The translations under genes were made by a program, and so were the position numbers. DNA of 64,000 bases from Blastopirellula sp. J2-11 (lineage in GTDB: Bacteria > Planctomycetota > Planctomycetia > Pirellulales > Pirellulaceae), in NCBI RefSeq assembly GCF_024584705.1, contig NZ_CP097384.1:1736001-1800000 (forward strand), given 5' to 3'. A model generated the notes under the pieces. The model was not told the origin of the DNA. It was given only the letters and a program-made list of their open reading frames with translations, and made no database searches. Below, piece after piece: positions 1-64,000 of the stretch; positions within the stretch are counted from its first letter, which is position 1, and each line of letters opens with the position of its first letter.

Positions 1-1550
1 ACGGCGAAGGCATTCCATGCGACGACCTGGCGATTTTAGTGGATCGGGTTACACGCCGCGGCTTCGATCGTGGCGACTTCGCCCCATTGATCGCGTCACT
101 CTTGAAGCGAGAGCCGAACGCGTTCAACTTTGAGTATTACCGCGGAATTCTTGCGACTTGCTTTGAACGACGAAAATTAGAATCGCTGGCTTCTGAGCAG
201 ACTTCGCTATTGCAAAGCGGCGCCGATAACGCGACGATTCAGGCAATGCTGATCCGCCGTACCTCCGAAATTGAAGGGGGGACTGGGGGGCGGTCTAAAG
301 GCTTCGACGCTTTTAGTTGTGCCGACTTGTTGGATTCCAATCAGACGCGCGATTGGCTCCTGCCGGGCGTCCTGACCCGTTTCGAGCCGGCGTTGATTGT
401 CGGCCCGTCCAAATCGCTTAAAACGTCGTTCGCCGTCGACCTGTGCGCCACGTTGGCGACTGGGGGAAGCTTTCTAGGGAACTTCCCCGCGGAGCGGTCC
501 TTTCGTGTCGGTATCATGAGCGGCGAGTCAGGACCGCAGACGTTGACTGACCTAAGCCAGCGATGGTCAAGGGCTGCCGGCGTCGATCTTCGCAGCATCG
601 AAAACCTTGTCTGGTCGTTCAAGATTCCAAACCTTGCCGACCCGGCTAGCATGCTCGAGCTACGGCGCTGGATACGTTCCAACTCGCTCGAGGTCGTTCT
701 ATTCGACCCGCTGTATCTGATGGCCCCAGGCGCCGACCCTAGCAGCGTCTTCGCTATGGGGGCGATGTTACGGGAACTGGCGAGTCTTTGTCTCGATACC
801 GGAGCGACGCCGATTCTTTGCCATCACACGAAAAAGTCGATCGAACCGCGCGTCTTGGAACTGGCTGATATGGCCGGCGCCGGCTGTCAGGAATTTGCGC
901 GGCAATGGTTCTTGATCAACCGTCGCAAGTTGTACGTATCTGGAAGTGGATTTCATGAGATGTGGTTATCGATCGGCGGTAGTGCCGGGCATGGGGGATG
1001 CTGGGGCGTCGACGTCTATGAAGGCAAGTTAGACGACCCCAACGGGCGCCGCTGGGATGTCACGCTGTACGATCCGCGCGACGTCAAGGACTTGGAAGCG
1101 AAAGCCGAAATCAGCGTTGTTGATGACGCTCGGCGCCGGAAAGTTCGATCGGCTGTTGAGTTTCTTTGCGACCAAGATGCAACCAAATCGAAGATCAAAT
1201 CTCACTCTAAATTGAGTGGTTCCCAGTTCAACGAAACATGGGAACAGATGGTCGAAAGCGGCGAAGTCATCGAGGACGGAACTGTCGAATTAGGTAACCA
1301 CAAGCCAACCAAAATCTTCAAGTTAGGGGAAGGGTGGGAGACTAGGAATTCAAGACTAGGAATAGGACTCCCAACGTCGGTCGGAACAGCGGGACAGACG
1401 GGGGCCCCTAAGGGGGCCTCCCCGTCCTGTCCTCCTGTTCCTCCGACTGGCGACGACTGCGGGAAGAGTAGGACAGGACAAAATGGAATCGACCCAGGCG
1501 TCGACTGGCACAAGTTCCCAGCCGATTCCATGGAAGGGGCGACGGCATGA
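1..1550 (+). CDS. DnaB/RepA-like replicative helicase, 5'-truncated
   Basis: This is a RecA-fold ATPase of the AAA_25/RepA hexameric helicase type, probably acting in replication of the element. The frame is open to the left edge from base 3, and the residues before the GTG at 39 still resemble a DnaB N-terminal helical domain, so the true start lies outside the window. Counting from that GTG, a Walker A-like loop (GPSKSLKTS) lies at about 122-130, a Walker B-like strand ending LFDP at about 217-224, and an HH-T motif near 262. The last 70 residues are low-complexity, rich in Gly, Pro and Ser. Its stop overlaps the next small ORF by an ATGA. A DNA-repair ATPase of the same fold cannot be excluded. 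Confidence 0.75.
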   Translation, partial: GEGIPCDDLAILVDRVTRRGFDRGDFAPLIASLLKREPNAFNFEYYRGILATCFERRKLESLASEQTSLLQSGADNATIQAMLIRRTSEIEGGTGGRSKGFDAFSCADLLDSNQTRDWLLPGVLTRFEPALIVGPSKSLKTSFAVDLCATLATGGSFLGNFPAERSFRVGIMSGESGPQTLTDLSQRWSRAAGVDLRSIENLVWSFKIPNLADPASMLELRRWIRSNSLEVVLFDPLYLMAPGADPSSVFAMGAMLRELASLCLDTGATPILCHHTKKSIEPRVLELADMAGAGCQEFARQWFLINRRKLYVSGSGFHEMWLSIGGSAGHGGCWGVDVYEGKLDDPNGRRWDVTLYDPRDVKDLEAKAEISVVDDARRRKVRSAVEFLCDQDATKSKIKSHSKLSGSQFNETWEQMVESGEVIEDGTVELGNHKPTKIFKLGEGWETRNSRLGIGLPTSVGTAGQTGAPKGASPSCPPVPPTGDDCGKSRTGQNGIDPGVDWHKFPADSMEGATA

Positions 1551-1825
1551 CCACGGACCGACAGCGAAACCCACACGCCAACTTGCCGCGCGGCGTTCCC
1601 GGCGACTGGCAGACCGGGCCGGCTTTGGGCGACCGATGGCCATTGAGTTTTTGCGATGCCTTGCCGGCGTTGGTATTGGTTGCGGCGAAACCGCGGTCGG
1701 ACTTCTGCCGAGGCGCCGCGGTCATGGTGGATCGTAAGACGATCAGGAACCGGATGGACGTAATCCCCGCCATGGGCTTGAGGCAGCGGGAGGGAACGGA
1801 CGGACTATCTCTAAGGATGGGGTGA
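1547..1825 (+). CDS. Hypothetical small protein overlapping the helicase
   Basis: I do not recognise this 92-residue protein. Its ATG overlaps the helicase stop codon as ATGA, the usual sign of translational coupling, and this is the main support. The sequence is rich in Arg, Pro and Gly and shows no membrane segment or motif that I can name. Opposing ORFs of similar length cover the same bases, so chance coding in GC-rich DNA is possible. Confidence 0.35.
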   Translation: MTTDRQRNPHANLPRGVPGDWQTGPALGDRWPLSFCDALPALVLVAAKPRSDFCRGAAVMVDRKTIRNRMDVIPAMGLRQREGTDGLSLRMG

Positions 1826-2213
1826 ACGGGGGGAAAACCGTCTTATTGAAAGACGATAGAAGGACCCGGCGAGGTGGGGGGGCGTGGGGCCTGTTGAATC
1901 TTGCTTTTGTGGCGTTTCCCCTCCCGAATTGCGCGGTCGAATTACATCGCCCATCCAAGTGAACGCTGCAAAGAAAAAAGGCCTCGCCACTGATCCGAAT
2001 TGCCTGCTGTCAGAACGTAGGGCGGGAAAATGAGGGTGGGTCCTTCCGACGGGGACGGGGGGCGGTTGAGGAGATTTGTTTGCGTGTATCTGCGATACAG
2101 TCCGTCCGCCCCTTTGGGGAAAATTGAATCCACTCTAGTGTGGCATAGGAGAATCGTAGGGGGTATAACTTTGAAGCAACGCTAAAGTGCATACTCGTGA
2201 ATTCGAGGCGTTA
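1826..2213. other. Gene-free stretch before the GAF-like gene
   Basis: About 390 bases with short G-runs and no ORF that I can support. I see no convincing terminator or strong promoter. The composition shifts from GC-rich on the left to AT-richer towards the next gene. Confidence 0.5.
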
Positions 2214-3479
2214 ATGAAACGCGTTTACTCCTATTTGCTCGATTGTCTTCAGCCATGGATATGTGCACATTCCTGGATTGTAAAAAAAGGGAGCCCTGTC
2301 TTTTTAAACCCGGTATTTGGGGCGTTTTTGACGTTCTCCATTCTTTTTGCGGGCGGGTTAGGATCGATCTTCAGTGATGATATTCGTGATGCTGTTCCAT
2401 TTCATTGGGTATGGCCTTGGGAACCATTCAAACTCGCCTTGGGACCGAGCGTATTCTGGGTTGCCTCTTTGTTCTCGGCGTTGCTATTTCTTTTTCGACA
2501 ACAGGCGACAGATATAGCACGGGGTGATGCTCAGAGGGAAGTTCGGGTCGCGGCTGACGAACTCAAAGCGCAGTCGGAAAAACTAGAAGTTCTAGTTCGT
2601 ACAATGCCCCCAGAGAACTTTCTTTTGGAGTTCGCCCAGCTTTACGCCAAATCTGATTCAGCCATTGATACAGTCCTTGGGACGAGAACAGCCGCAGCTA
2701 GTCGCGAGGACATAGCATTGGCAATTCGTCAGTTTCTGCGCATGATCGCGCTCCTAGCAAAAGCGTTTGATGGGGAGCGGAAAAATGGGCGATATGCGGC
2801 CAACATAATGTTGTTTCGGTCGAGTGCATGCATTACTCCCGATTGGACTGAAGAAAATGATGAAAAACTACTTTTTTGCGACAGGTCGATTGATCTGCAG
2901 AAATGTCAAGGAGTGCTGGAGCTGATGCCAGAATTCTCAATGACTATCACGGGTGATGTTGAACCTAGTCCAGATGCAAAAGTGAAAAAGATCGTCCTAC
3001 CAATTCCGGCAAAGGCAAAAAACGCTAAAGGGAAATTGTTAGTTCTGCCCGGTGCTCCAATGGCTTTTGAGACTTGCGAGCCGTCGGGCATAAAGGATGT
3101 CCGTAAGGAGCTATGCGAATGGATGCAGGCAGAAGGGGATTTTCAGCAATTCGTGGTCGATGAGATTCACGATTACTTTTCGCATCATGCCACAGTCCGA
3201 AGTTTCGTTTCCATACCTCTCATTTCATCGGAGGTGCTCTGTGGTCGGGCTGAACCGCAAGGCTGTAAGCCGATCGGTGTTCTAAACATTCATCTTGATC
3301 AGCCTGGACTATTGCGTACGGAAGGCATCAATCCTCAAATGGTGTCGCAAGTGTCAAATTTCAATGCATTAATTCAGCCATTTATTTTGAATTTGATAAA
3401 GTTGCTGCGTAAAATCTCCGATCAAGATCGGTTGGCCGCAGATCCGCTTCCGAGTTCGGTCACGGAATCGACTTCGTGA
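2214..3479 (+). CDS. Two-TM membrane protein with C-terminal GAF-like domain
   Basis: The product has two hydrophobic segments near the N-terminus (about residues 34-53 and 75-95), then a charged, probably coiled-coil stretch (about 100-130), a middle helical region, and a C-terminal part. That part ends in a strand pattern typical of GAF domains (SFVSIPLI, then PIGVLNIH). It may therefore be a membrane-anchored sensor. I chose the ATG at 2214 because GAGG lies five bases upstream; a GTG nine codons earlier is also in frame. Codon use is visibly AT-richer than in the flanking genes, suggesting separate acquisition. A small gene follows after 42 bases. Position beside a restriction system suggests a defence or stress role, but this is inference. 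Confidence 0.7.
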   Translation: MKRVYSYLLDCLQPWICAHSWIVKKGSPVFLNPVFGAFLTFSILFAGGLGSIFSDDIRDAVPFHWVWPWEPFKLALGPSVFWVASLFSALLFLFRQQATDIARGDAQREVRVAADELKAQSEKLEVLVRTMPPENFLLEFAQLYAKSDSAIDTVLGTRTAAASREDIALAIRQFLRMIALLAKAFDGERKNGRYAANIMLFRSSACITPDWTEENDEKLLFCDRSIDLQKCQGVLELMPEFSMTITGDVEPSPDAKVKKIVLPIPAKAKNAKGKLLVLPGAPMAFETCEPSGIKDVRKELCEWMQAEGDFQQFVVDEIHDYFSHHATVRSFVSIPLISSEVLCGRAEPQGCKPIGVLNIHLDQPGLLRTEGINPQMVSQVSNFNALIQPFILNLIKLLRKISDQDRLAADPLPSSVTESTS

Positions 3480-3521
3480 GGCATGCCACGTATAATTGGT
3501 TTGTAAAAAAGGAGCTTACAA

Positions 3522-3719
3522 ATGACTACGCAGGATCAGCATGGAGAGTCTAAAGCCCGATTGGCTTTGCTTGAGCTAGGGCAGTTTATTACCCTCCTGG
3601 AAACTGGACAAAGCCAGCCGCGTAGCATCGTCACGGAACATCATGGTCATTTTCAGGTGTCGATTCAGAACGGGACGACGCAAGTAAGTTCGCCAAGCGA
3701 AACTGAGCCTTCTAAGTAA
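3522..3719 (+). CDS. Hypothetical 65-residue protein
   Basis: A small hydrophilic protein, acidic and Gln/Ser-rich at its C-terminus, that I do not recognise. The case for a real gene is a strong ribosome binding site (AAGGAG, eight bases before the ATG) and its position 42 bases after the GAF-like membrane gene on the same strand, so the two may be co-transcribed. No membrane segment, zinc motif or toxin/antitoxin signature is visible. Confidence 0.6.
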   Translation: MTTQDQHGESKARLALLELGQFITLLETGQSQPRSIVTEHHGHFQVSIQNGTTQVSSPSETEPSK

Positions 3720-3792
3720 AGAGTCAGGACTAGCCATCGGTACGCTTTATTAAAAGTACCTACATATTGCTAGCAAGGGATTGGGGCGTGTC

Positions 3793-4506
3793 TCAATACC
3801 CCCAGTCCTCATGCCGAACCGGCAACCGGTTCAGCACCTGCCGGCGATGCTTCCAGTCTGGTAGATACCGCCCCATCAGCTTCTGAAAGCGGTCGTTGTG
3901 CGTCGGTTCTAGGATATGGATCATCTCATGCACGACGATGTATTCCAGGCACTCTGGCGGCTTGCGGGCTAGGTCCGTGTTTAGACGGATTGTTTGGGCG
4001 TTGTGGTTACAACTGCCCCAGCGGGTCTTCATGCGTCGTACGTAGAAGCCTGCTACTTCTACGCCGATCTTGGGTTCCCATTTGGCGAATAGGTCGACTG
4101 CGGCCGACTTGACCAGTTCGCGGTACCAATCTTCCATGATCTGACGTCGTTTCAATTTGCTGGCCCCAGGTCGAACCGTCAGCACTAGGCGTCGGTGCCT
4201 TTGCTCGATCATCGGGGGCTGATCGGCTTCGTGAACCGAAAGCAGATAACGCTTCCCCCAGACGTAATGGCTTTCACGTTCTAGATAGTCGCGCGGCGTT
4301 TCGCGTTCTTGTTCGCGTAGCTTCCGCTGTTCCTTTTTGATCCAGCCTAGTTTTGAGATCGCGTACAGGCGTAGCGAGTCAATGCTGGTGCGCCGGGGGG
4401 CGGCGATGCGTACGCGTCCTGACGGGGGATGCACGCTTAGATGGACGTTTTTGATGTCCTTCAAGACGACATCCACGGCCATTTCGCCCAGTTCGATCGT
4501 GGTCAT
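3793..4506 (-). CDS. YgjP/DUF45-family metallopeptidase-like protein
   Basis: A 237-residue zincin of the YgjP (DUF45) type. A zinc site HEMIH lies at 193-197 with a third histidine at 203 (PTHND), preceded by the family's TRWGSC segment at 161-166. The start is the ATG that overlaps the hsdR stop as ATGA; a longer in-frame form would overlap hsdR by 120 bases and lacks homologous character. The gene is last in the hsdM-hsdS-DUF429-hsdR operon. YgjP-like genes are often found next to type I restriction genes, but their substrate is not established. Possible roles are turnover of the endonuclease subunit or an accessory function; this is inference. Confidence 0.85.
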   Translation of the reverse strand: MTTIELGEMAVDVVLKDIKNVHLSVHPPSGRVRIAAPRRTSIDSLRLYAISKLGWIKKEQRKLREQERETPRDYLERESHYVWGKRYLLSVHEADQPPMIEQRHRRLVLTVRPGASKLKRRQIMEDWYRELVKSAAVDLFAKWEPKIGVEVAGFYVRRMKTRWGSCNHNAQTIRLNTDLARKPPECLEYIVVHEMIHILEPTHNDRFQKLMGRYLPDWKHRRQVLNRLPVRHEDWGY

Positions 4507-7500
4507 TGGTATTCCCGCTGGGCTGAGATGACCAAGAACAGTTCGTTGACTTGGTCGACGTCCTGCAGGATAGCGTACAGGGCCGCTTTGATCACTTCCT
4601 CTTTTGCCTGCACCCCTAGCCACCCATCGGGGCGAACCTGTTTTACCGTGTCGTCAATCTTGATCGCCAACTCGACTCGTTCGCGGCCTTGCGACGTCTC
4701 GCCGGCATCTAGCACTTGCAACAGCCGGTTGAAGATTGCCCGCTTGCCCGGCGAGTCTAACGCTTCCGGCGTGTCGCTGGTCTTGCCGGCGCTCAACGTC
4801 TTGGTCAGTTCGGCCATCCGCTTTAGATAGGCTTCGTACGACAGCGCCTTTGCCTTGCGAGCGGCGATAATTTCATCCAGCAGCGCCGACATCTTTTCAT
4901 AAAAAGCCGGGTCGCTTAGTTCTTCCTGAATGATCTTGCTGCGGACGTTGTTCTCGATCGTCTCGGCAATCGCAGCTTCGTTCCCTTTCAGGCCGGCTAG
5001 GCGCGAGTTAATCGCTTCGGCCATCCCGGTAGAGTTGATCAGGTCCAGCAGGCCCATCTCGTCAAAGGGGGAGATCTTCCGCGGCTGGTCGGCTTCGATA
5101 TAGGTATCGATCAAATGCCGCATGTCGGCTTCGTACGGCTTCAGGTCAAGCGTTTCGCCGGCGGCGTTGCGGATCGTGTCGCGCATCTTGACGTAAAAGT
5201 CCAGCCGCTCCTTGATTCGCTCGATGTCGGCTTCGCTATAGCCGGCGTCGGGCAATTCATCGGCCAAATTAGCGTAGGCCCGCAGTAGCGCGACGACTCC
5301 TTTGTAAAGCGCCGTCCGCTGCGGTTCGCGCTCTTTCAAGTCGCTGGGGATCTCGGTATTTCCGCAAAAGTAGTGAATGTACTGCAGTTCACTTTGCGGA
5401 GCTTCAACCGGTTCGCACAACAGCGCCAGCGCCTCGATCGCATTGTCGATTCGATCTTTCCCTTTCGCCAGCCGATCTTGCATCAGCACTTCGGGACTAG
5501 TCCCGCCGTCGGAATCATCCAATTCCGAAGTATAAACTTGCAGGGCCCCGGTTCCTTGCTCGTTGATCAGGTTTTTGAAAAGGTCTTGATAGTCGACGAT
5601 ATAACCAAAATCTTTATCTTCGCCGTCTAAACGATTCGTGCGGCAGATCGCTTGAAACAATCCGTGGTCGTGCATTGATTTGTCGATGTACAAATAAGTA
5701 CAGGCCGGAGCGTCGAAACCGGTCAGCAACTTATCGACCACAATCAGCAACTGCATATTGGCCGGCTCTTTTACAAACAACGTCTTGGCGGCGTCTTCGT
5801 AGGACTCGGTCTTGTTCATGCCCGGTTTCGCCGGTACGTTTTTCAGCAGTTCCGTGTAGGTGTCAAAGATGAATTGCTTGTCTGTCGGCGTATTCGCGCC
5901 CGATTCTTCTTTGGTGATATCTTTGTTGAGCGGATTGTACGACGTGATGACAGCACAGCGATCTTTGAAGACCGTTTTTTGGAAGAGCTCGAAATACTTA
6001 CAGGCCTCGTAGATGCTAGACGCGACAAGCATTGCGTTGCCCCGTTTGCTCGAGAGCCGCGGCTTGACGCTAAAGTCAAAGATGATGTCGCTCACTACTC
6101 GTTCCATACGCGAGCGCGAACTGAGGACGTTTTGCAGCGTTCCCCATTTGATTTTCAGTTCATCCTTTTGCCAGTCATTCAGGCCCTTGGTTTTCGCTTC
6201 AAACCATTGATCGATCTTCTCTGGGGAGCCGAGCTTTTGATTGATGTCTCGGGCCTCATACACCAGGTCCAGCACTACTTCGTCCTCGACTGCTTCGCTG
6301 AACTTGTACTGGTGGATGTATGTTCCGAAGACTTCCCGACTCGTTTTCTTGTCCTCTTTCAGCAAGGGAGTGCCTGTAAAGCCAATGAAGATTGCATTGG
6401 GCATAATCGTCTTCATCAACTTGTTCAAACGGCCGTTTTGCGTTCGGTGACACTCGTCCACAAATACGAAGACTTCGCCTACCGTCAGACTTGGCTTCGC
6501 TTCTAGTTCTTGAATGTAGGCCTCAAACTGCTTGTCACTTTTCTTCTTCCCTTTCTTCGTATCCAGACCAAACTTATGCACCAGCGAGCACAACAGTCGC
6601 GGCGTCGGTTCTGCTAGTTGGCTCATCAGGTCGCGGCCGCTGTTGCTGCGGCGGATCTTTTCGCCGCTGTCGGTAAAGACTCGCTCGATCTGTTTATCCA
6701 GTTCATCCCGGTCAGTAATGATCACCACTCGCGCTGCGGCGTTGTTTTCTAAGATCCATTTCGCCAGCAGCACCATCGTGATGCTTTTGCCGCTGCCTTG
6801 GGTGTGCCAAATGATACCGCCGCGGCGGTCGCTTACGTGCTCTTGCGCTTTCTTGATGCCAAAATATTGATGCACGCGGGGTAGCTTTTTTATGCCCCCG
6901 TCAAACAGCACAAAATCGTGCACCAGTTCCAGCAGTCGCTCTTTGTCGCATAACTTCAGCAGATACTTGTCGAGCTTGTACCGCGAATTGTCTTCTTCGT
7001 CTTCTTTCCACTTCAGGAAATATTTTTCCTCGGTCTTGATCGTGCCGTACTGCAAGCCTTCGGAGTCGCTGCCGGCGAAGACAAATTGGATTGTGCTAAA
7101 GAAGGTCTCATTAAACTCGGGGAGCTGGTTCGACAGGTTTTGCCGGATGCCGTCGCCGATGCTGGTCCGGCTGTTTTTTAGTTCGATCACTCCCAGCGCG
7201 ATTCCGTTGACATACAGCACCAGGTCAGGCCGGCGTTCTTGTCCGCTGGTCAGCGTTACCTCTTCGGCCAAGGCAAAGTCGTTTTTCGATGCTTCGGCCC
7301 AGTTGATCAGATGGACGGTTTCGGTCACTTGTCCCGCCGCAGTTTTGACCGGCACGCCGTAGCGCAGCAGCTTGTAGACTTCCTGATTGTTGCCGTACAG
7401 ACCGCGGTTGCGATTGTTGGCCTCGGTCGTCAGGCGATAGATCGCGATGCTGATTTGGGCCGGCGTGTAGCCTGCGGTGGTTAGATAGTCAGTCAGCAGC

Positions 7501-7628
7501 TTTTCTTCGATATTGCTGTTGCCGCCGCGGTCTGACCAATCGCCCAAGAACCGATAGCCGAGTTCATCGAGAAAAAGGCCGATTACGCGGTTTTGCGTTT
7601 CGCGTTCTGACTTGCCGATGACGTTCAT
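4503..7628 (-). CDS. hsdR: Type I restriction endonuclease subunit R
   Basis: The motor and nuclease subunit of a type I restriction-modification complex, 1041 residues. An N-terminal PD-(D/E)xK nuclease is visible as D135 with E149-x-K151. The superfamily 2 translocase follows: Walker A (HTQGSGKS) at about 275-282, motif II as DECHR, motif III as GFTGTP, and motif VI as QAICRTNR. The long C-terminal helical region fits a subunit-interaction domain. I chose the ATG at 7628, which starts the family-typical N-terminus and leaves 10 bases to the preceding gene; a start 34 codons upstream would overlap that gene. All motifs needed for activity appear intact. It is coupled downstream to the metallopeptidase gene. 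Confidence 0.95.
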   Translation of the reverse strand: MNVIGKSERETQNRVIGLFLDELGYRFLGDWSDRGGNSNIEEKLLTDYLTTAGYTPAQISIAIYRLTTEANNRNRGLYGNNQEVYKLLRYGVPVKTAAGQVTETVHLINWAEASKNDFALAEEVTLTSGQERRPDLVLYVNGIALGVIELKNSRTSIGDGIRQNLSNQLPEFNETFFSTIQFVFAGSDSEGLQYGTIKTEEKYFLKWKEDEEDNSRYKLDKYLLKLCDKERLLELVHDFVLFDGGIKKLPRVHQYFGIKKAQEHVSDRRGGIIWHTQGSGKSITMVLLAKWILENNAAARVVIITDRDELDKQIERVFTDSGEKIRRSNSGRDLMSQLAEPTPRLLCSLVHKFGLDTKKGKKKSDKQFEAYIQELEAKPSLTVGEVFVFVDECHRTQNGRLNKLMKTIMPNAIFIGFTGTPLLKEDKKTSREVFGTYIHQYKFSEAVEDEVVLDLVYEARDINQKLGSPEKIDQWFEAKTKGLNDWQKDELKIKWGTLQNVLSSRSRMERVVSDIIFDFSVKPRLSSKRGNAMLVASSIYEACKYFELFQKTVFKDRCAVITSYNPLNKDITKEESGANTPTDKQFIFDTYTELLKNVPAKPGMNKTESYEDAAKTLFVKEPANMQLLIVVDKLLTGFDAPACTYLYIDKSMHDHGLFQAICRTNRLDGEDKDFGYIVDYQDLFKNLINEQGTGALQVYTSELDDSDGGTSPEVLMQDRLAKGKDRIDNAIEALALLCEPVEAPQSELQYIHYFCGNTEIPSDLKEREPQRTALYKGVVALLRAYANLADELPDAGYSEADIERIKERLDFYVKMRDTIRNAAGETLDLKPYEADMRHLIDTYIEADQPRKISPFDEMGLLDLINSTGMAEAINSRLAGLKGNEAAIAETIENNVRSKIIQEELSDPAFYEKMSALLDEIIAARKAKALSYEAYLKRMAELTKTLSAGKTSDTPEALDSPGKRAIFNRLLQVLDAGETSQGRERVELAIKIDDTVKQVRPDGWLGVQAKEEVIKAALYAILQDVDQVNELFLVISAQREYQ

Positions 7629-7638
7629 GGTGACTTTC

Positions 7639-8367
7639 TTAGTTTTCGCAATTGCGTGGAAACCAGATCCAGCCTTCAGATTTGGGAACTTCGGCACTCG
7701 GGGATTCCAAATTCTCCGGTGCCGTTGCAAATAGCGAAGCGACTACTGCGCAAACGAGCGCGTCTTGAATATCTTCGTGGGATTGTGGGGGATGCTCAGC
7801 AACCCAATCGCGTACCGGGGGGACGTCACGACAAACGGTCGGATAGGTCTCAATGACGGTCAGGTACTTGTCATCCGTCCATACTCCGGTGGATTCAATT
7901 CTGGGCGCAAATTTAGCAAGGGCGTGGATGCCTTTGGTCGCTTGGCTGCCAATCATGTCTTTTATGGCCGATAATGGTGACCAGCCGAGACTTGCCAGAT
8001 GACGCTCCGTTTGCCTGAACAAATATTTATTGTCCAAAGATTTGTGAGCCGGCACGCTTATCCTGCCTGCGGCAATGAGTTCGACAAATTCAGTCGAGAA
8101 ACCTAACGGCGTATCAATCGCCATGGTCACTTGAAATTCACTGTGCGGTATGTCTGCCGAGCACAGTCGGAATAGTGACAGTAGCCAATCTTTGGTTGTT
8201 GGTGAGTTTTCTAAGAACGTTCGCAAGTTCTTGCGCCATGGCCTTCCGACGAGTTTGCGATCTGCGTCTAAAATAACGATCGCGTCACGACTCTTTGCAT
8301 TCTTGTCACAGTTCCAGCCTCCGACGTCCCAGCCGATGAAATATTGGAGTGAATTTGGAGAGCTCAT
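7639..8367 (-). CDS. DUF429-like predicted RNase H-fold nuclease
   Basis: A 242-residue protein with the sequence pattern of DUF429, predicted to have an RNase H-like fold. The first strand carries D14 (IGWDVGG), a second acidic strand D85 (AIDTPLGF), then ETYP with E173, and the final helix HEDIQDAL with D202. The four acidic residues could form a two-metal site. The start codon overlaps the hsdS stop as ATGA and hsdR begins 10 bases after its stop, so it is embedded in the restriction operon rather than next to it. Base composition is less GC-rich than in hsdR. Function is unknown; the family call rests on motif recognition only. Confidence 0.7.
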   Translation of the reverse strand: MSSPNSLQYFIGWDVGGWNCDKNAKSRDAIVILDADRKLVGRPWRKNLRTFLENSPTTKDWLLSLFRLCSADIPHSEFQVTMAIDTPLGFSTEFVELIAAGRISVPAHKSLDNKYLFRQTERHLASLGWSPLSAIKDMIGSQATKGIHALAKFAPRIESTGVWTDDKYLTVIETYPTVCRDVPPVRDWVAEHPPQSHEDIQDALVCAVVASLFATAPENLESPSAEVPKSEGWIWFPRNCEN

Positions 8368-9560
8368 ACCAGTCGAACCATCCCGGTCAGCAGTTGTTGC
8401 ATCATTCCTTGCTTGATTTGCTTTGCCTTAGCGAGTTTGATTCCGAGGATCGCGAGTTCGCTATCTATGTCGGCAAAAACTCCCGCGATAGCCTGTTGTT
8501 CGGCACGTGATGGTGGAAGATGCACTTTGAACTCATGTACATTGTTTCGATTGAGCGTTGGCACTCCGGAGCCAGTGGCAAATTGCTCAAATGAAAGCGT
8601 CGTATACAAATAATAAATAAATCTCTCGTCGTTGCCGTTGAAATTGGTGACCCAAAGTGATGTGTTATGAGGCCAGAAATCATCTTCGACAAAAGTGACG
8701 TTTCCTATGGTGCCAGATCGCCCTGTTACAACACCAGGGCCTTTAACTCTTGATTCCCGGTGGTAGTTGGCGATTCCGTTCGAATAGACTACCGGAAATC
8801 TTCCCGAACGCAGTAACGCGTTTGGCAAGTCAAACCCACGCTGTAAAGGAGCGACTTTTCCAATTGGTTTGATCTCCCACTCCCCAGCATATCCCGGCAG
8901 ACGCATCTTGCCGGTCAGCAGCTGCTGCATGGCGGCTTGTTTGAGGTCGCGTTTCTTGGCGATCAGCTTTTCCAGCGACTCGATCCAGGCGTCGGCATCC
9001 CCCAGGGCCTCGGCGATGGCTTGCTGCTCAGCGAGAGTCGGCGGTAGCGGCACTAAAAAAAACAGCATATCGCCAACGTTTAAATGCTTCATCGTCGTTC
9101 CGGTTTCGATCAACCTTAATCGAGATCGACCGGGTTCGCTATTAAGATAGAAAGAGATGAAATTTGACTGAACCTTGTTCTTGTCAAATCGCGAAATAAT
9201 CAAAGCATGGCAATTTGAACCGGCGATCTTTTCAGACACAACAGCCGTAAGTCCGACGTCGCCAGTCTGCACCGTTAGCATATCACCGACGCGCAAGCAG
9301 GACTTCATATTCCTTTTGTGGAATTCTTGCGTCACGTACTTTATGCCATGGAATTCAAACGAATTCTCTTTGATGTTGTATCCTTGGATATAAAGTATGC
9401 CGTCGGTGCTATTTGTGTAGTGACGAATGGCCGGACCAACAAATCCATTTGTCATTCTCAAAGTAAGTGCACCAAGCGGCTGGACGTCCCAGTCGTCAGG
9501 AATTATGCCGACTTCAGTTTGTCTGTAGCTCCGTCGGATCGCGTCAAAGCTAGTCGTCAT
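8364..9560 (-). CDS. hsdS: Type I restriction-modification specificity subunit
   Basis: The DNA recognition subunit, 398 residues. It has two target recognition domains (about 30-180 and 225-365), each followed by the conserved helical segment. Those segments show the repeated wording PxxAEQQAIA and, later, MQQLLTGxxRL, giving the expected internal pseudo-symmetry. I chose the ATG at 9560, 11 bases inside the hsdM end; an earlier in-frame start 12 codons upstream lacks family character. Both recognition domains are AT-richer than the conserved segments, as is usual for these exchangeable parts. The target sequence cannot be predicted from sequence alone. Confidence 0.93.
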   Translation of the reverse strand: MTTSFDAIRRSYRQTEVGIIPDDWDVQPLGALTLRMTNGFVGPAIRHYTNSTDGILYIQGYNIKENSFEFHGIKYVTQEFHKRNMKSCLRVGDMLTVQTGDVGLTAVVSEKIAGSNCHALIISRFDKNKVQSNFISFYLNSEPGRSRLRLIETGTTMKHLNVGDMLFFLVPLPPTLAEQQAIAEALGDADAWIESLEKLIAKKRDLKQAAMQQLLTGKMRLPGYAGEWEIKPIGKVAPLQRGFDLPNALLRSGRFPVVYSNGIANYHRESRVKGPGVVTGRSGTIGNVTFVEDDFWPHNTSLWVTNFNGNDERFIYYLYTTLSFEQFATGSGVPTLNRNNVHEFKVHLPPSRAEQQAIAGVFADIDSELAILGIKLAKAKQIKQGMMQQLLTGMVRLV

Positions 9561-11991
9561 TTTGTGACTCCATGGAACGAGACCTCGCAACAGCAATTCC
9601 CATTCTCTCTATCTGTCCCAGTACTTTCTCCTCTAACCTGCTTGTGCGGTCAGAAAGTTCAGGTAACGTCGCTTCGTATCGCTCTGCCAGTTGTTTTATG
9701 CGTCGTGTCAACGCTTGACTGATCCGGTCCATTTCGCCATGTACGGCGGTATCCAGTGTCGCCAGCCATTTGTCATCGACCACCAGCGCCTTGACGTCCT
9801 TCTCGCTGAGTTGGAGATACTTGTCGTACGCCGATTGGTCCAGTTCGTCCTCGGCCGTTTTGATCTCTCCTTTCAACTTCGCTTCTTTGGCGTTCAGCTT
9901 CTTCCATCGTTCTAGAACGGCGATTTCTTCGGCTGCATCCGCTTCGCCGGCGATTTCCTTCAGCCGGGCCGCGACGGTCCCTTTGTTGATCTTTTCCAGT
10001 TCAGCCAGCAGGCCTTCTTCGCCGGCATGTTCTTCTTCTAGTTCGGTCAATTGGGCGGCGATGTTTTCGGCCTTGGCTTGCAACTGGTCAATCTTCGCCT
10101 GTTGATCGGCAAAATAGCGGGCCACTATCAGCGGCTTGGGGATCAGGTCGCACGCCCACCCTTTGTCACGCTTTTTCCCTTTTTTGTCTTCGACCAAAAT
10201 GCGGTAGGTCTCGGCTTGCCATCCTTCGGCCGCGATTTGATAGACGTCGTCCTGCATGACGTTGGCCCAGTAGTCCATTAGATGCTGATAGACGTCGTAC
10301 TGATTGATCAGCGGACGATCGGCGTAGTGAGACAGTAGGCCTTCGGAGAGATCGGCGATGACCTGCTTCGGCAGACAGCCAGCGGTCAGTTTGCGCAGCT
10401 TGGCGGCGGCCCGCTTGCGCCACTCGTCGAAATGCTCGTTCATCTGCTGGATGAACGCGGCGAACTGCGGATGCTGATAGATGGCCGTTTTGATTGCAGC
10501 CTTGTCGACCGCCAGATCGACATAGCCGGGGCGATTCTTGTGGAAGAGGGCCGCGCGGAGCTTGGGGCAGACTTCCCAATAGCGATCCAGCGAATCGACA
10601 TCGGCCGTGGGGATGCCTCCTTGCAGATGGCCGGCGATGTCGTGGATATCTTCGGTCTGGCGGCTGTTGATGTATCGTGGCAGATTCAGGTTGTAATCGT
10701 TCTTTTCGATCTGATCGTACGGAACCAGCCGCGAATAGCCGGCGATTTCCTGCTGACGATTGAAGACGTCGACGATCTTGTGGAGATCTTGCGCACGGAG
10801 GCGGTTCTTGGGGCCTTCTTTGATGTAGCCGTCGCTGGCGTCAATCATAAAGATGCCGGTCCGCTTAGCGGCATCTTTCTTATCGACCACCACAATACAG
10901 GCCGGAATGCCGGTTCCGTAAAACAGGTTGGCCGGCAGACCGATGATTCCCTGGATGTAGCCTTTGCGAATCAACGCGGTGCGGATTTCGGCCTCAGCAT
11001 TGCCGCGGAACAGCACGCCGTGCGGCAAAATGCAGGCCCCCGTCCCGGTGCTGCGGAGCGAGCGGACGATATGCAGCAGATAGGCGAAGTCTCCCTGCTT
11101 GGCCGGCGGCACGCCGAACGTGCTAAAGCGCCCATGGGGATCGTTGAGCGGATCAATCCCGGTGGTCCAGCGTTTGTCAGAGAAAGGAGGATTGGCGACG
11201 ACGTAGTCAAACGTCTTCAGGGCGTCCCCATCTAAGAACTTGGGCCCCGAAAGCGTGTTGCCTTGCACGATGGTCGCGGTCGGGTTGTTGTGCAGGATCA
11301 TATTCATGCGGGCAAGACCGCTGGTGGTCGCGTCTTTCTCTTGCCCGTAAAGCGTTACCTCGGTCTTGGCTTCTTCGCCGACCTTGAGCAGGAGCGAACC
11401 AGAACCGCAAGTCGGATCGTAAACGGTTGTATTGCTAGAAGTTTTGGCGATACGAATCCCGAGGATTTGGGCCATGATGCGGCTGACTTCGGCCGGCGTG
11501 TAAAACTGCCCTTTGCTCTTGCCGCTTTCGGTGGCGAAGTGCCGCATCAAGTATTCGTAGGCGTCGCCGAGGATGTCGTCCCCATCGGCCCGGTTCTTGG
11601 AGAAGTCGAGTTTTTCGCTCTCAAAGATCGCGACCAACTCGGTCAGCCGCTCGACTTTCTCTTTGCCGTCGCCCAGTTTGACGGCGTCGTTGAAGTCGGG
11701 AAAGTCGGACTGGGATAGTTGCTGATTGGCGGCGGCCAACGGTGCGATGATCTTTTTGTTGATCTGATCGCCGATGTCCGATTTGCCCTTCAGCGCGATC
11801 ATCGTCTTGAAGCTGGCCCCGGGCGGGATCTTGATCGGCGCAAACGGCTTGCCGTCGTACTTGTCGCTGACGTACTTGATAAACAAGATCGACAGGACGT
11901 AGTCCTTGTACTGGCTGGCGTCCATCCCGCCGCGGAGCGTATCGCAGCTAGACCAGAGCGAGGAATAAAGTTCCGACTTCTTCAGTGCCAA
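9550..11991 (-). CDS. hsdM: Type I restriction-modification DNA methyltransferase
   Basis: An adenine-N6 methyltransferase, 813 residues. The N-terminal helical domain (from LYSSLW) leads to GQFYTPAEVS at 161-170, AdoMet-binding motif I (DPTCGSG) at 192-198 and the catalytic NPPF at 267-270. A long C-terminal extension ends in charged, probably coiled-coil segments (about 630-760); it is longer than in the classical 500-residue HsdM. Translation appears to start at a TTG: upstream lies GGAAGGG at good spacing, and the product begins with the family-typical MALKKSELYSSLW. It is the first gene of the five-gene operon, so its promoter should lie in the gene-free stretch before it. Confidence 0.95.
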   Translation of the reverse strand: MALKKSELYSSLWSSCDTLRGGMDASQYKDYVLSILFIKYVSDKYDGKPFAPIKIPPGASFKTMIALKGKSDIGDQINKKIIAPLAAANQQLSQSDFPDFNDAVKLGDGKEKVERLTELVAIFESEKLDFSKNRADGDDILGDAYEYLMRHFATESGKSKGQFYTPAEVSRIMAQILGIRIAKTSSNTTVYDPTCGSGSLLLKVGEEAKTEVTLYGQEKDATTSGLARMNMILHNNPTATIVQGNTLSGPKFLDGDALKTFDYVVANPPFSDKRWTTGIDPLNDPHGRFSTFGVPPAKQGDFAYLLHIVRSLRSTGTGACILPHGVLFRGNAEAEIRTALIRKGYIQGIIGLPANLFYGTGIPACIVVVDKKDAAKRTGIFMIDASDGYIKEGPKNRLRAQDLHKIVDVFNRQQEIAGYSRLVPYDQIEKNDYNLNLPRYINSRQTEDIHDIAGHLQGGIPTADVDSLDRYWEVCPKLRAALFHKNRPGYVDLAVDKAAIKTAIYQHPQFAAFIQQMNEHFDEWRKRAAAKLRKLTAGCLPKQVIADLSEGLLSHYADRPLINQYDVYQHLMDYWANVMQDDVYQIAAEGWQAETYRILVEDKKGKKRDKGWACDLIPKPLIVARYFADQQAKIDQLQAKAENIAAQLTELEEEHAGEEGLLAELEKINKGTVAARLKEIAGEADAAEEIAVLERWKKLNAKEAKLKGEIKTAEDELDQSAYDKYLQLSEKDVKALVVDDKWLATLDTAVHGEMDRISQALTRRIKQLAERYEATLPELSDRTSRLEEKVLGQIERMGIAVARSRSMESQNDD

Positions 11992-12694
11992 GAGAGATTC
12001 CCTTCCAGCAATCGCCGAGCGTAGGCGTCAATGCCGCTGCGGCGGAGATTAAGCAAGATATTGACCGAGCATGTCCCGCAGTAGCGAGACAAAAGGCCCA
12101 GTTTAGGGGAAGCTGGGGGGCGTTGCCATGAGAGAAGAGGACAGGGCAGGAGGGGCCCAGGCATCATGCCGGCGCTGCGGATTTGCACCGCATGTGAAGC
12201 GCGCCTGAATTTTCGCGAATTAAGGTAGGGGGGCTATCGGTGTGCGACGGCGAAGGGGAGGGGCGGCGAAGTCATCCCGGCTTTCGGCATTTGCACCGCT
12301 CGTTAGACGCACGCGTTTTCTGGCAAAATTCGAGGGGGTGGACCCTCTAGCGGCCGGCGCGGTGGAGAATTCGCCGGGTCCTTCCCGGTGGGGTGGGGCG
12401 GGTTGAGGGTTAGTCGCTGCGCCGCTTTCGCACGTAATAGGAATTTTTACAGGATGCCCCTCCTCCTCCTGTTGAGTTGGGAAATTTCTTGATGAAGTGT
12501 CACGCTGGCAATTCGAGACGCATTTGTACTGGCTTGCGGTAGCATCATCCAAGATAGGAGAATCGAGAACTTGCGGCATTTCGCAGCTGGCGCGCAACCG
12601 ACAGAACGGGTAGAATAGCCACGTCGCGGCAAGGAAAGCGCCTCGGCGAAAAGTCCACGGATGGCGAATTCTCTACGAACGGAGACACATCGCT
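11992..12694. other. Gene-free stretch between hsdM and the integrase
   Basis: About 700 bases separating two divergent genes, so both promoters probably lie here. I can support no gene: the minus-strand ORFs present are Arg/Pro-rich and lack ribosome binding sites. An 11-base direct repeat (ATTTGCACCGC) occurs at 12181 and 12289, about 108 bases apart, each followed by a loosely similar GC-rich segment. These could be recombinase or regulator binding sites, but I see no further support. Confidence 0.4.
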
Positions 12695-14044
12695 ATGGCT
12701 TCTATTCAAGTGCGCGCCAAGGGGTGCTACCTAATCCAATTCTACGATCGCGACAATAAACGCCGAGGCGTTTCAGTCAGCAAGACGACGATCAAAGCGG
12801 CAAGGACGATTGCCGGTCACATCGAGCATCTAAACGCGTCTGCTAAATCAGGAACAGCCGTACCAGACGCTACGTCGGCTTGGGTAAAGTCGCTGGGAAC
12901 GGCGATGACGCGCAAACTGGTAGCCGTGGGGCTGATCGCCAGCCGGCGCGTCTATAAGCTGGAAGAGTTTTTAGACGAATACTTCAAGAGCCGTACCGAC
13001 TGGGAAGACCGCACGCGTCGCAAGAACGAGTCGAGCAAGAACTATCTGGTCAAGTTCTTTGGCAAAGAGAAGATGCTGGCGGCGATCTCGCCCGGCGATG
13101 CGGACGACTTCCATCGGCATATCGCCCATAAGGTCAAAGGCATCAAGTCGCTGGCGACGATCGATAAGCACATCACTTGCGCTAGGTTGTACTTCAATGC
13201 GGCGCTACGCAAGCGGCTGATTGACGAAAATCCCTTCGCCAACGTGAAGACTATCGCCAATGTCGGCGAAGTCGCCTATCTAACGGCCGAAGACTCTCAG
13301 AAAGTGCTCGAGGCGTGCCCTTCGCTTCAGTGGCGGCTGATTTTCGCCTTTGCACGCTGGGGCGGTCTGCGGATTCCTAGCGAGCTCAACGGGCTAACGT
13401 GGGATGACATCTTGTGGGACCAGAACAAGATTTTGATTCGATCGCCGAAGACGAAACGCTTTCAGGGAAAGGCCGAGCGGCATATCCCAATCTTCGCCGA
13501 GTTACGGCCGCTGCTGCTAGAGGCGCAAGAACAGGCGCCCGATGGCGCCAAGTACGTCATCACAGCGAACCGGAAGGGAAAAACGCTGAATGACGCGTAT
13601 TTGCGGAAGCGGATGGGAATCATCATTGGCCGGTCTGGCGTGTTGCCGTGGCCGAAGTTGTTCCAGTCGCTACGCTCGACGCGTCAGACCGAATTGGAAT
13701 CGCAATACCGAACGCACATCGTGTGCGCGTGGTTGGGCAACAGTCCGAAGATCGCCCACAAACATTATCTGAAAGTTCGCCAAGAAGATTTTGACGTCGC
13801 GTCTGGCGAAGCAGAAGCAGCGCCGGCGGCAGCGGGTTCAGATGGCGCCGCGGAAAAACTGATGCCGTATCTGATGCTGCAAGTTGCGGAATTGTTGGAA
13901 ATATCGGAGCAGGGCGATTTAGGGGGAATGTCGGAACGTGAAGTAAGGCAACGACTTACTTCGATATGCTCTGATATTGCTGAAAACAAAGTAGCCGAGG
14001 CGGGGATCGAACCCGCACGGAGGTTACCCTCCACAGGATTTTAA
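12695..14044 (+). CDS. Tyrosine recombinase / integrase
   Basis: A phage-type site-specific recombinase, 449 residues. An N-terminal arm-binding-like region (1-60) and a SAM-like core-binding domain (about 88-185) precede the catalytic domain. That domain has R226 (GGLRIPSEL), a likely catalytic K252, R327 (SLRSTR) and the nucleophile Y358 (HKHYLKV). The histidines normally before the second Arg and after LG are replaced by Q324 and N349, a pattern I associate with planctomycete integrases. GGAG lies 10 bases before the ATG. The last codons lie inside the tRNA-Leu gene, so the C-terminal tail is a translated attachment site and would change on excision. Confidence 0.9.
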   Translation: MASIQVRAKGCYLIQFYDRDNKRRGVSVSKTTIKAARTIAGHIEHLNASAKSGTAVPDATSAWVKSLGTAMTRKLVAVGLIASRRVYKLEEFLDEYFKSRTDWEDRTRRKNESSKNYLVKFFGKEKMLAAISPGDADDFHRHIAHKVKGIKSLATIDKHITCARLYFNAALRKRLIDENPFANVKTIANVGEVAYLTAEDSQKVLEACPSLQWRLIFAFARWGGLRIPSELNGLTWDDILWDQNKILIRSPKTKRFQGKAERHIPIFAELRPLLLEAQEQAPDGAKYVITANRKGKTLNDAYLRKRMGIIIGRSGVLPWPKLFQSLRSTRQTELESQYRTHIVCAWLGNSPKIAHKHYLKVRQEDFDVASGEAEAAPAAAGSDGAAEKLMPYLMLQVAELLEISEQGDLGGMSEREVRQRLTSICSDIAENKVAEAGIEPARRLPSTGF

Positions 14045-14077
14045 GTCCTGTGCGTCTGCCAATTTCGCCACTCGGCC
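13992..14077 (-). tRNA. tRNA-Leu (UAA anticodon)
   Basis: Read on the minus strand, an 86-base cloverleaf: acceptor strand GGCCGAG pairs with CTCGGCT (one G-U pair), and the D-arm contains the Leu-typical GGCGAAATTGGCAGACGC. The anticodon loop CTTAAAA gives UAA, a long variable arm (TGGAGGGTAACCTCC region) marks a class II tRNA, and the T-loop is GTTCGATCC. CCA is not encoded. Its 3' 53 bases overlap the end of the integrase gene, the expected attachment-site arrangement. Confidence 0.95.
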
Positions 14078-14201
14078 GTGGTCGGGCGCCTGGGGTGGCG
14101 CTGGATTTGAGTGTTGGGGTTTTAAGTTGGTTGGAACGCTTTCCCTTGGCTTGCGCCGCGGGCTAGTGTTGTGTCAAACCGCTATTTTCGGCTTCCACGA
14201 A

Positions 14202-14294
14202 ATCAGCCGCACGGCGTTAGCCGCGGTTTCTGTTACCAATTGTCTTTCGCAAATGAGTTCCCATCAGAAACCGGTGCTAACGCACTACGGCTAA
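14202..14294. repeat. Imperfect palindromic dispersed repeat, copy 1
   Basis: A 31-base left arm (14202-14232) begins ATCAGCCGCACGGCGTTAGC. It is repeated in imperfect inverted form at 14264-14294, leaving a 31-base loop. The left arm is identical to the left arm of the palindrome at 48781-48811, so this is a mobile or amplified intergenic element rather than a local hairpin. Confidence 0.8.
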
Positions 14295-14391
14295 TAAAAT
14301 CATGGCGCCTGAAAATTGTCGCGTGACAGAACACTAGTTTGCTGTGGGGTTGTTGTTGGGATTCAATGGTCGTTATTTGCTGGCGTCCGCA

Positions 14392-14420
14392 TTTCCCTCG
14401 CTTGCGCTTCGGGCTACGAA
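14392..14420 (+). repeat. Dispersed repeat with CTTGCGCTTCGGGCTACG core
   Basis: A stretch of at least 27 bases that recurs in inverted orientation at 48648-48674 with one mismatch, and partly at 53755-53775. All copies are intergenic. Variants with GCTGGCGCTGG in place of the core occur at 53396-53423 and 53462-53489. Confidence 0.7.
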
Positions 14421-14708
14421 GATGCTGATGCTGGGGCTATGGCGCCGCCTACGGCGTTGTTTTCCGCTTTCGGCTTGCCGCTCTCCGCTTTTCTGCGGTC
14501 ACGCTATTTTGGCGATCGGTTGCAATCGTCACAAGTATAGGCTGCAAATCAACTTCGCCGCGGAAGTTCCTGGCCGCGATTGGGGCGATTGGTTTGTGGC
14601 GTTCCCTGGCGATTGCCGATAAGGGAAAAGCGGGCAGGCGCTTACTAGGCCGCAAATTCTCGCTAAACTATCCGCATTCACAGGCATTCACTTTTGGGGG
14701 CGACAGGG

Positions 14709-15203
14709 ATGCTATCGCTGTTTGCGCAAAACTATGGATTTTTACCGACCCGCGGTTCGGTGATGCTCGACTTCGTCTTTTTGGCGATGTTTGGCGTGAT
14801 CGTGATCATGGCGATTAGCATCGCGCTGGTTCGCTTTCGGCGGATGTATAACCTGCACAAATGGCTGCAAATCATTCTGGGGGTCGTGCTGTTGTTGGCG
14901 GTGATCGCGTTCGAGATCGATATGCGGTTTTTCACCAACTGGCGCGAACTGGCCGAACCGTCTCCGTATTACGCGTCGGGGACGGTCGACACGAGTCTCT
15001 ATATTCACTTGGCCTTCGCGATTCCCACGCCGCTGCTCTGGATCTTTGTGATCCTGAAAGCGATTTGCAAATTTCCGAGTCCGGTGATGCCCAACAGCTA
15101 TAGCAACACCCACAAGTTTTGGGCCCGACTCGCGGCGATCGGCATGACGATGACCGCGGTGACGGGGTGGATATTCTATTACCTGGGGTTTGTGGCGAGC
15201 TGA
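14709..15203 (+). CDS. DUF420 family membrane protein
   Basis: A 164-residue integral membrane protein with four predicted segments (about 20-41, 53-70, 98-118 and 140-160). Histidines lie near the membrane faces at H50, H100 and H135, a pattern typical of DUF420. In other bacteria this family is associated with cytochrome oxidase/heme A maturation (CtaM-like); here there are no oxidase genes nearby, so the role is uncertain. I chose the ATG at 14709, with a G-run eight bases upstream; a TTG five codons earlier is also possible. Confidence 0.8.
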   Translation: MLSLFAQNYGFLPTRGSVMLDFVFLAMFGVIVIMAISIALVRFRRMYNLHKWLQIILGVVLLLAVIAFEIDMRFFTNWRELAEPSPYYASGTVDTSLYIHLAFAIPTPLLWIFVILKAICKFPSPVMPNSYSNTHKFWARLAAIGMTMTAVTGWIFYYLGFVAS

Positions 15204-15249
15204 AAGGAAAGCGGAAGAAGAGGGAGTAGCGAAAGAAGCTTAGTTTTTC

Positions 15250-15268
15250 GTCAGGCCAAAGGCCTGAC
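15250..15268. repeat. Palindrome between convergent genes
   Basis: GTCAGGCCAAAGGCCTGAC has an eight-base-pair stem with a three-base loop and lies between the convergent DUF420 and leuA genes. The same stem occurs at 53789-53806 with a two-base loop. Neither strand has a T-run after the stem, so terminator activity is doubtful. Confidence 0.6.
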
Positions 15269-15305
15269 CTACCTCTTCTTCCGCTTTCCCGTTTCTGCTT
15301 TTCTT

Positions 15306-16850
<1,545 letters not shown>

Positions 16851-17004
16851 GGTATCTCAAGTAAACCTGACGAAGGTGGATATTCAACAATGTATCGAAT
16901 CGACGGGCCGGCCGGGCGCCGGCGCGGCTAGCAGCAGGCGGCCGCGACTCGCGAAGTTCGATGCGTCAGGGAGAAAATGGGAAGTCATTTGCGGTAAATC
17001 CAAT

Positions 17005-17043
17005 AAAAAAACCCCAGGGCCAATTCGGGGGGCCTTGGGGTTT
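17005..17043 (-). terminator. Intrinsic terminator in the leuA leader
   Basis: On the minus strand, AAACCCCAAGGCC pairs with GGCCCTGGGGTTT with one mismatch around a short C-rich loop, followed by seven T. No gene ends just upstream of it on this strand except the leader peptide, so it serves leuA attenuation. It is segment 3:4 of the attenuator. Confidence 0.9.
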
Positions 17044-17071
17044 CCAGCTAAACGTTTGATGCAAGCGCTGT

Positions 17072-17137
17072 CTACGCTGTCCCCTGCGGCCGATGACCGG
17101 TTAGTAGTAGCAGGGGTAATAGCGAAATGCAGGGCAT
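17072..17137 (-). CDS. leuL: leu leader peptide (21 residues)
   Basis: The ORF runs ATG to TAG. Codons 6 to 12 read CTA TTA CCC CTG CTA CTA CTA, that is six leucines and one proline. Most are CTA/TTA, which look rare in this GC-rich genome. The stop lies 29 bases before the terminator stem. No Shine-Dalgarno sequence is evident before the ATG, which is common in this window. The peptide is expected to act only by sensing leucyl-tRNA during its translation. The gene symbol is by analogy with the enterobacterial leader. Confidence 0.85.
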   Translation of the reverse strand: MPCISLLPLLLLTGHRPQGTA

Positions 17138-17408
17138 CGTTTTTGTTCGGTTAGTTTTGGGCTACAAAAGTAGTCAAGCTTCTGTAGGGACTTTAACTGC
17201 GCCAGAAGGTTCAGTCAACCGGCAATTGGCGATTCCCGCGACCGAAAGAGGGGCTTCATCGAACTTTAAGACAATCGCAGCGCAGGGGCCAAGGACAATT
17301 TTGGGGGGCGGTTGGCTGTTTGGGGGCCAAATCAACCTAGGATTACGGGCCGGGAGAGCGGTAGAATTCGCGCTGCGGTAGGAGAAAACGAGGAGGAGGA
17401 GTCTCGCT

Positions 17409-17642
17409 ATGCCGGGCGATTCGATTGATTTTAGCAGTGATCCCAATCCGCGATCTTCGACGGGGGGACCGACGCGTCGCGACTTTTTAGGGGTGCAGTT
17501 CACCTGCTGCAGCACCTACGTGCGCATCTATAAGAATCGGGAGGGAACGCACTACGAGGGGAAATGCCCCAAGTGCTATCGCTCGGTCCGATTTGAAATT
17601 GGTTCTGGAGGAAGCGACGCACGCTTCTATACTGCGTATTGA
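17409..17642 (+). CDS. Small cysteine-containing conserved protein
   Basis: A 77-residue protein with a CC pair near residue 33 and a CPKC knuckle near residue 53, followed by a Gly-rich segment and an aromatic C-terminus (GGSDARFYTAY). This resembles a small zinc-ribbon-like protein of a kind I associate with planctomycetes; its function is not known. The ribosome binding site is strong: GGAGGAG lies about nine bases before the ATG. It is followed after about 100 bases by another hypothetical gene on the same strand. Confidence 0.8.
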   Translation: MPGDSIDFSSDPNPRSSTGGPTRRDFLGVQFTCCSTYVRIYKNREGTHYEGKCPKCYRSVRFEIGSGGSDARFYTAY

Positions 17643-17745
17643 ACGACTGCGGCGAATCGCGTACTATCCGCCGCCGGTCTGCAATAGGCGGCTTGTGATG
17701 GTCCGTAAAATTTTGCCCAGGCGCACCTGTGCGCAATGACTGCCG

Positions 17746-18231
17746 ATGATGGATTTTGATGTTCAGCGGTGCACGCGCCGTTGTGCGGCAACCGATCGAG
17801 AACTTTCGCCAGGCGAGACCTTTTATTCGGTCTTGGTCCGCGATGGCGCCGAAGTGGTGCGCCAAGACTACTCAGTCGAAGCCTGGCAAGGAGCGCCGGA
17901 AGGAGCCGTCGGCTGGTGGAAGTCGGAATTGCCGTCAGGCAAATCACGCGGTCCCGATTGGGCGCCGAGCGACGTAATGCTCGACTACTTTGAAAGTTTG
18001 GCCGAAGACCCGACCAAAGAAGATGTGCGCTACGTGATGGCGCTGCTGATGATTCGCCGCAAGATCTTGCGCCTGGAAGATGCGAGCGGAGAAGGGGAGG
18101 GGCCGGAGATGCTGGTCGTCTTTAGCGCGAAACGCGAGACGCAGTATGAAGTGCCGGTTGCAAACCCAGGTGCGGCGCGGATCGCCGAAATTCAAATCGA
18201 AATTGCTCAACTACTCGAATCGGCGGCGTAA
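17746..18231 (+). CDS. Conserved hypothetical protein
   Basis: A soluble, acidic 161-residue protein of a planctomycete-type family that I recognise only by its style. An early CxxxC (C9, C13) precedes RELSPGETFYSVL, then W-rich segments (GWWKSELPSG) and a helical region with RYVMALLMIRRKILRL. There is no signal peptide or membrane segment. Function is unknown. Two adjacent ATG codons could each start it; neither has a clear Shine-Dalgarno. It ends 18 bases before the lipoprotein-like gene on the same strand, so the two probably form an operon. Confidence 0.75.
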   Translation: MMDFDVQRCTRRCAATDRELSPGETFYSVLVRDGAEVVRQDYSVEAWQGAPEGAVGWWKSELPSGKSRGPDWAPSDVMLDYFESLAEDPTKEDVRYVMALLMIRRKILRLEDASGEGEGPEMLVVFSAKRETQYEVPVANPGAARIAEIQIEIAQLLESAA

Positions 18232-18249
18232 AGCCGATCCGCGAAAGGC

Positions 18250-19365
18250 ATGGAAGCCGTGTACGTGAAACCATTCTGGCTGCTTCTTTGGTGCGGCGTC
18301 CTCTGCATGTCGATGGGGGCTGGCTGTCCGGCGATGTTGCGGCCGATGCCGGTCAACAACGCACCGGTCGCGTTCGCCACGCAGCCGACGTTGGAGCAAA
18401 TCATCGCCCAGGTAAACGGCAACACGGCCCGCGTGCAAACCGCCGAAACAACCGGCGCGACGATCTCGCTGCATGGCTATCCAGTGATTCGCGCGAATAT
18501 CTCGATGGCGCCGCCGCTCAACTTTCGCTTGACCGGCGAAGCGGCTCTGATGGGACAGGTCCTCGACTTCGGCAGCAACAACGAAGAGTTCTGGGCATGG
18601 TCCACCGTCGGCGGTTGGCCGGGGTTGGTTTATTGCCGGCACGATCAGTATCAGTACAGCAACGCGCGGCAGTTGTTGCCGGTTGAACCGACCTGGATTT
18701 CGCAGGCGATGGGGCTGGTGATCTTTGAGCCCGGCGGCAATCATCAGGGGCCTTATCCCACGCCCGATGGAAACCTTGAAATACGAACGCAGATCAGCGG
18801 TCCCAGCGGGACGATCACCAAGTCGACGGTGATCGACAAAACCTATGGCTTTGTGCTGCAGCAGCATGTTTACGATCAGGCAGGTAACACGTTGGCGTCG
18901 GCCTTGGCTTCGGCCCATCGCTTTGATCCGACGACCGGCGTCTCGCTGCCGCATCGGATTGATCTGAAACTGCCGCCGGCCCAGATGGAGTTCACGATCA
19001 ACGTTTACGACTATCGAATCAATCAACCGCCGTCGTCGCCGAATGTCTTTATGAAGCCGCAACGCAGCGACGCGCGGTCGATCAACCTGGCCGATCCCAA
19101 TCTGCAAATGACGCCGACTGGGAACGCGCCGCCAGCCGGATCAGCAGGCGTGACGCCGGGTTACATCCCATCCAGCGGATATCCGGCGCAACCGCAGCCT
19201 GCCTATCAGGCCGCGCCGCAAACGCCCTATCCCGTGCAACCCTACAACACGATGGCTCCTCCAGCCAACGCGCCGGTCAACCAGATGCCGCCGCAGCCGA
19301 CCAATTATCTGCCGCAAGCGCAGTACGATACGCCGCGGATGCGTGGGTTTGACGTGCGGCGATAA
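18250..19365 (+). CDS. Putative exported lipoprotein, LolA-like fold possible
   Basis: A 371-residue exported protein. The N-terminus has a hydrophobic signal (FWLLLWCGVLCMSMGAGC) with a lipobox-like MGAGC, so lipidation is likely. The middle (about 50-280) has alternating strands with the order of outer-membrane lipoprotein carrier/sorting proteins of planctomycetes: an N-terminal helix (TLEQIIAQVNGN) and then beta-strands. The last 90 residues are low-complexity, rich in Pro, Gln, Ala and Tyr. The function is inferred from this pattern only. It follows the 161-residue gene by 18 bases. Confidence 0.75.
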   Translation: MEAVYVKPFWLLLWCGVLCMSMGAGCPAMLRPMPVNNAPVAFATQPTLEQIIAQVNGNTARVQTAETTGATISLHGYPVIRANISMAPPLNFRLTGEAALMGQVLDFGSNNEEFWAWSTVGGWPGLVYCRHDQYQYSNARQLLPVEPTWISQAMGLVIFEPGGNHQGPYPTPDGNLEIRTQISGPSGTITKSTVIDKTYGFVLQQHVYDQAGNTLASALASAHRFDPTTGVSLPHRIDLKLPPAQMEFTINVYDYRINQPPSSPNVFMKPQRSDARSINLADPNLQMTPTGNAPPAGSAGVTPGYIPSSGYPAQPQPAYQAAPQTPYPVQPYNTMAPPANAPVNQMPPQPTNYLPQAQYDTPRMRGFDVRR

Positions 19366-19374
19366 GGAGGAAGA

Positions 19375-19864
19375 TCAGCGTGACGAATTGGGGCGACCTG
19401 GATGAATGTTCCGCGGCTTGGCGTCGATGTAATGAATGCCGAATTGACGCAGTTGGGCGATCGCCATTTGCATGATGCCGAAGTCTTCTCCCAACTCTTC
19501 CCTTTGTCGCTCGATTTCATACTGATTGCGTCGGCCGGATAATCGGGGTGCTGGACATCCAGATAGCACTTGCCAAAATCCAAGAGATAGGGGGGAGTGA
19601 CGACGCTCATTTCGATGATGCGGAGCGATTCGTCAAAGCCACGCAGTAGAGGGATGGCGAAGATCCCAATTTGTTACATTCCAACTCTTGTAAGCGTTGG
19701 TAACATCCTAATTCGTTGTAGAATTGCTTTTCGCGATCGAACGCTTTGATAGCGGTTGTTTGGTGGGTCTTGTAGACAAGACCATCCGTTCCATCGCCGA
19801 GTTTTTTTTCAAGTTCCAGATCGTGTTGGCGAGCGTATCGCTGAATCACATCATCGAGGTTCAT
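19375..19864 (-). pseudogene. Frameshifted kinase-like gene
   Basis: Three minus-strand frames together make one protein. The first begins MNLDDVIQRYARQHDLELEK and has the ATP-loop-like KLGDGTDGLVYKT and AIKAF, ending in NKLG near 19665. The second frame continues with FAIPLLRGFDESLRIIEMSV and TPPYLLDFGKCYLDV to near 19530. The third holds REELGEDFGIMQMAIAQLRQ and FGIHYIDAKPRNIHP, a catalytic-loop-like segment. Two frameshifts are needed, so the gene is broken unless the read has errors. The family resembles small eukaryotic-like kinase/phosphotransferase proteins found singly in bacterial genomes. Confidence 0.75.
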
Positions 19865-20063
19865 GGCATTGAGTACCCTCAGAGCAGGCCTGAAGGTCAT
19901 TCCGCAACAGTCGAGATGTATCGGGACGTTCAAGGAATAAGCAAAGCAAGACGGCGCGTTTCCTTCTTCTAAGATTCGCGGCTGCAATCTAGCTTGGCGC
20001 TCGCCGCTCTATTATCCTGGAAGCAAGTTTACGACCTGCCAACTTTCTTCCGGAGTCCCGCTC

Positions 20064-20690
20064 ATGCCCCGCTTTTGCTTTTCGCTGCTGTTTGCAGCGC
20101 TCTCCGCCGCTTCGCTGCAGGCCGCTGACGCAACGTCGATCTTTGATGGCCAGACGTTGGAGGGTTGGGAAGGAAAAAGCGAATGGTTTCGGGTGGAAGA
20201 GGGAGCGGTTGTCGCCGGGTCGCTGAAGAAGGCGATTCCGAACAACGAGTTTCTTTGCACCAAAGAAGAGTACGGCGACTTTGAGTTGACCCTAGAGGCG
20301 AAGCTGGTTGGTCAGGGGACCAACGCCGGCGTGCAGTTTCGCAGCCAGCGGATTCCGAATCATCACGAGATGATCGGTTTCCAGTGCGACATGGGAAGCA
20401 CGCCGGCGCGATTGATTTGGGGGTCGCTGTATGACGAATCGCGCCGCAAGGTTTTTATGGCGGAAGGCCCGGCCGCCGAGGTCGCCAAAACGGTGAAGAG
20501 CGGCGAATGGAATCGTTTGAAGATTCGGTGCCAGGGCCCGAAGATTCAAATCTGGGTCAACGATTTGCAAACGGTCGACTACACCGAAGCGGATGGCGCG
20601 ATTGCCCGAACCGGGGTTATCGGTTTGCAGATTCACTCTGGGCCGGCGGCCGAAGCGTCGTATCGCAAGTTGCAATTGAAAAAGCTATGA
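20064..20690 (+). CDS. DUF1080 (3-keto-disaccharide hydrolase-like) protein
   Basis: An exported protein of 208 residues with a cleavable signal peptide (cleavage likely after SLQA, residue 20). One DUF1080 domain fills the rest: SIFDGQTLEGWEG at the start, then NAGVQFRSQRI, WNRLKIRCQG and GVIGLQIHSGP, all typical landmarks. Members are concanavalin-like sandwich proteins, and some hydrolyse 3-keto-glycosides in the periplasm. Planctomycetes carry many. GGAG precedes the ATG at good spacing. The stop codon overlaps the start of the following HAD gene as ATGA, so the two are translationally coupled, though I see no functional link between them. Confidence 0.88.
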   Translation: MPRFCFSLLFAALSAASLQAADATSIFDGQTLEGWEGKSEWFRVEEGAVVAGSLKKAIPNNEFLCTKEEYGDFELTLEAKLVGQGTNAGVQFRSQRIPNHHEMIGFQCDMGSTPARLIWGSLYDESRRKVFMAEGPAAEVAKTVKSGEWNRLKIRCQGPKIQIWVNDLQTVDYTEADGAIARTGVIGLQIHSGPAAEASYRKLQLKKL

Positions 20691-21313
20691 GCTCGCAGCC
20701 GATCGAGTTTTTCTATTTCGATCTGGGGAACGTCCTCTTGTATTTCGATCATGACCGGGCCTGTCGGCAGATGGCCCAGGTCGCCGATGCGCCGGTCGAG
20801 CAGGTGCGCGACGTTGTCTTCTTTAGCGGCATGCAGATTCGCTACGAAACCGGCGAGATCGACACCGCCGAGTTTCACGCCTACTTCTGCCAGCAAACAG
20901 GCCGCTCGCCGATCCAGGACGAGTTGGCCTTGGCGGCGAGCGACATCTTTGAGCTCAATCACCCGGTGATCGAAATCGCCGAGGCGCTGCATGAGCAAGG
21001 GCGCCGCTTGGGGATCTTGTCGAACACGTGTGCGTGTCACTGGGATTTTTGCATCGCCGGGCGTTATCCGTTTTTGCACCAGTGCTTTGAACAATACGTG
21101 TTGAGCTATGAAGCGAAGTCGATGAAGCCTGACGCTGGGATCTATCAAGCGGCGATCGAGCAAGCAGGAGTCGCGCCGGCGTCGATCTTCTTTGTCGACG
21201 ATCGACCCGAGAACGTCGCAGGCGCTCGGGAGTACGGATTAGACGCGGTGCTGTTTATCGGCGCTGATCGACTGCGAGAAGATCTGGCTGCCCGTGGTAT
21301 TTTGGCCGGTTAG
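20687..21313 (+). CDS. HAD-superfamily hydrolase
   Basis: A cytoplasmic phosphatase-like protein of 208 residues. Motif I reads FDLGNVL, where the usual second aspartate (DxD) is replaced by Gly-Asn as in the YihX/epoxide-hydrolase-like branch. Motif II is LSNT, the lysine lies in SMKPD and the metal site is VDDRPEN. A helical cap lies between motifs I and II, the subclass I arrangement. The start is the ATG overlapping the DUF1080 stop; longer in-frame extensions lie inside that gene and are not credible. The substrate is unknown, possibly a sugar phosphate or nucleotide. Confidence 0.88.
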   Translation: MSSQPIEFFYFDLGNVLLYFDHDRACRQMAQVADAPVEQVRDVVFFSGMQIRYETGEIDTAEFHAYFCQQTGRSPIQDELALAASDIFELNHPVIEIAEALHEQGRRLGILSNTCACHWDFCIAGRYPFLHQCFEQYVLSYEAKSMKPDAGIYQAAIEQAGVAPASIFFVDDRPENVAGAREYGLDAVLFIGADRLREDLAARGILAG

Positions 21314-21546
21314 CGCGATTGTGACGGCCGTAACGACTGAAAGGTGAGTTTGGGCCTGTTATAAGGGCGTCCGTCTAGCGGAAAATGGAATTTTCGTCCG
21401 TTTCGCCGCCGCGCCTCAAATCGTTCCCTACTCTTTCATGTCTTGTCCACAGGGGAAATCCGTCGCAGGGACGGTCACAAGGGCAGGCGAACGCGATCTG
21501 GCGGCCGGGATGTCAGAATCGAAATTCTCGGGAGCGTAGGACCGGA

Positions 21547-21963
21547 ATGAACAAAAAAGTTTTGCATGTCGATGACGATCCGCAGATCCTGCGCCTGGTT
21601 GGGCGGCAGTTGTCGAGTGCTGGATATGACGTCATTTCTCTGGAGCAACCGGAGAAAGCGATGAAAGTATTGCTCGACAGTTCGATTCGCGTGTGCATCC
21701 TCGATATCGAGATGCCGCGGATTAACGGACTCGAATTGCTGCAGGACATCAAGCAATACGATGGAGGCATTCAAGTCGTCATGCTGACCGGCCTGGTGAC
21801 GTTGTCGACCGTACTGGATTCGATGCGTTTTGGAGCGGAGTCTTGCTTATTTAAGCCTGTTGAAAAGTTCGATACGCTCAAAGAAGTGCTCGAAGCGGCC
21901 TTTGAAAAACAGTTGCGTTGGTGGAACGCATTGCATGAACTGAAACAGCGGCAACTGACCTAA
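21547..21963 (+). CDS. CheY-like single-domain response regulator
   Basis: A 138-residue receiver domain with no output domain. The acidic pair is D10/D11 (HVDDD), the phosphoacceptor D53 (ILDIEMP), the switch threonine T81 (MLTG) and the lysine K103 (FKPVEK). A short charged C-terminal tail follows. I chose the ATG at 21547 because the product then begins directly at the receiver fold and AGGA lies a few bases upstream; an upstream in-frame ATG adds 54 residues without domain character. It lies 46 bases before a CheA-like kinase and is most likely its partner. Confidence 0.9.
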   Translation: MNKKVLHVDDDPQILRLVGRQLSSAGYDVISLEQPEKAMKVLLDSSIRVCILDIEMPRINGLELLQDIKQYDGGIQVVMLTGLVTLSTVLDSMRFGAESCLFKPVEKFDTLKEVLEAAFEKQLRWWNALHELKQRQLT

Positions 21964-22009
21964 ACACAATCCCTGATGCGCGGGCAGCGCAGCGGCAAAT
22001 TGAGTCATC

Positions 22010-24193
22010 ATGAGCGAACACGACGCCAATAACGAACTGCTAGCGGGATTCATCGATGAATCGGTGCATGCCATTCAGGATTTGCCGGCACTACTGAACG
22101 CTTTCAAATCGGATTCGAACAACTCCGAAGCGGTCCATTCGGTATTTCGAACCGTCCATTCGATCAAAGGCAACGCCGGCTTCTTCGGCCTCACGGCGAT
22201 CAAGAAGTTCGCACACTCGTTGGAAAACGCGCTCGACGAAGTACGCAACCAAAAGACGCCGCTGACCGAAGACCTCTGTCGTGCGCTGATTGAAGGGATC
22301 GATTCGCTCGACCAATTGCTGCATGCGGTAGAAAATCAAACGCACGAAGAAACTTTGAGCGAAGCGGACCTAAAGCTGTTGGAGCAGGTCGCCGTACTCT
22401 CGAAAACAAAAGGCGCCGATGAAGACGCCGCCGGCGACGCGTTGATCGCCGATTTGCTGGAGATGGCCGACGAAATGACGGCGGCCGGATTTCCGGAATC
22501 GCTTCACTGGGCCGAACGGATTCGGGAATTGGGGCAGCTCTCGGCGCCCTCTGAGCTAATAAAACAGATCGCTGCGCCTGCGGAATTGCTTCCCCTAGAA
22601 TTCGTGCTCGGCGGCGTCGAATTAACGCGTTCGGTTCGCAAGCTGATCGAATTGTTCGTCCAGGGCGAAACCGAACCGTTTGACGACGATTGTTCGACCG
22701 CTCTGATGGAATCGCTGTCCGAATTGAAGTTGTGTGCTCGCAACGCATCGGAATCGGCGTTGCAATCGACGCTCGAAGACGCTAGTCGTAACTTCAAAGC
22801 AATTTATGACAGCGGTATCGGCGTCGACGGAATGCTGCTCAGCATCATTTGGGAACAGCTGTCGCCGGTGCTGGAATCGCTGAAGCCGCAAGCGCCGGCA
22901 GAGCCTGAAACGCCGCCGCCGGCGGAAGGTCCGATCGCCAAATCGCAGGAAAGCGATGTCGACGACGACTCCGCTCAGAAGAAAGACGCCAACGCAAAGA
23001 AGACCCGCTTCCTGCGCGTCAACGAAGAAAGTATCGATAACTTTTTGGATGACGTTTCTAGCCTGTTTATCACCTGTGAACGGTTGAAAGACATTCAAAG
23101 TCGGATGACGAGTTCTCGCGAGCTCCGCGAACTGGTCGAAGAGCTGCGGCAAGTTAACATCTCGTTCAATCTGCAAGCCAACCGTTTGCAAAAGAGCGTC
23201 GTTTCGCTGCGACGCGTACCGATTCGCGGCATGTTCTCCAAGTTCCCGCGGATGGCCCGCACTTTAGCCAACAGCTTAGAGAAGAAACTGGACGTTCATC
23301 TCGCCGGCGAAGACTTGGAAGTCGACAAGTCGCTGCTGGAAGAACTGGATGCGCCGCTCACGCACATGATTCGAAATGTCGCCGATCACGCGTTGGAATT
23401 GCCTGCCGATCGCACGGCTCGTGGTTTAAATGAAGTAGGCAACTTGTGGCTGTCGGCCGAGATGACCCGTACGCACGTATTGATTTCGATTCGCGACGAC
23501 GGCCGCGGAATTGATCCTGATCGTTTGCGTCGCAAAGCGGTTCAAAGCGGCGCGATCACCGAGTCGCAAGCCGAGCGAATGCCGGATCAAGAAGCGATCG
23601 AACTCATCTTCCATCCAGGACTATCAACGGCCGAACAAGTGACCGAGATCTCGGGACGCGGCGTCGGCATGGATGTGGTCCGCACCATGGTGCAAGAGAA
23701 CGGCGGCGAGATCCGCGTCGAGTCGACCTTGGGCGTCGGAACAAACTTTACGATTGAGATTCCGATTCGCCAGGCCGTGTTGGTGATTGATGGGCTGTTA
23801 ATCCACGAAGGCGAAGAACGCTTCGTCGTGCCGTTCGACGCCGTTCGTGAAGTGCTTGATCTGCCGTACGAAGAGCTGAAAACCGCCGGCGGAGCTCCGG
23901 TTGTCACGCTTCGCGGCACGACCTATGCAGCGGTTTCGCTTGCCGAAATGCTCGACATTCCCCGCGATTCGAAACAGAAGAGCGATCGACTGTCGGCGGT
24001 GTTGATGACCAGCAAGCAAGGGGACGTCTGTCTGATGATCGATCAGGTGGTTGGCAAACGAAAAGTGGTGGTCAACAGTCTGCAGGACATTCTGCCAGAT
24101 GTCCGCGCGATTGGCGGCGTCGCCCAACTCGGCGGCGGCGAACTAGCGTTGGTCTTGTCCTCCAACGAGATTATTCGTTCTTTGAAGCGATGA
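22010..24193 (+). CDS. CheA-like hybrid histidine kinase
   Basis: A 727-residue chemotaxis-type histidine kinase. The N-terminal Hpt domain carries the phosphorylatable H50 (TVHSIKGNAGF). A Glu/Pro-rich linker leads to a dimerisation helix pair (about 340-410) and an HATPase domain with N-box APLTHMIRNVADHA, G1 DDGRGID and G2 GRGVGMDVV. A C-terminal CheW-like domain (about 590-725) starts near PIRQAVLVIDGLL. It lacks an obvious CheY-binding P2 module. No receptor, CheW, CheR or CheB gene lies nearby, so it may control something other than swimming. It is probably co-transcribed with the CheY-like gene 46 bases upstream. Confidence 0.92.
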   Translation: MSEHDANNELLAGFIDESVHAIQDLPALLNAFKSDSNNSEAVHSVFRTVHSIKGNAGFFGLTAIKKFAHSLENALDEVRNQKTPLTEDLCRALIEGIDSLDQLLHAVENQTHEETLSEADLKLLEQVAVLSKTKGADEDAAGDALIADLLEMADEMTAAGFPESLHWAERIRELGQLSAPSELIKQIAAPAELLPLEFVLGGVELTRSVRKLIELFVQGETEPFDDDCSTALMESLSELKLCARNASESALQSTLEDASRNFKAIYDSGIGVDGMLLSIIWEQLSPVLESLKPQAPAEPETPPPAEGPIAKSQESDVDDDSAQKKDANAKKTRFLRVNEESIDNFLDDVSSLFITCERLKDIQSRMTSSRELRELVEELRQVNISFNLQANRLQKSVVSLRRVPIRGMFSKFPRMARTLANSLEKKLDVHLAGEDLEVDKSLLEELDAPLTHMIRNVADHALELPADRTARGLNEVGNLWLSAEMTRTHVLISIRDDGRGIDPDRLRRKAVQSGAITESQAERMPDQEAIELIFHPGLSTAEQVTEISGRGVGMDVVRTMVQENGGEIRVESTLGVGTNFTIEIPIRQAVLVIDGLLIHEGEERFVVPFDAVREVLDLPYEELKTAGGAPVVTLRGTTYAAVSLAEMLDIPRDSKQKSDRLSAVLMTSKQGDVCLMIDQVVGKRKVVVNSLQDILPDVRAIGGVAQLGGGELALVLSSNEIIRSLKR

Positions 24194-24239
24194 TTTCTGC
24201 ATGCGGCGCACGGCGCTTGGATGCGTTCCAGAGGAGCGC

Positions 24240-24273
24240 AAAAAGAGGCCGCCAGCATTTTCACGCTGGCGGC
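24240..24273 (-). terminator. Intrinsic terminator after xylA
   Basis: On the minus strand, GCCGCCAGC pairs perfectly with GCTGGCGGC around an eight-base loop, followed by CTCTTTTTG. It lies 32 bases after the xylA stop. Because cheA converges here, the hairpin may also stop plus-strand transcription, though without a T-run on that side. Confidence 0.8.
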
Positions 24274-24304
24274 GATTTCCCTGCTCGATGGTTGCAGCGA
24301 CGGT

Positions 24305-25615
24305 CTACATATAGCGGTTGAACAAGTTCTCGAGAAACTCTTGACGACCGCTGACGTTGGCCGCGGCTTCCCCCTTGGCCAGCATATATTTTTCCAACGA
24401 CTTCAGGTCGTGCTTACCGGCTTCGATCTCGGCGCCGACGCCGCTGTCCCAGCTGCCGTAGCGAGCCTTAGTGAACTTGTCGAATTCGCCGTCCGCCCGA
24501 ATTGCGGCGGCGACTTTCAGCCCCTTGGCGAACGCGTCCATGCCGCCGATATGAGCATAGAAGAGATCGATCGGCTCAAAGCTTTCGCGCCGCACTTTGG
24601 CGTCGAAGTTGACGCCGCCAGCGCCGAGGCCGCCATACTTCAGGATGGACAGCATCACTTCGGTCGTCAGATAGTAGTTGGTTGGGAATTGGTCGGTGTC
24701 CCAGCCCAACAGCAGGTCGCCGGTGTTGGCGTCGATCGAACCGAGGATGCCGTTCATACCGGCGTATTCCAACTCGTGCTGCATCGTATGCGAAGCGAGC
24801 GTCGCGTGGTTGGTTTCCAGGTTAAGCTTGAAGTGCTTGTCCAGATCATATGACTTGAGGAAGGCCAGGCAGTTGGCCGAATCGAAGTCGTATTGATGCT
24901 TGGTCGGCTCTTTCGGCTTCGGCTCGATGAGGAACTGTCCTGTGAAGCCGATCTCTTTAGCGTAGTCGACCGCCAAGTGAAAGAACTTCGCCAGGTGATC
25001 CAGCTCTCGCTTCATGTCGGTGTTCAGCAGGTTTTGATAACCTTCACGACCGCCCCAGAAGACATAGTTTTCGCCCCCCAGTTCCTTGGTTACTTCCAAA
25101 CATTTTTTCACTTGCGAAGCGCCAAAGGCGAAGGCGTCGGCATTGCAACTGGTCGCGGCGCCGTGCATGAAACGGGGATGGCTGAAGAGGTTGGCGGTTC
25201 CCCATAACAACTTAATGCCGGTCCGCTCTTGCTCGGATTTCAAGGCCGCGGCGACGGCGTCAAAGATCTTGTTGGTTTCGCTCAGCGAAGCGCCTTCTGG
25301 CGAGACGTCGCGATCATGGAACGCGTAGTAGGGGGCCCCTAGTTTCTCAATAAACTCAAAGGCGACGCTAACGCGTTTGACGGCGTTCTCTTCTGAGTTA
25401 GTGCCGTCATCCCAGGGGCGCACTGCTGTGCCGGGACCAAACGGATCGGCGCCGGAGCCGCGGAACGTGTGCCAATAGACAACGCTAAACCGCATGTGAT
25501 CGCGCATCGTTTTGCCTTCGACCACTTCGTCTGGATTGTACCAGCGAAAGGCCAGCGGGTTCTTCGAATCGGGACCTTCGTATTGAATCTTGTCGACTTC
25601 GGGAAACGCTGCCAT
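24305..25615 (-). CDS. xylA: Xylose isomerase
   Basis: This enzyme converts D-xylose to D-xylulose (and glucose to fructose) in the cytoplasm. At 436 residues it is a class II enzyme. Visible landmarks are the N-terminal [29 protein letters not shown] with the catalytic His region, [10 protein letters not shown], the metal-binding region [18 protein letters not shown] and [12 protein letters not shown], and the late [11 protein letters not shown]. The start is the ATG at 25615. No xylulokinase or transporter lies beside it, so it seems to be a single gene, ended by the terminator at 24240-24273. Confidence 0.96.
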
Positions 25616-25820
25616 GACGGTTCTTTGCTGGGGATGGAGTGGCTGGGAAGAAAGTTCTGCGTATCGAAAACGGCGAATTCGCAGTCCCTCTCATTCGGTC
25701 AAATCAATAGCGAGAAAGTGAGCATCATAAAGCGCGGACTAGCGGCGTTCAACCGACAGGAATTTCGTCGACCGTAGATATTTTTCAATCGGGCGCCGAT
25801 TTGTTACATGTTGAGTTTGC

Positions 25821-26642
25821 TTACGTACGCGAGCTGCGAGACGAAAACTTCGCCTGCAACCAATCTCCCCATTCTGGAGAAATTTGGGCAACGGCGAATA
25901 GCACGCGCGCCTTCCAGGGCACAACAAGCTCGGCCTGACGACTTTCGCATCCCTTCAAGATCGCCGTCGCTAATTGAGCGGGATCGATCGCTTTCAGTCT
26001 GACGCCGGCGCCAGGCTGGCGCGTTTCGGCAGGCAAGTCGCTGGCCTGATCGTCATAGCGTGCGCCCGCATCGTTGCGCGCGATCGGACCGGGGCAAACC
26101 AGCAGGATGTGAACCCCAGTGTCGGCCAGTTCCAGCCGAAGTTGCTGGGTAAAACCGGCCAATGCAAATTTGGTGGTCGCGTAGGGACCTATAAAGCGAG
26201 CGGCGCTTTTGGAGGCCAACGAACCGATATTGACGATGTGTCCTTTGCGCTGCGTGATCAAGGGAGCAAAGGCTTGGACGCAACGAATAGCCGTCATCAC
26301 GTTCAGTTCCCACTGGCGGCGAAAGTCGGCCAGTTGCGTCTCCAGCAGCTTCCCACGCGACGAGATCCCAACATTGTTGACTAGCAAATCAAGTCGACCG
26401 TAACGCGACTCGATTTCTTTCTCGAGACGTTTCACGTCGTCATCGGACGTCACATCCGCCGCGATGGGGATCGCTGCGCCGGAGAGCCCTTTCAGCGACT
26501 CGGCGGCGGCGGCCAGATCGGCTGGATCGCGAGCGGTTAAGATGACCGTCGCTCCTTGACGGGCGAGTTGTCGCGCGATCGCGAGTCCCAGCCCGCGCGA
26601 AGCGCCGGTCACCAGCGCAACTTTTTCGTTCCAGTAGGTCAT
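25821..26642 (-). CDS. SDR-family oxidoreductase
   Basis: A 273-residue short-chain dehydrogenase/reductase. The nucleotide site TGASRGLG is at about 13-20, NNVG at about 91-94, the catalytic Ser in the IGSLASKSA region, and Tyr-Lys as YATTK. A hydrophobic C-terminal part (LVVPWKARVLFAVAQ) resembles membrane-associated members of the family. The ATG at 26642 starts the protein exactly at its first strand; an upstream in-frame start would run through the neighbour's terminator and is not credible. It lies downstream of the Gfo/Idh oxidoreductase on the same strand but beyond that terminator. The substrate is unknown. Confidence 0.9.
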   Translation of the reverse strand: MTYWNEKVALVTGASRGLGLAIARQLARQGATVILTARDPADLAAAAESLKGLSGAAIPIAADVTSDDDVKRLEKEIESRYGRLDLLVNNVGISSRGKLLETQLADFRRQWELNVMTAIRCVQAFAPLITQRKGHIVNIGSLASKSAARFIGPYATTKFALAGFTQQLRLELADTGVHILLVCPGPIARNDAGARYDDQASDLPAETRQPGAGVRLKAIDPAQLATAILKGCESRQAELVVPWKARVLFAVAQISPEWGDWLQAKFSSRSSRT

Positions 26643-26694
26643 CCGGCCGCTGTTTCGCCAAGGGAGAAAAGAGAAATCCTTCGCGATGATAACG

Positions 26695-26728
26695 AAAAAG
26701 CCTCGGCAGGCAATTGCCCAACCGAGGC
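26695..26728 (-). terminator. Intrinsic terminator after the Gfo/Idh gene
   Basis: On the minus strand, GCCTCGG pairs with CCGAGGC, with the inner arms extended by an AATT-centred palindrome (GGGCAATTGCC), and five T follow. It lies 33 bases after the oxidoreductase stop and separates it from the SDR gene. Confidence 0.8.
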
Positions 26729-26760
26729 CCGGGGTGTTGCGAGAACGGGGCGTTCTCTCA

Positions 26761-28167
26761 CTACGCAGTGACTTCGTATCCTTTGCGGGCTTCGCGGGAC
26801 AACCAGCGGTTGGCGTCGTCGTCGCCGACAATTTGCTCTGATTCTTCGTCCCATTTCACGGTGCGATCCAGACGCAACGCGATGTTGGCCAGATGGCAGG
26901 TCGTCATCGCGCGATGGTGCGAGTAGACGTCGGAGATCGGGTCTTTCCGCAGTTTGACGCATTCAAAGAAGTTCGCCATGTGAGCGTTGCCGCCCGCCGG
27001 GGTCATCCCTTTGTAAATCTTTTGAATCGCGTCTTCGGGCAGCGGATTGTCTTTCAATTCTTCGACCGGAGCGCCAGCCAGCTTGCCGCGGTTGACCATG
27101 AAGCGGCCTTTGGTTCCCTCGAAGAGGATGCCGTTACCAAAACCGAGGTCGTTGCATTCGTCGCGAATGTTGACTTCGATATCGCCGGGGTACATCGCAC
27201 GGACATGGAACTTGGTCGCCGTGTTGTAGCGATCGTCTTGCGTCGGCATGCCGTCCTGGAAAGGAGTCGGAAACTCGACCATGATCGGTTCGAGACTAAC
27301 CGGACCGCCGACATTTTGTTGATCGAGACCCCATTGGGCGATGTCGATGTGATGGGCGCCCCAGTCGGTCATTTTGCCGCCAGAGTATTCGTACCACCAG
27401 CGGAATTCGTAATGACAACGGGAATTGCCGTTTCCTTTTCCCTTGAAGCGGTAGTCAACGAGCGGCGCCTGACCGAGCCACATTTCCCAGTTGAGCTGTT
27501 TCGGCACTTCGGCGACTGGAATCGGGCCGCTGTCGGGAGAGCCGCCGATCGCGACGTGCACCTTTTGAATGTCGCCGATGCGACCTTGATTGATCAGTGC
27601 GATCGCTTTCAGGAAGAGCTGTCCCATTTCGCTGCGTTGTTGGGTGCCGACCTGGAAAACGCGGCCGGTCTCTTTGGCGACCTTGCAGATCTTCTTGCCT
27701 TCGTCAATCGTCAGCGTCAGCGGCTTTTCGCAGTAGACGTCTTTGCCGGCTTTCATCGCTTCGATCGCGATTTTCGAGTGCCAGTGATCGGGCGTGACGA
27801 TCGTCACGATATCCACATCTTTGCGGTCCAAGACCTTGCGATAATCTTCGACGACGTCGACTTTTCGCTCGCGCCCTTTTTGCTTGTTGGCGTCTTCGCA
27901 ACGCTTGCGTCCTTGCTCGGCGTGATTGGAGTCGACATCGCAGACGATCGCGACATCTCCCAATTTCATCGCGTTCGGACCGACGGCGCCCCATCGCGAT
28001 CCGGTGCCGATGCAGCCGACAATCAGGCGATCATTCGCGGACTCGTTTTTCAACTCGTCCGCTTGGACGTTTGCGCCAGAAAAATAGTAGGGAACTGCGA
28101 CGCCGGCGGCGGCGATAGCGCCGGTTTTCAGAAACTGGCGGCGGTCGGAATGATTCGCTTGACTCAC
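26761..28167 (-). CDS. Gfo/Idh/MocA oxidoreductase, TAT-exported
   Basis: A 468-residue sugar-type NAD(P)-dependent oxidoreductase. The N-terminus has a twin-arginine signal ([18 protein letters not shown]), so it is probably exported folded. The Rossmann domain begins at [11 protein letters not shown], with IVTPDHWH and the conserved EKPLTLT. The C-terminal domain contains [12 protein letters not shown] and a C-terminal segment with [16 protein letters not shown]. This form is greatly expanded in planctomycetes. The substrate cannot be deduced. The gene stands alone and is ended by its own terminator. Confidence 0.92.
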
Positions 28168-28651
28168 TGAGCGTCTCTCCTAGGGCGAACGTGAAATCGA
28201 TGCGGACTCGTCGGAGTGGGCGTGACGAGGGTAGGCGTCCACATCAACGGGAAATACTTCTCGTTTGTTTGCGCATTTGCGGCGTTGTTGAGCTAAGTGT
28301 ATCCGCTCAGAATCTTCCAATCCAGTTTTTGAGGGGGGATTCGAGACAATTGTCAGCCAAAAAAACCAAATAACCGCAATTCAACTTCTCAGGAACGTGA
28401 AGTCTTTTTCATGATGGACCGATCCCCCCAAACGGACCTGTGTGAAGGAGGAACGCAACGCGTTAAGTGAGGGGCAATGAATGCCTGAATTCCGTTAACA
28501 GCGGAGAGGTGATAATTGACGCCGGTTGACCCGAAAAGAGGGGAGTTACGGGGGCAGGAACCGTCGCTATCCCTAGTCGTCACTTTCTATCGAATGAACT
28601 AGAGTACATCGAACTGGTAGATCACGATTTTGCATTTTGAAGGTTGTCGAT
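28168..28651. other. Gene-free stretch before pyruvate kinase
   Basis: This stretch separates two divergent genes and should hold both promoters. I can support no gene, repeat or terminator. Several purine-rich tracts occur but none precedes a credible ORF. Confidence 0.4.
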
Positions 28652-30124
28652 ATGTCCGCAGCCCGCTTACTTCCCCAGCGTGCCCGCACCAAAATTGTGG
28701 CGACGGTTGGCCCCGCGTGTAATACGCCGGAGATGCTGGAACAAATGATTCTGGCCGGAGTCGACGTCTTTCGGCTCAACCTTGCCCACGGCGAATTGGA
28801 CGAACACTCTCGTGTGGCGACGACGATTCGCGATATCAGCGAACGTCTGAAGCGCCCGGTCGCGACGTTGGCAGACCTATCGGGGCCGAAGATCCGTCTC
28901 GGCACGTTGGTGCAGGATCCGATTTACTGCGTCGAAGAGCAGATGTACCGCTTTATCCGCGGCGACGTCGCTACCGAACCGAATGAGTTGGTCAGCAACT
29001 ACGAGCCGCTGATTGACGAAGTCAAAGTGGGCGATAACGTGATGCTGGCCGACGGCACGATCACGATGGAAGTGGTCGAGAAGACCGAAGATTCGGTCAC
29101 TTGCGTGGTGGTCGCCGGCGGCATCTTGCGCAGTCGTCAAGGAATCAATCTGCCGGGGACCAAGCTGGGCGTGGAAACGATCACGCCGCGTGATCGTGAT
29201 CATATCCGCTGGGCCGCCGAAACCGATCTCGATTACGTCAGTCTGAGCTTCGTCCGCGAAGCGGATGATATTCGTCAACTGAAAGATCTGCTGCAAGCGC
29301 ACGAATCGCGGGCGATGGTGATCGCCAAAATTGAAAAGCGTGAAGCGCTCGACAACCTGGAAGAAATTGTCGAAGTCTCCAACGGCGTGATGGTCGCTCG
29401 CGGCGATCTCGGCGTCGAAATCGACGTGGCCGAAGTCGCCGCCGCGCAAAAACTGATTGTCAAAACCTGCACGCGAATCGGTCGTCCGGTGATCGTCGCG
29501 ACGCAGATGCTTGACAGCATGACCAAAAACTCTCGCCCAACGCGTGCGGAAGCAACTGACGTGGCGAACGCGATCCTCGATGGCGCCGACGCTTGCATGT
29601 TGTCGCAAGAGACCGCGGTCGGCGAGCACCCGATCACCGTCATCAAGATGATGAACCGCATCATGTTGGCGACCGAAAGGATGTTGTGCGAGGATTTGTC
29701 CAATTCGGTACGCGGCGAAGAGATCGGTCTGGTCCATCCCGTGACCCAGGCGGTCGTTTCCGGCGCTACGCGAACCGCCGATCTGCTGAACGCCAAGTTG
29801 ATGGTGATGGCGACCCGCACCGGCGGGACCGCACTGACCAAAGCGAAGATTCGCGATTGTATCGCGACGATCGGCGTCAGCGACTCGAAGGCCGCTTTGC
29901 GACGGATGTCGCTTTACTGGGGCATCATTCCGATCGACGGAGCTCCGGTGCACAACGGCATCCAGTTGCGTCGCTTTGTCGACAAGTGGGGCTTTGAAGC
30001 CGGTTTGCTCAAACCGAATGATCGGGTCGTCTTTGTGACCGGCGGCGGCATTATGCAGTCGGCCGAGTACATCGTCGTCGTACACAAGGTCGAAGCGCCC
30101 GAAGGCTACGGCGTTACCGAGTAG
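28652..30124 (+). CDS. pyk: Pyruvate kinase
   Basis: This enzyme transfers phosphate from phosphoenolpyruvate to ADP in the last step of glycolysis. At 490 residues it has the normal length. Landmarks are TKIVATVGPAC at the start, FRLNLAHG, LSGPKIRLG, the metal-binding region IAKIEKREALDNLEEI, GVMVARGDLGVEI and ATQMLDSM, followed by PTRAEATDVANAILDGADA. The next segment reads MLSQETAVG, where most enzymes have GET. The ATG at 28652 has AGG eight bases upstream; a TTG five codons earlier is less likely. The stop is two bases from the convergent membrane gene. Confidence 0.95.
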   Translation: MSAARLLPQRARTKIVATVGPACNTPEMLEQMILAGVDVFRLNLAHGELDEHSRVATTIRDISERLKRPVATLADLSGPKIRLGTLVQDPIYCVEEQMYRFIRGDVATEPNELVSNYEPLIDEVKVGDNVMLADGTITMEVVEKTEDSVTCVVVAGGILRSRQGINLPGTKLGVETITPRDRDHIRWAAETDLDYVSLSFVREADDIRQLKDLLQAHESRAMVIAKIEKREALDNLEEIVEVSNGVMVARGDLGVEIDVAEVAAAQKLIVKTCTRIGRPVIVATQMLDSMTKNSRPTRAEATDVANAILDGADACMLSQETAVGEHPITVIKMMNRIMLATERMLCEDLSNSVRGEEIGLVHPVTQAVVSGATRTADLLNAKLMVMATRTGGTALTKAKIRDCIATIGVSDSKAALRRMSLYWGIIPIDGAPVHNGIQLRRFVDKWGFEAGLLKPNDRVVFVTGGGIMQSAEYIVVVHKVEAPEGYGVTE

Positions 30125-30126
30125 CG

Positions 30127-30696
30127 TTAGCGGCGCTTTGACGCCGACTTCGAATGTCGCATCGCCTGGCGCCAACTCTGAAAGAGCTGCCAGGCGAAAT
30201 GAAAGATCGTAAAACCTCCAATCCCGCCGAGCGCTGCGCCGCTAGCCAAGCAAACGGCGAAGACCGCGGGAAACCAGATCTCGCGCGGCGCCCAATAACT
30301 GCCTGCGATCACGCCGGTAATTGCACCCAGGATCGCCATCCCAATCGTCACGCCATAGCCGATCCGGTTGATTCGCGTGGTTTCTCCCAATTGCATCCGC
30401 GGGGCGAACTCTTCTGCGGTCAGCGGATCTTCGCCGGAGAGCGACGAGGGCTCTGTCGGAGCGATCCGTCTTCGTTGAAGTCGCGTGCCGATATAGTTGC
30501 CGGCGATATGAGCAAATACCGAGATCGCCAGCAGCAAGAGTCCGGCCGAAGCGATCGGGCTAACCCATTTCATCAGCAAGAAGGCCGCTCCCAGCAGCAC
30601 AAAGACAATCCCCAAGCTGCGAAGCGTGAATCGCGGCGGAGGTAAATCCGGCTCTAGGTCTGTTTCGGATCTGGGAGGCGTGCGGGGTCGGATCAA
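30127..30696 (-). CDS. Hypothetical membrane protein
   Basis: A 189-residue protein with a Pro-rich hydrophilic N-terminus, two membrane segments near residues 27-65, a charged cytoplasmic-type loop, and two more membrane segments near 115-165 (Gly/Ala-rich, GAALGGIGGFTIFHFAW). It ends in a basic tail. I do not recognise the family. The start in this frame is TTG, without a clear Shine-Dalgarno, so the N-terminus is uncertain. It converges with pyruvate kinase with a two-base gap. Confidence 0.65.
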   Translation of the reverse strand: MIRPRTPPRSETDLEPDLPPPRFTLRSLGIVFVLLGAAFLLMKWVSPIASAGLLLLAISVFAHIAGNYIGTRLQRRRIAPTEPSSLSGEDPLTAEEFAPRMQLGETTRINRIGYGVTIGMAILGAITGVIAGSYWAPREIWFPAVFAVCLASGAALGGIGGFTIFHFAWQLFQSWRQAMRHSKSASKRR

Positions 30697-30848
30697 GCGG
30701 CGGAGCCTTGCGACAAATAAGAGGTAACTAGCTGTGACGAAGTGCTATTGCCGGATTTATTGCCGTTTGGGACGGTTAGGGAGACGAATTCGGTCGTAGA
30801 TGCCGCAGATTCTCAAATTCGATGAACAAACGCCGCTGAGCGACGTCG

Positions 30849-30890
30849 TATAATTGTAAGGTGTTGCAGGGCAGCGATTTTCGTCGCTGC
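30849..30890 (+). promoter_or_regulatory. Possible -10 box and leader hairpin before the GOGAT-like gene
   Basis: TATAAT at 30849-30854 matches a -10 element exactly, though no good -35 lies 17 bases upstream. A perfect seven-pair hairpin (GCAGCGA / TCGCTGC, loop TTTTCG) follows at 30871-30890, 26 bases before the ATG. A role in translation control or RNA stability is possible. Confidence 0.35.
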
Positions 30891-30916
30891 AGGGCAAAAG
30901 AAGAGGCTAGGGAAAA

Positions 30917-32515
30917 ATGTGGACCCTCATCGTTTTGGGCGTGATCGTCGCCGTTGCCGCCGTTGTGACGGTGCACGATCTGTGGCAGACCAAGCATGCC
31001 ATTTTGAAAAACTTTCCGATCATCGGCCACTTCCGCTATTGGCTCGAAGCGATCGGGCCCGAGTTGCGTCAATACATCGTAACCAGCAATAACGAAGAAC
31101 GTCCATTCAGTCGCGATCAGCGAACATGGGTTTACGCTTCTTCGAAGCGCGAAAACAACTACTTCGGCTTTGGCACCGATGACGACCTAGAGTCGTCGCC
31201 GAACCATCTGATCATCAAGCATGCTGCGTTTCCGATCCACGATCCGCATCCCGGCGAGAAAGAGTTCGATCAAGAATTCCGCATCCCTTGCGCCAAAGTA
31301 ATGGGCGCCTATCGCGGTCGTCGTTTTGCGTTTCGTCCCAAGAGCGTGGTCAACGTCTCCGGCATGAGCTTCGGCTCGCTAAGCGGACCGGCGGTCGAAG
31401 CGCTGAACATCGGCAGCAAACTGGCCGGCTGTTTGCAAAATACGGGCGAAGGGGGAATCAGCCCTTACCATCAGCGCGGCGGCGATCTGATGATGCAGAT
31501 CGGGACCGGCTACTTTGGCTGTCGCGACTCACATGGCAATTTTGATCTCGGCATGTTCAAAGAAGTGGTCGCGGCCAATCCGGTCCGTGCTGTGGAGATC
31601 AAACTGAGCCAAGGCGCTAAGCCGGGCGTGGGTGGTTTTTTGCCGGCGGCCAAGATTACCGCCGAGATCTCTCGTATCCGTGGGATTCCGCAAGGTCGCG
31701 ACTGCGCCAGCCCATCCAACCATACCGCGTTTCGCAACGTCGACGAAATGCTTGATTTTGTCGAGAAGTTGGCCGACGCGTCGGGCGTGCCGATCGGCAT
31801 CAAGTCGGCGGTGGGCGAACTTCACTTCTGGACCGACCTGGCCGAGTCGATGGCCCGCACGCATCGCGGCGTTGACTTTATCACCATCGATGGTGGTGAA
31901 GGGGGAACCGGCGCCGCGCCGTTGGTTTTCGCCGATCACGTCGCTTTGCCGTTCAAGATCGGCTTTGGCCGAGTTTATCGTGAGTTTGTCAAGTTTGACC
32001 TGCATCACCATGTGGTGTTCAACGGCTCCGGCAAGCTGGGCTTTCCGGAAACAGGTTTGTTCGCGATGGCGCTTGGCTGCGATACGATTTCGGTCGCCCG
32101 TGAAGCGATGTTGGCGATCGGATGCATCCAGGCGCAGCGCTGCCATACGGGGCACTGTCCTTCCGGTGTGGCGACGCAAAACTGGTGGCTGAAACGAGGG
32201 CTCGATCCGACGCTCAAATCGTTTCGTGTGGCCAATTACGTCGCGACGCTGCGCAAAGAACTGTTGCGGCTGAGTCGTGCGTGCGGCGTGGTTCATCCAT
32301 CCTTGGTGACGCTCGATCATTTCGACGTCCTCGACGACCGCCTGCAAGCGCTGGCGGCGACGACGTTGTTCGATCATCGCCCGGAATGGGGTTTGCCGTC
32401 GGCCGACGATCAAGAGACGATTCGTCGCATTATGTCGGCGCCGTTGGATCAGCGCGATTCGCTGGTCCATATCCATGGAAAGAGCCGCTCTAAGCTGGTC
32501 GAATCGGGGGTTTAA
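30917..32515 (+). CDS. FMN-binding glutamate synthase-like protein
   Basis: A 532-residue protein of the archaeal-type GltB family (FMN and 3Fe-4S domain of glutamate synthase, without the amidotransferase domain). An N-terminal membrane segment (residues 2-22) anchors it. The flavin-binding barrel shows SGMSFGSLSGPAVEALN, NTGEGGISPYH, the late FITIDGGEGGTGAAP and the cysteine cluster CHTGHCPSGVATQ, which would hold the iron-sulfur cluster. No GltD or GlnA gene is adjacent, so glutamate synthesis is not certain; it may oxidise or reduce another substrate. A purine-rich ribosome site lies before the ATG. Confidence 0.9.
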   Translation: MWTLIVLGVIVAVAAVVTVHDLWQTKHAILKNFPIIGHFRYWLEAIGPELRQYIVTSNNEERPFSRDQRTWVYASSKRENNYFGFGTDDDLESSPNHLIIKHAAFPIHDPHPGEKEFDQEFRIPCAKVMGAYRGRRFAFRPKSVVNVSGMSFGSLSGPAVEALNIGSKLAGCLQNTGEGGISPYHQRGGDLMMQIGTGYFGCRDSHGNFDLGMFKEVVAANPVRAVEIKLSQGAKPGVGGFLPAAKITAEISRIRGIPQGRDCASPSNHTAFRNVDEMLDFVEKLADASGVPIGIKSAVGELHFWTDLAESMARTHRGVDFITIDGGEGGTGAAPLVFADHVALPFKIGFGRVYREFVKFDLHHHVVFNGSGKLGFPETGLFAMALGCDTISVAREAMLAIGCIQAQRCHTGHCPSGVATQNWWLKRGLDPTLKSFRVANYVATLRKELLRLSRACGVVHPSLVTLDHFDVLDDRLQALAATTLFDHRPEWGLPSADDQETIRRIMSAPLDQRDSLVHIHGKSRSKLVESGV

Positions 32516-32609
32516 CACAACATCGGCGTGCAGATTTTGCTGGCGTCGCGGCCAACTGTCGCGGTAAATTGAACGACTCCGTCTCGCCAATTGGCTACCG
32601 GACGTTCGT

Positions 32610-35084
32610 GTGGAATCGCCAGAAGTTTCTTCGCCCAGTCGCCGCATAAAAGTAAATCAACCGCTGGTGTTGATCGCGGCCGCTCTGTGCGCGGGGATAC
32701 TCGCCGATCGCTCTTGGTCGCTTGGCCTGTTGCCGCCGATTCTGATCTTGGCCGCGTCGCTGACGATGTGGCTGTTCTGCTGGCGAAAACGGTGGGAGCT
32801 CGCAGGATCGTGGCTGGTGTTGTTGGCGGTCGCCGCGTTGGGGGCGCGACTGCATGACGCCGCCTGGAATCGGTTTGCGGCCCATGACATCGCGCTGAGC
32901 GTGGGAGATACGTCGCAGCCGATCGCGATTGAAGCTCGCACCCTCGACTACCCGATCGCGCTGCCGCCGGCCCCGCCGAGCGCGCTCCAAAATTTTCAGC
33001 AAGAGGGAGCAGTTCGCTTGCCGCTGCAGATCACCGCGATTCGGGCTGGCCGCGATTGGCGACCGGCCGTCGGCAAAGCGTCGCTACTCGTACAAACCGA
33101 ATCGTTGAACGTCGGGGCAGGGGAGAGCGTCCGCGTCTATTGTCAGGCGATGCGAATCGAGCCGCCGGCCAATCCCGGCGAGTTTGACTTCGCCGCCCAT
33201 GGGAGAGCTGATCGCACGCTGGTCTCGCTGCGGACCGGGTTCGCCTCGTGTGTCGAGAGCCAAGGGAAGCCGCGCTTCTCGCTCTGGAGCTTGATGGCCG
33301 AAGTTCGCCGCTATGTGGCCCGTAATTTGTCGGCGCAGCTGTCGCCGTCAGCGGCGCCGCTGGCCGATGCGCTGTTGTTAGGAAATCGGTCTGAGGTCGA
33401 TCGCCGCTTGTCGGAAGAGTTTGTGCAGACCGGACTCGTGCACTTGCTGGCGATTTCCGGATTGCACTTGGGGGTTTTGGTCGGCGTCGTATACGGAGCG
33501 TTGCGGCTTTGCCTGTTCTCGCCGAAGAGAATCGCGGCGGCGGTGATTGCGTTCGCCATCGGTTACATGTTGCTGGTCGACATGCGCCCGCCGGTGGTGC
33601 GCGCGACGGTGTTGGTGGTCGTGTTCGCGCTGGGGATGTTGGCCGAGCGGCGCGTCTTGCCCTGGAATACTTTGGCCGCTGCGCTCTTGGTGGTGGTCAG
33701 TTGGAATCCGGCCGATCTGTTTCGGGTGGGGCCGCAGTTATCGTTCTTGGCGGTCGCCGTTTTGATTTGGCTGGCGCCGCTATTGGTGTGGCGAATCGCA
33801 GATCCGCTGGATCGGCTGATTGCCGAGAGTCGACCTTGGCAGCTGCGGCTGATACGCGGCGGGATCAACTCGATCGGTGGGGCCTATGTCGCTGGTTTGG
33901 CGATCTGGTTGGCGGCGCTGCCGCTGATCGCGTCGCAGTTTCATCTCATTTCTCCGGCGGCGTTGCTTTACTCTCCGCCGTTGATGCTGGTCACCTCGAT
34001 CGCGCTGGCGGCGGGATTGACGGTCTGTGTTGTTTCTCCATTTTCAAGCTGGTTGGCCTATCCGGCGGCGCTGCTCTGCGATGGAAGTTTGCGCTGGCTA
34101 GCCGTTGGCGTTTCGTCGGCCGACGCGTTGCCGGGGGGAAGCATTTGGGTAGCGGGGCCGGCTGGATGGTGGACTTGCGGTTGGTATTTGTTGTTGGCCT
34201 GCGTCGCGATCGCCGTGCGTCAGTGGGGCTGGCCGTTGATCCGCGGCGGCGCGATCTTGGGCGGTTGGTGCGCGCTAGGTTTGTTTGCTGCGATAGCGCC
34301 AGCCAGCCGAACCGCGGGAGAAGAACTGCGCTGCACGTTTGTTTCGGTGGGGCACGGAACCTCGGTCTTTGTCGAGTTTCCGGATGGCTCGAACTTGCTG
34401 TACGATTGCGGTCGGCTTGGCTCTCCACGGCGAGCGACTGAATCGGTTTCGGCCCTGCTTTGGTCACGCGGGGTGACGCATCTGGATGCACTGGTCATCT
34501 CGCATGCCGACGGCGATCACTACAACGGCGTGCCTGGTTTGCTCGAGCGATTCTCGGTCGGCCGCGTTTATGTCTCGCCGGTGATGTTTGAGCGAGAGTC
34601 TCCGGGGTTGCGCTTTTTGCGCGAATCGATCGCCGCAGCCGAGATTCCGCTCGCAACTTTGCAGGCAGGCGATCGTCTGGCGGTGGGGGCGGACGTGAGC
34701 GTGACCGTCTTGCACCCCACAGCGCGAGGCGTGTTGGGAAGCGACAACGCGAATAGCATAGTGCTGTTGCTCGAAGCGTTTGGTCGTCGCCTGCTGTTGC
34801 CGGGTGATCTGGAGACGCCGGGATTAGAGGGGGTGTTGCGAGAAGAGCCGATCGACTGTGATCTGGTAATGGCTCCGCATCATGGAAGCGCCGGTAGTGA
34901 TCCGGCTCGATTTTTGGCTTGGTCGACCCCCGAAATAGTCGTAGTCAGCGGATCGGTGAATGACCAGCAGCGAGCGATGGCGCAAACTATCGACTTTGGC
35001 GCCCAAGTTTGGCACACGGCCAGTTGCGGCTCGGTCACGATTCGCGTGATCGACGAGGCGGTTGTGGTTTCCCCCTACAAGTAG
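32610..35084 (+). CDS. comEC: ComEC/Rec2-type DNA uptake channel
   Basis: An 824-residue membrane protein combining the three usual parts: an N-terminal soluble DUF4131/OB-like region between the first membrane segments and about residue 215, a central Competence domain with many membrane segments (HLLAISGLHLGVLVG near 275), and a C-terminal metallo-beta-lactamase-like domain from about 575 with SHADGDH at 631-637 and APHHGS later. It is expected to carry single-stranded DNA across the inner membrane. Translation seems to start at GTG without a strong Shine-Dalgarno. The prepilin peptidase at 44534 could belong to the same uptake machinery, but no pilin lies in the window. Confidence 0.92.
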   Translation: MESPEVSSPSRRIKVNQPLVLIAAALCAGILADRSWSLGLLPPILILAASLTMWLFCWRKRWELAGSWLVLLAVAALGARLHDAAWNRFAAHDIALSVGDTSQPIAIEARTLDYPIALPPAPPSALQNFQQEGAVRLPLQITAIRAGRDWRPAVGKASLLVQTESLNVGAGESVRVYCQAMRIEPPANPGEFDFAAHGRADRTLVSLRTGFASCVESQGKPRFSLWSLMAEVRRYVARNLSAQLSPSAAPLADALLLGNRSEVDRRLSEEFVQTGLVHLLAISGLHLGVLVGVVYGALRLCLFSPKRIAAAVIAFAIGYMLLVDMRPPVVRATVLVVVFALGMLAERRVLPWNTLAAALLVVVSWNPADLFRVGPQLSFLAVAVLIWLAPLLVWRIADPLDRLIAESRPWQLRLIRGGINSIGGAYVAGLAIWLAALPLIASQFHLISPAALLYSPPLMLVTSIALAAGLTVCVVSPFSSWLAYPAALLCDGSLRWLAVGVSSADALPGGSIWVAGPAGWWTCGWYLLLACVAIAVRQWGWPLIRGGAILGGWCALGLFAAIAPASRTAGEELRCTFVSVGHGTSVFVEFPDGSNLLYDCGRLGSPRRATESVSALLWSRGVTHLDALVISHADGDHYNGVPGLLERFSVGRVYVSPVMFERESPGLRFLRESIAAAEIPLATLQAGDRLAVGADVSVTVLHPTARGVLGSDNANSIVLLLEAFGRRLLLPGDLETPGLEGVLREEPIDCDLVMAPHHGSAGSDPARFLAWSTPEIVVVSGSVNDQQRAMAQTIDFGAQVWHTASCGSVTIRVIDEAVVVSPYK

Positions 35085-35338
35085 CGGTTGTGTCGTAAGT
35101 GCAATTAAATAGGGGCTTTGTGTGTTTTGGGTGGCCGTCAAAAGTGCGGCTGACGTCATCTACGGTTGCAAACGGTGCTAAGACTGCTACATTAACGAAC
35201 TTATCCACACACAGTCGGCGGAAATAGACCGGAAGTGAGTGTTGTCTGTCCCGGCCTCCCAGTCGTTTGGAGAGGTGTTGGTCGAGTTGACCGGGATAGA
35301 CGCTCGTGTTGGCCAAGCTACGGAAATAGTCGCAACCG

Positions 35339-35608
35339 ATGTCGATCACGAAAGAAAAGAAGTTAGAGGTAATTCAAGGGTTCCAGCGCGCTGGCGAAGA
35401 TACTGGATCGCCTGAAGTTCAAATTGCGGTGTTGACGACGCGGATCAACAATCTGACCGAGCACATGCGGACCCACAAGCACGACTACTCGACGCGTCGC
35501 GGCCTGCTGATGATGGTCAGCCGCCGTCGTCGTCTGCTGGATTACGTGAAGCGTCACGATCCAGAAAAGTACTTGGAACTGCTGGCGCAGCTCAATATCC
35601 GCAAGTAG
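35339..35608 (+). CDS. rpsO: 30S ribosomal protein S15
   Basis: An 89-residue protein of normal length, with the four-helix S15 fold. Landmarks are the N-terminal SITKEKKLEVIQGF, GSPEVQIAVLTTRINNLTEHM, KHDYSTRRGLLMMVSRRRRLLDYV and the end segment YLELLAQLNIRK. It binds 16S rRNA in the platform. The gene has a leader of up to 250 bases after comEC, where S15 often binds its own mRNA in other bacteria; I could not fold a clear site. It is followed by pnp, the widely conserved rpsO-pnp order. Confidence 0.97.
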   Translation: MSITKEKKLEVIQGFQRAGEDTGSPEVQIAVLTTRINNLTEHMRTHKHDYSTRRGLLMMVSRRRRLLDYVKRHDPEKYLELLAQLNIRK

Positions 35609-35622
35609 TTGTCGGATTGCCC

Positions 35623-35643
35623 GACGAGACGGCTGGTCTCGTC
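35623..35643 (+). promoter_or_regulatory. rpsO-pnp intergenic hairpin
   Basis: GACGAGAC pairs perfectly with GTCTCGTC around a five-base loop, 15 bases after the rpsO stop, and is followed by a weak T-run (GTTTTCC). It could be a partial terminator for rpsO or a processing hairpin; in E. coli the same gene gap carries an RNase III site through which PNPase autoregulates. Confidence 0.6.
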
Positions 35644-35855
35644 AATGTTTTCCTCTTCGCCAGGGCGCAGCACTGGTCTGCTTACCCGGCGAAAATGCGC
35701 GTGTCGACGGTTCGACTGCGCGCAGCGACGGATGTAGGCGTAGATAGATAAAAGCATTTTTGGAATATGATTCTCGTCGCCCAAGGTCGTTCTTCTCTTT
35801 TGACCGAGCGGATAGTGCGCCGCGGGGATCGCAATGTATTGTTAGGAAACGGAAA

Positions 35856-38069
35856 GTGGAAATTATCCGAGTTGAAAAGCAGATTGGTAAACTGACCCTG
35901 TCGTTTGAGACGGGGTATTTGGCAAAACAAGCGGCGGGCGCCTGTCTGACGCAATATGGCGATACGGTAGTTTTAACGGCCGCAGCAACCGGCCCTTCTC
36001 GTCCCGGCACCGATTTCTTCCCGCTGACTTGCGACTATCGCGAGCGTACGGCGGCGGCCGGCAAGTTTCCCGGCGGTTTCATCAAGCGTGAAGGCCGACC
36101 GACGACCAAAGAAATTCTGACTTGCCGTCTGATGGATCGCCCGATCCGCCCGATGTTCCCGAAGGGCTTCCGCGACGAAGTTCAAGTGATGGCCAATGTT
36201 CTCTCCAGCGATCGTCAAAATGACGGCGACGTGCTGGCGATGAACGGCGCCGCGGTGGCGCTCGGCTTGTCAAGCTTGCCGTTCGACGGCCCGCTGGCCG
36301 CGGTTCGTTTGGCGCATATCAACGACGAATTTGTCGTCTTCCCGACGCACGAAGAACTGGAAGAGAGTGATCTCGACCTGATCATCTCGGGCAACAAAGA
36401 ATCGGTTTTGATGATCGAAGGCTTCTCTCGCGAGATGCCCGAAGACGTCATGCTGAAAGCGATCGAGACCTGCCATGAATACATCAAGCAGATCTGCGAC
36501 ATGCAGTTGGAGTTCCTGGAAAAGGCAGGCGCCAAAGAGTCGAACTACGAAGCCGCGGCTCCGAACCCGATTTACCAAACGCTGGTCGATCGATATTACA
36601 ACGATTTCAAATCGGCCAAGCAGACCTCCGGCAAGCAGAATCGCGCTGAAGCGGTCGGCGCTCTGAAAGAGCGCGTCAAAGCCGAAATGATCCCCGATCC
36701 CAATGCGGAAGACGCGATCACTGACGCCGTCTTCAAAGAAGCCTGGCACGACCTGGACGAACGGATCGTTCGCGATCTGATCCTCGCCGGCACGCGTCCG
36801 GATGGCCGTGACGGCAATACTCTGCGTGCGATCGAATGCAAAGTTGACGTGCTGCCGCGCGTTCACGGTTCGGCGGTCTTCCAGCGTGGCGAAACGCAAT
36901 CGCTCGTGACGATCACCCTCGGCACGTCACGCGATGAACAACGTGTGGACGGACTGCAGGAAGAGTACGCCAAGAAGTTCATGCTCGACTACAACTTCCC
37001 CTCCTACTCGGTTGGCGAATGCCGTCCGATTCGTGGACCGGGTCGTCGCGAGATCGGGCACGGCGCCTTGGCCGAACGTAGCGTGAAGCCGGTCCTGCCG
37101 GGTCCCGATGAGTTCCCTTATACGATCCGCGTGATTTCGGACATTCTGGAATCGAACGGTTCGAGCTCGATGGCCAGCGTGTGTGCTGCGACCCTCGGTT
37201 TGATGGCGGCCGGCGTGCCGATCAGCAACCCGGTCGCAGGCATCTCGGTCGGTCTGGTCAAGGAAGGGGATGACTTCATCCTGCTGACCGACATTCTGGG
37301 TGACGAAGATCACTTCGGCGACATGGACTTCAAGATCGCCGGTACGCAAAACGGCATCACCGGTATCCAACTCGACCTGAAGATCGCCGGCATCAGCGCC
37401 GAGATCATCAAAGCGACGCTGGAGCAATCGCGTGTCGCTCGGATCGAGATCCTCCGCACGATGTTGACCACGATCTCGTCTCCGAAAGATGAGCCGTCGA
37501 TCTGGGCTCCTCGCTTGCTGAGCACCAAGATCAACCCCGAGAAGATCGGCTTGCTGATCGGTCCCGGCGGCAAGACGATCCGCGGCATTCAAGAAGAGAC
37601 CGGCGCAACGATCGACGTCCAAGAAGACGGCACCGTGTTGGTCGCCAGCTCGACGCTGGAATGGGCCGAAGCGGCTCTGGCTCGCGTGCAAGCGATCACC
37701 GGCGAAGTCGAAGTTGGCAAGATCTACGAAGGTCGCGTCACCAGCGTCAAAGACTTTGGCGCGTTTGTCGAAATTTTGCCGGGTCGTGACGGTTTGTGCC
37801 ATATTAGCGAACTGTCGAACGAATACGTTGGCAACGTCAATGACGTCGTCAAAGTGGGCGACATGCTGAAGGTCAAAGTCTTGCTCGTCGACGAGCATGA
37901 TCGCGTCAAGCTGAGCCACAAGGCGATTGACGCGCCCGAAGGCGACGGCGAACCTCAACCGGCAGGCGCCGGCGAAGGCGGCGGTCGTGGAGATCGCGGT
38001 GGACGCGGCGGCGATCGCGGCGGCCGTGGTGGTCGCAGCGGCGGTGGACGCGGACGTCGCGAAGACTAA
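35856..38069 (+). CDS. pnp: Polynucleotide phosphorylase
   Basis: A 3'-5' phosphorolytic exoribonuclease and degradosome partner, 737 residues. There are two RNase PH domains (about 5-140 and 310-520; the second has GRDGNTLRAIECKVDVLPRV and GPGRREIGHGALAERS) joined by a helical linker, then a KH domain (IGLLIGPGGKTIRGIQEETG) and an S1 domain (GRVTSVKDFGAFVEILPG). The last 30 residues are an RGG-rich tail, longer than in many homologues and probably RNA-binding. I chose the GTG at 35856: AGGA lies eight bases upstream, and the product then starts at the family N-terminus (VEIIRVEK). Upstream in-frame codons overlap the leader. Confidence 0.96.
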   Translation: MEIIRVEKQIGKLTLSFETGYLAKQAAGACLTQYGDTVVLTAAATGPSRPGTDFFPLTCDYRERTAAAGKFPGGFIKREGRPTTKEILTCRLMDRPIRPMFPKGFRDEVQVMANVLSSDRQNDGDVLAMNGAAVALGLSSLPFDGPLAAVRLAHINDEFVVFPTHEELEESDLDLIISGNKESVLMIEGFSREMPEDVMLKAIETCHEYIKQICDMQLEFLEKAGAKESNYEAAAPNPIYQTLVDRYYNDFKSAKQTSGKQNRAEAVGALKERVKAEMIPDPNAEDAITDAVFKEAWHDLDERIVRDLILAGTRPDGRDGNTLRAIECKVDVLPRVHGSAVFQRGETQSLVTITLGTSRDEQRVDGLQEEYAKKFMLDYNFPSYSVGECRPIRGPGRREIGHGALAERSVKPVLPGPDEFPYTIRVISDILESNGSSSMASVCAATLGLMAAGVPISNPVAGISVGLVKEGDDFILLTDILGDEDHFGDMDFKIAGTQNGITGIQLDLKIAGISAEIIKATLEQSRVARIEILRTMLTTISSPKDEPSIWAPRLLSTKINPEKIGLLIGPGGKTIRGIQEETGATIDVQEDGTVLVASSTLEWAEAALARVQAITGEVEVGKIYEGRVTSVKDFGAFVEILPGRDGLCHISELSNEYVGNVNDVVKVGDMLKVKVLLVDEHDRVKLSHKAIDAPEGDGEPQPAGAGEGGGRGDRGGRGGDRGGRGGRSGGGRGRRED

Positions 38070-38096
38070 TCGCTTCGACGATTGCTGAGAACAGAA

Positions 38097-38118
38097 GCGG
38101 AAAGCGTCAGCTTTCCGC
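38097..38118 (+). promoter_or_regulatory. Hairpin after pnp
   Basis: GCGGAAAGC pairs with GCTTTCCGC around GTCA, 28 bases after the pnp stop. No T-run follows. It probably protects the 3' end or acts with the terminator just downstream. Confidence 0.5.
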
Positions 38119-38129
38119 CGAACATCATT

Positions 38130-38163
38130 CGCCCGGCTTCGCATTTGCGTCGCCGGGCGTTTT
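38130..38163 (+). terminator. Intrinsic terminator after pnp
   Basis: CGCCCGGC pairs perfectly with GCCGGGCG around a 14-base loop, which itself can pair weakly, and is followed by TTTTCG. It ends the rpsO-pnp unit 34 bases before the next gene. Confidence 0.8.
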
Positions 38164-38196
38164 CGTCACTAGAGCACTATTGCGGAGTCAAAATCG

Positions 38197-38937
38197 GTGA
38201 CCAGCGAATCGTCTTCCGCTGAAAATCAGACGATCAACCAACGGCTGCTCGAGCAATACAACGAGATCGCGCAGTTGGCTGGCTCGCTTGCGCATGAGAT
38301 CAAGAACCCGCTCTCGGTCATTCGGATGAATATGGATCTGCTCGCCGAAGAGCTCGATCCGCCGCAAACTTCGGCCGAACGCCGCGCGCTGCAAAAAACC
38401 AAGATCGTCCAAGATCAGTGCATGCGACTGCAAAATCTGCTGGACGACTTCTTGCGGTTTGCACGTTTGCGGCAGTTGAATCTATTGCCTGGCAGCTTGA
38501 ATGAGCAGGTCGATCGCGTGCTCGACTTTGTCGCCGCCCAAGCCGAGAAGCAGGGGATCGAGATCGTCCGTTTTCTTGACGCCGATTTGCCCAGCATCAA
38601 TCTTGACGCTGAGACCCTCTATTCGGCCTTGCTTAACCTGGTGATCAACGCGATCCAGGCGATGCCTGACGGCGGAACTTTGATGGTGCGGACGCAGGAG
38701 ACGCGGCATGGAGTCGCCCTTGGCTTTATTGATGACGGCTGCGGCATGAACGAAGAAACGGCGCTGCACATGTTCGACGCGTTCTATTCAACCAAAGATG
38801 GGGGATCGGGGCTCGGATTGCCGCTGGCGCGAAAGATTATTGACGCGCATCACGCTCGCATTGATGTGCAGAGCGAATTGGGCCGTGGAACGAAATTTAC
38901 GCTGGAATTTCCGAAGCCGGCCCGCATCGGCGGTTAA
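38197..38937 (+). CDS. Soluble sensor histidine kinase (NtrB-like)
   Basis: A 246-residue cytoplasmic kinase core with no membrane segment and no recognisable sensor domain: only a 25-residue lead, the HisKA dimerisation domain with H33 (SLAHEIKNPLS), and the HATPase domain with N-box LNLVINAIQAM, G1 DDGCGM, F-box and G2 GSGLGLPLA. The E-I-K-N-P context after the His is typical of NtrB-type kinases. Translation starts at GTG with GGAG nine bases upstream. The NtrC-type regulator starts 54 bases downstream and is its likely partner. The signal must come through another protein or the short N-terminus. Confidence 0.92.
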   Translation: MTSESSSAENQTINQRLLEQYNEIAQLAGSLAHEIKNPLSVIRMNMDLLAEELDPPQTSAERRALQKTKIVQDQCMRLQNLLDDFLRFARLRQLNLLPGSLNEQVDRVLDFVAAQAEKQGIEIVRFLDADLPSINLDAETLYSALLNLVINAIQAMPDGGTLMVRTQETRHGVALGFIDDGCGMNEETALHMFDAFYSTKDGGSGLGLPLARKIIDAHHARIDVQSELGRGTKFTLEFPKPARIGG

Positions 38938-38991
38938 TCATCTGACGCTTGGTTCTAGTGAGTTTCGCTCGATTCCGTTAAATTGAACTGT

Positions 38992-40473
38992 ATGACCGGC
39001 GACCACCCCAAGTCTGAATCAACCGAGATCGCGCCGATCAATTATGGTGCGTTTCGGATCTTGATTGTCGACAACGACAAGGCCCACGCGCTGACGATGT
39101 GCGAAAGCTTGGAGCGTGTCGGCTATCCCTGCACGATCGCGACCAGCGGTCCGGAAGGGATCGAGCGGATCGAGCGGGATGACTTTGAGATTGTCATCAC
39201 CGATCTGGTGATGAACGAGGTCGACGGCATCGGCGTCTTGCAGAAGGCGAAGAGCAACTTGCCCGGCTGCGAAGTGATCGTCGTCACCGGTCACGGCACG
39301 ATCTCGATCGCGGTCGAAGCGATGCAGCAGGGCGCTTTCAACTTTCTGGAAAAGCCGCTCACCCCAGACAAGCTGCGAGCCGCCGTCAGCCGCGCGGCCG
39401 AGACGGTCCAGTTGCGGCAGACCAACACCGATTTGTTGCAGCGGTTGGACGAGCGGTTTGGCTACGAAGGCTTGATCTTCGCCGATGCTCGAATGGGGCA
39501 CGTGATCGATCGCCTGAAACGGATCTCGCCGACCGACGCGAGTATCCTGATCCAAGGAGAAACCGGCGTCGGTAAAGAGCTGGTCGCCCAGGCGATTCAT
39601 CAGAACAGCCCCCGCAAGAACAAACCGTTTGTGCCGCTCAACTGCGCCGAATTGAGCGAACACTTGCTTGAGAGCGAACTGTTCGGGCACGCCAAAGGCG
39701 CCTACACCGACGCCGCGACCGAACGGGTCGGCCGGTTTGAATACGCCAACGGCGGCACGCTGTTTCTGGACGAAGTCGGCGACATGCCGATGGCGACGCA
39801 AGTGAAGCTGCTGCGAGTATTGGAGTCGGGCGAGATCACGCGCGTCGGAGAGAACAAGCCGATCAAGATCAACGTCCGCTTGCTGTCAGCGACCAACTGC
39901 AATTTGGAAGAAGCGATCAGCCGGGGCGCTTTCCGGAGCGACTTGTACTATCGCCTGCGAATCGTCACCGTGGTCGTTCCGCCGCTGCGTGAACGACGGG
40001 ATGACATCATCCCGTTGATGGATCACTTCCGCCGACATTTCGCCAAACGACATGGCAAAGCGGTGAAGGGGATCGATAAAGCGGTCGTCAAACGTTTCTA
40101 TCAATTCGATTGGCCAGGCAATGTTCGCCAACTGCGCAATCTGGTCGAAAGCATGGTCGTGCTGGATCTGGACGGCGTGCTGGGGATCGATGATCTGCCG
40201 GAAGAATTGATGGACGAAGCCGACTATGTGATTCACCCGGTCGCGTTGCCCCCTCCGTCGTCGGCTAGCTCGCCAGCGGCGATCGATGGGGATGGAACGC
40301 CTGGCTTGCTTGATTTGGTCGGACAACCGATGAACGAAGTTGAGAAGCGGTTCATCTCGGAGACGTTGAAGTTTACGAATCAAAATCGCGAAGAAGCGGC
40401 CAAAATGTTGCAGATCGGCGAGCGGACGCTGTATCGCAAAATCAAAGAATACAATCTTCGCGGCGACAATTAG
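38992..40473 (+). CDS. Sigma-54-dependent response regulator (NtrC family)
   Basis: A 493-residue activator with receiver, AAA+ and Fis-type domains. In the receiver the phosphoacceptor is D71 (TDLVM), with T99 and K121; the acidic pair reads VDNDK, so one expected Asp is Asn29. The AAA+ domain has Walker A GETGVGKE at 189-196 and Walker B TLFLDE at 256-261. The sigma-54 contact loop GAFTGA reads GAYTDA at 236-241, which keeps the important Thr. The C-terminal helix-turn-helix is NREEAAKMLQIGERTLYRKI. I prefer the ATG at 38992 over the TTG three codons earlier. It forms a two-component pair with the preceding kinase. Confidence 0.93.
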   Translation: MTGDHPKSESTEIAPINYGAFRILIVDNDKAHALTMCESLERVGYPCTIATSGPEGIERIERDDFEIVITDLVMNEVDGIGVLQKAKSNLPGCEVIVVTGHGTISIAVEAMQQGAFNFLEKPLTPDKLRAAVSRAAETVQLRQTNTDLLQRLDERFGYEGLIFADARMGHVIDRLKRISPTDASILIQGETGVGKELVAQAIHQNSPRKNKPFVPLNCAELSEHLLESELFGHAKGAYTDAATERVGRFEYANGGTLFLDEVGDMPMATQVKLLRVLESGEITRVGENKPIKINVRLLSATNCNLEEAISRGAFRSDLYYRLRIVTVVVPPLRERRDDIIPLMDHFRRHFAKRHGKAVKGIDKAVVKRFYQFDWPGNVRQLRNLVESMVVLDLDGVLGIDDLPEELMDEADYVIHPVALPPPSSASSPAAIDGDGTPGLLDLVGQPMNEVEKRFISETLKFTNQNREEAAKMLQIGERTLYRKIKEYNLRGDN

Positions 40474-40488
40474 TCGCAGGAGGCTCGG

Positions 40489-42402
40489 ATGCCAACCATA
40501 CGCCAACTGCCGACCAGCGTGGTCAACAAGATCGCTGCTGGCGAAGTGATCGAACGTCCGGCGAGCGTTGTTAAAGAATTGATGGAAAACTCGGTCGACG
40601 CCGGCGCGACGCGCGTCGACGTAACGATCGAGCATGGCGGCTCCGAATTGGTGCGCATCGCCGACAACGGTTGCGGCATCGCCGAAGATCAGTTGCAACT
40701 GTCGGTCGCTTCCCACGCGACCAGCAAGATTTTGGACGCCGACGATCTGTTTCATGTCGGGACGCTCGGGTTCCGCGGAGAAGCGCTTGCTTCGATCGCC
40801 GAGGTGAGCCAGTTTCGGTTGCGCAGCCGGATTCCAGACTCGGATGCGGCGGCCGAAATGTACATCAACGGCGGCCAACTGGTCGAAGTCACCCCGTGCG
40901 GCGCGGCGGTCGGCACGACGATTGAAGTTCGTAATCTCTTCTTCAATACGCCGGTGCGGAAGAAGTTCTTGCGAACGACGCAGACCGAGTTCGGTCATTT
41001 GAGCGAAGCGTTTACCCGCATCGCGTTGGCGTTTCCGCATGTCCATTTTACGCTGAAACATGGCGCTCGGCAGATCTACGATTTGCCCCCTAGCGACAAT
41101 TGGCGCGAGCGGTTGGCGGCGTTCTTTGGCGATGAAATCGCAACCCATTTGATTCCGATCGATAATGCGGACGACACGATTCGGCTGTCCGGCTACGTCG
41201 CCGATCCAAAATTCAATCGCGGCAACAACAAGATGCAGTTCTTGTTTTTGAACGGCCGACACATTCGTGATCGCGCGTTGCAGCACGCGTTGTCCGAAGC
41301 TTATCGCGGCTTGCTGCTCACGGGGCGCTATCCGATTGCGTTCCTGCGCTTGCAGATGCCGCCAGAGATGGTGGACGTCAACGTCCATCCCACCAAGCTG
41401 GAAGTTCGTTTTCAAGATAGCGGCCGTATTTATAGTCAGTTGCTGGGAACTCTGCGGACCAAGTTTCTCTCGACCGATTTGACCGCGACTTACAAGCCGG
41501 TCGACAGTAATGAGCGAAGCGACGATGAACGTCATGGAGCATCCAGCGGCGGCGGCAATATCAACGGACACGATGTCGAGACCGCGGCCCGCATGCGCGA
41601 AGAATTGGTCGCGTGGGCCAAAGGGCAATTGCCGGCGGACGACGAAGAACTGCGTGAGCGTCGGAGCGTACAGGAGACGCTCGATCTCGATTTTCGTTCA
41701 CAGCGTCACCCGCCACTAGAGTTGAGTCGGTTTGATCGGGACGCACTGGCCGCTTCGCCGGCGCGTAACAATGGGCATCCAGGCGAATCGGCTCGATTGG
41801 ACGCTCCTCACGAAACGCCGCCGCAACCGACGCCGGGTCGCGCGTTACAATTGCATCGCCGCTATCTGGTGACCGAGACGCCTGAGGGGATGGTGGTGAT
41901 CGATCAGCATGCGTTGCACGAACGAATCTTGTACGAAGAATTTCGGGAGAAAGCGCTGGCAGGTCGCTTGGAAACGCAAAACCTGCTCGCTCCCGAGACG
42001 ATGCAACTGTCGCCGTCCGAGTTTTCGGCGGTGATGCAAGCTCAAGAGCCGCTGGCTCAGCTTGGGTTTCAGGTTGCTTCGTTTGGGGGGGATACGATTC
42101 TGATCAGCAGCTATCCGGCGATACTCGACCGTCGCAAACCAAGTGAGACGTTGCGCGAGATGATCGATCACCTGGTTGGTGACGGAAAACGACCTGATCG
42201 GCGTGATTTGCTGGATGAACTGCTGCATATGATGTCCTGTAAAGCGGCGGTGAAGGCCGGAGATCGCCTTTCCGCCGAAGAAATCGACGCTTTATTGGAA
42301 CTGCGGCACCTGTGCCAAGACGCTCATCATTGCCCGCACGGGCGCCCCACTTCGCTGGTTTTTACGAAAGAAGAGCTTGATCGGCGCTTTGAGAGGATTT
42401 GA
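40489..42402 (+). CDS. mutL: DNA mismatch repair protein MutL
   Basis: This protein couples mismatch recognition by MutS to strand incision. It has 637 residues. The N-terminal GHKL ATPase shows NKIAAGEVIERPASVVKELM, ENSVDAGA, DNGCGI and GFRGEALASI. A variable linker (about 345-450) precedes the C-terminal dimerisation domain. That domain carries the metal-dependent endonuclease motif (D472-Q-H-A, E478, E483), SCKAAVKAG and CPHGRP at 615-620, so this is a nicking MutL of the kind found in bacteria without MutH. It follows the NtrC-type gene by 15 bases, with AGGAGG before the ATG. Confidence 0.96.
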   Translation: MPTIRQLPTSVVNKIAAGEVIERPASVVKELMENSVDAGATRVDVTIEHGGSELVRIADNGCGIAEDQLQLSVASHATSKILDADDLFHVGTLGFRGEALASIAEVSQFRLRSRIPDSDAAAEMYINGGQLVEVTPCGAAVGTTIEVRNLFFNTPVRKKFLRTTQTEFGHLSEAFTRIALAFPHVHFTLKHGARQIYDLPPSDNWRERLAAFFGDEIATHLIPIDNADDTIRLSGYVADPKFNRGNNKMQFLFLNGRHIRDRALQHALSEAYRGLLLTGRYPIAFLRLQMPPEMVDVNVHPTKLEVRFQDSGRIYSQLLGTLRTKFLSTDLTATYKPVDSNERSDDERHGASSGGGNINGHDVETAARMREELVAWAKGQLPADDEELRERRSVQETLDLDFRSQRHPPLELSRFDRDALAASPARNNGHPGESARLDAPHETPPQPTPGRALQLHRRYLVTETPEGMVVIDQHALHERILYEEFREKALAGRLETQNLLAPETMQLSPSEFSAVMQAQEPLAQLGFQVASFGGDTILISSYPAILDRRKPSETLREMIDHLVGDGKRPDRRDLLDELLHMMSCKAAVKAGDRLSAEEIDALLELRHLCQDAHHCPHGRPTSLVFTKEELDRRFERI

Positions 42403-42441
42403 TCCGAGCGCCCAGGCAAGCCAAAATAGAGGATTCGACGA

Positions 42442-43977
42442 ATGCCGGTGGAACAGCCCCCCATACAAACTGTTGGTACTTCTCCCTCCATGATCTGCGT
42501 CAGCATCGGCCGCGGCCGACATAAACATATCATCGCCGAGCATCGACATCTGGTGGATCTGGGCGTCAAGCTGGTCGAGCTGCGCCTCGACTACATCAAC
42601 GGCACCATCAAGCTGAAGCGTCTGTTGAACGATCGGCCAGGTCCGGTGCTGATCACCTGTCGGCGTGAGCAAGACGGCGGTCGCTGGGCCGGGATGGAAG
42701 CGGAACGCCAGATGGTGCTGCGTACGGCGATCGTGGACGGGGCCGACTATGTCGACATCGAAGAAGACATCGCCGCCAACATTCCGCGCTACGGTTCGAC
42801 CAAACGAATCATCAGCTATCACAACTTTCGAGAGACGCCGGCCGACATCGAAGAAATTCATGAGCGGATGTGCAAGCTCGATCCCGATATTGTCAAGCTC
42901 GCGACGATGGCCAACTCGCCGCACGACAACATTCGGATGCTCAAACTGGCGCAGCGGAATGACGTTCCGACCATCGCGCTCTGCATGGGAGACATGGGAA
43001 CGCCGACGCGCATCCTGGGCGCCAAGTACGGCGTACCGATCACCTACTCGACTTACTCGAACGAGCGAACGCTCGCGCCGGGGCAGATCGGCTATCAGCA
43101 GATGCGCGAGGTTTACGGCTACGACCAGATCAACGCCGAGACCGAAATCTTTGGCGTGATCGCTGATCCGATCGGGCATAGTTTGAGCCCGCAGTTGCAC
43201 AACGCCTGCTTCCGCGAGCAAGGCGCGAATCGTTGTTACCTGCCGTTCCGCGTGCCCAGAGAGCACCTGGCTTCGTTCATCCAAGAGGATTGTCCGGCGC
43301 TGGAGATCAAAGGTTTGAGCGTGACGATCCCGCACAAAGAAACGATCGTGCGGATGATCAAAAAACCGAACGCCGCCGTTCAAGGAATCGGCGCCGCGAA
43401 CACGGTGTTGTTCAATGAAGGAGGCCCGTCCGGTTTCAACTCCGACTGCGACGCGGCGCTGGCCAGTTTGGCGACGGCGCTTCCGCAAGATGTCGCTAAC
43501 CCTTATGAAAATAAAACGGCGTTGGTGCTGGGCTCTGGTGGAGTCGCCAAAGCGATCGCCTGGGGATTGAAGAATCGGGGCGTCGACGTGATCATCGCCA
43601 GCCGCACCGACGAAAACGCCGACGATCTGGCCAAAGGTTTGGGATGTCGCATGGTCTCGTGGGAAGATCGCGGCCTGGAGCGGGTTGACATCTTGATCAA
43701 CGGCACGCCGGTCGGCATGCATCCGAACGTCAACGAATCGCCGATCGACAAAGTTCGTCTGCGCGCCGGTATGGTCGTGTTCGACACCGTCTACAATCCT
43801 GAACAAACGTTGTTGATCAAAGAAGCGCGACAGCGCGACTGCAAGGTGGTGACCGGCGTCGACATGTTCGTGCGTCAGGCGGCGCTGCAGTACCAGCTGT
43901 TCACCGGCGTTGAGCCGTCGCGCGATCTGATGCGTGACACGCTGAAGAAAATCACCGGCGCCGTGAAAGCGAGTTAG
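42442..43977 (+). CDS. aroDE: AroD-AroE fusion: dehydroquinase / shikimate dehydrogenase
   Basis: A bifunctional shikimate-pathway enzyme of 511 residues. The N-terminal half (about 15-215) is a type I 3-dehydroquinate dehydratase, with the catalytic His in SYHNF and the Schiff-base Lys in DIVKLATMA. The C-terminal half (about 235-505) is shikimate dehydrogenase: FGVIADPIGHSLSPQLHN, the catalytic Lys in SVTIPHKE, the NADP-binding VLGSGGVAKAIAWG and INGTPVGMHP. Such a fusion is typical of plants and of some planctomycetes and chlamydiae. Shikimate kinase follows with a gap of three bases, so three consecutive steps are made from one transcript. Confidence 0.95.
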   Translation: MPVEQPPIQTVGTSPSMICVSIGRGRHKHIIAEHRHLVDLGVKLVELRLDYINGTIKLKRLLNDRPGPVLITCRREQDGGRWAGMEAERQMVLRTAIVDGADYVDIEEDIAANIPRYGSTKRIISYHNFRETPADIEEIHERMCKLDPDIVKLATMANSPHDNIRMLKLAQRNDVPTIALCMGDMGTPTRILGAKYGVPITYSTYSNERTLAPGQIGYQQMREVYGYDQINAETEIFGVIADPIGHSLSPQLHNACFREQGANRCYLPFRVPREHLASFIQEDCPALEIKGLSVTIPHKETIVRMIKKPNAAVQGIGAANTVLFNEGGPSGFNSDCDAALASLATALPQDVANPYENKTALVLGSGGVAKAIAWGLKNRGVDVIIASRTDENADDLAKGLGCRMVSWEDRGLERVDILINGTPVGMHPNVNESPIDKVRLRAGMVVFDTVYNPEQTLLIKEARQRDCKVVTGVDMFVRQAALQYQLFTGVEPSRDLMRDTLKKITGAVKAS

Positions 43978-43980
43978 CGG

Positions 43981-44514
43981 ATGAATCTGGCGCTGGTGGG
44001 ATTTCGCGGAGTCGGCAAATCGCATGTCGCCCGGCTGCTGGGCGAGCGTCTTGGTTGGCCAGTCGTCGACGCCGATGTCGAGCTTCAGCGACGCGCGCAG
44101 CGCACGATCGCTCAGATTTTCGCTGCCGACGGCGAACCGGCGTTTCGTGATCTGGAAACAGCCGTGATTGCCGATCTGATGCAGCAAGATCAGCAAGTCA
44201 TTGCGCTCGGCGGCGGCGCCGTGTTGCGTGCGGAGAATCGAGCCGCGATCCAGACGAGCAGCTATACGGTTTGGCTGACCGCCGCTGCCGAAACGATCTT
44301 GGACCGCATCTCGGCGGATGCGGCGACCGCGGCGCAGCGTCCCCGTTTGACCGACGCGACGCCGCTGGCGGAGATCGAACACTTGTTGCAGATTCGTGAG
44401 CCGTTGTATCGAGAAACGGCCGATGTGATCGTCGATACCCAGCAGCAGACGCCAGAAGAGGTTGCTTGGGAGATCTACCAATTTTTCGCTCCTTTGATCG
44501 AGTCGGCGTCTTAA
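43981..44514 (+). CDS. aroK: Shikimate kinase
   Basis: This enzyme phosphorylates shikimate at the 3-hydroxyl with ATP. It has 177 residues, normal for AroK. The P-loop is GFRGVGKS (residues 7-14), the shikimate/metal site DADVE at about 32-36, then FRDLE and GGGAV, and the lid with RPRLTD near 120. The start follows the aroDE stop by three bases, so translation is probably coupled. It acts directly after the AroE half of the preceding protein. Confidence 0.95.
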   Translation: MNLALVGFRGVGKSHVARLLGERLGWPVVDADVELQRRAQRTIAQIFAADGEPAFRDLETAVIADLMQQDQQVIALGGGAVLRAENRAAIQTSSYTVWLTAAAETILDRISADAATAAQRPRLTDATPLAEIEHLLQIREPLYRETADVIVDTQQQTPEEVAWEIYQFFAPLIESAS

Positions 44515-44533
44515 GCCGCAAGGATACGCTGAC

Positions 44534-45820
44534 GTGAACGCTTGGCTCGCACTACCGATCGAACTGCGGATGTTGCTCCTGTTGCTGACCGGCGCGATTG
44601 CCGGCGGCCAGATCAATCGAGCGATCTATCGCTTGCGATCCAGACCCGCGAGCATCGATCCCTGGACGCCCAAATTGGACCAGGCGCCGGCGCGGTCGTG
44701 GTTCGATCGAATCCCGATCTTCGGCTGGCTGTCGCTTAGTCGCGAAGTTCCGCTGCATGGCGGCTACTACTGGATTCGCCCCCTCATGATCGAACTCTTT
44801 TTCGCGCTCTTCACGCCTTACTACTACTGGATCGTGGTTAGCGGCGAGCTGGTTCCAGAGATCATCATGACCCCGGCGGCCAACATGCAACCAGCGCTGC
44901 ATGCGACATTCGTGAGTCACATAACGCTGATCTGTTTTATGGCGGTCGCTACGTTTATCGACTTTGACGAACGATTGATCCCTGACGAGATCACGATCCC
45001 CGGCTTTCTATTGGGACTGATCTTCGCTGTGGCGCTGCCGATGTCGCTGCTGACCGTTCCCGATCCTCCTATTTCTTACGTACCGGTCACTTTTGACGGC
45101 ACGATTAACGCGGCGTTTCTGCGGCTGACGACCGGCGCCGAAGAGTGGCCTGCCTATTTGAATGGCCCCGCCGGTTTGGCGATCGCGCTGTTGCTCTATT
45201 TCGGCTGGTGGTTTGCGATTAGCCCCAAGATCCTCTGTTGGCGCAAAGGGTGGAAACGAGGCTGCGACTTTTTTGTCGGCAGCATGCGTCGCTATGCGTT
45301 GACTCCGTTCAATTTGGGACTGTTGGCGATTGGACTGATCGGGATCACCGCCGTCTGGTCGATCGCCGCCAGGGAAAACTCTTGGCAAAGCTTGCTCTCG
45401 GCGCTGGTCGGGATGGCGTTTGCCGGAGCGTTGGTCTGGCTGGTGCGGATCTTCGCAGGCGCCGCGCTCGGACGCGAAGCGATGGGGTTTGGCGACGTCA
45501 CCTTGATGTTCATGATCGGCGCCTACGTCGGTTGGCAGCCGGCGATCGCGATCTTCTTTCTGGCGCCGATGATCGCTTGTCTGTTTGCGGTCATTCGCTG
45601 GCTGACGACCGGCGATGTCGCGCTGGCGTTTGGACCCTATCTTTGCTTCGGGACGTTATTCCTCTTTTTGTACTGGCCCAGCTTTTGGCAACAATACTCG
45701 CCGATGTTGGTGCTGGGATGGATTTTGCCGGCGATTTTTCTCGCACTGCCGGTCGCTGTCGGAATGATCCTCTGGCCCTGGCAAATCTTCAAAGAACGCG
45801 TGCTGTTTCGGGATTCGTAA
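44534..45820 (+). CDS. Prepilin peptidase (A24 family)
   Basis: A membrane aspartic protease of 428 residues that would cleave (and perhaps methylate) type IV pilin-like prepilins. The two catalytic aspartates lie in ATFIDFDERLIPDEITIPG and MGFGDVTLM. About eight membrane segments are visible. The N-terminal cytoplasmic part has the shortened DRIPIFGWLSL form without the CxxC zinc pairs of classical PilD, and the loop between the catalytic regions is long (about 110 residues). Translation starts at GTG with AAGGAT upstream. The only possibly related gene nearby is comEC. A 20-base tandem repeat begins 27 bases after the stop. Confidence 0.9.
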   Translation: MNAWLALPIELRMLLLLLTGAIAGGQINRAIYRLRSRPASIDPWTPKLDQAPARSWFDRIPIFGWLSLSREVPLHGGYYWIRPLMIELFFALFTPYYYWIVVSGELVPEIIMTPAANMQPALHATFVSHITLICFMAVATFIDFDERLIPDEITIPGFLLGLIFAVALPMSLLTVPDPPISYVPVTFDGTINAAFLRLTTGAEEWPAYLNGPAGLAIALLLYFGWWFAISPKILCWRKGWKRGCDFFVGSMRRYALTPFNLGLLAIGLIGITAVWSIAARENSWQSLLSALVGMAFAGALVWLVRIFAGAALGREAMGFGDVTLMFMIGAYVGWQPAIAIFFLAPMIACLFAVIRWLTTGDVALAFGPYLCFGTLFLFLYWPSFWQQYSPMLVLGWILPAIFLALPVAVGMILWPWQIFKERVLFRDS

Positions 45821-45847
45821 GTTCTTCCCAGAAGGCAGGGGCAAACC

Positions 45848-46082
45848 AAGGTTGGACCGGATCGGACAAGGTTGGATCGGATCGGACAAGGTTGGATCGG
45901 ATCGGACAAGGTTGGATCGGATCGGACAAGGTTGGATCGGATCGGACAAGGTTGGATCGGATCGGACAAGGTTGGATCGGATCGGACAAGGTTGGATCGG
46001 ATCGGACAAGGTTGGATCGGATCGGACAAGGTTGGATCGGATCGGACAAGGTTGGATCGGATCGGACAAGGTTGGATCGGAC
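45848..46082 (+). repeat. 20-bp tandem repeat, about 12 copies
   Basis: The unit AAGGTTGGATCGGATCGGAC repeats head to tail with a strict 20-base period from 45848, giving 11 full copies and a partial one. Only the first copy differs (one base, ACC for ATC); the rest are identical. The unit has no stop codon in several frames, so long artificial ORFs cross it on both strands. It directly follows the prepilin peptidase. There are no spacers, so it is not a CRISPR array. Near-perfect identity implies recent expansion or homogenisation. Confidence 0.97.
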
Positions 46083-46326
46083 CGCTGCCTGATTTTTTGG
46101 GGAAGCTGCTCATTTTGCGCAATAGGTAGATTGGGATCTCTAGGAAGAATGCGATTGTCGCATCTGGCTCTGATTGTTTGTTCTTAAAATGCTTTCCTAA
46201 GTCTAATTAAATGCTAAGGATTTTGCAATACTTAAGGGTGCTGGTCGCATGTTGCGCATCGTCGTGGCCAAATTTCGCCCCGCAGGTGCGTGAATACAAG
46301 CTATGTTTGCGGAGGAGAACTGTCTG

Positions 46327-46848
46327 ATGCTGCGCCTTCCCTTCGAAACGATCACCAACCTGACGGCTAGCGCCGAAGTGGTGCGCGCTCGCCGGTATGG
46401 TTTGATCGTGGCGCGTGAGTCGCAGTTGGAAGCGATTCATTTTCGCCCTTGGCCGAAGTGGATTTCTCGCCTGGAGGTCGCGACGATCGGCCGGTACGTT
46501 CACCAGCGAGCCGCTAACGACCGTTGCTGGCTCTACTACAACGCGCCGCTGACGGCGCCTGGGTTTTTGTCGCTGGTCTACGTGATCTCCGGCAAGCAGA
46601 CGACTTGGCGAACGTTTCGCTGCGCCCTGGAAACGCTGGACGAAGTCGCGCGTCTGCGACGAGCGGCGGCGATTGTTACCGATGTTTCCAATCCGCAAAT
46701 AAGCGAGCGGAATCTCAAGCGGAGCGGTTGGGAGCCTCACTGTGCGCATCTGCCAGGACGCAATTTCATCAAGCGTTTCTATGGCGAATACTCGACTGCC
46801 GCCGATCAGGAAACGCTAGCGTCGCATAAAACGACCTTGCCGGCATAA
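46327..46848 (+). CDS. Conserved hypothetical protein, possibly GNAT-like
   Basis: A 173-residue soluble, basic protein of a type I associate with planctomycetes. It starts LRLPFETITNLTASAEVVRA and ends with ISERNLKRSGWEPHC followed by RNFIKRFYGEY. The later half (helix, strand, then a bulge with VTDVSNPQIS) recalls the end of GNAT acetyltransferases, but I cannot show the acyl-CoA loop. I chose the ATG at 46327 because GGAGGAG lies eight bases upstream; an ATG eight codons earlier lacks one. It is followed by an OmpA-like gene after 68 bases. Confidence 0.75.
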   Translation: MLRLPFETITNLTASAEVVRARRYGLIVARESQLEAIHFRPWPKWISRLEVATIGRYVHQRAANDRCWLYYNAPLTAPGFLSLVYVISGKQTTWRTFRCALETLDEVARLRRAAAIVTDVSNPQISERNLKRSGWEPHCAHLPGRNFIKRFYGEYSTAADQETLASHKTTLPA

Positions 46849-46916
46849 AGCATGCTTGCTACGATCCGCCCCGCTGGCCAGATTGTCTCAAGTTTCGAAC
46901 CTGATTTGCCGACACG

Positions 46917-47714
46917 ATGTTCCGCTTTGTCGCCTCCCTACTGTTGATCGCCTTCGCCGCCGGATGTACCGGTGACGCCGCGCTACGTCAGCAGGCATTG
47001 ACCGCTCAGCAGCAACAGCAAGCCCAAATCGCCGAGTTTCAACGGCGAGCCTCAGGCTTGGACGCAAATAATCAAGATCTGCACGCGCAAATCGCGCAGT
47101 CGCAGCAGCAATCCAAGATCTTGCAAGACGAAGTCGGTCTGCTGAAAAAACAGCTGCGTGACGCCGGCGAACAACTGACGCAAGCCCAACAGCAAATCGC
47201 GTCGGCCAAGCAAGAGAACACCACGCTGTTGGCGTCGACTCGGCAACGGGGCGGCGCGATGATCACGCCGAACAACAGTCTGCAGCAAAGCGTTTCGCAA
47301 ATTCAAATCTCGGGCGCCCAAGTCCGTGTCGACGGCGACCTGATTCGCATCGAGATTCCGGCCGATCAGATCTTTATGACCGGCACCAATACGCTGCATC
47401 AAAACGCCTATGCGACGCTCGACCAGGTAGCCAACGCGATTCGTCAACAGTTCCCCCGCAATTTAATCGGGGTCGAAGGACATACCGACAATCAGGCGGC
47501 GTCGCCGCCGTTCGCGTCGCAGCATCAGCTCTCGGCCAGCATGGCCCAAGCGACTTTTGACCAACTGGTAGCTCGCGGGCAAGTTCCGCCCAATCGAATG
47601 TTTGTGGTAGGGCACGGCGGCAATCATCCGGTCGTTTCCAACGCGACGCCTGCCGGTCAGGCCCGCAATCGCCGGATCGACATTGTGATCTATCCCGAAG
47701 ACGTCGGCTCTTAA
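46917..47714 (+). CDS. OmpA-family lipoprotein
   Basis: A 265-residue envelope protein. The N-terminal signal ends in a lipobox (FAAGC, Cys17), so it is probably an outer-membrane or periplasmic lipoprotein. A Gln-rich coiled coil (about 25-110) follows, then a C-terminal OmpA-like peptidoglycan-binding domain with VEGHTDN and ARNRRIDIVIYP, which contain the Asp and Arg used to bind diaminopimelate. This suggests a link between envelope and cell wall, notable because planctomycete peptidoglycan was long disputed. The gene stands alone, 157 bases before hisH. Confidence 0.9.
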   Translation: MFRFVASLLLIAFAAGCTGDAALRQQALTAQQQQQAQIAEFQRRASGLDANNQDLHAQIAQSQQQSKILQDEVGLLKKQLRDAGEQLTQAQQQIASAKQENTTLLASTRQRGGAMITPNNSLQQSVSQIQISGAQVRVDGDLIRIEIPADQIFMTGTNTLHQNAYATLDQVANAIRQQFPRNLIGVEGHTDNQAASPPFASQHQLSASMAQATFDQLVARGQVPPNRMFVVGHGGNHPVVSNATPAGQARNRRIDIVIYPEDVGS

Positions 47715-47871
47715 AGCCGCTCTAACGTCATTTTTTGCGCCCCGTTTTGACGCCTGACGATAACGGCCGATTCCAATTACAATGGACCGGTCGTCTGCCG
47801 AACATTTTGCGCTAGAGCGCGTCTGTTGGGCGGGGCCAGTCCGTTGAAGGCGTATCCAATAGCGAGCCGCG

Positions 47872-48489
47872 ATGATCACGATTATTGACTACCAGATGGG
47901 CAACCTGCGAAGCGTGCAGAAAGCAATCGAAAAGGTAGGTCACCAGGCGGTCATCAGCAGCGACGCCCACGAAATCGCGCAGGCCGATCATCTGATTCTG
48001 CCGGGCGTCGGCGCGTTTGAAGATGCGATCGCCGAGATCCGCCGCCGCGATTTGGTCGGTCCCATCCAGGATCACCTTGCCGCAGGCAAGCCGCTGCTGG
48101 GGATCTGTCTTGGGCTGCAAATGCTGTTTGACGTCGGTTACGAAGGGGGCGAGCACGAAGGACTCGGAATCGTGCCGGGCAAAGTGGTGCGGTTTCAAGT
48201 TCCACGCGAGCTAAAGGTCCCCCATATGGGCTGGAACCAGGTGACGTTTCGCCACAAGCCGCCGATCTTTGCCGGGATCGAAGAACAGACCCACTTCTAT
48301 TTTGTCCACTCGTACTATGTCGTCCCGACCGACGAAGCGGTTGTCGCGATCGAAGCGACCTATGACAAACCGTTTTGTGCGGCGATCTGGCGCGACAATC
48401 TGGTCGCAACCCAGTTCCATCCCGAGAAGAGCCAGGCCAGCGGATTGCAGGTCTTGAAGAACTTCGCCGAGTGGAATCCGTCGGCCTAA
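47872..48489 (+). CDS. hisH: Imidazole glycerol phosphate synthase, glutaminase subunit
   Basis: A class I glutamine amidotransferase that supplies ammonia to HisF in histidine synthesis. It has 205 residues. The nucleophile elbow is GICLGLQMLF (Cys near residue 82) and the His-Glu pair is QFHPEKSQ near the end. The oxyanion region PGVGAFEDA is also present. The start is the ATG at 47872 beginning ITIIDYQMGNLRS. The hisA gene follows on the same strand, but about 500 bases away, across repeat DNA; hisF is not in the window. Confidence 0.95.
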   Translation: MITIIDYQMGNLRSVQKAIEKVGHQAVISSDAHEIAQADHLILPGVGAFEDAIAEIRRRDLVGPIQDHLAAGKPLLGICLGLQMLFDVGYEGGEHEGLGIVPGKVVRFQVPRELKVPHMGWNQVTFRHKPPIFAGIEEQTHFYFVHSYYVVPTDEAVVAIEATYDKPFCAAIWRDNLVATQFHPEKSQASGLQVLKNFAEWNPSA

Positions 48490-48647
48490 AAGGGCGCTTG
48501 CCTGGCGCCATCAACGGTGACTTTGGCGCATCGCTAGGGGGCAAATACTTGTCGCTCCGCCCTTTGTGTGAGATATTTTAGATAGCGACGCCCTACGGGG
48601 ATTTGGGGAAGTTACGTTTTTTGAAATCGCCGGCGCCTAGAATTTTT

Positions 48648-48674
48648 CGTAGCCCGAAGCGCGAGCGAGGGAAA
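48648..48674 (-). repeat. Dispersed repeat, inverted copy
   Basis: On the minus strand this 27-base stretch matches 14392-14418 with one mismatch (CTC for CTT in the core). Both copies are intergenic. Confidence 0.75.
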
Positions 48675-48780
48675 TCCATTTGTCTACTTCGAATCGTATC
48701 AGAATGGCCGAGCGATTATCCCTCACTATCGCTATTTGCAATTCACGATCAAGCGAACTCGAATCAAGAACCGTATCGAC

Positions 48781-48874
48781 ATCAGCCGCACGGCGTTAGC
48801 CGCGGTTTCTGACAGGAACCGATTGTCGACCGAAAATTGGAGACAAAAACCGCGGCTAACGCCGTGCGGCTGAT
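48781..48874. repeat. Perfect palindromic dispersed repeat, copy 2
   Basis: A 28-base arm (48781-48808) beginning ATCAGCCGCACGGCGTTAGC is repeated exactly in inverted form at 48847-48874, with a 38-base loop. The left arm equals that of the palindrome at 14202-14232, while the right arm here is perfect and there it has diverged. Such structure suggests a REP/MITE-like element. Confidence 0.9.
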
Positions 48875-48993
48875 TTTGCGGGAGAAGCCGAAGCGACAGG
48901 CGACTATTTTTTCAGCTTGCTGAAAAGCGCAACTTCAAAACGCGGATTCGCGCCGATTTATTCACATAGCTTGATATAGAAAGCACCGACGAT

Positions 48994-49719
48994 ATGCAGA
49001 TTTGGCCCGCCATTGATCTTCGCGGCGGAAAATGCGTTCGCCTACAACAAGGCGACTACAACCGAGAAACGGTGTTTGGCGAAGACCCAGCCGAGATGGC
49101 CCAACGTTGGTCCGATCAAGGGGCCGAATGTCTCCATCTGGTCGATCTCGACGGCGCCAAAGAAGGCCAGGTCAGCAATCGCACGGCGATCGCCGAAATC
49201 TTAAAAGCGGTCCAAATTCCGTGCGAGCTGGGAGGGGGAATCCGCGACGAAGAAACGATCCAAACGTTGCTCGATCTGGGCATGGCCCGCTTGGTGATCG
49301 GCAGCAAAGCGGTCAGTCAGCCTGAGTGGTTTGAAGAGATGTGTCTGCGTTATCCTGGTAAATTGGCGCTCGGGATTGATGCGCGCAACGGTCTGGCGGC
49401 GACCGATGGTTGGCTCGAAACGAGCAACATGTCCGCGATCGCACTGGCCCAAAAATACGAACACCTGCCGATTGCGGCAGTCATTTATACCGACATCGCG
49501 ACCGACGGCATGATGGCCGGTCCGAACGTCGCGGCGATGGCCGAAATGAAAGCGTCGATTCGCTTTCCGGTGATCGCCTCTGGCGGCGTGACCACGGTAG
49601 ACGATGTCGCCCAATTGGCGACCGCCGGCTTGGATGGCGCGATCGTTGGACGAACGCTTTACGAAGGAAAAATGACTGTCTCAGCTGCGGTAGATGCAGC
49701 TCGAGCAGCCCTTTTATAG
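48994..49719 (+). CDS. hisA: Phosphoribosylformimino-AICAR ribotide isomerase
   Basis: The fourth enzyme of histidine synthesis, which opens the ribose ring by an Amadori rearrangement. It is a 241-residue TIM barrel of normal length. The catalytic aspartates lie in WPAIDLRGGKCVRL (D8) and in YTDIATDGM. Phosphate-binding segments ELGGGIRDE, VIASGGV and GAIVGRTLYEG are visible. It starts at ATG 48994 beginning QIWPAIDL. It works directly upstream of HisH-HisF in the pathway and lies after hisH here, split from it by repeat DNA. Confidence 0.96.
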   Translation: MQIWPAIDLRGGKCVRLQQGDYNRETVFGEDPAEMAQRWSDQGAECLHLVDLDGAKEGQVSNRTAIAEILKAVQIPCELGGGIRDEETIQTLLDLGMARLVIGSKAVSQPEWFEEMCLRYPGKLALGIDARNGLAATDGWLETSNMSAIALAQKYEHLPIAAVIYTDIATDGMMAGPNVAAMAEMKASIRFPVIASGGVTTVDDVAQLATAGLDGAIVGRTLYEGKMTVSAAVDAARAALL

Positions 49720-49890
49720 CCCAGGAAAGTTACGTCACCCCTTTTTTCACAAGCGACGTAAACCAAGGAGCAACTCAACCGCCGCCTTCCGCTAGACGCA
49801 GCATTCCCGGGCCGACCGTGGCGAGTTTTTGACCGCACCGGGCGATCGGCGACTCGCCAAGTCCTCCACCCCCGTCGAAGGAGTCTTGGT

Positions 49891-51993
49891 ATGTCTACCC
49901 GTCTTGAGGCAAGCGTTCGCGATATTGTGTTGTGCGGTCATGGTTCGTCTGGCAAAACGAGCCTGATTGACCGCATTCTCGAAACGACTCACGAAGTCGA
50001 AGGCCGCCATAGTGTCGATGACGGCACCAGCGTCACCGACTTTGAACCTGAAGAAAAGCTGCACCACTATTCGGTCGAAGCGGCGCTTGCTCACTTCCGC
50101 CATCGCGGGGTTCGTTTTAACTGCATCGACGCTCCCGGCTATCCCGACTTTATCGGGCAAACCATCTCGGCCATCCGCGGCGCCGACACGGCCGTGATTG
50201 TGATTGACGCGCATGCCGGCATCGCCGTCAACACGCGTCGCGTCTTTGCCGAAGCCGAGCGTGCCGGGCTGGGACGAATCATCGTCGTTAACAAAATGGA
50301 CATCGATAACGTCGACTATCCGTCCTTGCTCGATTCGATTCGTCAAACGTTTGGTTCGCAGTGTATCCCCTTCAACGTTCCCTGCGCTAAGGATGGGCAC
50401 TTCGATCGCGTCGTCGGCGTAATGGATGACGGGGCCGAAACAAGCGGCGCCTTGGTCGATCCTCGCTCTTATCGAGAACCGCTGGTCGAAGCGGCGATCG
50501 AAGCGGACGAAACCTGGATGGAGCGTTACTTTGACGGCCAAGTCCCCAGTCGGGGCGAATTGGCCGATTTGATTCCTCGCGCCGTCGCCGCCGGCGTCTT
50601 GGTTCCGATCGTCAGTTGTTCAATCAAGACCGGGGTCGGATTCGCCGAACTGCTTGACGCGATGGTCGTTTGCTCGGTTCCTCCGTCGCTGATGCATCGC
50701 AGCGCCTTGGGGCCCGATGGAGAGCCGATCGAACTAACCGGCGATCCCAGCGGACCTTTGGCGGCGCAGGTTTTCCAAACGCGGATCGATCCCTTTGTAC
50801 AAAAGCTGTCGTACATCCGGGTCTACAACGGCACGCTGCACAAAGACGACACGATTCACTTGAACAACGGCAGTCGTAAAGGAGTGAAGCTTGGCCAGTT
50901 GCTGGAAGTGCAGGGCTCCGAGCTACGTCCGGTCGATGAAGCGCAACCCGGCGATATCGTCGCCGTCGCCAAGATCGAAGACTTGCATACCGGCGTCAAT
51001 GAAGGAGACCTGAAACTGCCGGATATCAATTTCCCCGAACCGATGGTCGGCGTCGCGATTCGCCCGAAGAGTCGCAACGACGAGGCGAAACTGGCGGCGG
51101 CGTTGCACAAGCTGGTCGAAGAAGATCAAACGGTCCGTGTCGAGCATGATCCGCAAACGCACGAAGTGGTGCTGCGCGGGATGAGCGATTTGCATCTTTG
51201 CCTGCTGCAAGAGCGACTCGCGCGGCGCGATCATGTGGAGATCGAAACGCACGAGCCGAAGATTCCCTATCGCGAAACGATCATGCGCGAAGCGGAAGGT
51301 TCGTATCGGCACAAAAAACAGACCGGCGGCCGCGGGCAATTTGCCGAAGTGCATATCCGCATGTTTCCGCTGCCGCGTGGAACCGATGTAGAGCAGTTCG
51401 CCACGAAGTCTCGTTTTCCCCATATGAAGCGCCGGCACTATCACTCGGACTTCAACTTCCTGTGGATTGATTCGGTCGTGGGAGGAGCGATCCCAGGTAA
51501 CTTTATGCCGGCGATCGAAAAAGGATTTCTAGAACGGCTGAACCAAGGAGTCTTGGCCGGCTGCCAGATTCAAAACGTCGGCGTCGAAGTTTACTTTGGC
51601 AAGTTTCATCCGGTCGACAGTTCGGAAACGGCGTTCAAAATCGCCGGATCGAAGGTGTTGCGAGATGTCTTCAAGCTGGCGCATCCGGTCTTGCTCGAGC
51701 CGATGGCGGACCTGGAGATTACCGTTCCCGAATCGAACATGGGAGACGTGTACAGCGACCTATCAACCCGCCGCGGTCAGGTGATGGGCGCCCAAAACGC
51801 AAGCCCTGGCTATCAAACGGTTAGCGCGGTCGCGCCGCTGTCGGAGGTGATGTCGTACGCGCGCACGCTTTCGAGCATGACCGGCGGGCAAGGATCGTAC
51901 AACATGCGATTTAGCCATTACGACGCCGCTCCGCCCAACCTGCAAGAGACGATCCTGCGGCAGTCGGGCCAAGTCGAAGAAGACGATTCGTAG
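49891..51993 (+). CDS. Elongation factor G-like GTPase
   Basis: A translational GTPase with all five EF-G domains, 700 residues. The G-domain motifs are altered as in the EF-G2-like branch: G1 reads GHGSSGKTS where EF-G has AHIDAGKTT, G3 is DAPGYPDF (EF-G: DTPGHVDF, so the catalytic His is Tyr) and G4 is NKMD. Domain IV carries TGGRGQFAEVHI and the end part has NMGDVYSDLSTRRGQVMG. Replacement of the catalytic His suggests slow or altered GTP hydrolysis. It is probably a paralogue of the main EF-G, which is not in the window. The gene stands alone between hisA and cysE. Confidence 0.92.
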   Translation: MSTRLEASVRDIVLCGHGSSGKTSLIDRILETTHEVEGRHSVDDGTSVTDFEPEEKLHHYSVEAALAHFRHRGVRFNCIDAPGYPDFIGQTISAIRGADTAVIVIDAHAGIAVNTRRVFAEAERAGLGRIIVVNKMDIDNVDYPSLLDSIRQTFGSQCIPFNVPCAKDGHFDRVVGVMDDGAETSGALVDPRSYREPLVEAAIEADETWMERYFDGQVPSRGELADLIPRAVAAGVLVPIVSCSIKTGVGFAELLDAMVVCSVPPSLMHRSALGPDGEPIELTGDPSGPLAAQVFQTRIDPFVQKLSYIRVYNGTLHKDDTIHLNNGSRKGVKLGQLLEVQGSELRPVDEAQPGDIVAVAKIEDLHTGVNEGDLKLPDINFPEPMVGVAIRPKSRNDEAKLAAALHKLVEEDQTVRVEHDPQTHEVVLRGMSDLHLCLLQERLARRDHVEIETHEPKIPYRETIMREAEGSYRHKKQTGGRGQFAEVHIRMFPLPRGTDVEQFATKSRFPHMKRRHYHSDFNFLWIDSVVGGAIPGNFMPAIEKGFLERLNQGVLAGCQIQNVGVEVYFGKFHPVDSSETAFKIAGSKVLRDVFKLAHPVLLEPMADLEITVPESNMGDVYSDLSTRRGQVMGAQNASPGYQTVSAVAPLSEVMSYARTLSSMTGGQGSYNMRFSHYDAAPPNLQETILRQSGQVEEDDS

Positions 51994-52328
51994 CCGATTT
52001 TCACCGACTGTTAACCAACCCAACAGCCGCCGGCAATGACAGTCCCGGCGGCTGAACGTAGCAAAACAGGTTAAACTTCGCTTACGTAGAAAGACGAAGA
52101 AAAATGCGCCCCTTTGTCTTCCACGGCGGCGAGGCGTAAGATAAATCAAATTGCCTGGTCGGCATACTTGCTCCGTTTTTCCCAAATTGGTACGTCATCA
52201 TGTGCCCCGCGTCGCATCGTTTCTGTTGTCGCTGTTGTTGTTTGAGCTAAACGCCCAGACGTCCGAGATGTTCTCGGCCGCGCTCGTCTCGCCCACAACG
52301 CTCTCTCGCCGACACAGGAAACGCAGCC
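51994..52328. other. Gene-free stretch before the acetyltransferase
   Basis: It holds a strong hairpin at 52024-52054 and no gene that I can support. The small ORF at 52151-52345 runs into the acetyltransferase start, has no ribosome site and looks random. Confidence 0.45.
52024..52054 (+). terminator. Possible terminator after the EF-G-like gene
   Basis: CAGCCGCCGG pairs perfectly with CCGGCGGCTG around an 11-base loop, 31 bases after the stop codon. No T-run follows (AACGTAGC), so it may be a transcript-end stabiliser or a Rho-dependent site rather than an intrinsic terminator. Confidence 0.5.
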
Positions 52329-53306
52329 ATGGCTTCCGACGCTAAACTGAAAGAAGACCTTCCTTCACTGACCGACCGTATCGTTGCGACTTACAAGCAG
52401 ATCGGTACGATCAACCATCTTGGTCATTGCCCGTTGCCGAACTACGAGATCATCATCTCGGCGCTGGAAGACCTGAAGGAAATCATCTACCCCGGCTATC
52501 GTCGTCGCGAAGGCCTGCACATGGGGAACATCACCTATCATGTGGGCGATATCATCGACGGTCTGCATGACAAGTTGACGACGCAAATTGCTCGCGCCTT
52601 ACAGCATGACGAACGTCTGAAACGCGAGCGGGGCGAATGCGACCCCGACGAGAAGACCGACTACGAAGCGAAAGGTCAGGCGATGGCGATTGAGTTTCTC
52701 AATCGTCTGCCGAAGCTGCGCGATCAACTCTCGACCGACGTGCAGGCCGCCTACGACGGCGACCCCGCTTGCCGCAGTTTAGACGAAGTGATCTTCTGCT
52801 ATCCCGGCCTCGAAGCGGTTTCGGTCTTTCGCATCGCGCATGAGCTTTACACCCTGGGCGTGCCGTTCATTCCCCGCATGATGACCGAGTGGGCCCACAA
52901 GCAAACCGGCATCGACATCCACCCAGGCGCGACGATCGGCAATTACTTCTTTATCGATCACGGCACCGGCGTCGTGATTGGGCAGACCTGCGAGATCGGC
53001 GAGCATGTCAAACTGTATCAAGGAGTGACCCTCGGCGCGTTATCGTTTGATACGGACTCGGACGGCAACCTGGTCCGCGGCATGAAGCGGCATCCCACGA
53101 TCGAAGATCATGTGGTGATCTACGCTAACGCCACGGTCCTGGGAGGTCGAACGACCGTCGGTCACAACTCGGTCATCGCATCCAGCGTCTGGCTGACTCG
53201 CAGCGTCGATCCGCACACGACCGTGTTGCTAGAAAAACCGCGACTCCGCCTGCGCAGCGAAACGCCGCCGGAAGAAATCTCGGAAGAAGTCAACTTCCAA
53301 ATCTAA
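52329..53306 (+). CDS. cysE: Serine O-acetyltransferase-like protein
   Basis: It probably acetylates serine with acetyl-CoA, the first step of cysteine synthesis. At 325 residues it has a helical N-terminal part (about 1-190) and a left-handed beta-helix of hexapeptide repeats (about 195-290), including [39 protein letters not shown] and VTLGA. The HPGA and DHGTG segments with their histidines are the catalytic marks of SAT. The length resembles the EpsC-like branch rather than the short E. coli form. It starts at the ATG at 52329. The partner cysK is not in the window. Confidence 0.88.
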
Positions 53307-53395
53307 GAGCGACGTTTTCGGTCACAATAGCGTAGGGAAGGCCGTGCCTGCCGAATGGATTCTCCTGCGATTCCGGCAGTCCTACAACTACTCTT

Positions 53396-53489
53396 CGTAG
53401 CCCCCTGCGCCAGCGAGGGAATACGGTTCGCCACTTCAATCCGTGTTAGGATCGCCAACTCTATTCCCTCGCTGGCGCTGGCGGGCTAG
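53396..53489. repeat. Inverted repeat pair with GCCAGCGAGGGAATA arm ends
   Basis: The arm 53396-53423 recurs inverted at 53462-53489, with the inner 15 bases identical and the outer part diverged. The arms are variants of the dispersed repeat at 14392 and 48648 (flanks GTAGCC and GAGGGAA shared). Confidence 0.75.
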
Positions 53490-53536
53490 TGTGACGATTT
53501 TCGACAGATTCGGACCCTGTTTGATCGCAATTCCCC

Positions 53537-53720
53537 GGTTGGCCGCGATAGCTCCGCTATCGGGGCGGCGCAGCCGTAAGAGACATTGGTTCCTGGTAAG
53601 CAGTTCGAGGCCATTTCGCCATTTCAAACGGCGCGGCGACCACCGCTGTCAGGTCCGACCACGGCTCGCTGCCTCTTACCGACTTCGTCGGCCCCGATAG
53701 CGGAGCTATCCGGGCCAACC
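53537..53720. repeat. Long inverted repeat pair with internal palindromes
   Basis: The 30-base arms 53537-53566 and 53691-53720 are inverted copies with two mismatches. Each arm also contains its own palindromic core (GATAGCTCCGCTATC and GATAGCGGAGCTATC), so local hairpins and one large cruciform compete. The 124 bases between arms encode nothing I can support. Confidence 0.8.
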
Positions 53721-53754
53721 CGAATTCGTTCGGCCAAATAGCGCAACTTCAAAA

Positions 53755-53775
53755 CTTGCGCTTCGGGCTACGAAG
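53755..53775 (+). repeat. Partial copy of the dispersed repeat
   Basis: The 21 bases beginning CTTGCGCTTCGGGCTACGAA match 14401-14421 exactly. The copy lies directly beside the end of the YfhO-like gene. Confidence 0.7.
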
Positions 53776-53788
53776 AGAAGAATTGTAG

Positions 53789-53806
53789 GTCAGGCCTTGG
53801 CCTGAC
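53789..53806. repeat. Palindrome at the YfhO-like stop codon
   Basis: GTCAGGCCTTGGCCTGAC is an eight-pair palindrome whose bases include the stop codon and final residues of the gene at 53790-56312. The same stem occurs at 15250-15268. Confidence 0.6.
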
Positions 53807-56312
53807 GACGCCAGGCAATCACGCCCCAGCAAATCAGCAACAGCCCACTGACGATCGAAATCGCCGCTCCCCAGTAGAACGCCGTCGGCATATATCGCAG
53901 CGTCACGCGGTGCATGCCGGCCGGCAGCGCGACTGCCTGAAAGATCACGTTCGCTCGTTCGGTTGGCGTGGTGATCTTCGAGCCATCTATCGATTCTATT
54001 TCGACCAGCCAGGCGGGATCGTAATATTCCTGCACAAGGACGTACGACGGCTTTGACAAAGCGACATTCAGTCGGATTTCATCATTACTCATCCGCTGGT
54101 AATCGACTTGATCGACGATCTCTGCTCGCGGCGGTCCGCAGAAGTGGGCGGGGGAATGCTCGTTGTGAACAATCGCTTGCTGGTCCGCGCGATGAATCAC
54201 CATCTGCGCCGCTTCGCGCCATGATTCTCTTGAACGCAGATCATTGATCGGATAGCGGCGATAGCTATCGGCGATCCAGGCCCTCGGCGTGACTCTGGTG
54301 GCTAAAAATTGGTGCGTGTCAGCGGAGATCAAGCCGGCCGCGGAGAGCCTGTTGGCGGTCTCTCTGGCGCCCAACTCCTTGGTCATTTCGTTCAACAAGA
54401 TCCAATAGTCGGCCGGAGCAAGACTGTTCGAGGGTGCGATCGATCCCACTTTTTCGAGCAAGTGGTACCGAGGGAACAATGTTATGCGATCCCAAACAAG
54501 TCCTTCTCGCTGCCGATCTGGAGATGTTTTTGCGGCGAAATCTTGGGGGTAATCATTCGCCGACAACGTGCGATACCACCGCGACGACGCATACTCTAAA
54601 TCGCCGTAGTGAGTAAACCGCCACATCAGCGTCGGCGCCGATTGCACCGTCCACCCCAAGCCCGCATAGAGATCGAGCACGACAATCATGACGAACAACG
54701 GGCCGACCAGCGACTGCCGACGCCGCGAAACCAACAAGACGCTCAACACGCCCATCGCGGCGCCAACTGCCTGCAGCATGCCTAGCTGCATGTCAGTAAT
54801 CGCCGCTTGCTTGTCCAACGGACCGAGCAGCAGATTGGCCGGCGTGTCTGGAAGCGCGGCGATGAGCGAACTTTTCCAAACTGTGACGCTAACGACGGCC
54901 AATCCCGAAATTGCCACCATGAAAAGCATCAAACGTGTAAGCCAGCGAAACTTGCGTTCTCTCTCGGCGTCGAAGCCAAATCCAACCAGCCAACTTCCGG
55001 CGAGCGACGCTAACAACCACAGCTTGGCCGGGTAGCGGAACGACGCGTAGCCGGGGATCAGCACGTTGAATAACCAATAGAGCCCGCCAAAGGGCTCGCC
55101 CACGCTCAGGTTTTTCTGCCGCCAGAGCCCGGTGTCATGGCCGATTTCGATGAGTAGCCAGCCCAGCCCGTACCAGCCGAGCGAACCGATGACGCCGATG
55201 GCCGAGAGCGCAATCAACAGTTTTCCGATCGAATGACGACGATAACTCCACGCGCCGATCAGGGCCAACGCCAAGGATGCGCCGCCGATATAAAGTGATG
55301 GCGCCCAGACGCGACCTTCGGCCGGGATCGCGTCAGCCCAACGATGATTCTCGGGGTACATGCGGCCGCTGAAATTAGGCCAGACAAGTTCGGGCCAGCG
55401 CCAAGGGCCGAAGCTGAACTGATACGATTCACGCTCGTGCGTCCCCTGGGCGACGTTTCCCAGCAGGACTTCCGCCGATGCGTCATCGCGCGTGAGCGTT
55501 TGACGTGCGTAATCGTAAACCGTGCGCGGCTGATCAACGAGCGCTCGTCGACTGCGGGCCGACCACTGCAGCGTCGGCAAGATTTGCACGGACGAGACCG
55601 CTGCCGCCAATGTGATCGCGGCGGCGAGTCCTTTACCGCGCTGTAGGAAAGAGAGGGGAGTGCGGAGTAGTCGAGCATGCACGCAGACAAAAAAAACGCC
55701 GGCGATCAGCGCCAGATGAAAAGCTGCCTGGGGATCGCCCCCCAGGATCATCATCGCCAGGCTCAACGCCAACAGCGGCGGGGCGGTCGGCTTATGTTCT
55801 TCCCGCGCGATGCGAATACCACAGTACAGCGCCAACGGCGCCCAAGCCGCGCCCACCAAAAAGATCACATTGGCGTGGGTCGCAACGACGTATCCGCCAA
55901 AGCTATAGGTGATCGCGGCCAAAACGGCGCCAGATCGAGAAACTCCCGATCGCCGCGTGCAGTTGTAAGTTGTCAGATAAGCGAGCGCAAAGTGTAGGAT
56001 GACATACCACCGCAGCGCCGATGCGAACGAAAGCGGAAACGCAAACAGCAACTTGCCGGGATAGAACACGCTGGCCGACGGTTCGGCCAACAGCGGCATG
56101 CCGACGCCGTCGTACGGATTCCAAAGGGGAAGCTGACCTTCGCCCCAGACCGATTGGATGTAGGCAAACAGGGGATAGTAGAAATGAGCGGCGTCGCGAA
56201 AGAGAAAGCTTTCGTCGCCGATGACCGCCGGGCCAAAAAACAGCATCAGCAAGGCCGCCAGCGGCAACAGCGGCAACAGGGCAAGACGGAAGCGGCGAGC
56301 GCGACTGGACAT
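53790..56312 (-). CDS. YfhO-family membrane protein
   Basis: An 840-residue integral membrane protein of the bacterial YfhO type, related to GT-C glycosyltransferases that use polyprenyl-linked sugars. An N-terminal membrane segment is followed by an acidic loop with GDESFLFRDAAHFYYPLF and the conserved QLPLWNPYDGVGMPLLAEP, then about ten more segments to residue 540, a soluble outer domain (about 570-800) and a final membrane segment. The acidic loop resembles the catalytic site of GT-C enzymes. Family members decorate teichoic or other surface polymers; the substrate here is unknown. It is the third gene of a possible operon with an FHA protein. Confidence 0.87.
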   Translation of the reverse strand: MSSRARRFRLALLPLLPLAALLMLFFGPAVIGDESFLFRDAAHFYYPLFAYIQSVWGEGQLPLWNPYDGVGMPLLAEPSASVFYPGKLLFAFPLSFASALRWYVILHFALAYLTTYNCTRRSGVSRSGAVLAAITYSFGGYVVATHANVIFLVGAAWAPLALYCGIRIAREEHKPTAPPLLALSLAMMILGGDPQAAFHLALIAGVFFVCVHARLLRTPLSFLQRGKGLAAAITLAAAVSSVQILPTLQWSARSRRALVDQPRTVYDYARQTLTRDDASAEVLLGNVAQGTHERESYQFSFGPWRWPELVWPNFSGRMYPENHRWADAIPAEGRVWAPSLYIGGASLALALIGAWSYRRHSIGKLLIALSAIGVIGSLGWYGLGWLLIEIGHDTGLWRQKNLSVGEPFGGLYWLFNVLIPGYASFRYPAKLWLLASLAGSWLVGFGFDAERERKFRWLTRLMLFMVAISGLAVVSVTVWKSSLIAALPDTPANLLLGPLDKQAAITDMQLGMLQAVGAAMGVLSVLLVSRRRQSLVGPLFVMIVVLDLYAGLGWTVQSAPTLMWRFTHYGDLEYASSRWYRTLSANDYPQDFAAKTSPDRQREGLVWDRITLFPRYHLLEKVGSIAPSNSLAPADYWILLNEMTKELGARETANRLSAAGLISADTHQFLATRVTPRAWIADSYRRYPINDLRSRESWREAAQMVIHRADQQAIVHNEHSPAHFCGPPRAEIVDQVDYQRMSNDEIRLNVALSKPSYVLVQEYYDPAWLVEIESIDGSKITTPTERANVIFQAVALPAGMHRVTLRYMPTAFYWGAAISIVSGLLLICWGVIAWRRQAKA

Positions 56313-56334
56313 GCCGCTAGTTTAGCATGCAGAG

Positions 56335-56568
56335 TTAGACGACAAGTAGTCGGGCGTACTCTTCCCGCAATTGATTGCGCAGCAGATCCACGCGTGCGGA
56401 AATGACCACGCTTCCGGTCGTCGATTTTGACTGCGCTCCGCCTTGAAAGTCGGAGGTGCGAACTCCTGGCGTTGCGAACGGTCGATCGACGTCAATCCAA
56501 CCGGCGAAATTTCGCTCGGCGGCGACAGACGACTCGAATCGTTGCTCTCCAGCGATACGGGGTTTCAT
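56335..56568 (-). CDS. Hypothetical 77-residue protein
   Basis: I do not recognise this protein. It is supported by its ATG, which overlaps the stop of the FHA gene as ATGA, and by its stop lying 22 bases before the YfhO-like gene, so it fills the operon exactly. The sequence is basic with a C-terminal helix (DLLRNQLREEYARLLVV) and lacks a signal or membrane segment. Confidence 0.55.
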   Translation of the reverse strand: MKPRIAGEQRFESSVAAERNFAGWIDVDRPFATPGVRTSDFQGGAQSKSTTGSVVISARVDLLRNQLREEYARLLVV

Positions 56569-57116
56569 GCGGTAGCGCGTCTCCAGTGGGACGAAATAAC
56601 TTCTTCGACAAATTGATCGCCAAACAGGTTTTGCTTCACCTGGCTGATCAGGTTTTCGACCGCTTCACGTGCCGTCTCTTCGGTTGCTTTGGCGTTGCCG
56701 ATGATCTGTTGCAACGTGCGGCGATTCTCTTTCGCTCCGCCGCCGCTGGTGACGGCAAGCTGAAATTCGTAGGGACCGCAGCGAACCCGATCCCCGTCGG
56801 CAAGCTTGCCGTCGGTGAACGGTTCTCCATTGACGGTTAACTCGGGCCCTTCGCCAAACCAACGCAGCGTCAATTGTGAGCCGCGATGGTAGATGTAGGC
56901 GTACGAGTCGGGAAATTGCGGGTCTCCCAGCACCAAGTCGCAATCGTTGCCGGAGCCGATCAAAAACAGAGGCGGGGTGATAGGGCGACTCGGCTTCTCA
57001 GCGCGGCCTCGACGAATCAATAGCTCCGCCTGGAGGCGCGCAGGGCGACGATGGGCGCCTTGCAACGCGTGGGCGGCGTGAAGTTCGTATTTCGCAGTCA
57101 TAATGCGTCCGATCAT
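56565..57116 (-). CDS. FHA domain protein
   Basis: A 183-residue protein with a forkhead-associated domain, which binds phosphothreonine peptides. The domain (about 30-125) begins with LLIRRGRAEK, reaches PLFLIGSGNDCDLVL, where the G-S/N-D core binds phosphate, and ends with ELTVNGEPFTDGKLADGDRVRCG. A helical C-terminal tail (about 130-180, charged) follows. Planctomycetes have many Ser/Thr kinases, so it may read their marks; none is adjacent. An ATG five codons downstream would also start the protein well, so the exact start is open. The downstream gene overlaps it by four bases. Confidence 0.85.
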   Translation of the reverse strand: MIGRIMTAKYELHAAHALQGAHRRPARLQAELLIRRGRAEKPSRPITPPLFLIGSGNDCDLVLGDPQFPDSYAYIYHRGSQLTLRWFGEGPELTVNGEPFTDGKLADGDRVRCGPYEFQLAVTSGGGAKENRRTLQQIIGNAKATEETAREAVENLISQVKQNLFGDQFVEEVISSHWRRATA

Positions 57117-57312
57117 CTCAACGTGTTAGCCAATCGGAATCGCCAAGCGGGGTGACGGTCGACTGGCTATCTAACAACTTGATCGGACAAGGAGTAGGCC
57201 GCAAATTACCGAGAATTCGCGCAGACGCGAATCTTCCCAACGGGCGCAATCTTCCACGACCGGTTGGTGAATTTAAAGAGACTTTGCGGGGGCAAGTTGC
57301 TAGCAGAAAGTG

Positions 57313-57705
57313 CTAGTTTTGTGAAACGCGGATTTGCGCTCGCGCTTGATCGACCATGCGATCGCGGATCGCCAGCAGTTCGTCAGTCGACGTCGGCTGT
57401 TTCATCGCGTCTTGAAGTTGCTGCTCGGCGTCCACTTTCGAGACTTCTACGGCGGGGACTGCTTTGCCGGTCAGGACGTTGACCTCGTTGTTGGCGACTT
57501 GGACAAATCCGCCGTCTACATAGTAACGGGTTGTCGTGCCGCCGCTGACGATGCGCATTTCGCCGTAGCCCAGACGACCAATCATCGGGCTATGCGAAGG
57601 CGCAATGCCGATTTCGCCGTCGAAAAGCGGTAACGCGACGAAGTCGGCGGTCGTTTCGAGCGCCGTCTGTTCGGGCGTGACGACGATGCATTTGAGCTGC
57701 GCCAT
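57313..57705 (-). CDS. atpC: ATP synthase F1 epsilon subunit
   Basis: The central-stalk subunit that links rotation to the c-ring and can inhibit hydrolysis. It has 130 residues, with the N-terminal beta-sandwich (LKCIVVTPEQTALETTADFVALP, GEIGIAPSHSPMIGRLG) and a short C-terminal helical pair (VSKVDAEQQLQDAM). It begins with the ATG at 57705, three bases after the atpD stop, and is the last gene of the operon. Confidence 0.93.
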   Translation of the reverse strand: MAQLKCIVVTPEQTALETTADFVALPLFDGEIGIAPSHSPMIGRLGYGEMRIVSGGTTTRYYVDGGFVQVANNEVNVLTGKAVPAVEVSKVDAEQQLQDAMKQPTSTDELLAIRDRMVDQARAQIRVSQN

Positions 57706-57708
57706 CGG

Positions 57709-59214
<1,506 letters not shown>

Positions 59215-59249
59215 TCACGCACGCGACAACGCAGTTGCTGGAAAGCAGC

Positions 59250-60131
59250 TTAGTTGTTGAGCGCTTCGACGCCGCCGATGATTTCCATGATCTCGTTGGT
59301 AATCCGTCCCTGGCGGGCGCGGTTGTATTCCCGTGACAGTTGCTTGATCAAGTCCGACGCGTTTTCGGTAGCCGACTTCATCGCCACCATGCGCGCGATT
59401 TGTTCGCTGACCGCGGCGTCGAGGAAGCACTTGAACAACTTCACTTTGAAACTGGTCGGAACGACCTCTTCCAAAATGCTTTGGGCTGACGGGAAAAATT
59501 CGTACATCGACTCCGCCGAAGCTTCTTCTTCGCCGGCTCCCTCGAGCGATCCCAGCGGCAGCAAAGTCTCGATCACCGGGACCTGTTTGCTGCTGGAGAC
59601 GAACTTCGTATAGGAGACGTCCAAGCGATCCAGCTTACCGGCGACGTACTGCGTCAAGTATCGGTTGGCGATCACTTCGACTTCGTCGTAGCGCGGCTTG
59701 TCTTCAAAGTGGGTGAAGGTCTCATCTGCTTCCAGCTTGCGCTGCGAGCGGAAGAGGCCGATCCCCTTCTTGCCGGCGATCTCCAGGCTCAGCTTGCCAT
59801 ATTCTTTTTTCAAGTCGACGACATGCGGGAAGGTCGCTCGGCAAAGGCCGCCGTTGTAACCGCCGCACAGACCGCGGTTGGAGGTCAGCACCAACAGCGT
59901 CGCGTTCTCTTTGGAGTCATGCTCTTCAAGCAACGGATGGGTGAAGTCCAAGCTGGATGCGGTCAGGTCTTTCACGATCTGCGTGATGCGATCGGTATAG
60001 GCGGTCGCCGCCGCAGCACGATCCATCGCCTGCTTGTATCGCGCAGTCGCGATCAGTTCCATCGTCCGCGTAATCTTGCGAATGTTGCGGACCGACTTGC
60101 GGCGTTTATCGAGTGCTCGTGGGTTAGCCAT
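59250..60131 (-). CDS. atpG: ATP synthase F1 gamma subunit
   Basis: The rotor shaft of F1, 293 residues. The N-terminal helix starts RALDKRRKSVRNIRKITRTM and the C-terminal helix ends NRARQGRITNEIMEIIGGVEAL, the two parts of the coiled coil in the F1 core. LLVLTSNRGLCGGYNGG is the conserved Rossmann-like segment. It is slightly longer than usual because of a middle insertion that ends near EGAGEEEASAE. It starts 63 bases downstream of atpA. Confidence 0.95.
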   Translation of the reverse strand: MANPRALDKRRKSVRNIRKITRTMELIATARYKQAMDRAAAATAYTDRITQIVKDLTASSLDFTHPLLEEHDSKENATLLVLTSNRGLCGGYNGGLCRATFPHVVDLKKEYGKLSLEIAGKKGIGLFRSQRKLEADETFTHFEDKPRYDEVEVIANRYLTQYVAGKLDRLDVSYTKFVSSSKQVPVIETLLPLGSLEGAGEEEASAESMYEFFPSAQSILEEVVPTSFKVKLFKCFLDAAVSEQIARMVAMKSATENASDLIKQLSREYNRARQGRITNEIMEIIGGVEALNN

Positions 60132-60194
60132 ATCGCATTTTTTTCGTCAGCAGGCTGCGGCGGGAAAAGACCCCAAACGGAGAGGAATCGCGGC

Positions 60195-61721
<1,527 letters not shown>

Positions 61722-61748
61722 GGAACTACCGTTGTTCTTCGAAGGCGT

Positions 61749-62375
61749 CTATGTTTCGGAGGTCGTAAACCGCTCTAGAGCGTCTTTCGCTTGTTGCGCC
61801 GCAGCGCTGAGCGTTTGACGACGAATATTTTCCAATTGATGAGCTACGCTGCCGTCGATCACCGTATCGCCGACGCGAACGATCAGCCCGCCGATCAGCG
61901 CCGGATTGACGGAGGTTAATACCTCGACATCTTTGCCCAGCGTTTCTCGCAAGCGAGCGCTCACCGACGCGAACGATTGTTCGCTTAAGGGTTGAGCCGA
62001 CGTGACTTTCACATCGACGCGTCCCCGCTTTTCGCCCACCAACAGATGAAAGGCGCGCTGAATCTCACGAAGGCAGTAGAGCCGATTGTGGCCCGACAGC
62101 ACCTTCAAAAAGGTCAGCAGCGTCGGATTCATCCGCCCGGCGAAGGCCTTGTCCAAAATTTGCAGTCGCTCCTCATGAGCGATGCGCGGCGAAACGACCG
62201 CATTCGCAAGTTGCGGATGCGTGTCGAGCACGTCACGCACCAGCGAAGCGAGCTCTTCGACGACGACATCCAACGAACCGGCGGCGTCCGCGGCGCCATA
62301 CAGCGCCTTGGCGTAAATCGTGCCGACTCGTTCGCTGGCGAGATCGAATCGTGGATGATGGCTTGTCTCGGACAT
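61749..62375 (-). CDS. atpH: ATP synthase F1 delta subunit
   Basis: The part of the peripheral stalk that caps F1, 208 residues. The N-terminal helical bundle (about 15-120, with YAKALYGAADAAG) and the C-terminal strand segment ALIGGLIVRVGDTVIDGSV followed by HQLENIRRQTL are the family marks. The N-terminal 15 residues are an extension. It starts 19 bases downstream of atpF on the same strand. Confidence 0.93.
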   Translation of the reverse strand: MSETSHHPRFDLASERVGTIYAKALYGAADAAGSLDVVVEELASLVRDVLDTHPQLANAVVSPRIAHEERLQILDKAFAGRMNPTLLTFLKVLSGHNRLYCLREIQRAFHLLVGEKRGRVDVKVTSAQPLSEQSFASVSARLRETLGKDVEVLTSVNPALIGGLIVRVGDTVIDGSVAHQLENIRRQTLSAAAQQAKDALERFTTSET

Positions 62376-62394
62376 CGAGCGTGCGATTTCCCGG

Positions 62395-63159
62395 TTAGTT
62401 CTGGCTCGGAAGTTGAGCGAGCGTGTCGTTAATCAAGTGCTGGTGATCTTCCGGCGTCAGTTGCTGCCGGGTGATCTTGCTGGCCAGGTCGATCGCCAAG
62501 TTGACGCTTTGCTTCGTCAAATCGCTGATCGCAGCGGTCTTGGCCGCTTCGATCTCTTGCTGGGCCCGTTTGCGTTCGGCATTGCCGGCCGCTTGTGCGT
62601 CGGCCAAGATCTGGAGCCGCTTTTCCTCCGCTTCTTTCATGATCTGCTCACGCGACTTCTGGATTTCCTGCTGAGCGTCGGCCAACTTTTGGTTGTACTC
62701 GGTCAGCTTCGCTTCCGCCGCAGCGAACATCTTTTGAGCTTCGGCGAGCTTACCATCCATGGCCGCTTCGCGACTATCCAGCGCCGCGACGATCGGCTTC
62801 CAAGCCACGATTGTCAGCAATGCGGCCAACCCGATGAAAATGAAGAAATTGAACGTCGCCAGATCGAGCGTCAATTCTTCGGGATTGGCCATGCCGGGAG
62901 CGGCGTCATTGTGCGACAGATCGTTGGGGTTGTGGTCCCCAGCAATCTCGCCGTGATGCTCCGCCGCCTCATGGGCGTCATGCACCGCCTTTTCTCCAGC
63001 CGCTTCCATCTCCTTGATCCCCTCATTGATCGAACCTTCGACCGCTTCAATGGGACCCTTGACGGGAGCGGGCTCTTTTTCCTCTTGCGCGGCGCAATAC
63101 GTCGCGCTGACGATCGCCATCGCGGCGACGAGCAACAGTTTGGAAATGGGGGAGCGCAT
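62395..63159 (-). CDS. atpF: ATP synthase Fo b subunit with N-terminal extension
   Basis: The stator subunit of Fo, 254 residues, against about 160 in E. coli. The usual part begins with the membrane segment FNFFIFIGLAALLTIVAW (about 103-120) and the long charged helix (LDSREAAMDGKLAEAQKM onward) that dimerises. Before it lies an extra segment of about 100 residues: a hydrophobic signal-like start (LLLVAAMAIVSATYCAAQ) and a His/Glu-rich stretch. With the known N-out topology of b, the extension would lie outside the inner membrane. The atpE gene precedes it by about 70 bases. Confidence 0.93.
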   Translation of the reverse strand: MRSPISKLLLVAAMAIVSATYCAAQEEKEPAPVKGPIEAVEGSINEGIKEMEAAGEKAVHDAHEAAEHHGEIAGDHNPNDLSHNDAAPGMANPEELTLDLATFNFFIFIGLAALLTIVAWKPIVAALDSREAAMDGKLAEAQKMFAAAEAKLTEYNQKLADAQQEIQKSREQIMKEAEEKRLQILADAQAAGNAERKRAQQEIEAAKTAAISDLTKQSVNLAIDLASKITRQQLTPEDHQHLINDTLAQLPSQN

Positions 63160-63230
63160 GGTTTGTAAACCTATGGTTTAGGCCCAATCGTGAAGGCAAT
63201 CGGTGGTAAGCCTCGACCGAAAGGAGGAGC

Positions 63231-63527
63231 TTAGCCCCAGCAAATGAACAGCGCGAAGAAGGTGAAACCTTCGATGAGCGCGGCGGCGATAATCATCGCG
63301 GTTTGAATGTTACCGGCGACTTCCGGCTGACGGGCCATGCTTTCCAGCGCGCTGCTGGCCAACTTGCCGATGCCGTAAGCGGCGCCGATCACGGTCAGAC
63401 CAACGCCGAAGTACTTCGTCAGGTCAATCAGCGGACGCACGGCTTCAGTTTCCTGGGCCATGGCCGGAGCGGCGCAAATCAGGATAGCGGCGAAGCTGTA
63501 CAAGCAAAGCTTTGCAATTTTGGACAC
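63231..63527 (-). CDS. atpE: ATP synthase Fo c subunit with signal-like N-terminus
   Basis: The proton-carrying ring subunit. I chose the GTG at 63527, which has GAGGAG nine bases upstream; a TTG seven codons earlier is also open. The protein then has 98 residues. A hydrophobic lead with CAAPAMA-QETE looks like a cleavable signal peptide, followed by the two membrane helices: GVGLTVIGAAYGIGKLASSA and MIIAAALIEGFTFFALFI. The essential Glu is in LIEGF. Helix 1 has no Gln at the sodium-ligand position, so proton coupling is likely. The loop MARQPE between helices is intact. Confidence 0.92.
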   Translation of the reverse strand: MSKIAKLCLYSFAAILICAAPAMAQETEAVRPLIDLTKYFGVGLTVIGAAYGIGKLASSALESMARQPEVAGNIQTAMIIAAALIEGFTFFALFICWG

Positions 63528-63581
63528 GGACTCGTTCTCCTCAACCAAGGGTAAACAACGGTGTATTCGCAGACGTTCGAC

Positions 63582-64000
63582 TTAGTGATGGTGCGTCGAA
63601 GCGCCAATGAACAACGAAGACAAAAATGTAAATATGTACGCCTGCAGGAAAGCGACGAACAGTTCTAGGCAACTAAACAGAATCGCCGCGAAGACGATGA
63701 TCGGACCGGCGATGACCAACGACCATCCCGACATCTCGACACCCATCGCGACAATACCAAGCAGCACGACGTGACCGGCGACCATGTTCGCCAACAGACG
63801 AACGCCAAGCACGCCATGTTTAATAAACAAGCCGAGAACTTCGATGACGAAGAGCATGGTCTTGACCGGAATCCCGATCAACAGCGGCAGATCCATGTGC
63901 GGAACCAAGTTCAGCCACACGCCGACCGGACCAAACTTCAACGCGCCGGCGCCCATGCCGATCAGCAAGGTCGCTAACGCGAGCGATAAGGTCACGCTGA
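63582..64000 (-). CDS. atpB: ATP synthase Fo a subunit, C-terminal part
   Basis: The stator channel subunit, cut by the right window edge; only the last 138 residues are present and the frame stays open to base 64000. The essential Arg is in GVLGVRLLANMVAGHV, the segment that faces the c-ring, and the last membrane helices end in LQAYIFTFLSSLFIGAS followed by THHH. It precedes atpE as the first visible gene of the ATP synthase operon. Confidence 0.94.
   Translation of the reverse strand, partial: SVTLSLALATLLIGMGAGALKFGPVGVWLNLVPHMDLPLLIGIPVKTMLFVIEVLGLFIKHGVLGVRLLANMVAGHVVLLGIVAMGVEMSGWSLVIAGPIIVFAAILFSCLELFVAFLQAYIFTFLSSLFIGASTHHH

Follow-up and report, generated by a model that had tools for sequence, protein, structure and literature searches.

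The closest working comparison for the locus described here is the leu attenuator of enterobacteria, in which alternative RNA pairings and an intrinsic terminator are found with leuA downstream. In S. typhimurium this attenuator uses CUA codons, and the available part of PMC1183508 reports that CUG in their place leads to a lower sensitivity. Attenuators have been suggested to have arisen in gammaproteobacteria (PMC3766115, in its available part). For Planctomycetes, leader genes near structural genes have been counted and tied to reinitiation (PMC4833913). The original prediction knew of no described planctomycete example of a leucine attenuator, and none is found among the literature matches listed; possible earlier sources are Lopatovskaya et al. 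2010 and 'Rhodopirellula-1', a candidate RNA that, in the available main text of PMC2864571, appears as a table row without the genes it precedes.

We propose, with a probability of about 0.93, that the leader preceding leuA in Blastopirellula sp. J2-11 is a leucine-specific ribosome-mediated transcription attenuator. At the level of sequence, this proposal draws on the parts of the device, their class-wide conservation, the covariation of three pairings, codon specificity and the placement of promoter-like sites; the switch in vivo and its response to leucine would be the predicted behaviour.

Organization and folding of the leuA leader

The window, i.e. the whole stretch of 64,000 nucleotides that was analysed, belongs to a genome of one contig (6.43 Mb) in which leuA is located far from leuC. 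The features of the locus are the following:

17190-17218, minus strand: promoter-like site TTGACT-17-TAAAGT (pattern scan, 1 site vs 0.4 in shuffles)
17137-17072, minus strand: leader ORF of 21 codons, peptide MPCISLLPLLLLTGHRPQGTA (direct reading; ATG at 17137, stop TAG at 17074-17072)
17102-17122, minus strand: regulatory Leu codons 6, 7 and 9-12, CTA TTA [CCC] CTG CTA CTA CTA (direct reading)
17110-17116, minus strand: segment 1, CCCCTGC, inside the Leu codons, pairing with 17087-17081
17081-17091, minus strand: segment 2, GGCCGCAGGGG (comparison of loci and swap tests, see below)
17031-17042, minus strand: segment 3, AACCCCAAGGCC, 5' arm of the terminator (2:3 and 3:4 swap tests, 63 loci)
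17005-17021, minus strand: segment 4, GGCCCTGGGG, with seven T; terminator 3' arm and U-tract (direct reading; hairpin -15.7 kcal/mol)
15306-16850, minus strand: leuA, 2-isopropylmalate synthase (TIGR00973 leuA_bact equivalog, 722.9 bits vs a cut-off of 598.7)

The promoter-like site at 17218-17190 is conserved in four congeners, differing at one or two positions, and transcription would start near 17183. Direct reading confirmed the predicted 21-codon leader with six Leu codons among codons 6-12, as well as the terminator with seven T at 17042-17005, whose arms (17042-17031 and 17021-17012) are followed by the T run at 17011-17005. As in a classical attenuator, the leader ORF, the translation of which is predicted, carries codons for the pathway product, and an intrinsic terminator separates it from the structural gene. 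The distance to leuA is 221 nt from the leader stop and 154 nt from the seven T. We did not observe a clear Shine-Dalgarno sequence before the leader ATG in the window species (AACAAAAACGATG). A generic terminator scan did not list the leader hairpin (0 found); it requires a loop of 3-8 bases, and the loop here has 9 bases and the hairpin contains a mismatch.

Two further observations concern the surroundings of the leader. A GC-rich stretch, CTGCTGCTAGCCGCGCCGGCGCCCGGCCGGC (16907-16937, minus strand), lies between the terminator and leuA; it is almost identical in four congeners and is also partly found in a few other genera. Elsewhere in the window, a 449-codon ORF (12695-14077), by eye resembling a site-specific recombinase, has its end within a tRNA-Leu(TAA) gene of the opposite strand, an arrangement such as is seen after integration at a tRNA.

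The mutually exclusive 1:2, 2:3 and 3:4 pairings originally proposed do exist, as judged from folds and from swap tests on 63 of 67 leaders, with segment 1 (17116-17110) inside the regulatory Leu codons, as had been claimed. The 1:2 pairing joins 17116-17110 with 17087-17081 (7 bp), the 2:3 pairing joins GGCC/GGGG of 17091-17081 with CCCC/GGCC of 17040-17031, and the 3:4 pairing is the terminator. The placement of segment 2 before the leader stop was confirmed for the window species and one congener only. In two other congeners, where segment 2 reads GGCCGTAGGGG, and in many relatives, where it reads GGCCNTAGGGG and segment 3 reads CCCCRAGGCC, the stop codon lies inside segment 2. Overall, the stop-codon position falls within the 2:3 duplex in 45/63 loci. 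The leader stop is TAG in 47, TGA in 8 and TAA in 6 of these 63 loci; the remaining two, from the window species and one congener, have CAG at this place and the ORF stops 12 nt (four codons) later. In several Planctomycetaceae both strands of the 2:3 pair are changed, to GGTCTTAGG and CCTGAGACC.

Partial transcripts were folded on the assumption that a ribosome masks 15 nt, counted from the first base of its A-site codon. With the ribosome on Leu codon 6, 7, 9, 10 or 11, the 2:3 pairing is the minimum-energy fold of the partial transcript until segment 4 is made; the probability of GGGG:CCCC is 0.59 where computed for ribosomes on Leu codons, and 0.30 at codon 12. When no ribosome is present, the partial transcript adopts 1:2 (P 0.75) and not 2:3, and with the ribosome at the stop codon the terminator alone remains. 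Since the terminator wins in the complete transcript at equilibrium in every modelled ribosome state, antitermination must be kinetic and set by the order of synthesis. Folded by itself, the leader exceeds its shuffles by a modest margin (z -2.0, 4/200); the weight lies with the comparative evidence.

Conservation, covariation and codon choice

For Pirellulales, leuA upstream regions were obtained from 57/60 genomes, giving 58 loci (one genome gave two; G019, G020 and G036 had no usable leuA start). Our strict rule required a hairpin with at least 5 T and, with its end 10-130 nt upstream of that hairpin, an ORF in which a stretch of 8 codons holds 4 or more Leu. By this rule a Leu-rich leader precedes 49 of the 58 loci, vs 3.75 in dinucleotide shuffles, so that the Leu codons are indeed kept in relatives, as the original prediction would have it. 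A hairpin with at least 5 T lies upstream of 52/58 loci, and leaders rich in other amino acids were found at no more than 4 loci each. Among the nine failures of the strict rule, L010 and L027 have a weak candidate and reading of L024, L046, L047, L051, L054, L055 and L058 gave no leader candidate.

The strict T-run rule missed leaders with a broken U-tract, scoring only 6/20 loci in family f75 and 11/20 in family f76. With a relaxed terminator rule, devised after these misses in Gemmataceae and f75 were known, 111/132 leuA loci of the class Planctomycetia have a Leu-rich leader and a hairpin, vs about 12 from shuffles. By group, the counts were:

Pirellulales: 48/59, shuffles 6.2
Planctomycetaceae (f21): 25/26, shuffles 3.1
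f75: 16/20, shuffles 1.0
Gemmataceae (f76): 16/20, shuffles 1.8
f77: 2/2, shuffles 0.1
f78: 1/1, shuffles 0.0
f79: 3/4, shuffles 0.0

The class search found leuA in 145/148 genomes, from which 60 places were taken. Under the relaxed rule some hairpins stand at an odd distance (e.g. L346, L363, L368, L373), and individual assignments in f75 and f76 should be read as approximate. The family names derive from LeuA N-termini: f76 was called Gemmataceae with two Gemmataceae and one Limnoglobus as closest sequences (means 86-91% vs 80-88% for other families), and f21 was called Planctomycetaceae with Thalassoglobus closest. In the other classes of the phylum, the relaxed rule scored 1/13 leuA loci vs 0.6 expected, a sample drawn from 51 matching genomes (the phylum search matched 68/156). 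Among named records, 23/42 Planctomycetota loci scored vs 2.85 by shuffles, and the 2/38 loci outside the phylum are at chance level (1.80 by shuffles).

Some individual loci deserve mention. In the Gemmataceae loci L370, L379, L383 and L385, about 20 nt separate the end of the leuA hairpin from the gene, and the U-tract of the hairpin is broken; these hairpins may act on translation or be weak terminators. A broken duplicate lies at G002:C2:1922853-1923338, where a second leuA-like fragment contains an internal stop and shows 93% identity over residues 148-309. L047 (G040:C241:18200-19000) shows two equal-scoring leuA copies, divergent across a long palindrome, which is probably an assembly artefact.

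Covariation of the stems was assessed by a swap test, in which the pairing energy within a locus was compared with that of arms exchanged between loci (5000 permutations). The test used 63/67 leaders, 60 of them distinct, leaving out L101 (same genome as L056), L031 (wrong terminator chosen), and L010 and L120 (weak leaders). Own arms beat swapped arms for each pairing, with 0/5000 permutations in all three cases, in a test that does not fully remove effects of relatedness: -18.2 vs -12.2 kcal/mol for 3:4, -12.7 vs -11.0 for 2:3 and -19.1 vs -16.6 for 1:2 (63 leaders). The stems thus covary as the original reading demanded. By locus, the own partner was better than the median swap in 62/63 cases for 3:4, 51/63 for 1:2 and 42/63 for 2:3, the 2:3 effect being modest per locus. 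Four control windows gave 3949, 4423, 1220 and 241 of 5000, the last (offset +30) being a weak effect. A position table of 2:3, anchored on the stop codon and thus roughly aligned, has several standard pair types at most positions.

In the window, CTA accounts for 4/6 leader Leu codons; across 23 long ORFs its share is 5.0% (1288 Leu codons). In a set of 30 Pirellulales loci, it makes up 32.2% of 171 leader Leu codons, and its share in the corresponding leuA genes is 2.6% (1101 Leu codons). CTT is the most frequent Leu codon in the leaders of f75 (35%) and of Gemmataceae (44%).

Promoter-like sites were searched with a pattern of our own design (TTGAC-like, spacing 16-18, TAnnnT), fixed after the site in the window was known; with it, 39/47 Pirellulales loci have a site within 140 nt before the leader, vs 1/44 windows further upstream. 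The same scan found no such site between terminator and leuA in 44 Pirellulales loci (mean length 206 nt).

Control genes and a second leader at cimA

At other amino acid genes, the strict rule found no Leu-rich leader before a terminator in 24 ilvB, 26 hisG and 24 trpE loci, controls that are limited since terminators were present in just 10, 4 and 8 of them, respectively. Under the relaxed rule, with terminators in 12, 14 and 15 loci, Leu-rich leaders were scored at 1/24 ilvB, 0/26 hisG and 0/24 trpE. Nor did we observe cognate leaders at these loci, namely His-rich ORFs before hisG, Trp pairs before trpE or Ile/Val-rich ORFs before a terminator in the 24 ilvB loci. The strict test gave an Ile-rich ORF at one hisG locus and two-Trp ORFs at three ilvB loci, which we take as chance. 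At leuC and ilvD, an upstream terminator was found in 2/24 loci each.

A single further LeuA homologue was found in the genome (G000:C1:4819265-4820830), namely the citramalate synthase cimA (TIGR00977, 658.8 bits, cut-off 450). It is preceded by the leader MPNTLINVGSQKGPITIVRIVVPGRCGLG and then by a terminator (L002, G000:C1:4817765-4822330), the leader extending from 212 to 122 nt before cimA. In a sample of 41 cimA loci, all from Pirellulales, an Ile/Val-rich leader (at least 5 Ile or Val in 8 codons) was present at 22 loci vs 0.5 in shuffles, and at none of the 58 leuA loci; 19/41 cimA loci fall below this threshold. At least 4 Ile were found in the leader of 17/41 loci vs 0.1 by shuffles, and the Leu-rich score was reached at 5/41 vs 1.55. 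In the swap test, which used 32/33 leaders (L098 was left out), own 2:3 arms again beat swapped ones (-14.1 vs -12.2 kcal/mol, 0/5000 permutations, 32 loci); the controls gave 1512/5000 and 194/5000, the latter, from a downstream window, being a weak effect. Promoter-like sites precede 24/33 cimA leaders.

These findings suggest that the cimA leader is an isoleucine/valine-type attenuator with an architecture like that of the leuA device, and cimA looks like a new target of attenuation. The match between leader codons and pathway product in two paralogues, Leu at leuA and Ile/Val at cimA, is our strongest single argument for ribosome-mediated sensing.

Proposed mechanism, alternatives and known systems

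In our model, transcription would begin near 17183 and a ribosome would translate the leader. With ample charged tRNA-Leu, the ribosome would reach the stop codon and cover segment 2, so that 3:4 pairs and RNA polymerase stops near 17005. With scarce charged tRNA-Leu, above all the CUA-reading tRNA, the ribosome would stall on the Leu codons and cover segment 1; 2:3 would then pair before segment 4 is made, and leuA would be transcribed. If no ribosome is present, 1:2 would form and termination would be the default.

Other explanations have to be weighed against this model. The hairpin could be the ordinary terminator of an upstream gene or of a stray transcript, with the leuA promoter downstream of it and the Leu-rich ORF accidental. 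Leu-rich short ORFs do occur by chance (3.75 expected in 58 loci); however, the next gene-like ORF upstream (17746-18231; a gene by appearance only) is on the other strand, the interval between terminator and gene has promoter-like sites in 0/44 Pirellulales loci, and leader and stems are conserved and covary. We regard this explanation as very improbable. We think just as little of the possibility that the leader acts on translation or reinitiation rather than on transcription termination. The Gemmataceae hairpins that end about 20 nt before the leuA start with a broken U-tract speak in its favour, as does a peak at 10-11 bp in the distance from leader genes to the structural genes that follow them, Planctomycetes included, for which reinitiation has been proposed as the cause (PMC4833913). 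In the window, however, 221 nt lie between the leader stop and leuA, and a hairpin with seven T ends 154 nt before the gene.

Finally, a riboswitch, a T-box or a protein-binding element might operate here, the ORF being incidental, as other phyla use leaders of this kind to regulate amino acid genes (T-boxes; the LEU element, in the available part of PMC1262725). Against this, the codon content tracks the pathway product at both leuA and cimA, the leaders are enriched in the rare codon CTA, and the leader has no Rfam match: at gathering score nothing but a tRNA was found in the window, and up to E 5 the leader region gave two chance-level matches only, neither the leu leader RF00512, nor the T-box RF00230, nor a riboswitch. 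This option seems to us the most far-fetched of all. Considering the conserved Leu codons and stems, the covariation of the stems, and the promoter-like sites found upstream of the leader but not between terminator and gene, the genomic comparison supports the ribosome-mediated attenuation put forward in the original prediction.

The attenuation mechanism is textbook knowledge but has been tied to a small number of phyla, and the device described here is widespread in the class Planctomycetia. Since an attenuator works only with a ribosome translating the nascent RNA, the device implies transcription-translation coupling, Gemmataceae included. For the same reason it bears on a disputed matter: a spatial separation of transcription and translation has been reported in Gemmata (PMC6212462 and PMC5394234, which in their available parts cite Gottshall et al. 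2014), and the available part of PMC6554331 is a dissenting commentary. The leader device also offers a simple way to test such a separation in planctomycetes. On balance, we favour the view that ribosome-mediated attenuators at both branch-point enzymes of branched-chain synthesis (leuA for Leu, cimA for Ile/Val) go back far in planctomycetes, and that the leuA device extends through the whole class Planctomycetia and has been kept in Gemmataceae. Their selected upkeep would then be genomic evidence of ribosomes close behind RNA polymerase, and would contradict the view of amino acid attenuators as essentially a gammaproteobacterial invention.

Of the precedents named in the original prediction, the gammaproteobacterial one stands, with the enterobacterial leu attenuator as the nearest working comparison. 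Like the leu attenuator of Salmonella and E. coli, the planctomycete device has a leader peptide with Leu codons including CUA (PMC1183508, in its available part), and Pirellulales leaders favour this same rare codon. Unlike the enterobacterial leu leader RF00512, the planctomycete leader has no Rfam match and leuA is far from leuC here; also unlike it, the stop codon lies inside the antiterminator strand in many planctomycetes (45/63 duplexes span it). The actinobacterial precedent at leuA does not hold in the same way: according to the available part of PMC1262725, the LEU element forms a conserved pseudoknot, and its authors held classical attenuation to be improbable there, whereas here we find a covarying pair of terminator and antiterminator.

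The sister device at citramalate synthase, with its Ile/Val codons and terminator, resembles the ilv-type attenuators, i.e. the Ile/Val/Leu leaders before ilvB in Actinobacteria (PMC1262725 and PMC10272879, in their available parts). It differs from them in its target, and 0/24 ilvB loci of our set have an Ile/Val-rich leader before a terminator. In a phylum without a described case among the literature matches listed, the mechanism would thus be classical, and what is unusual is its breadth.
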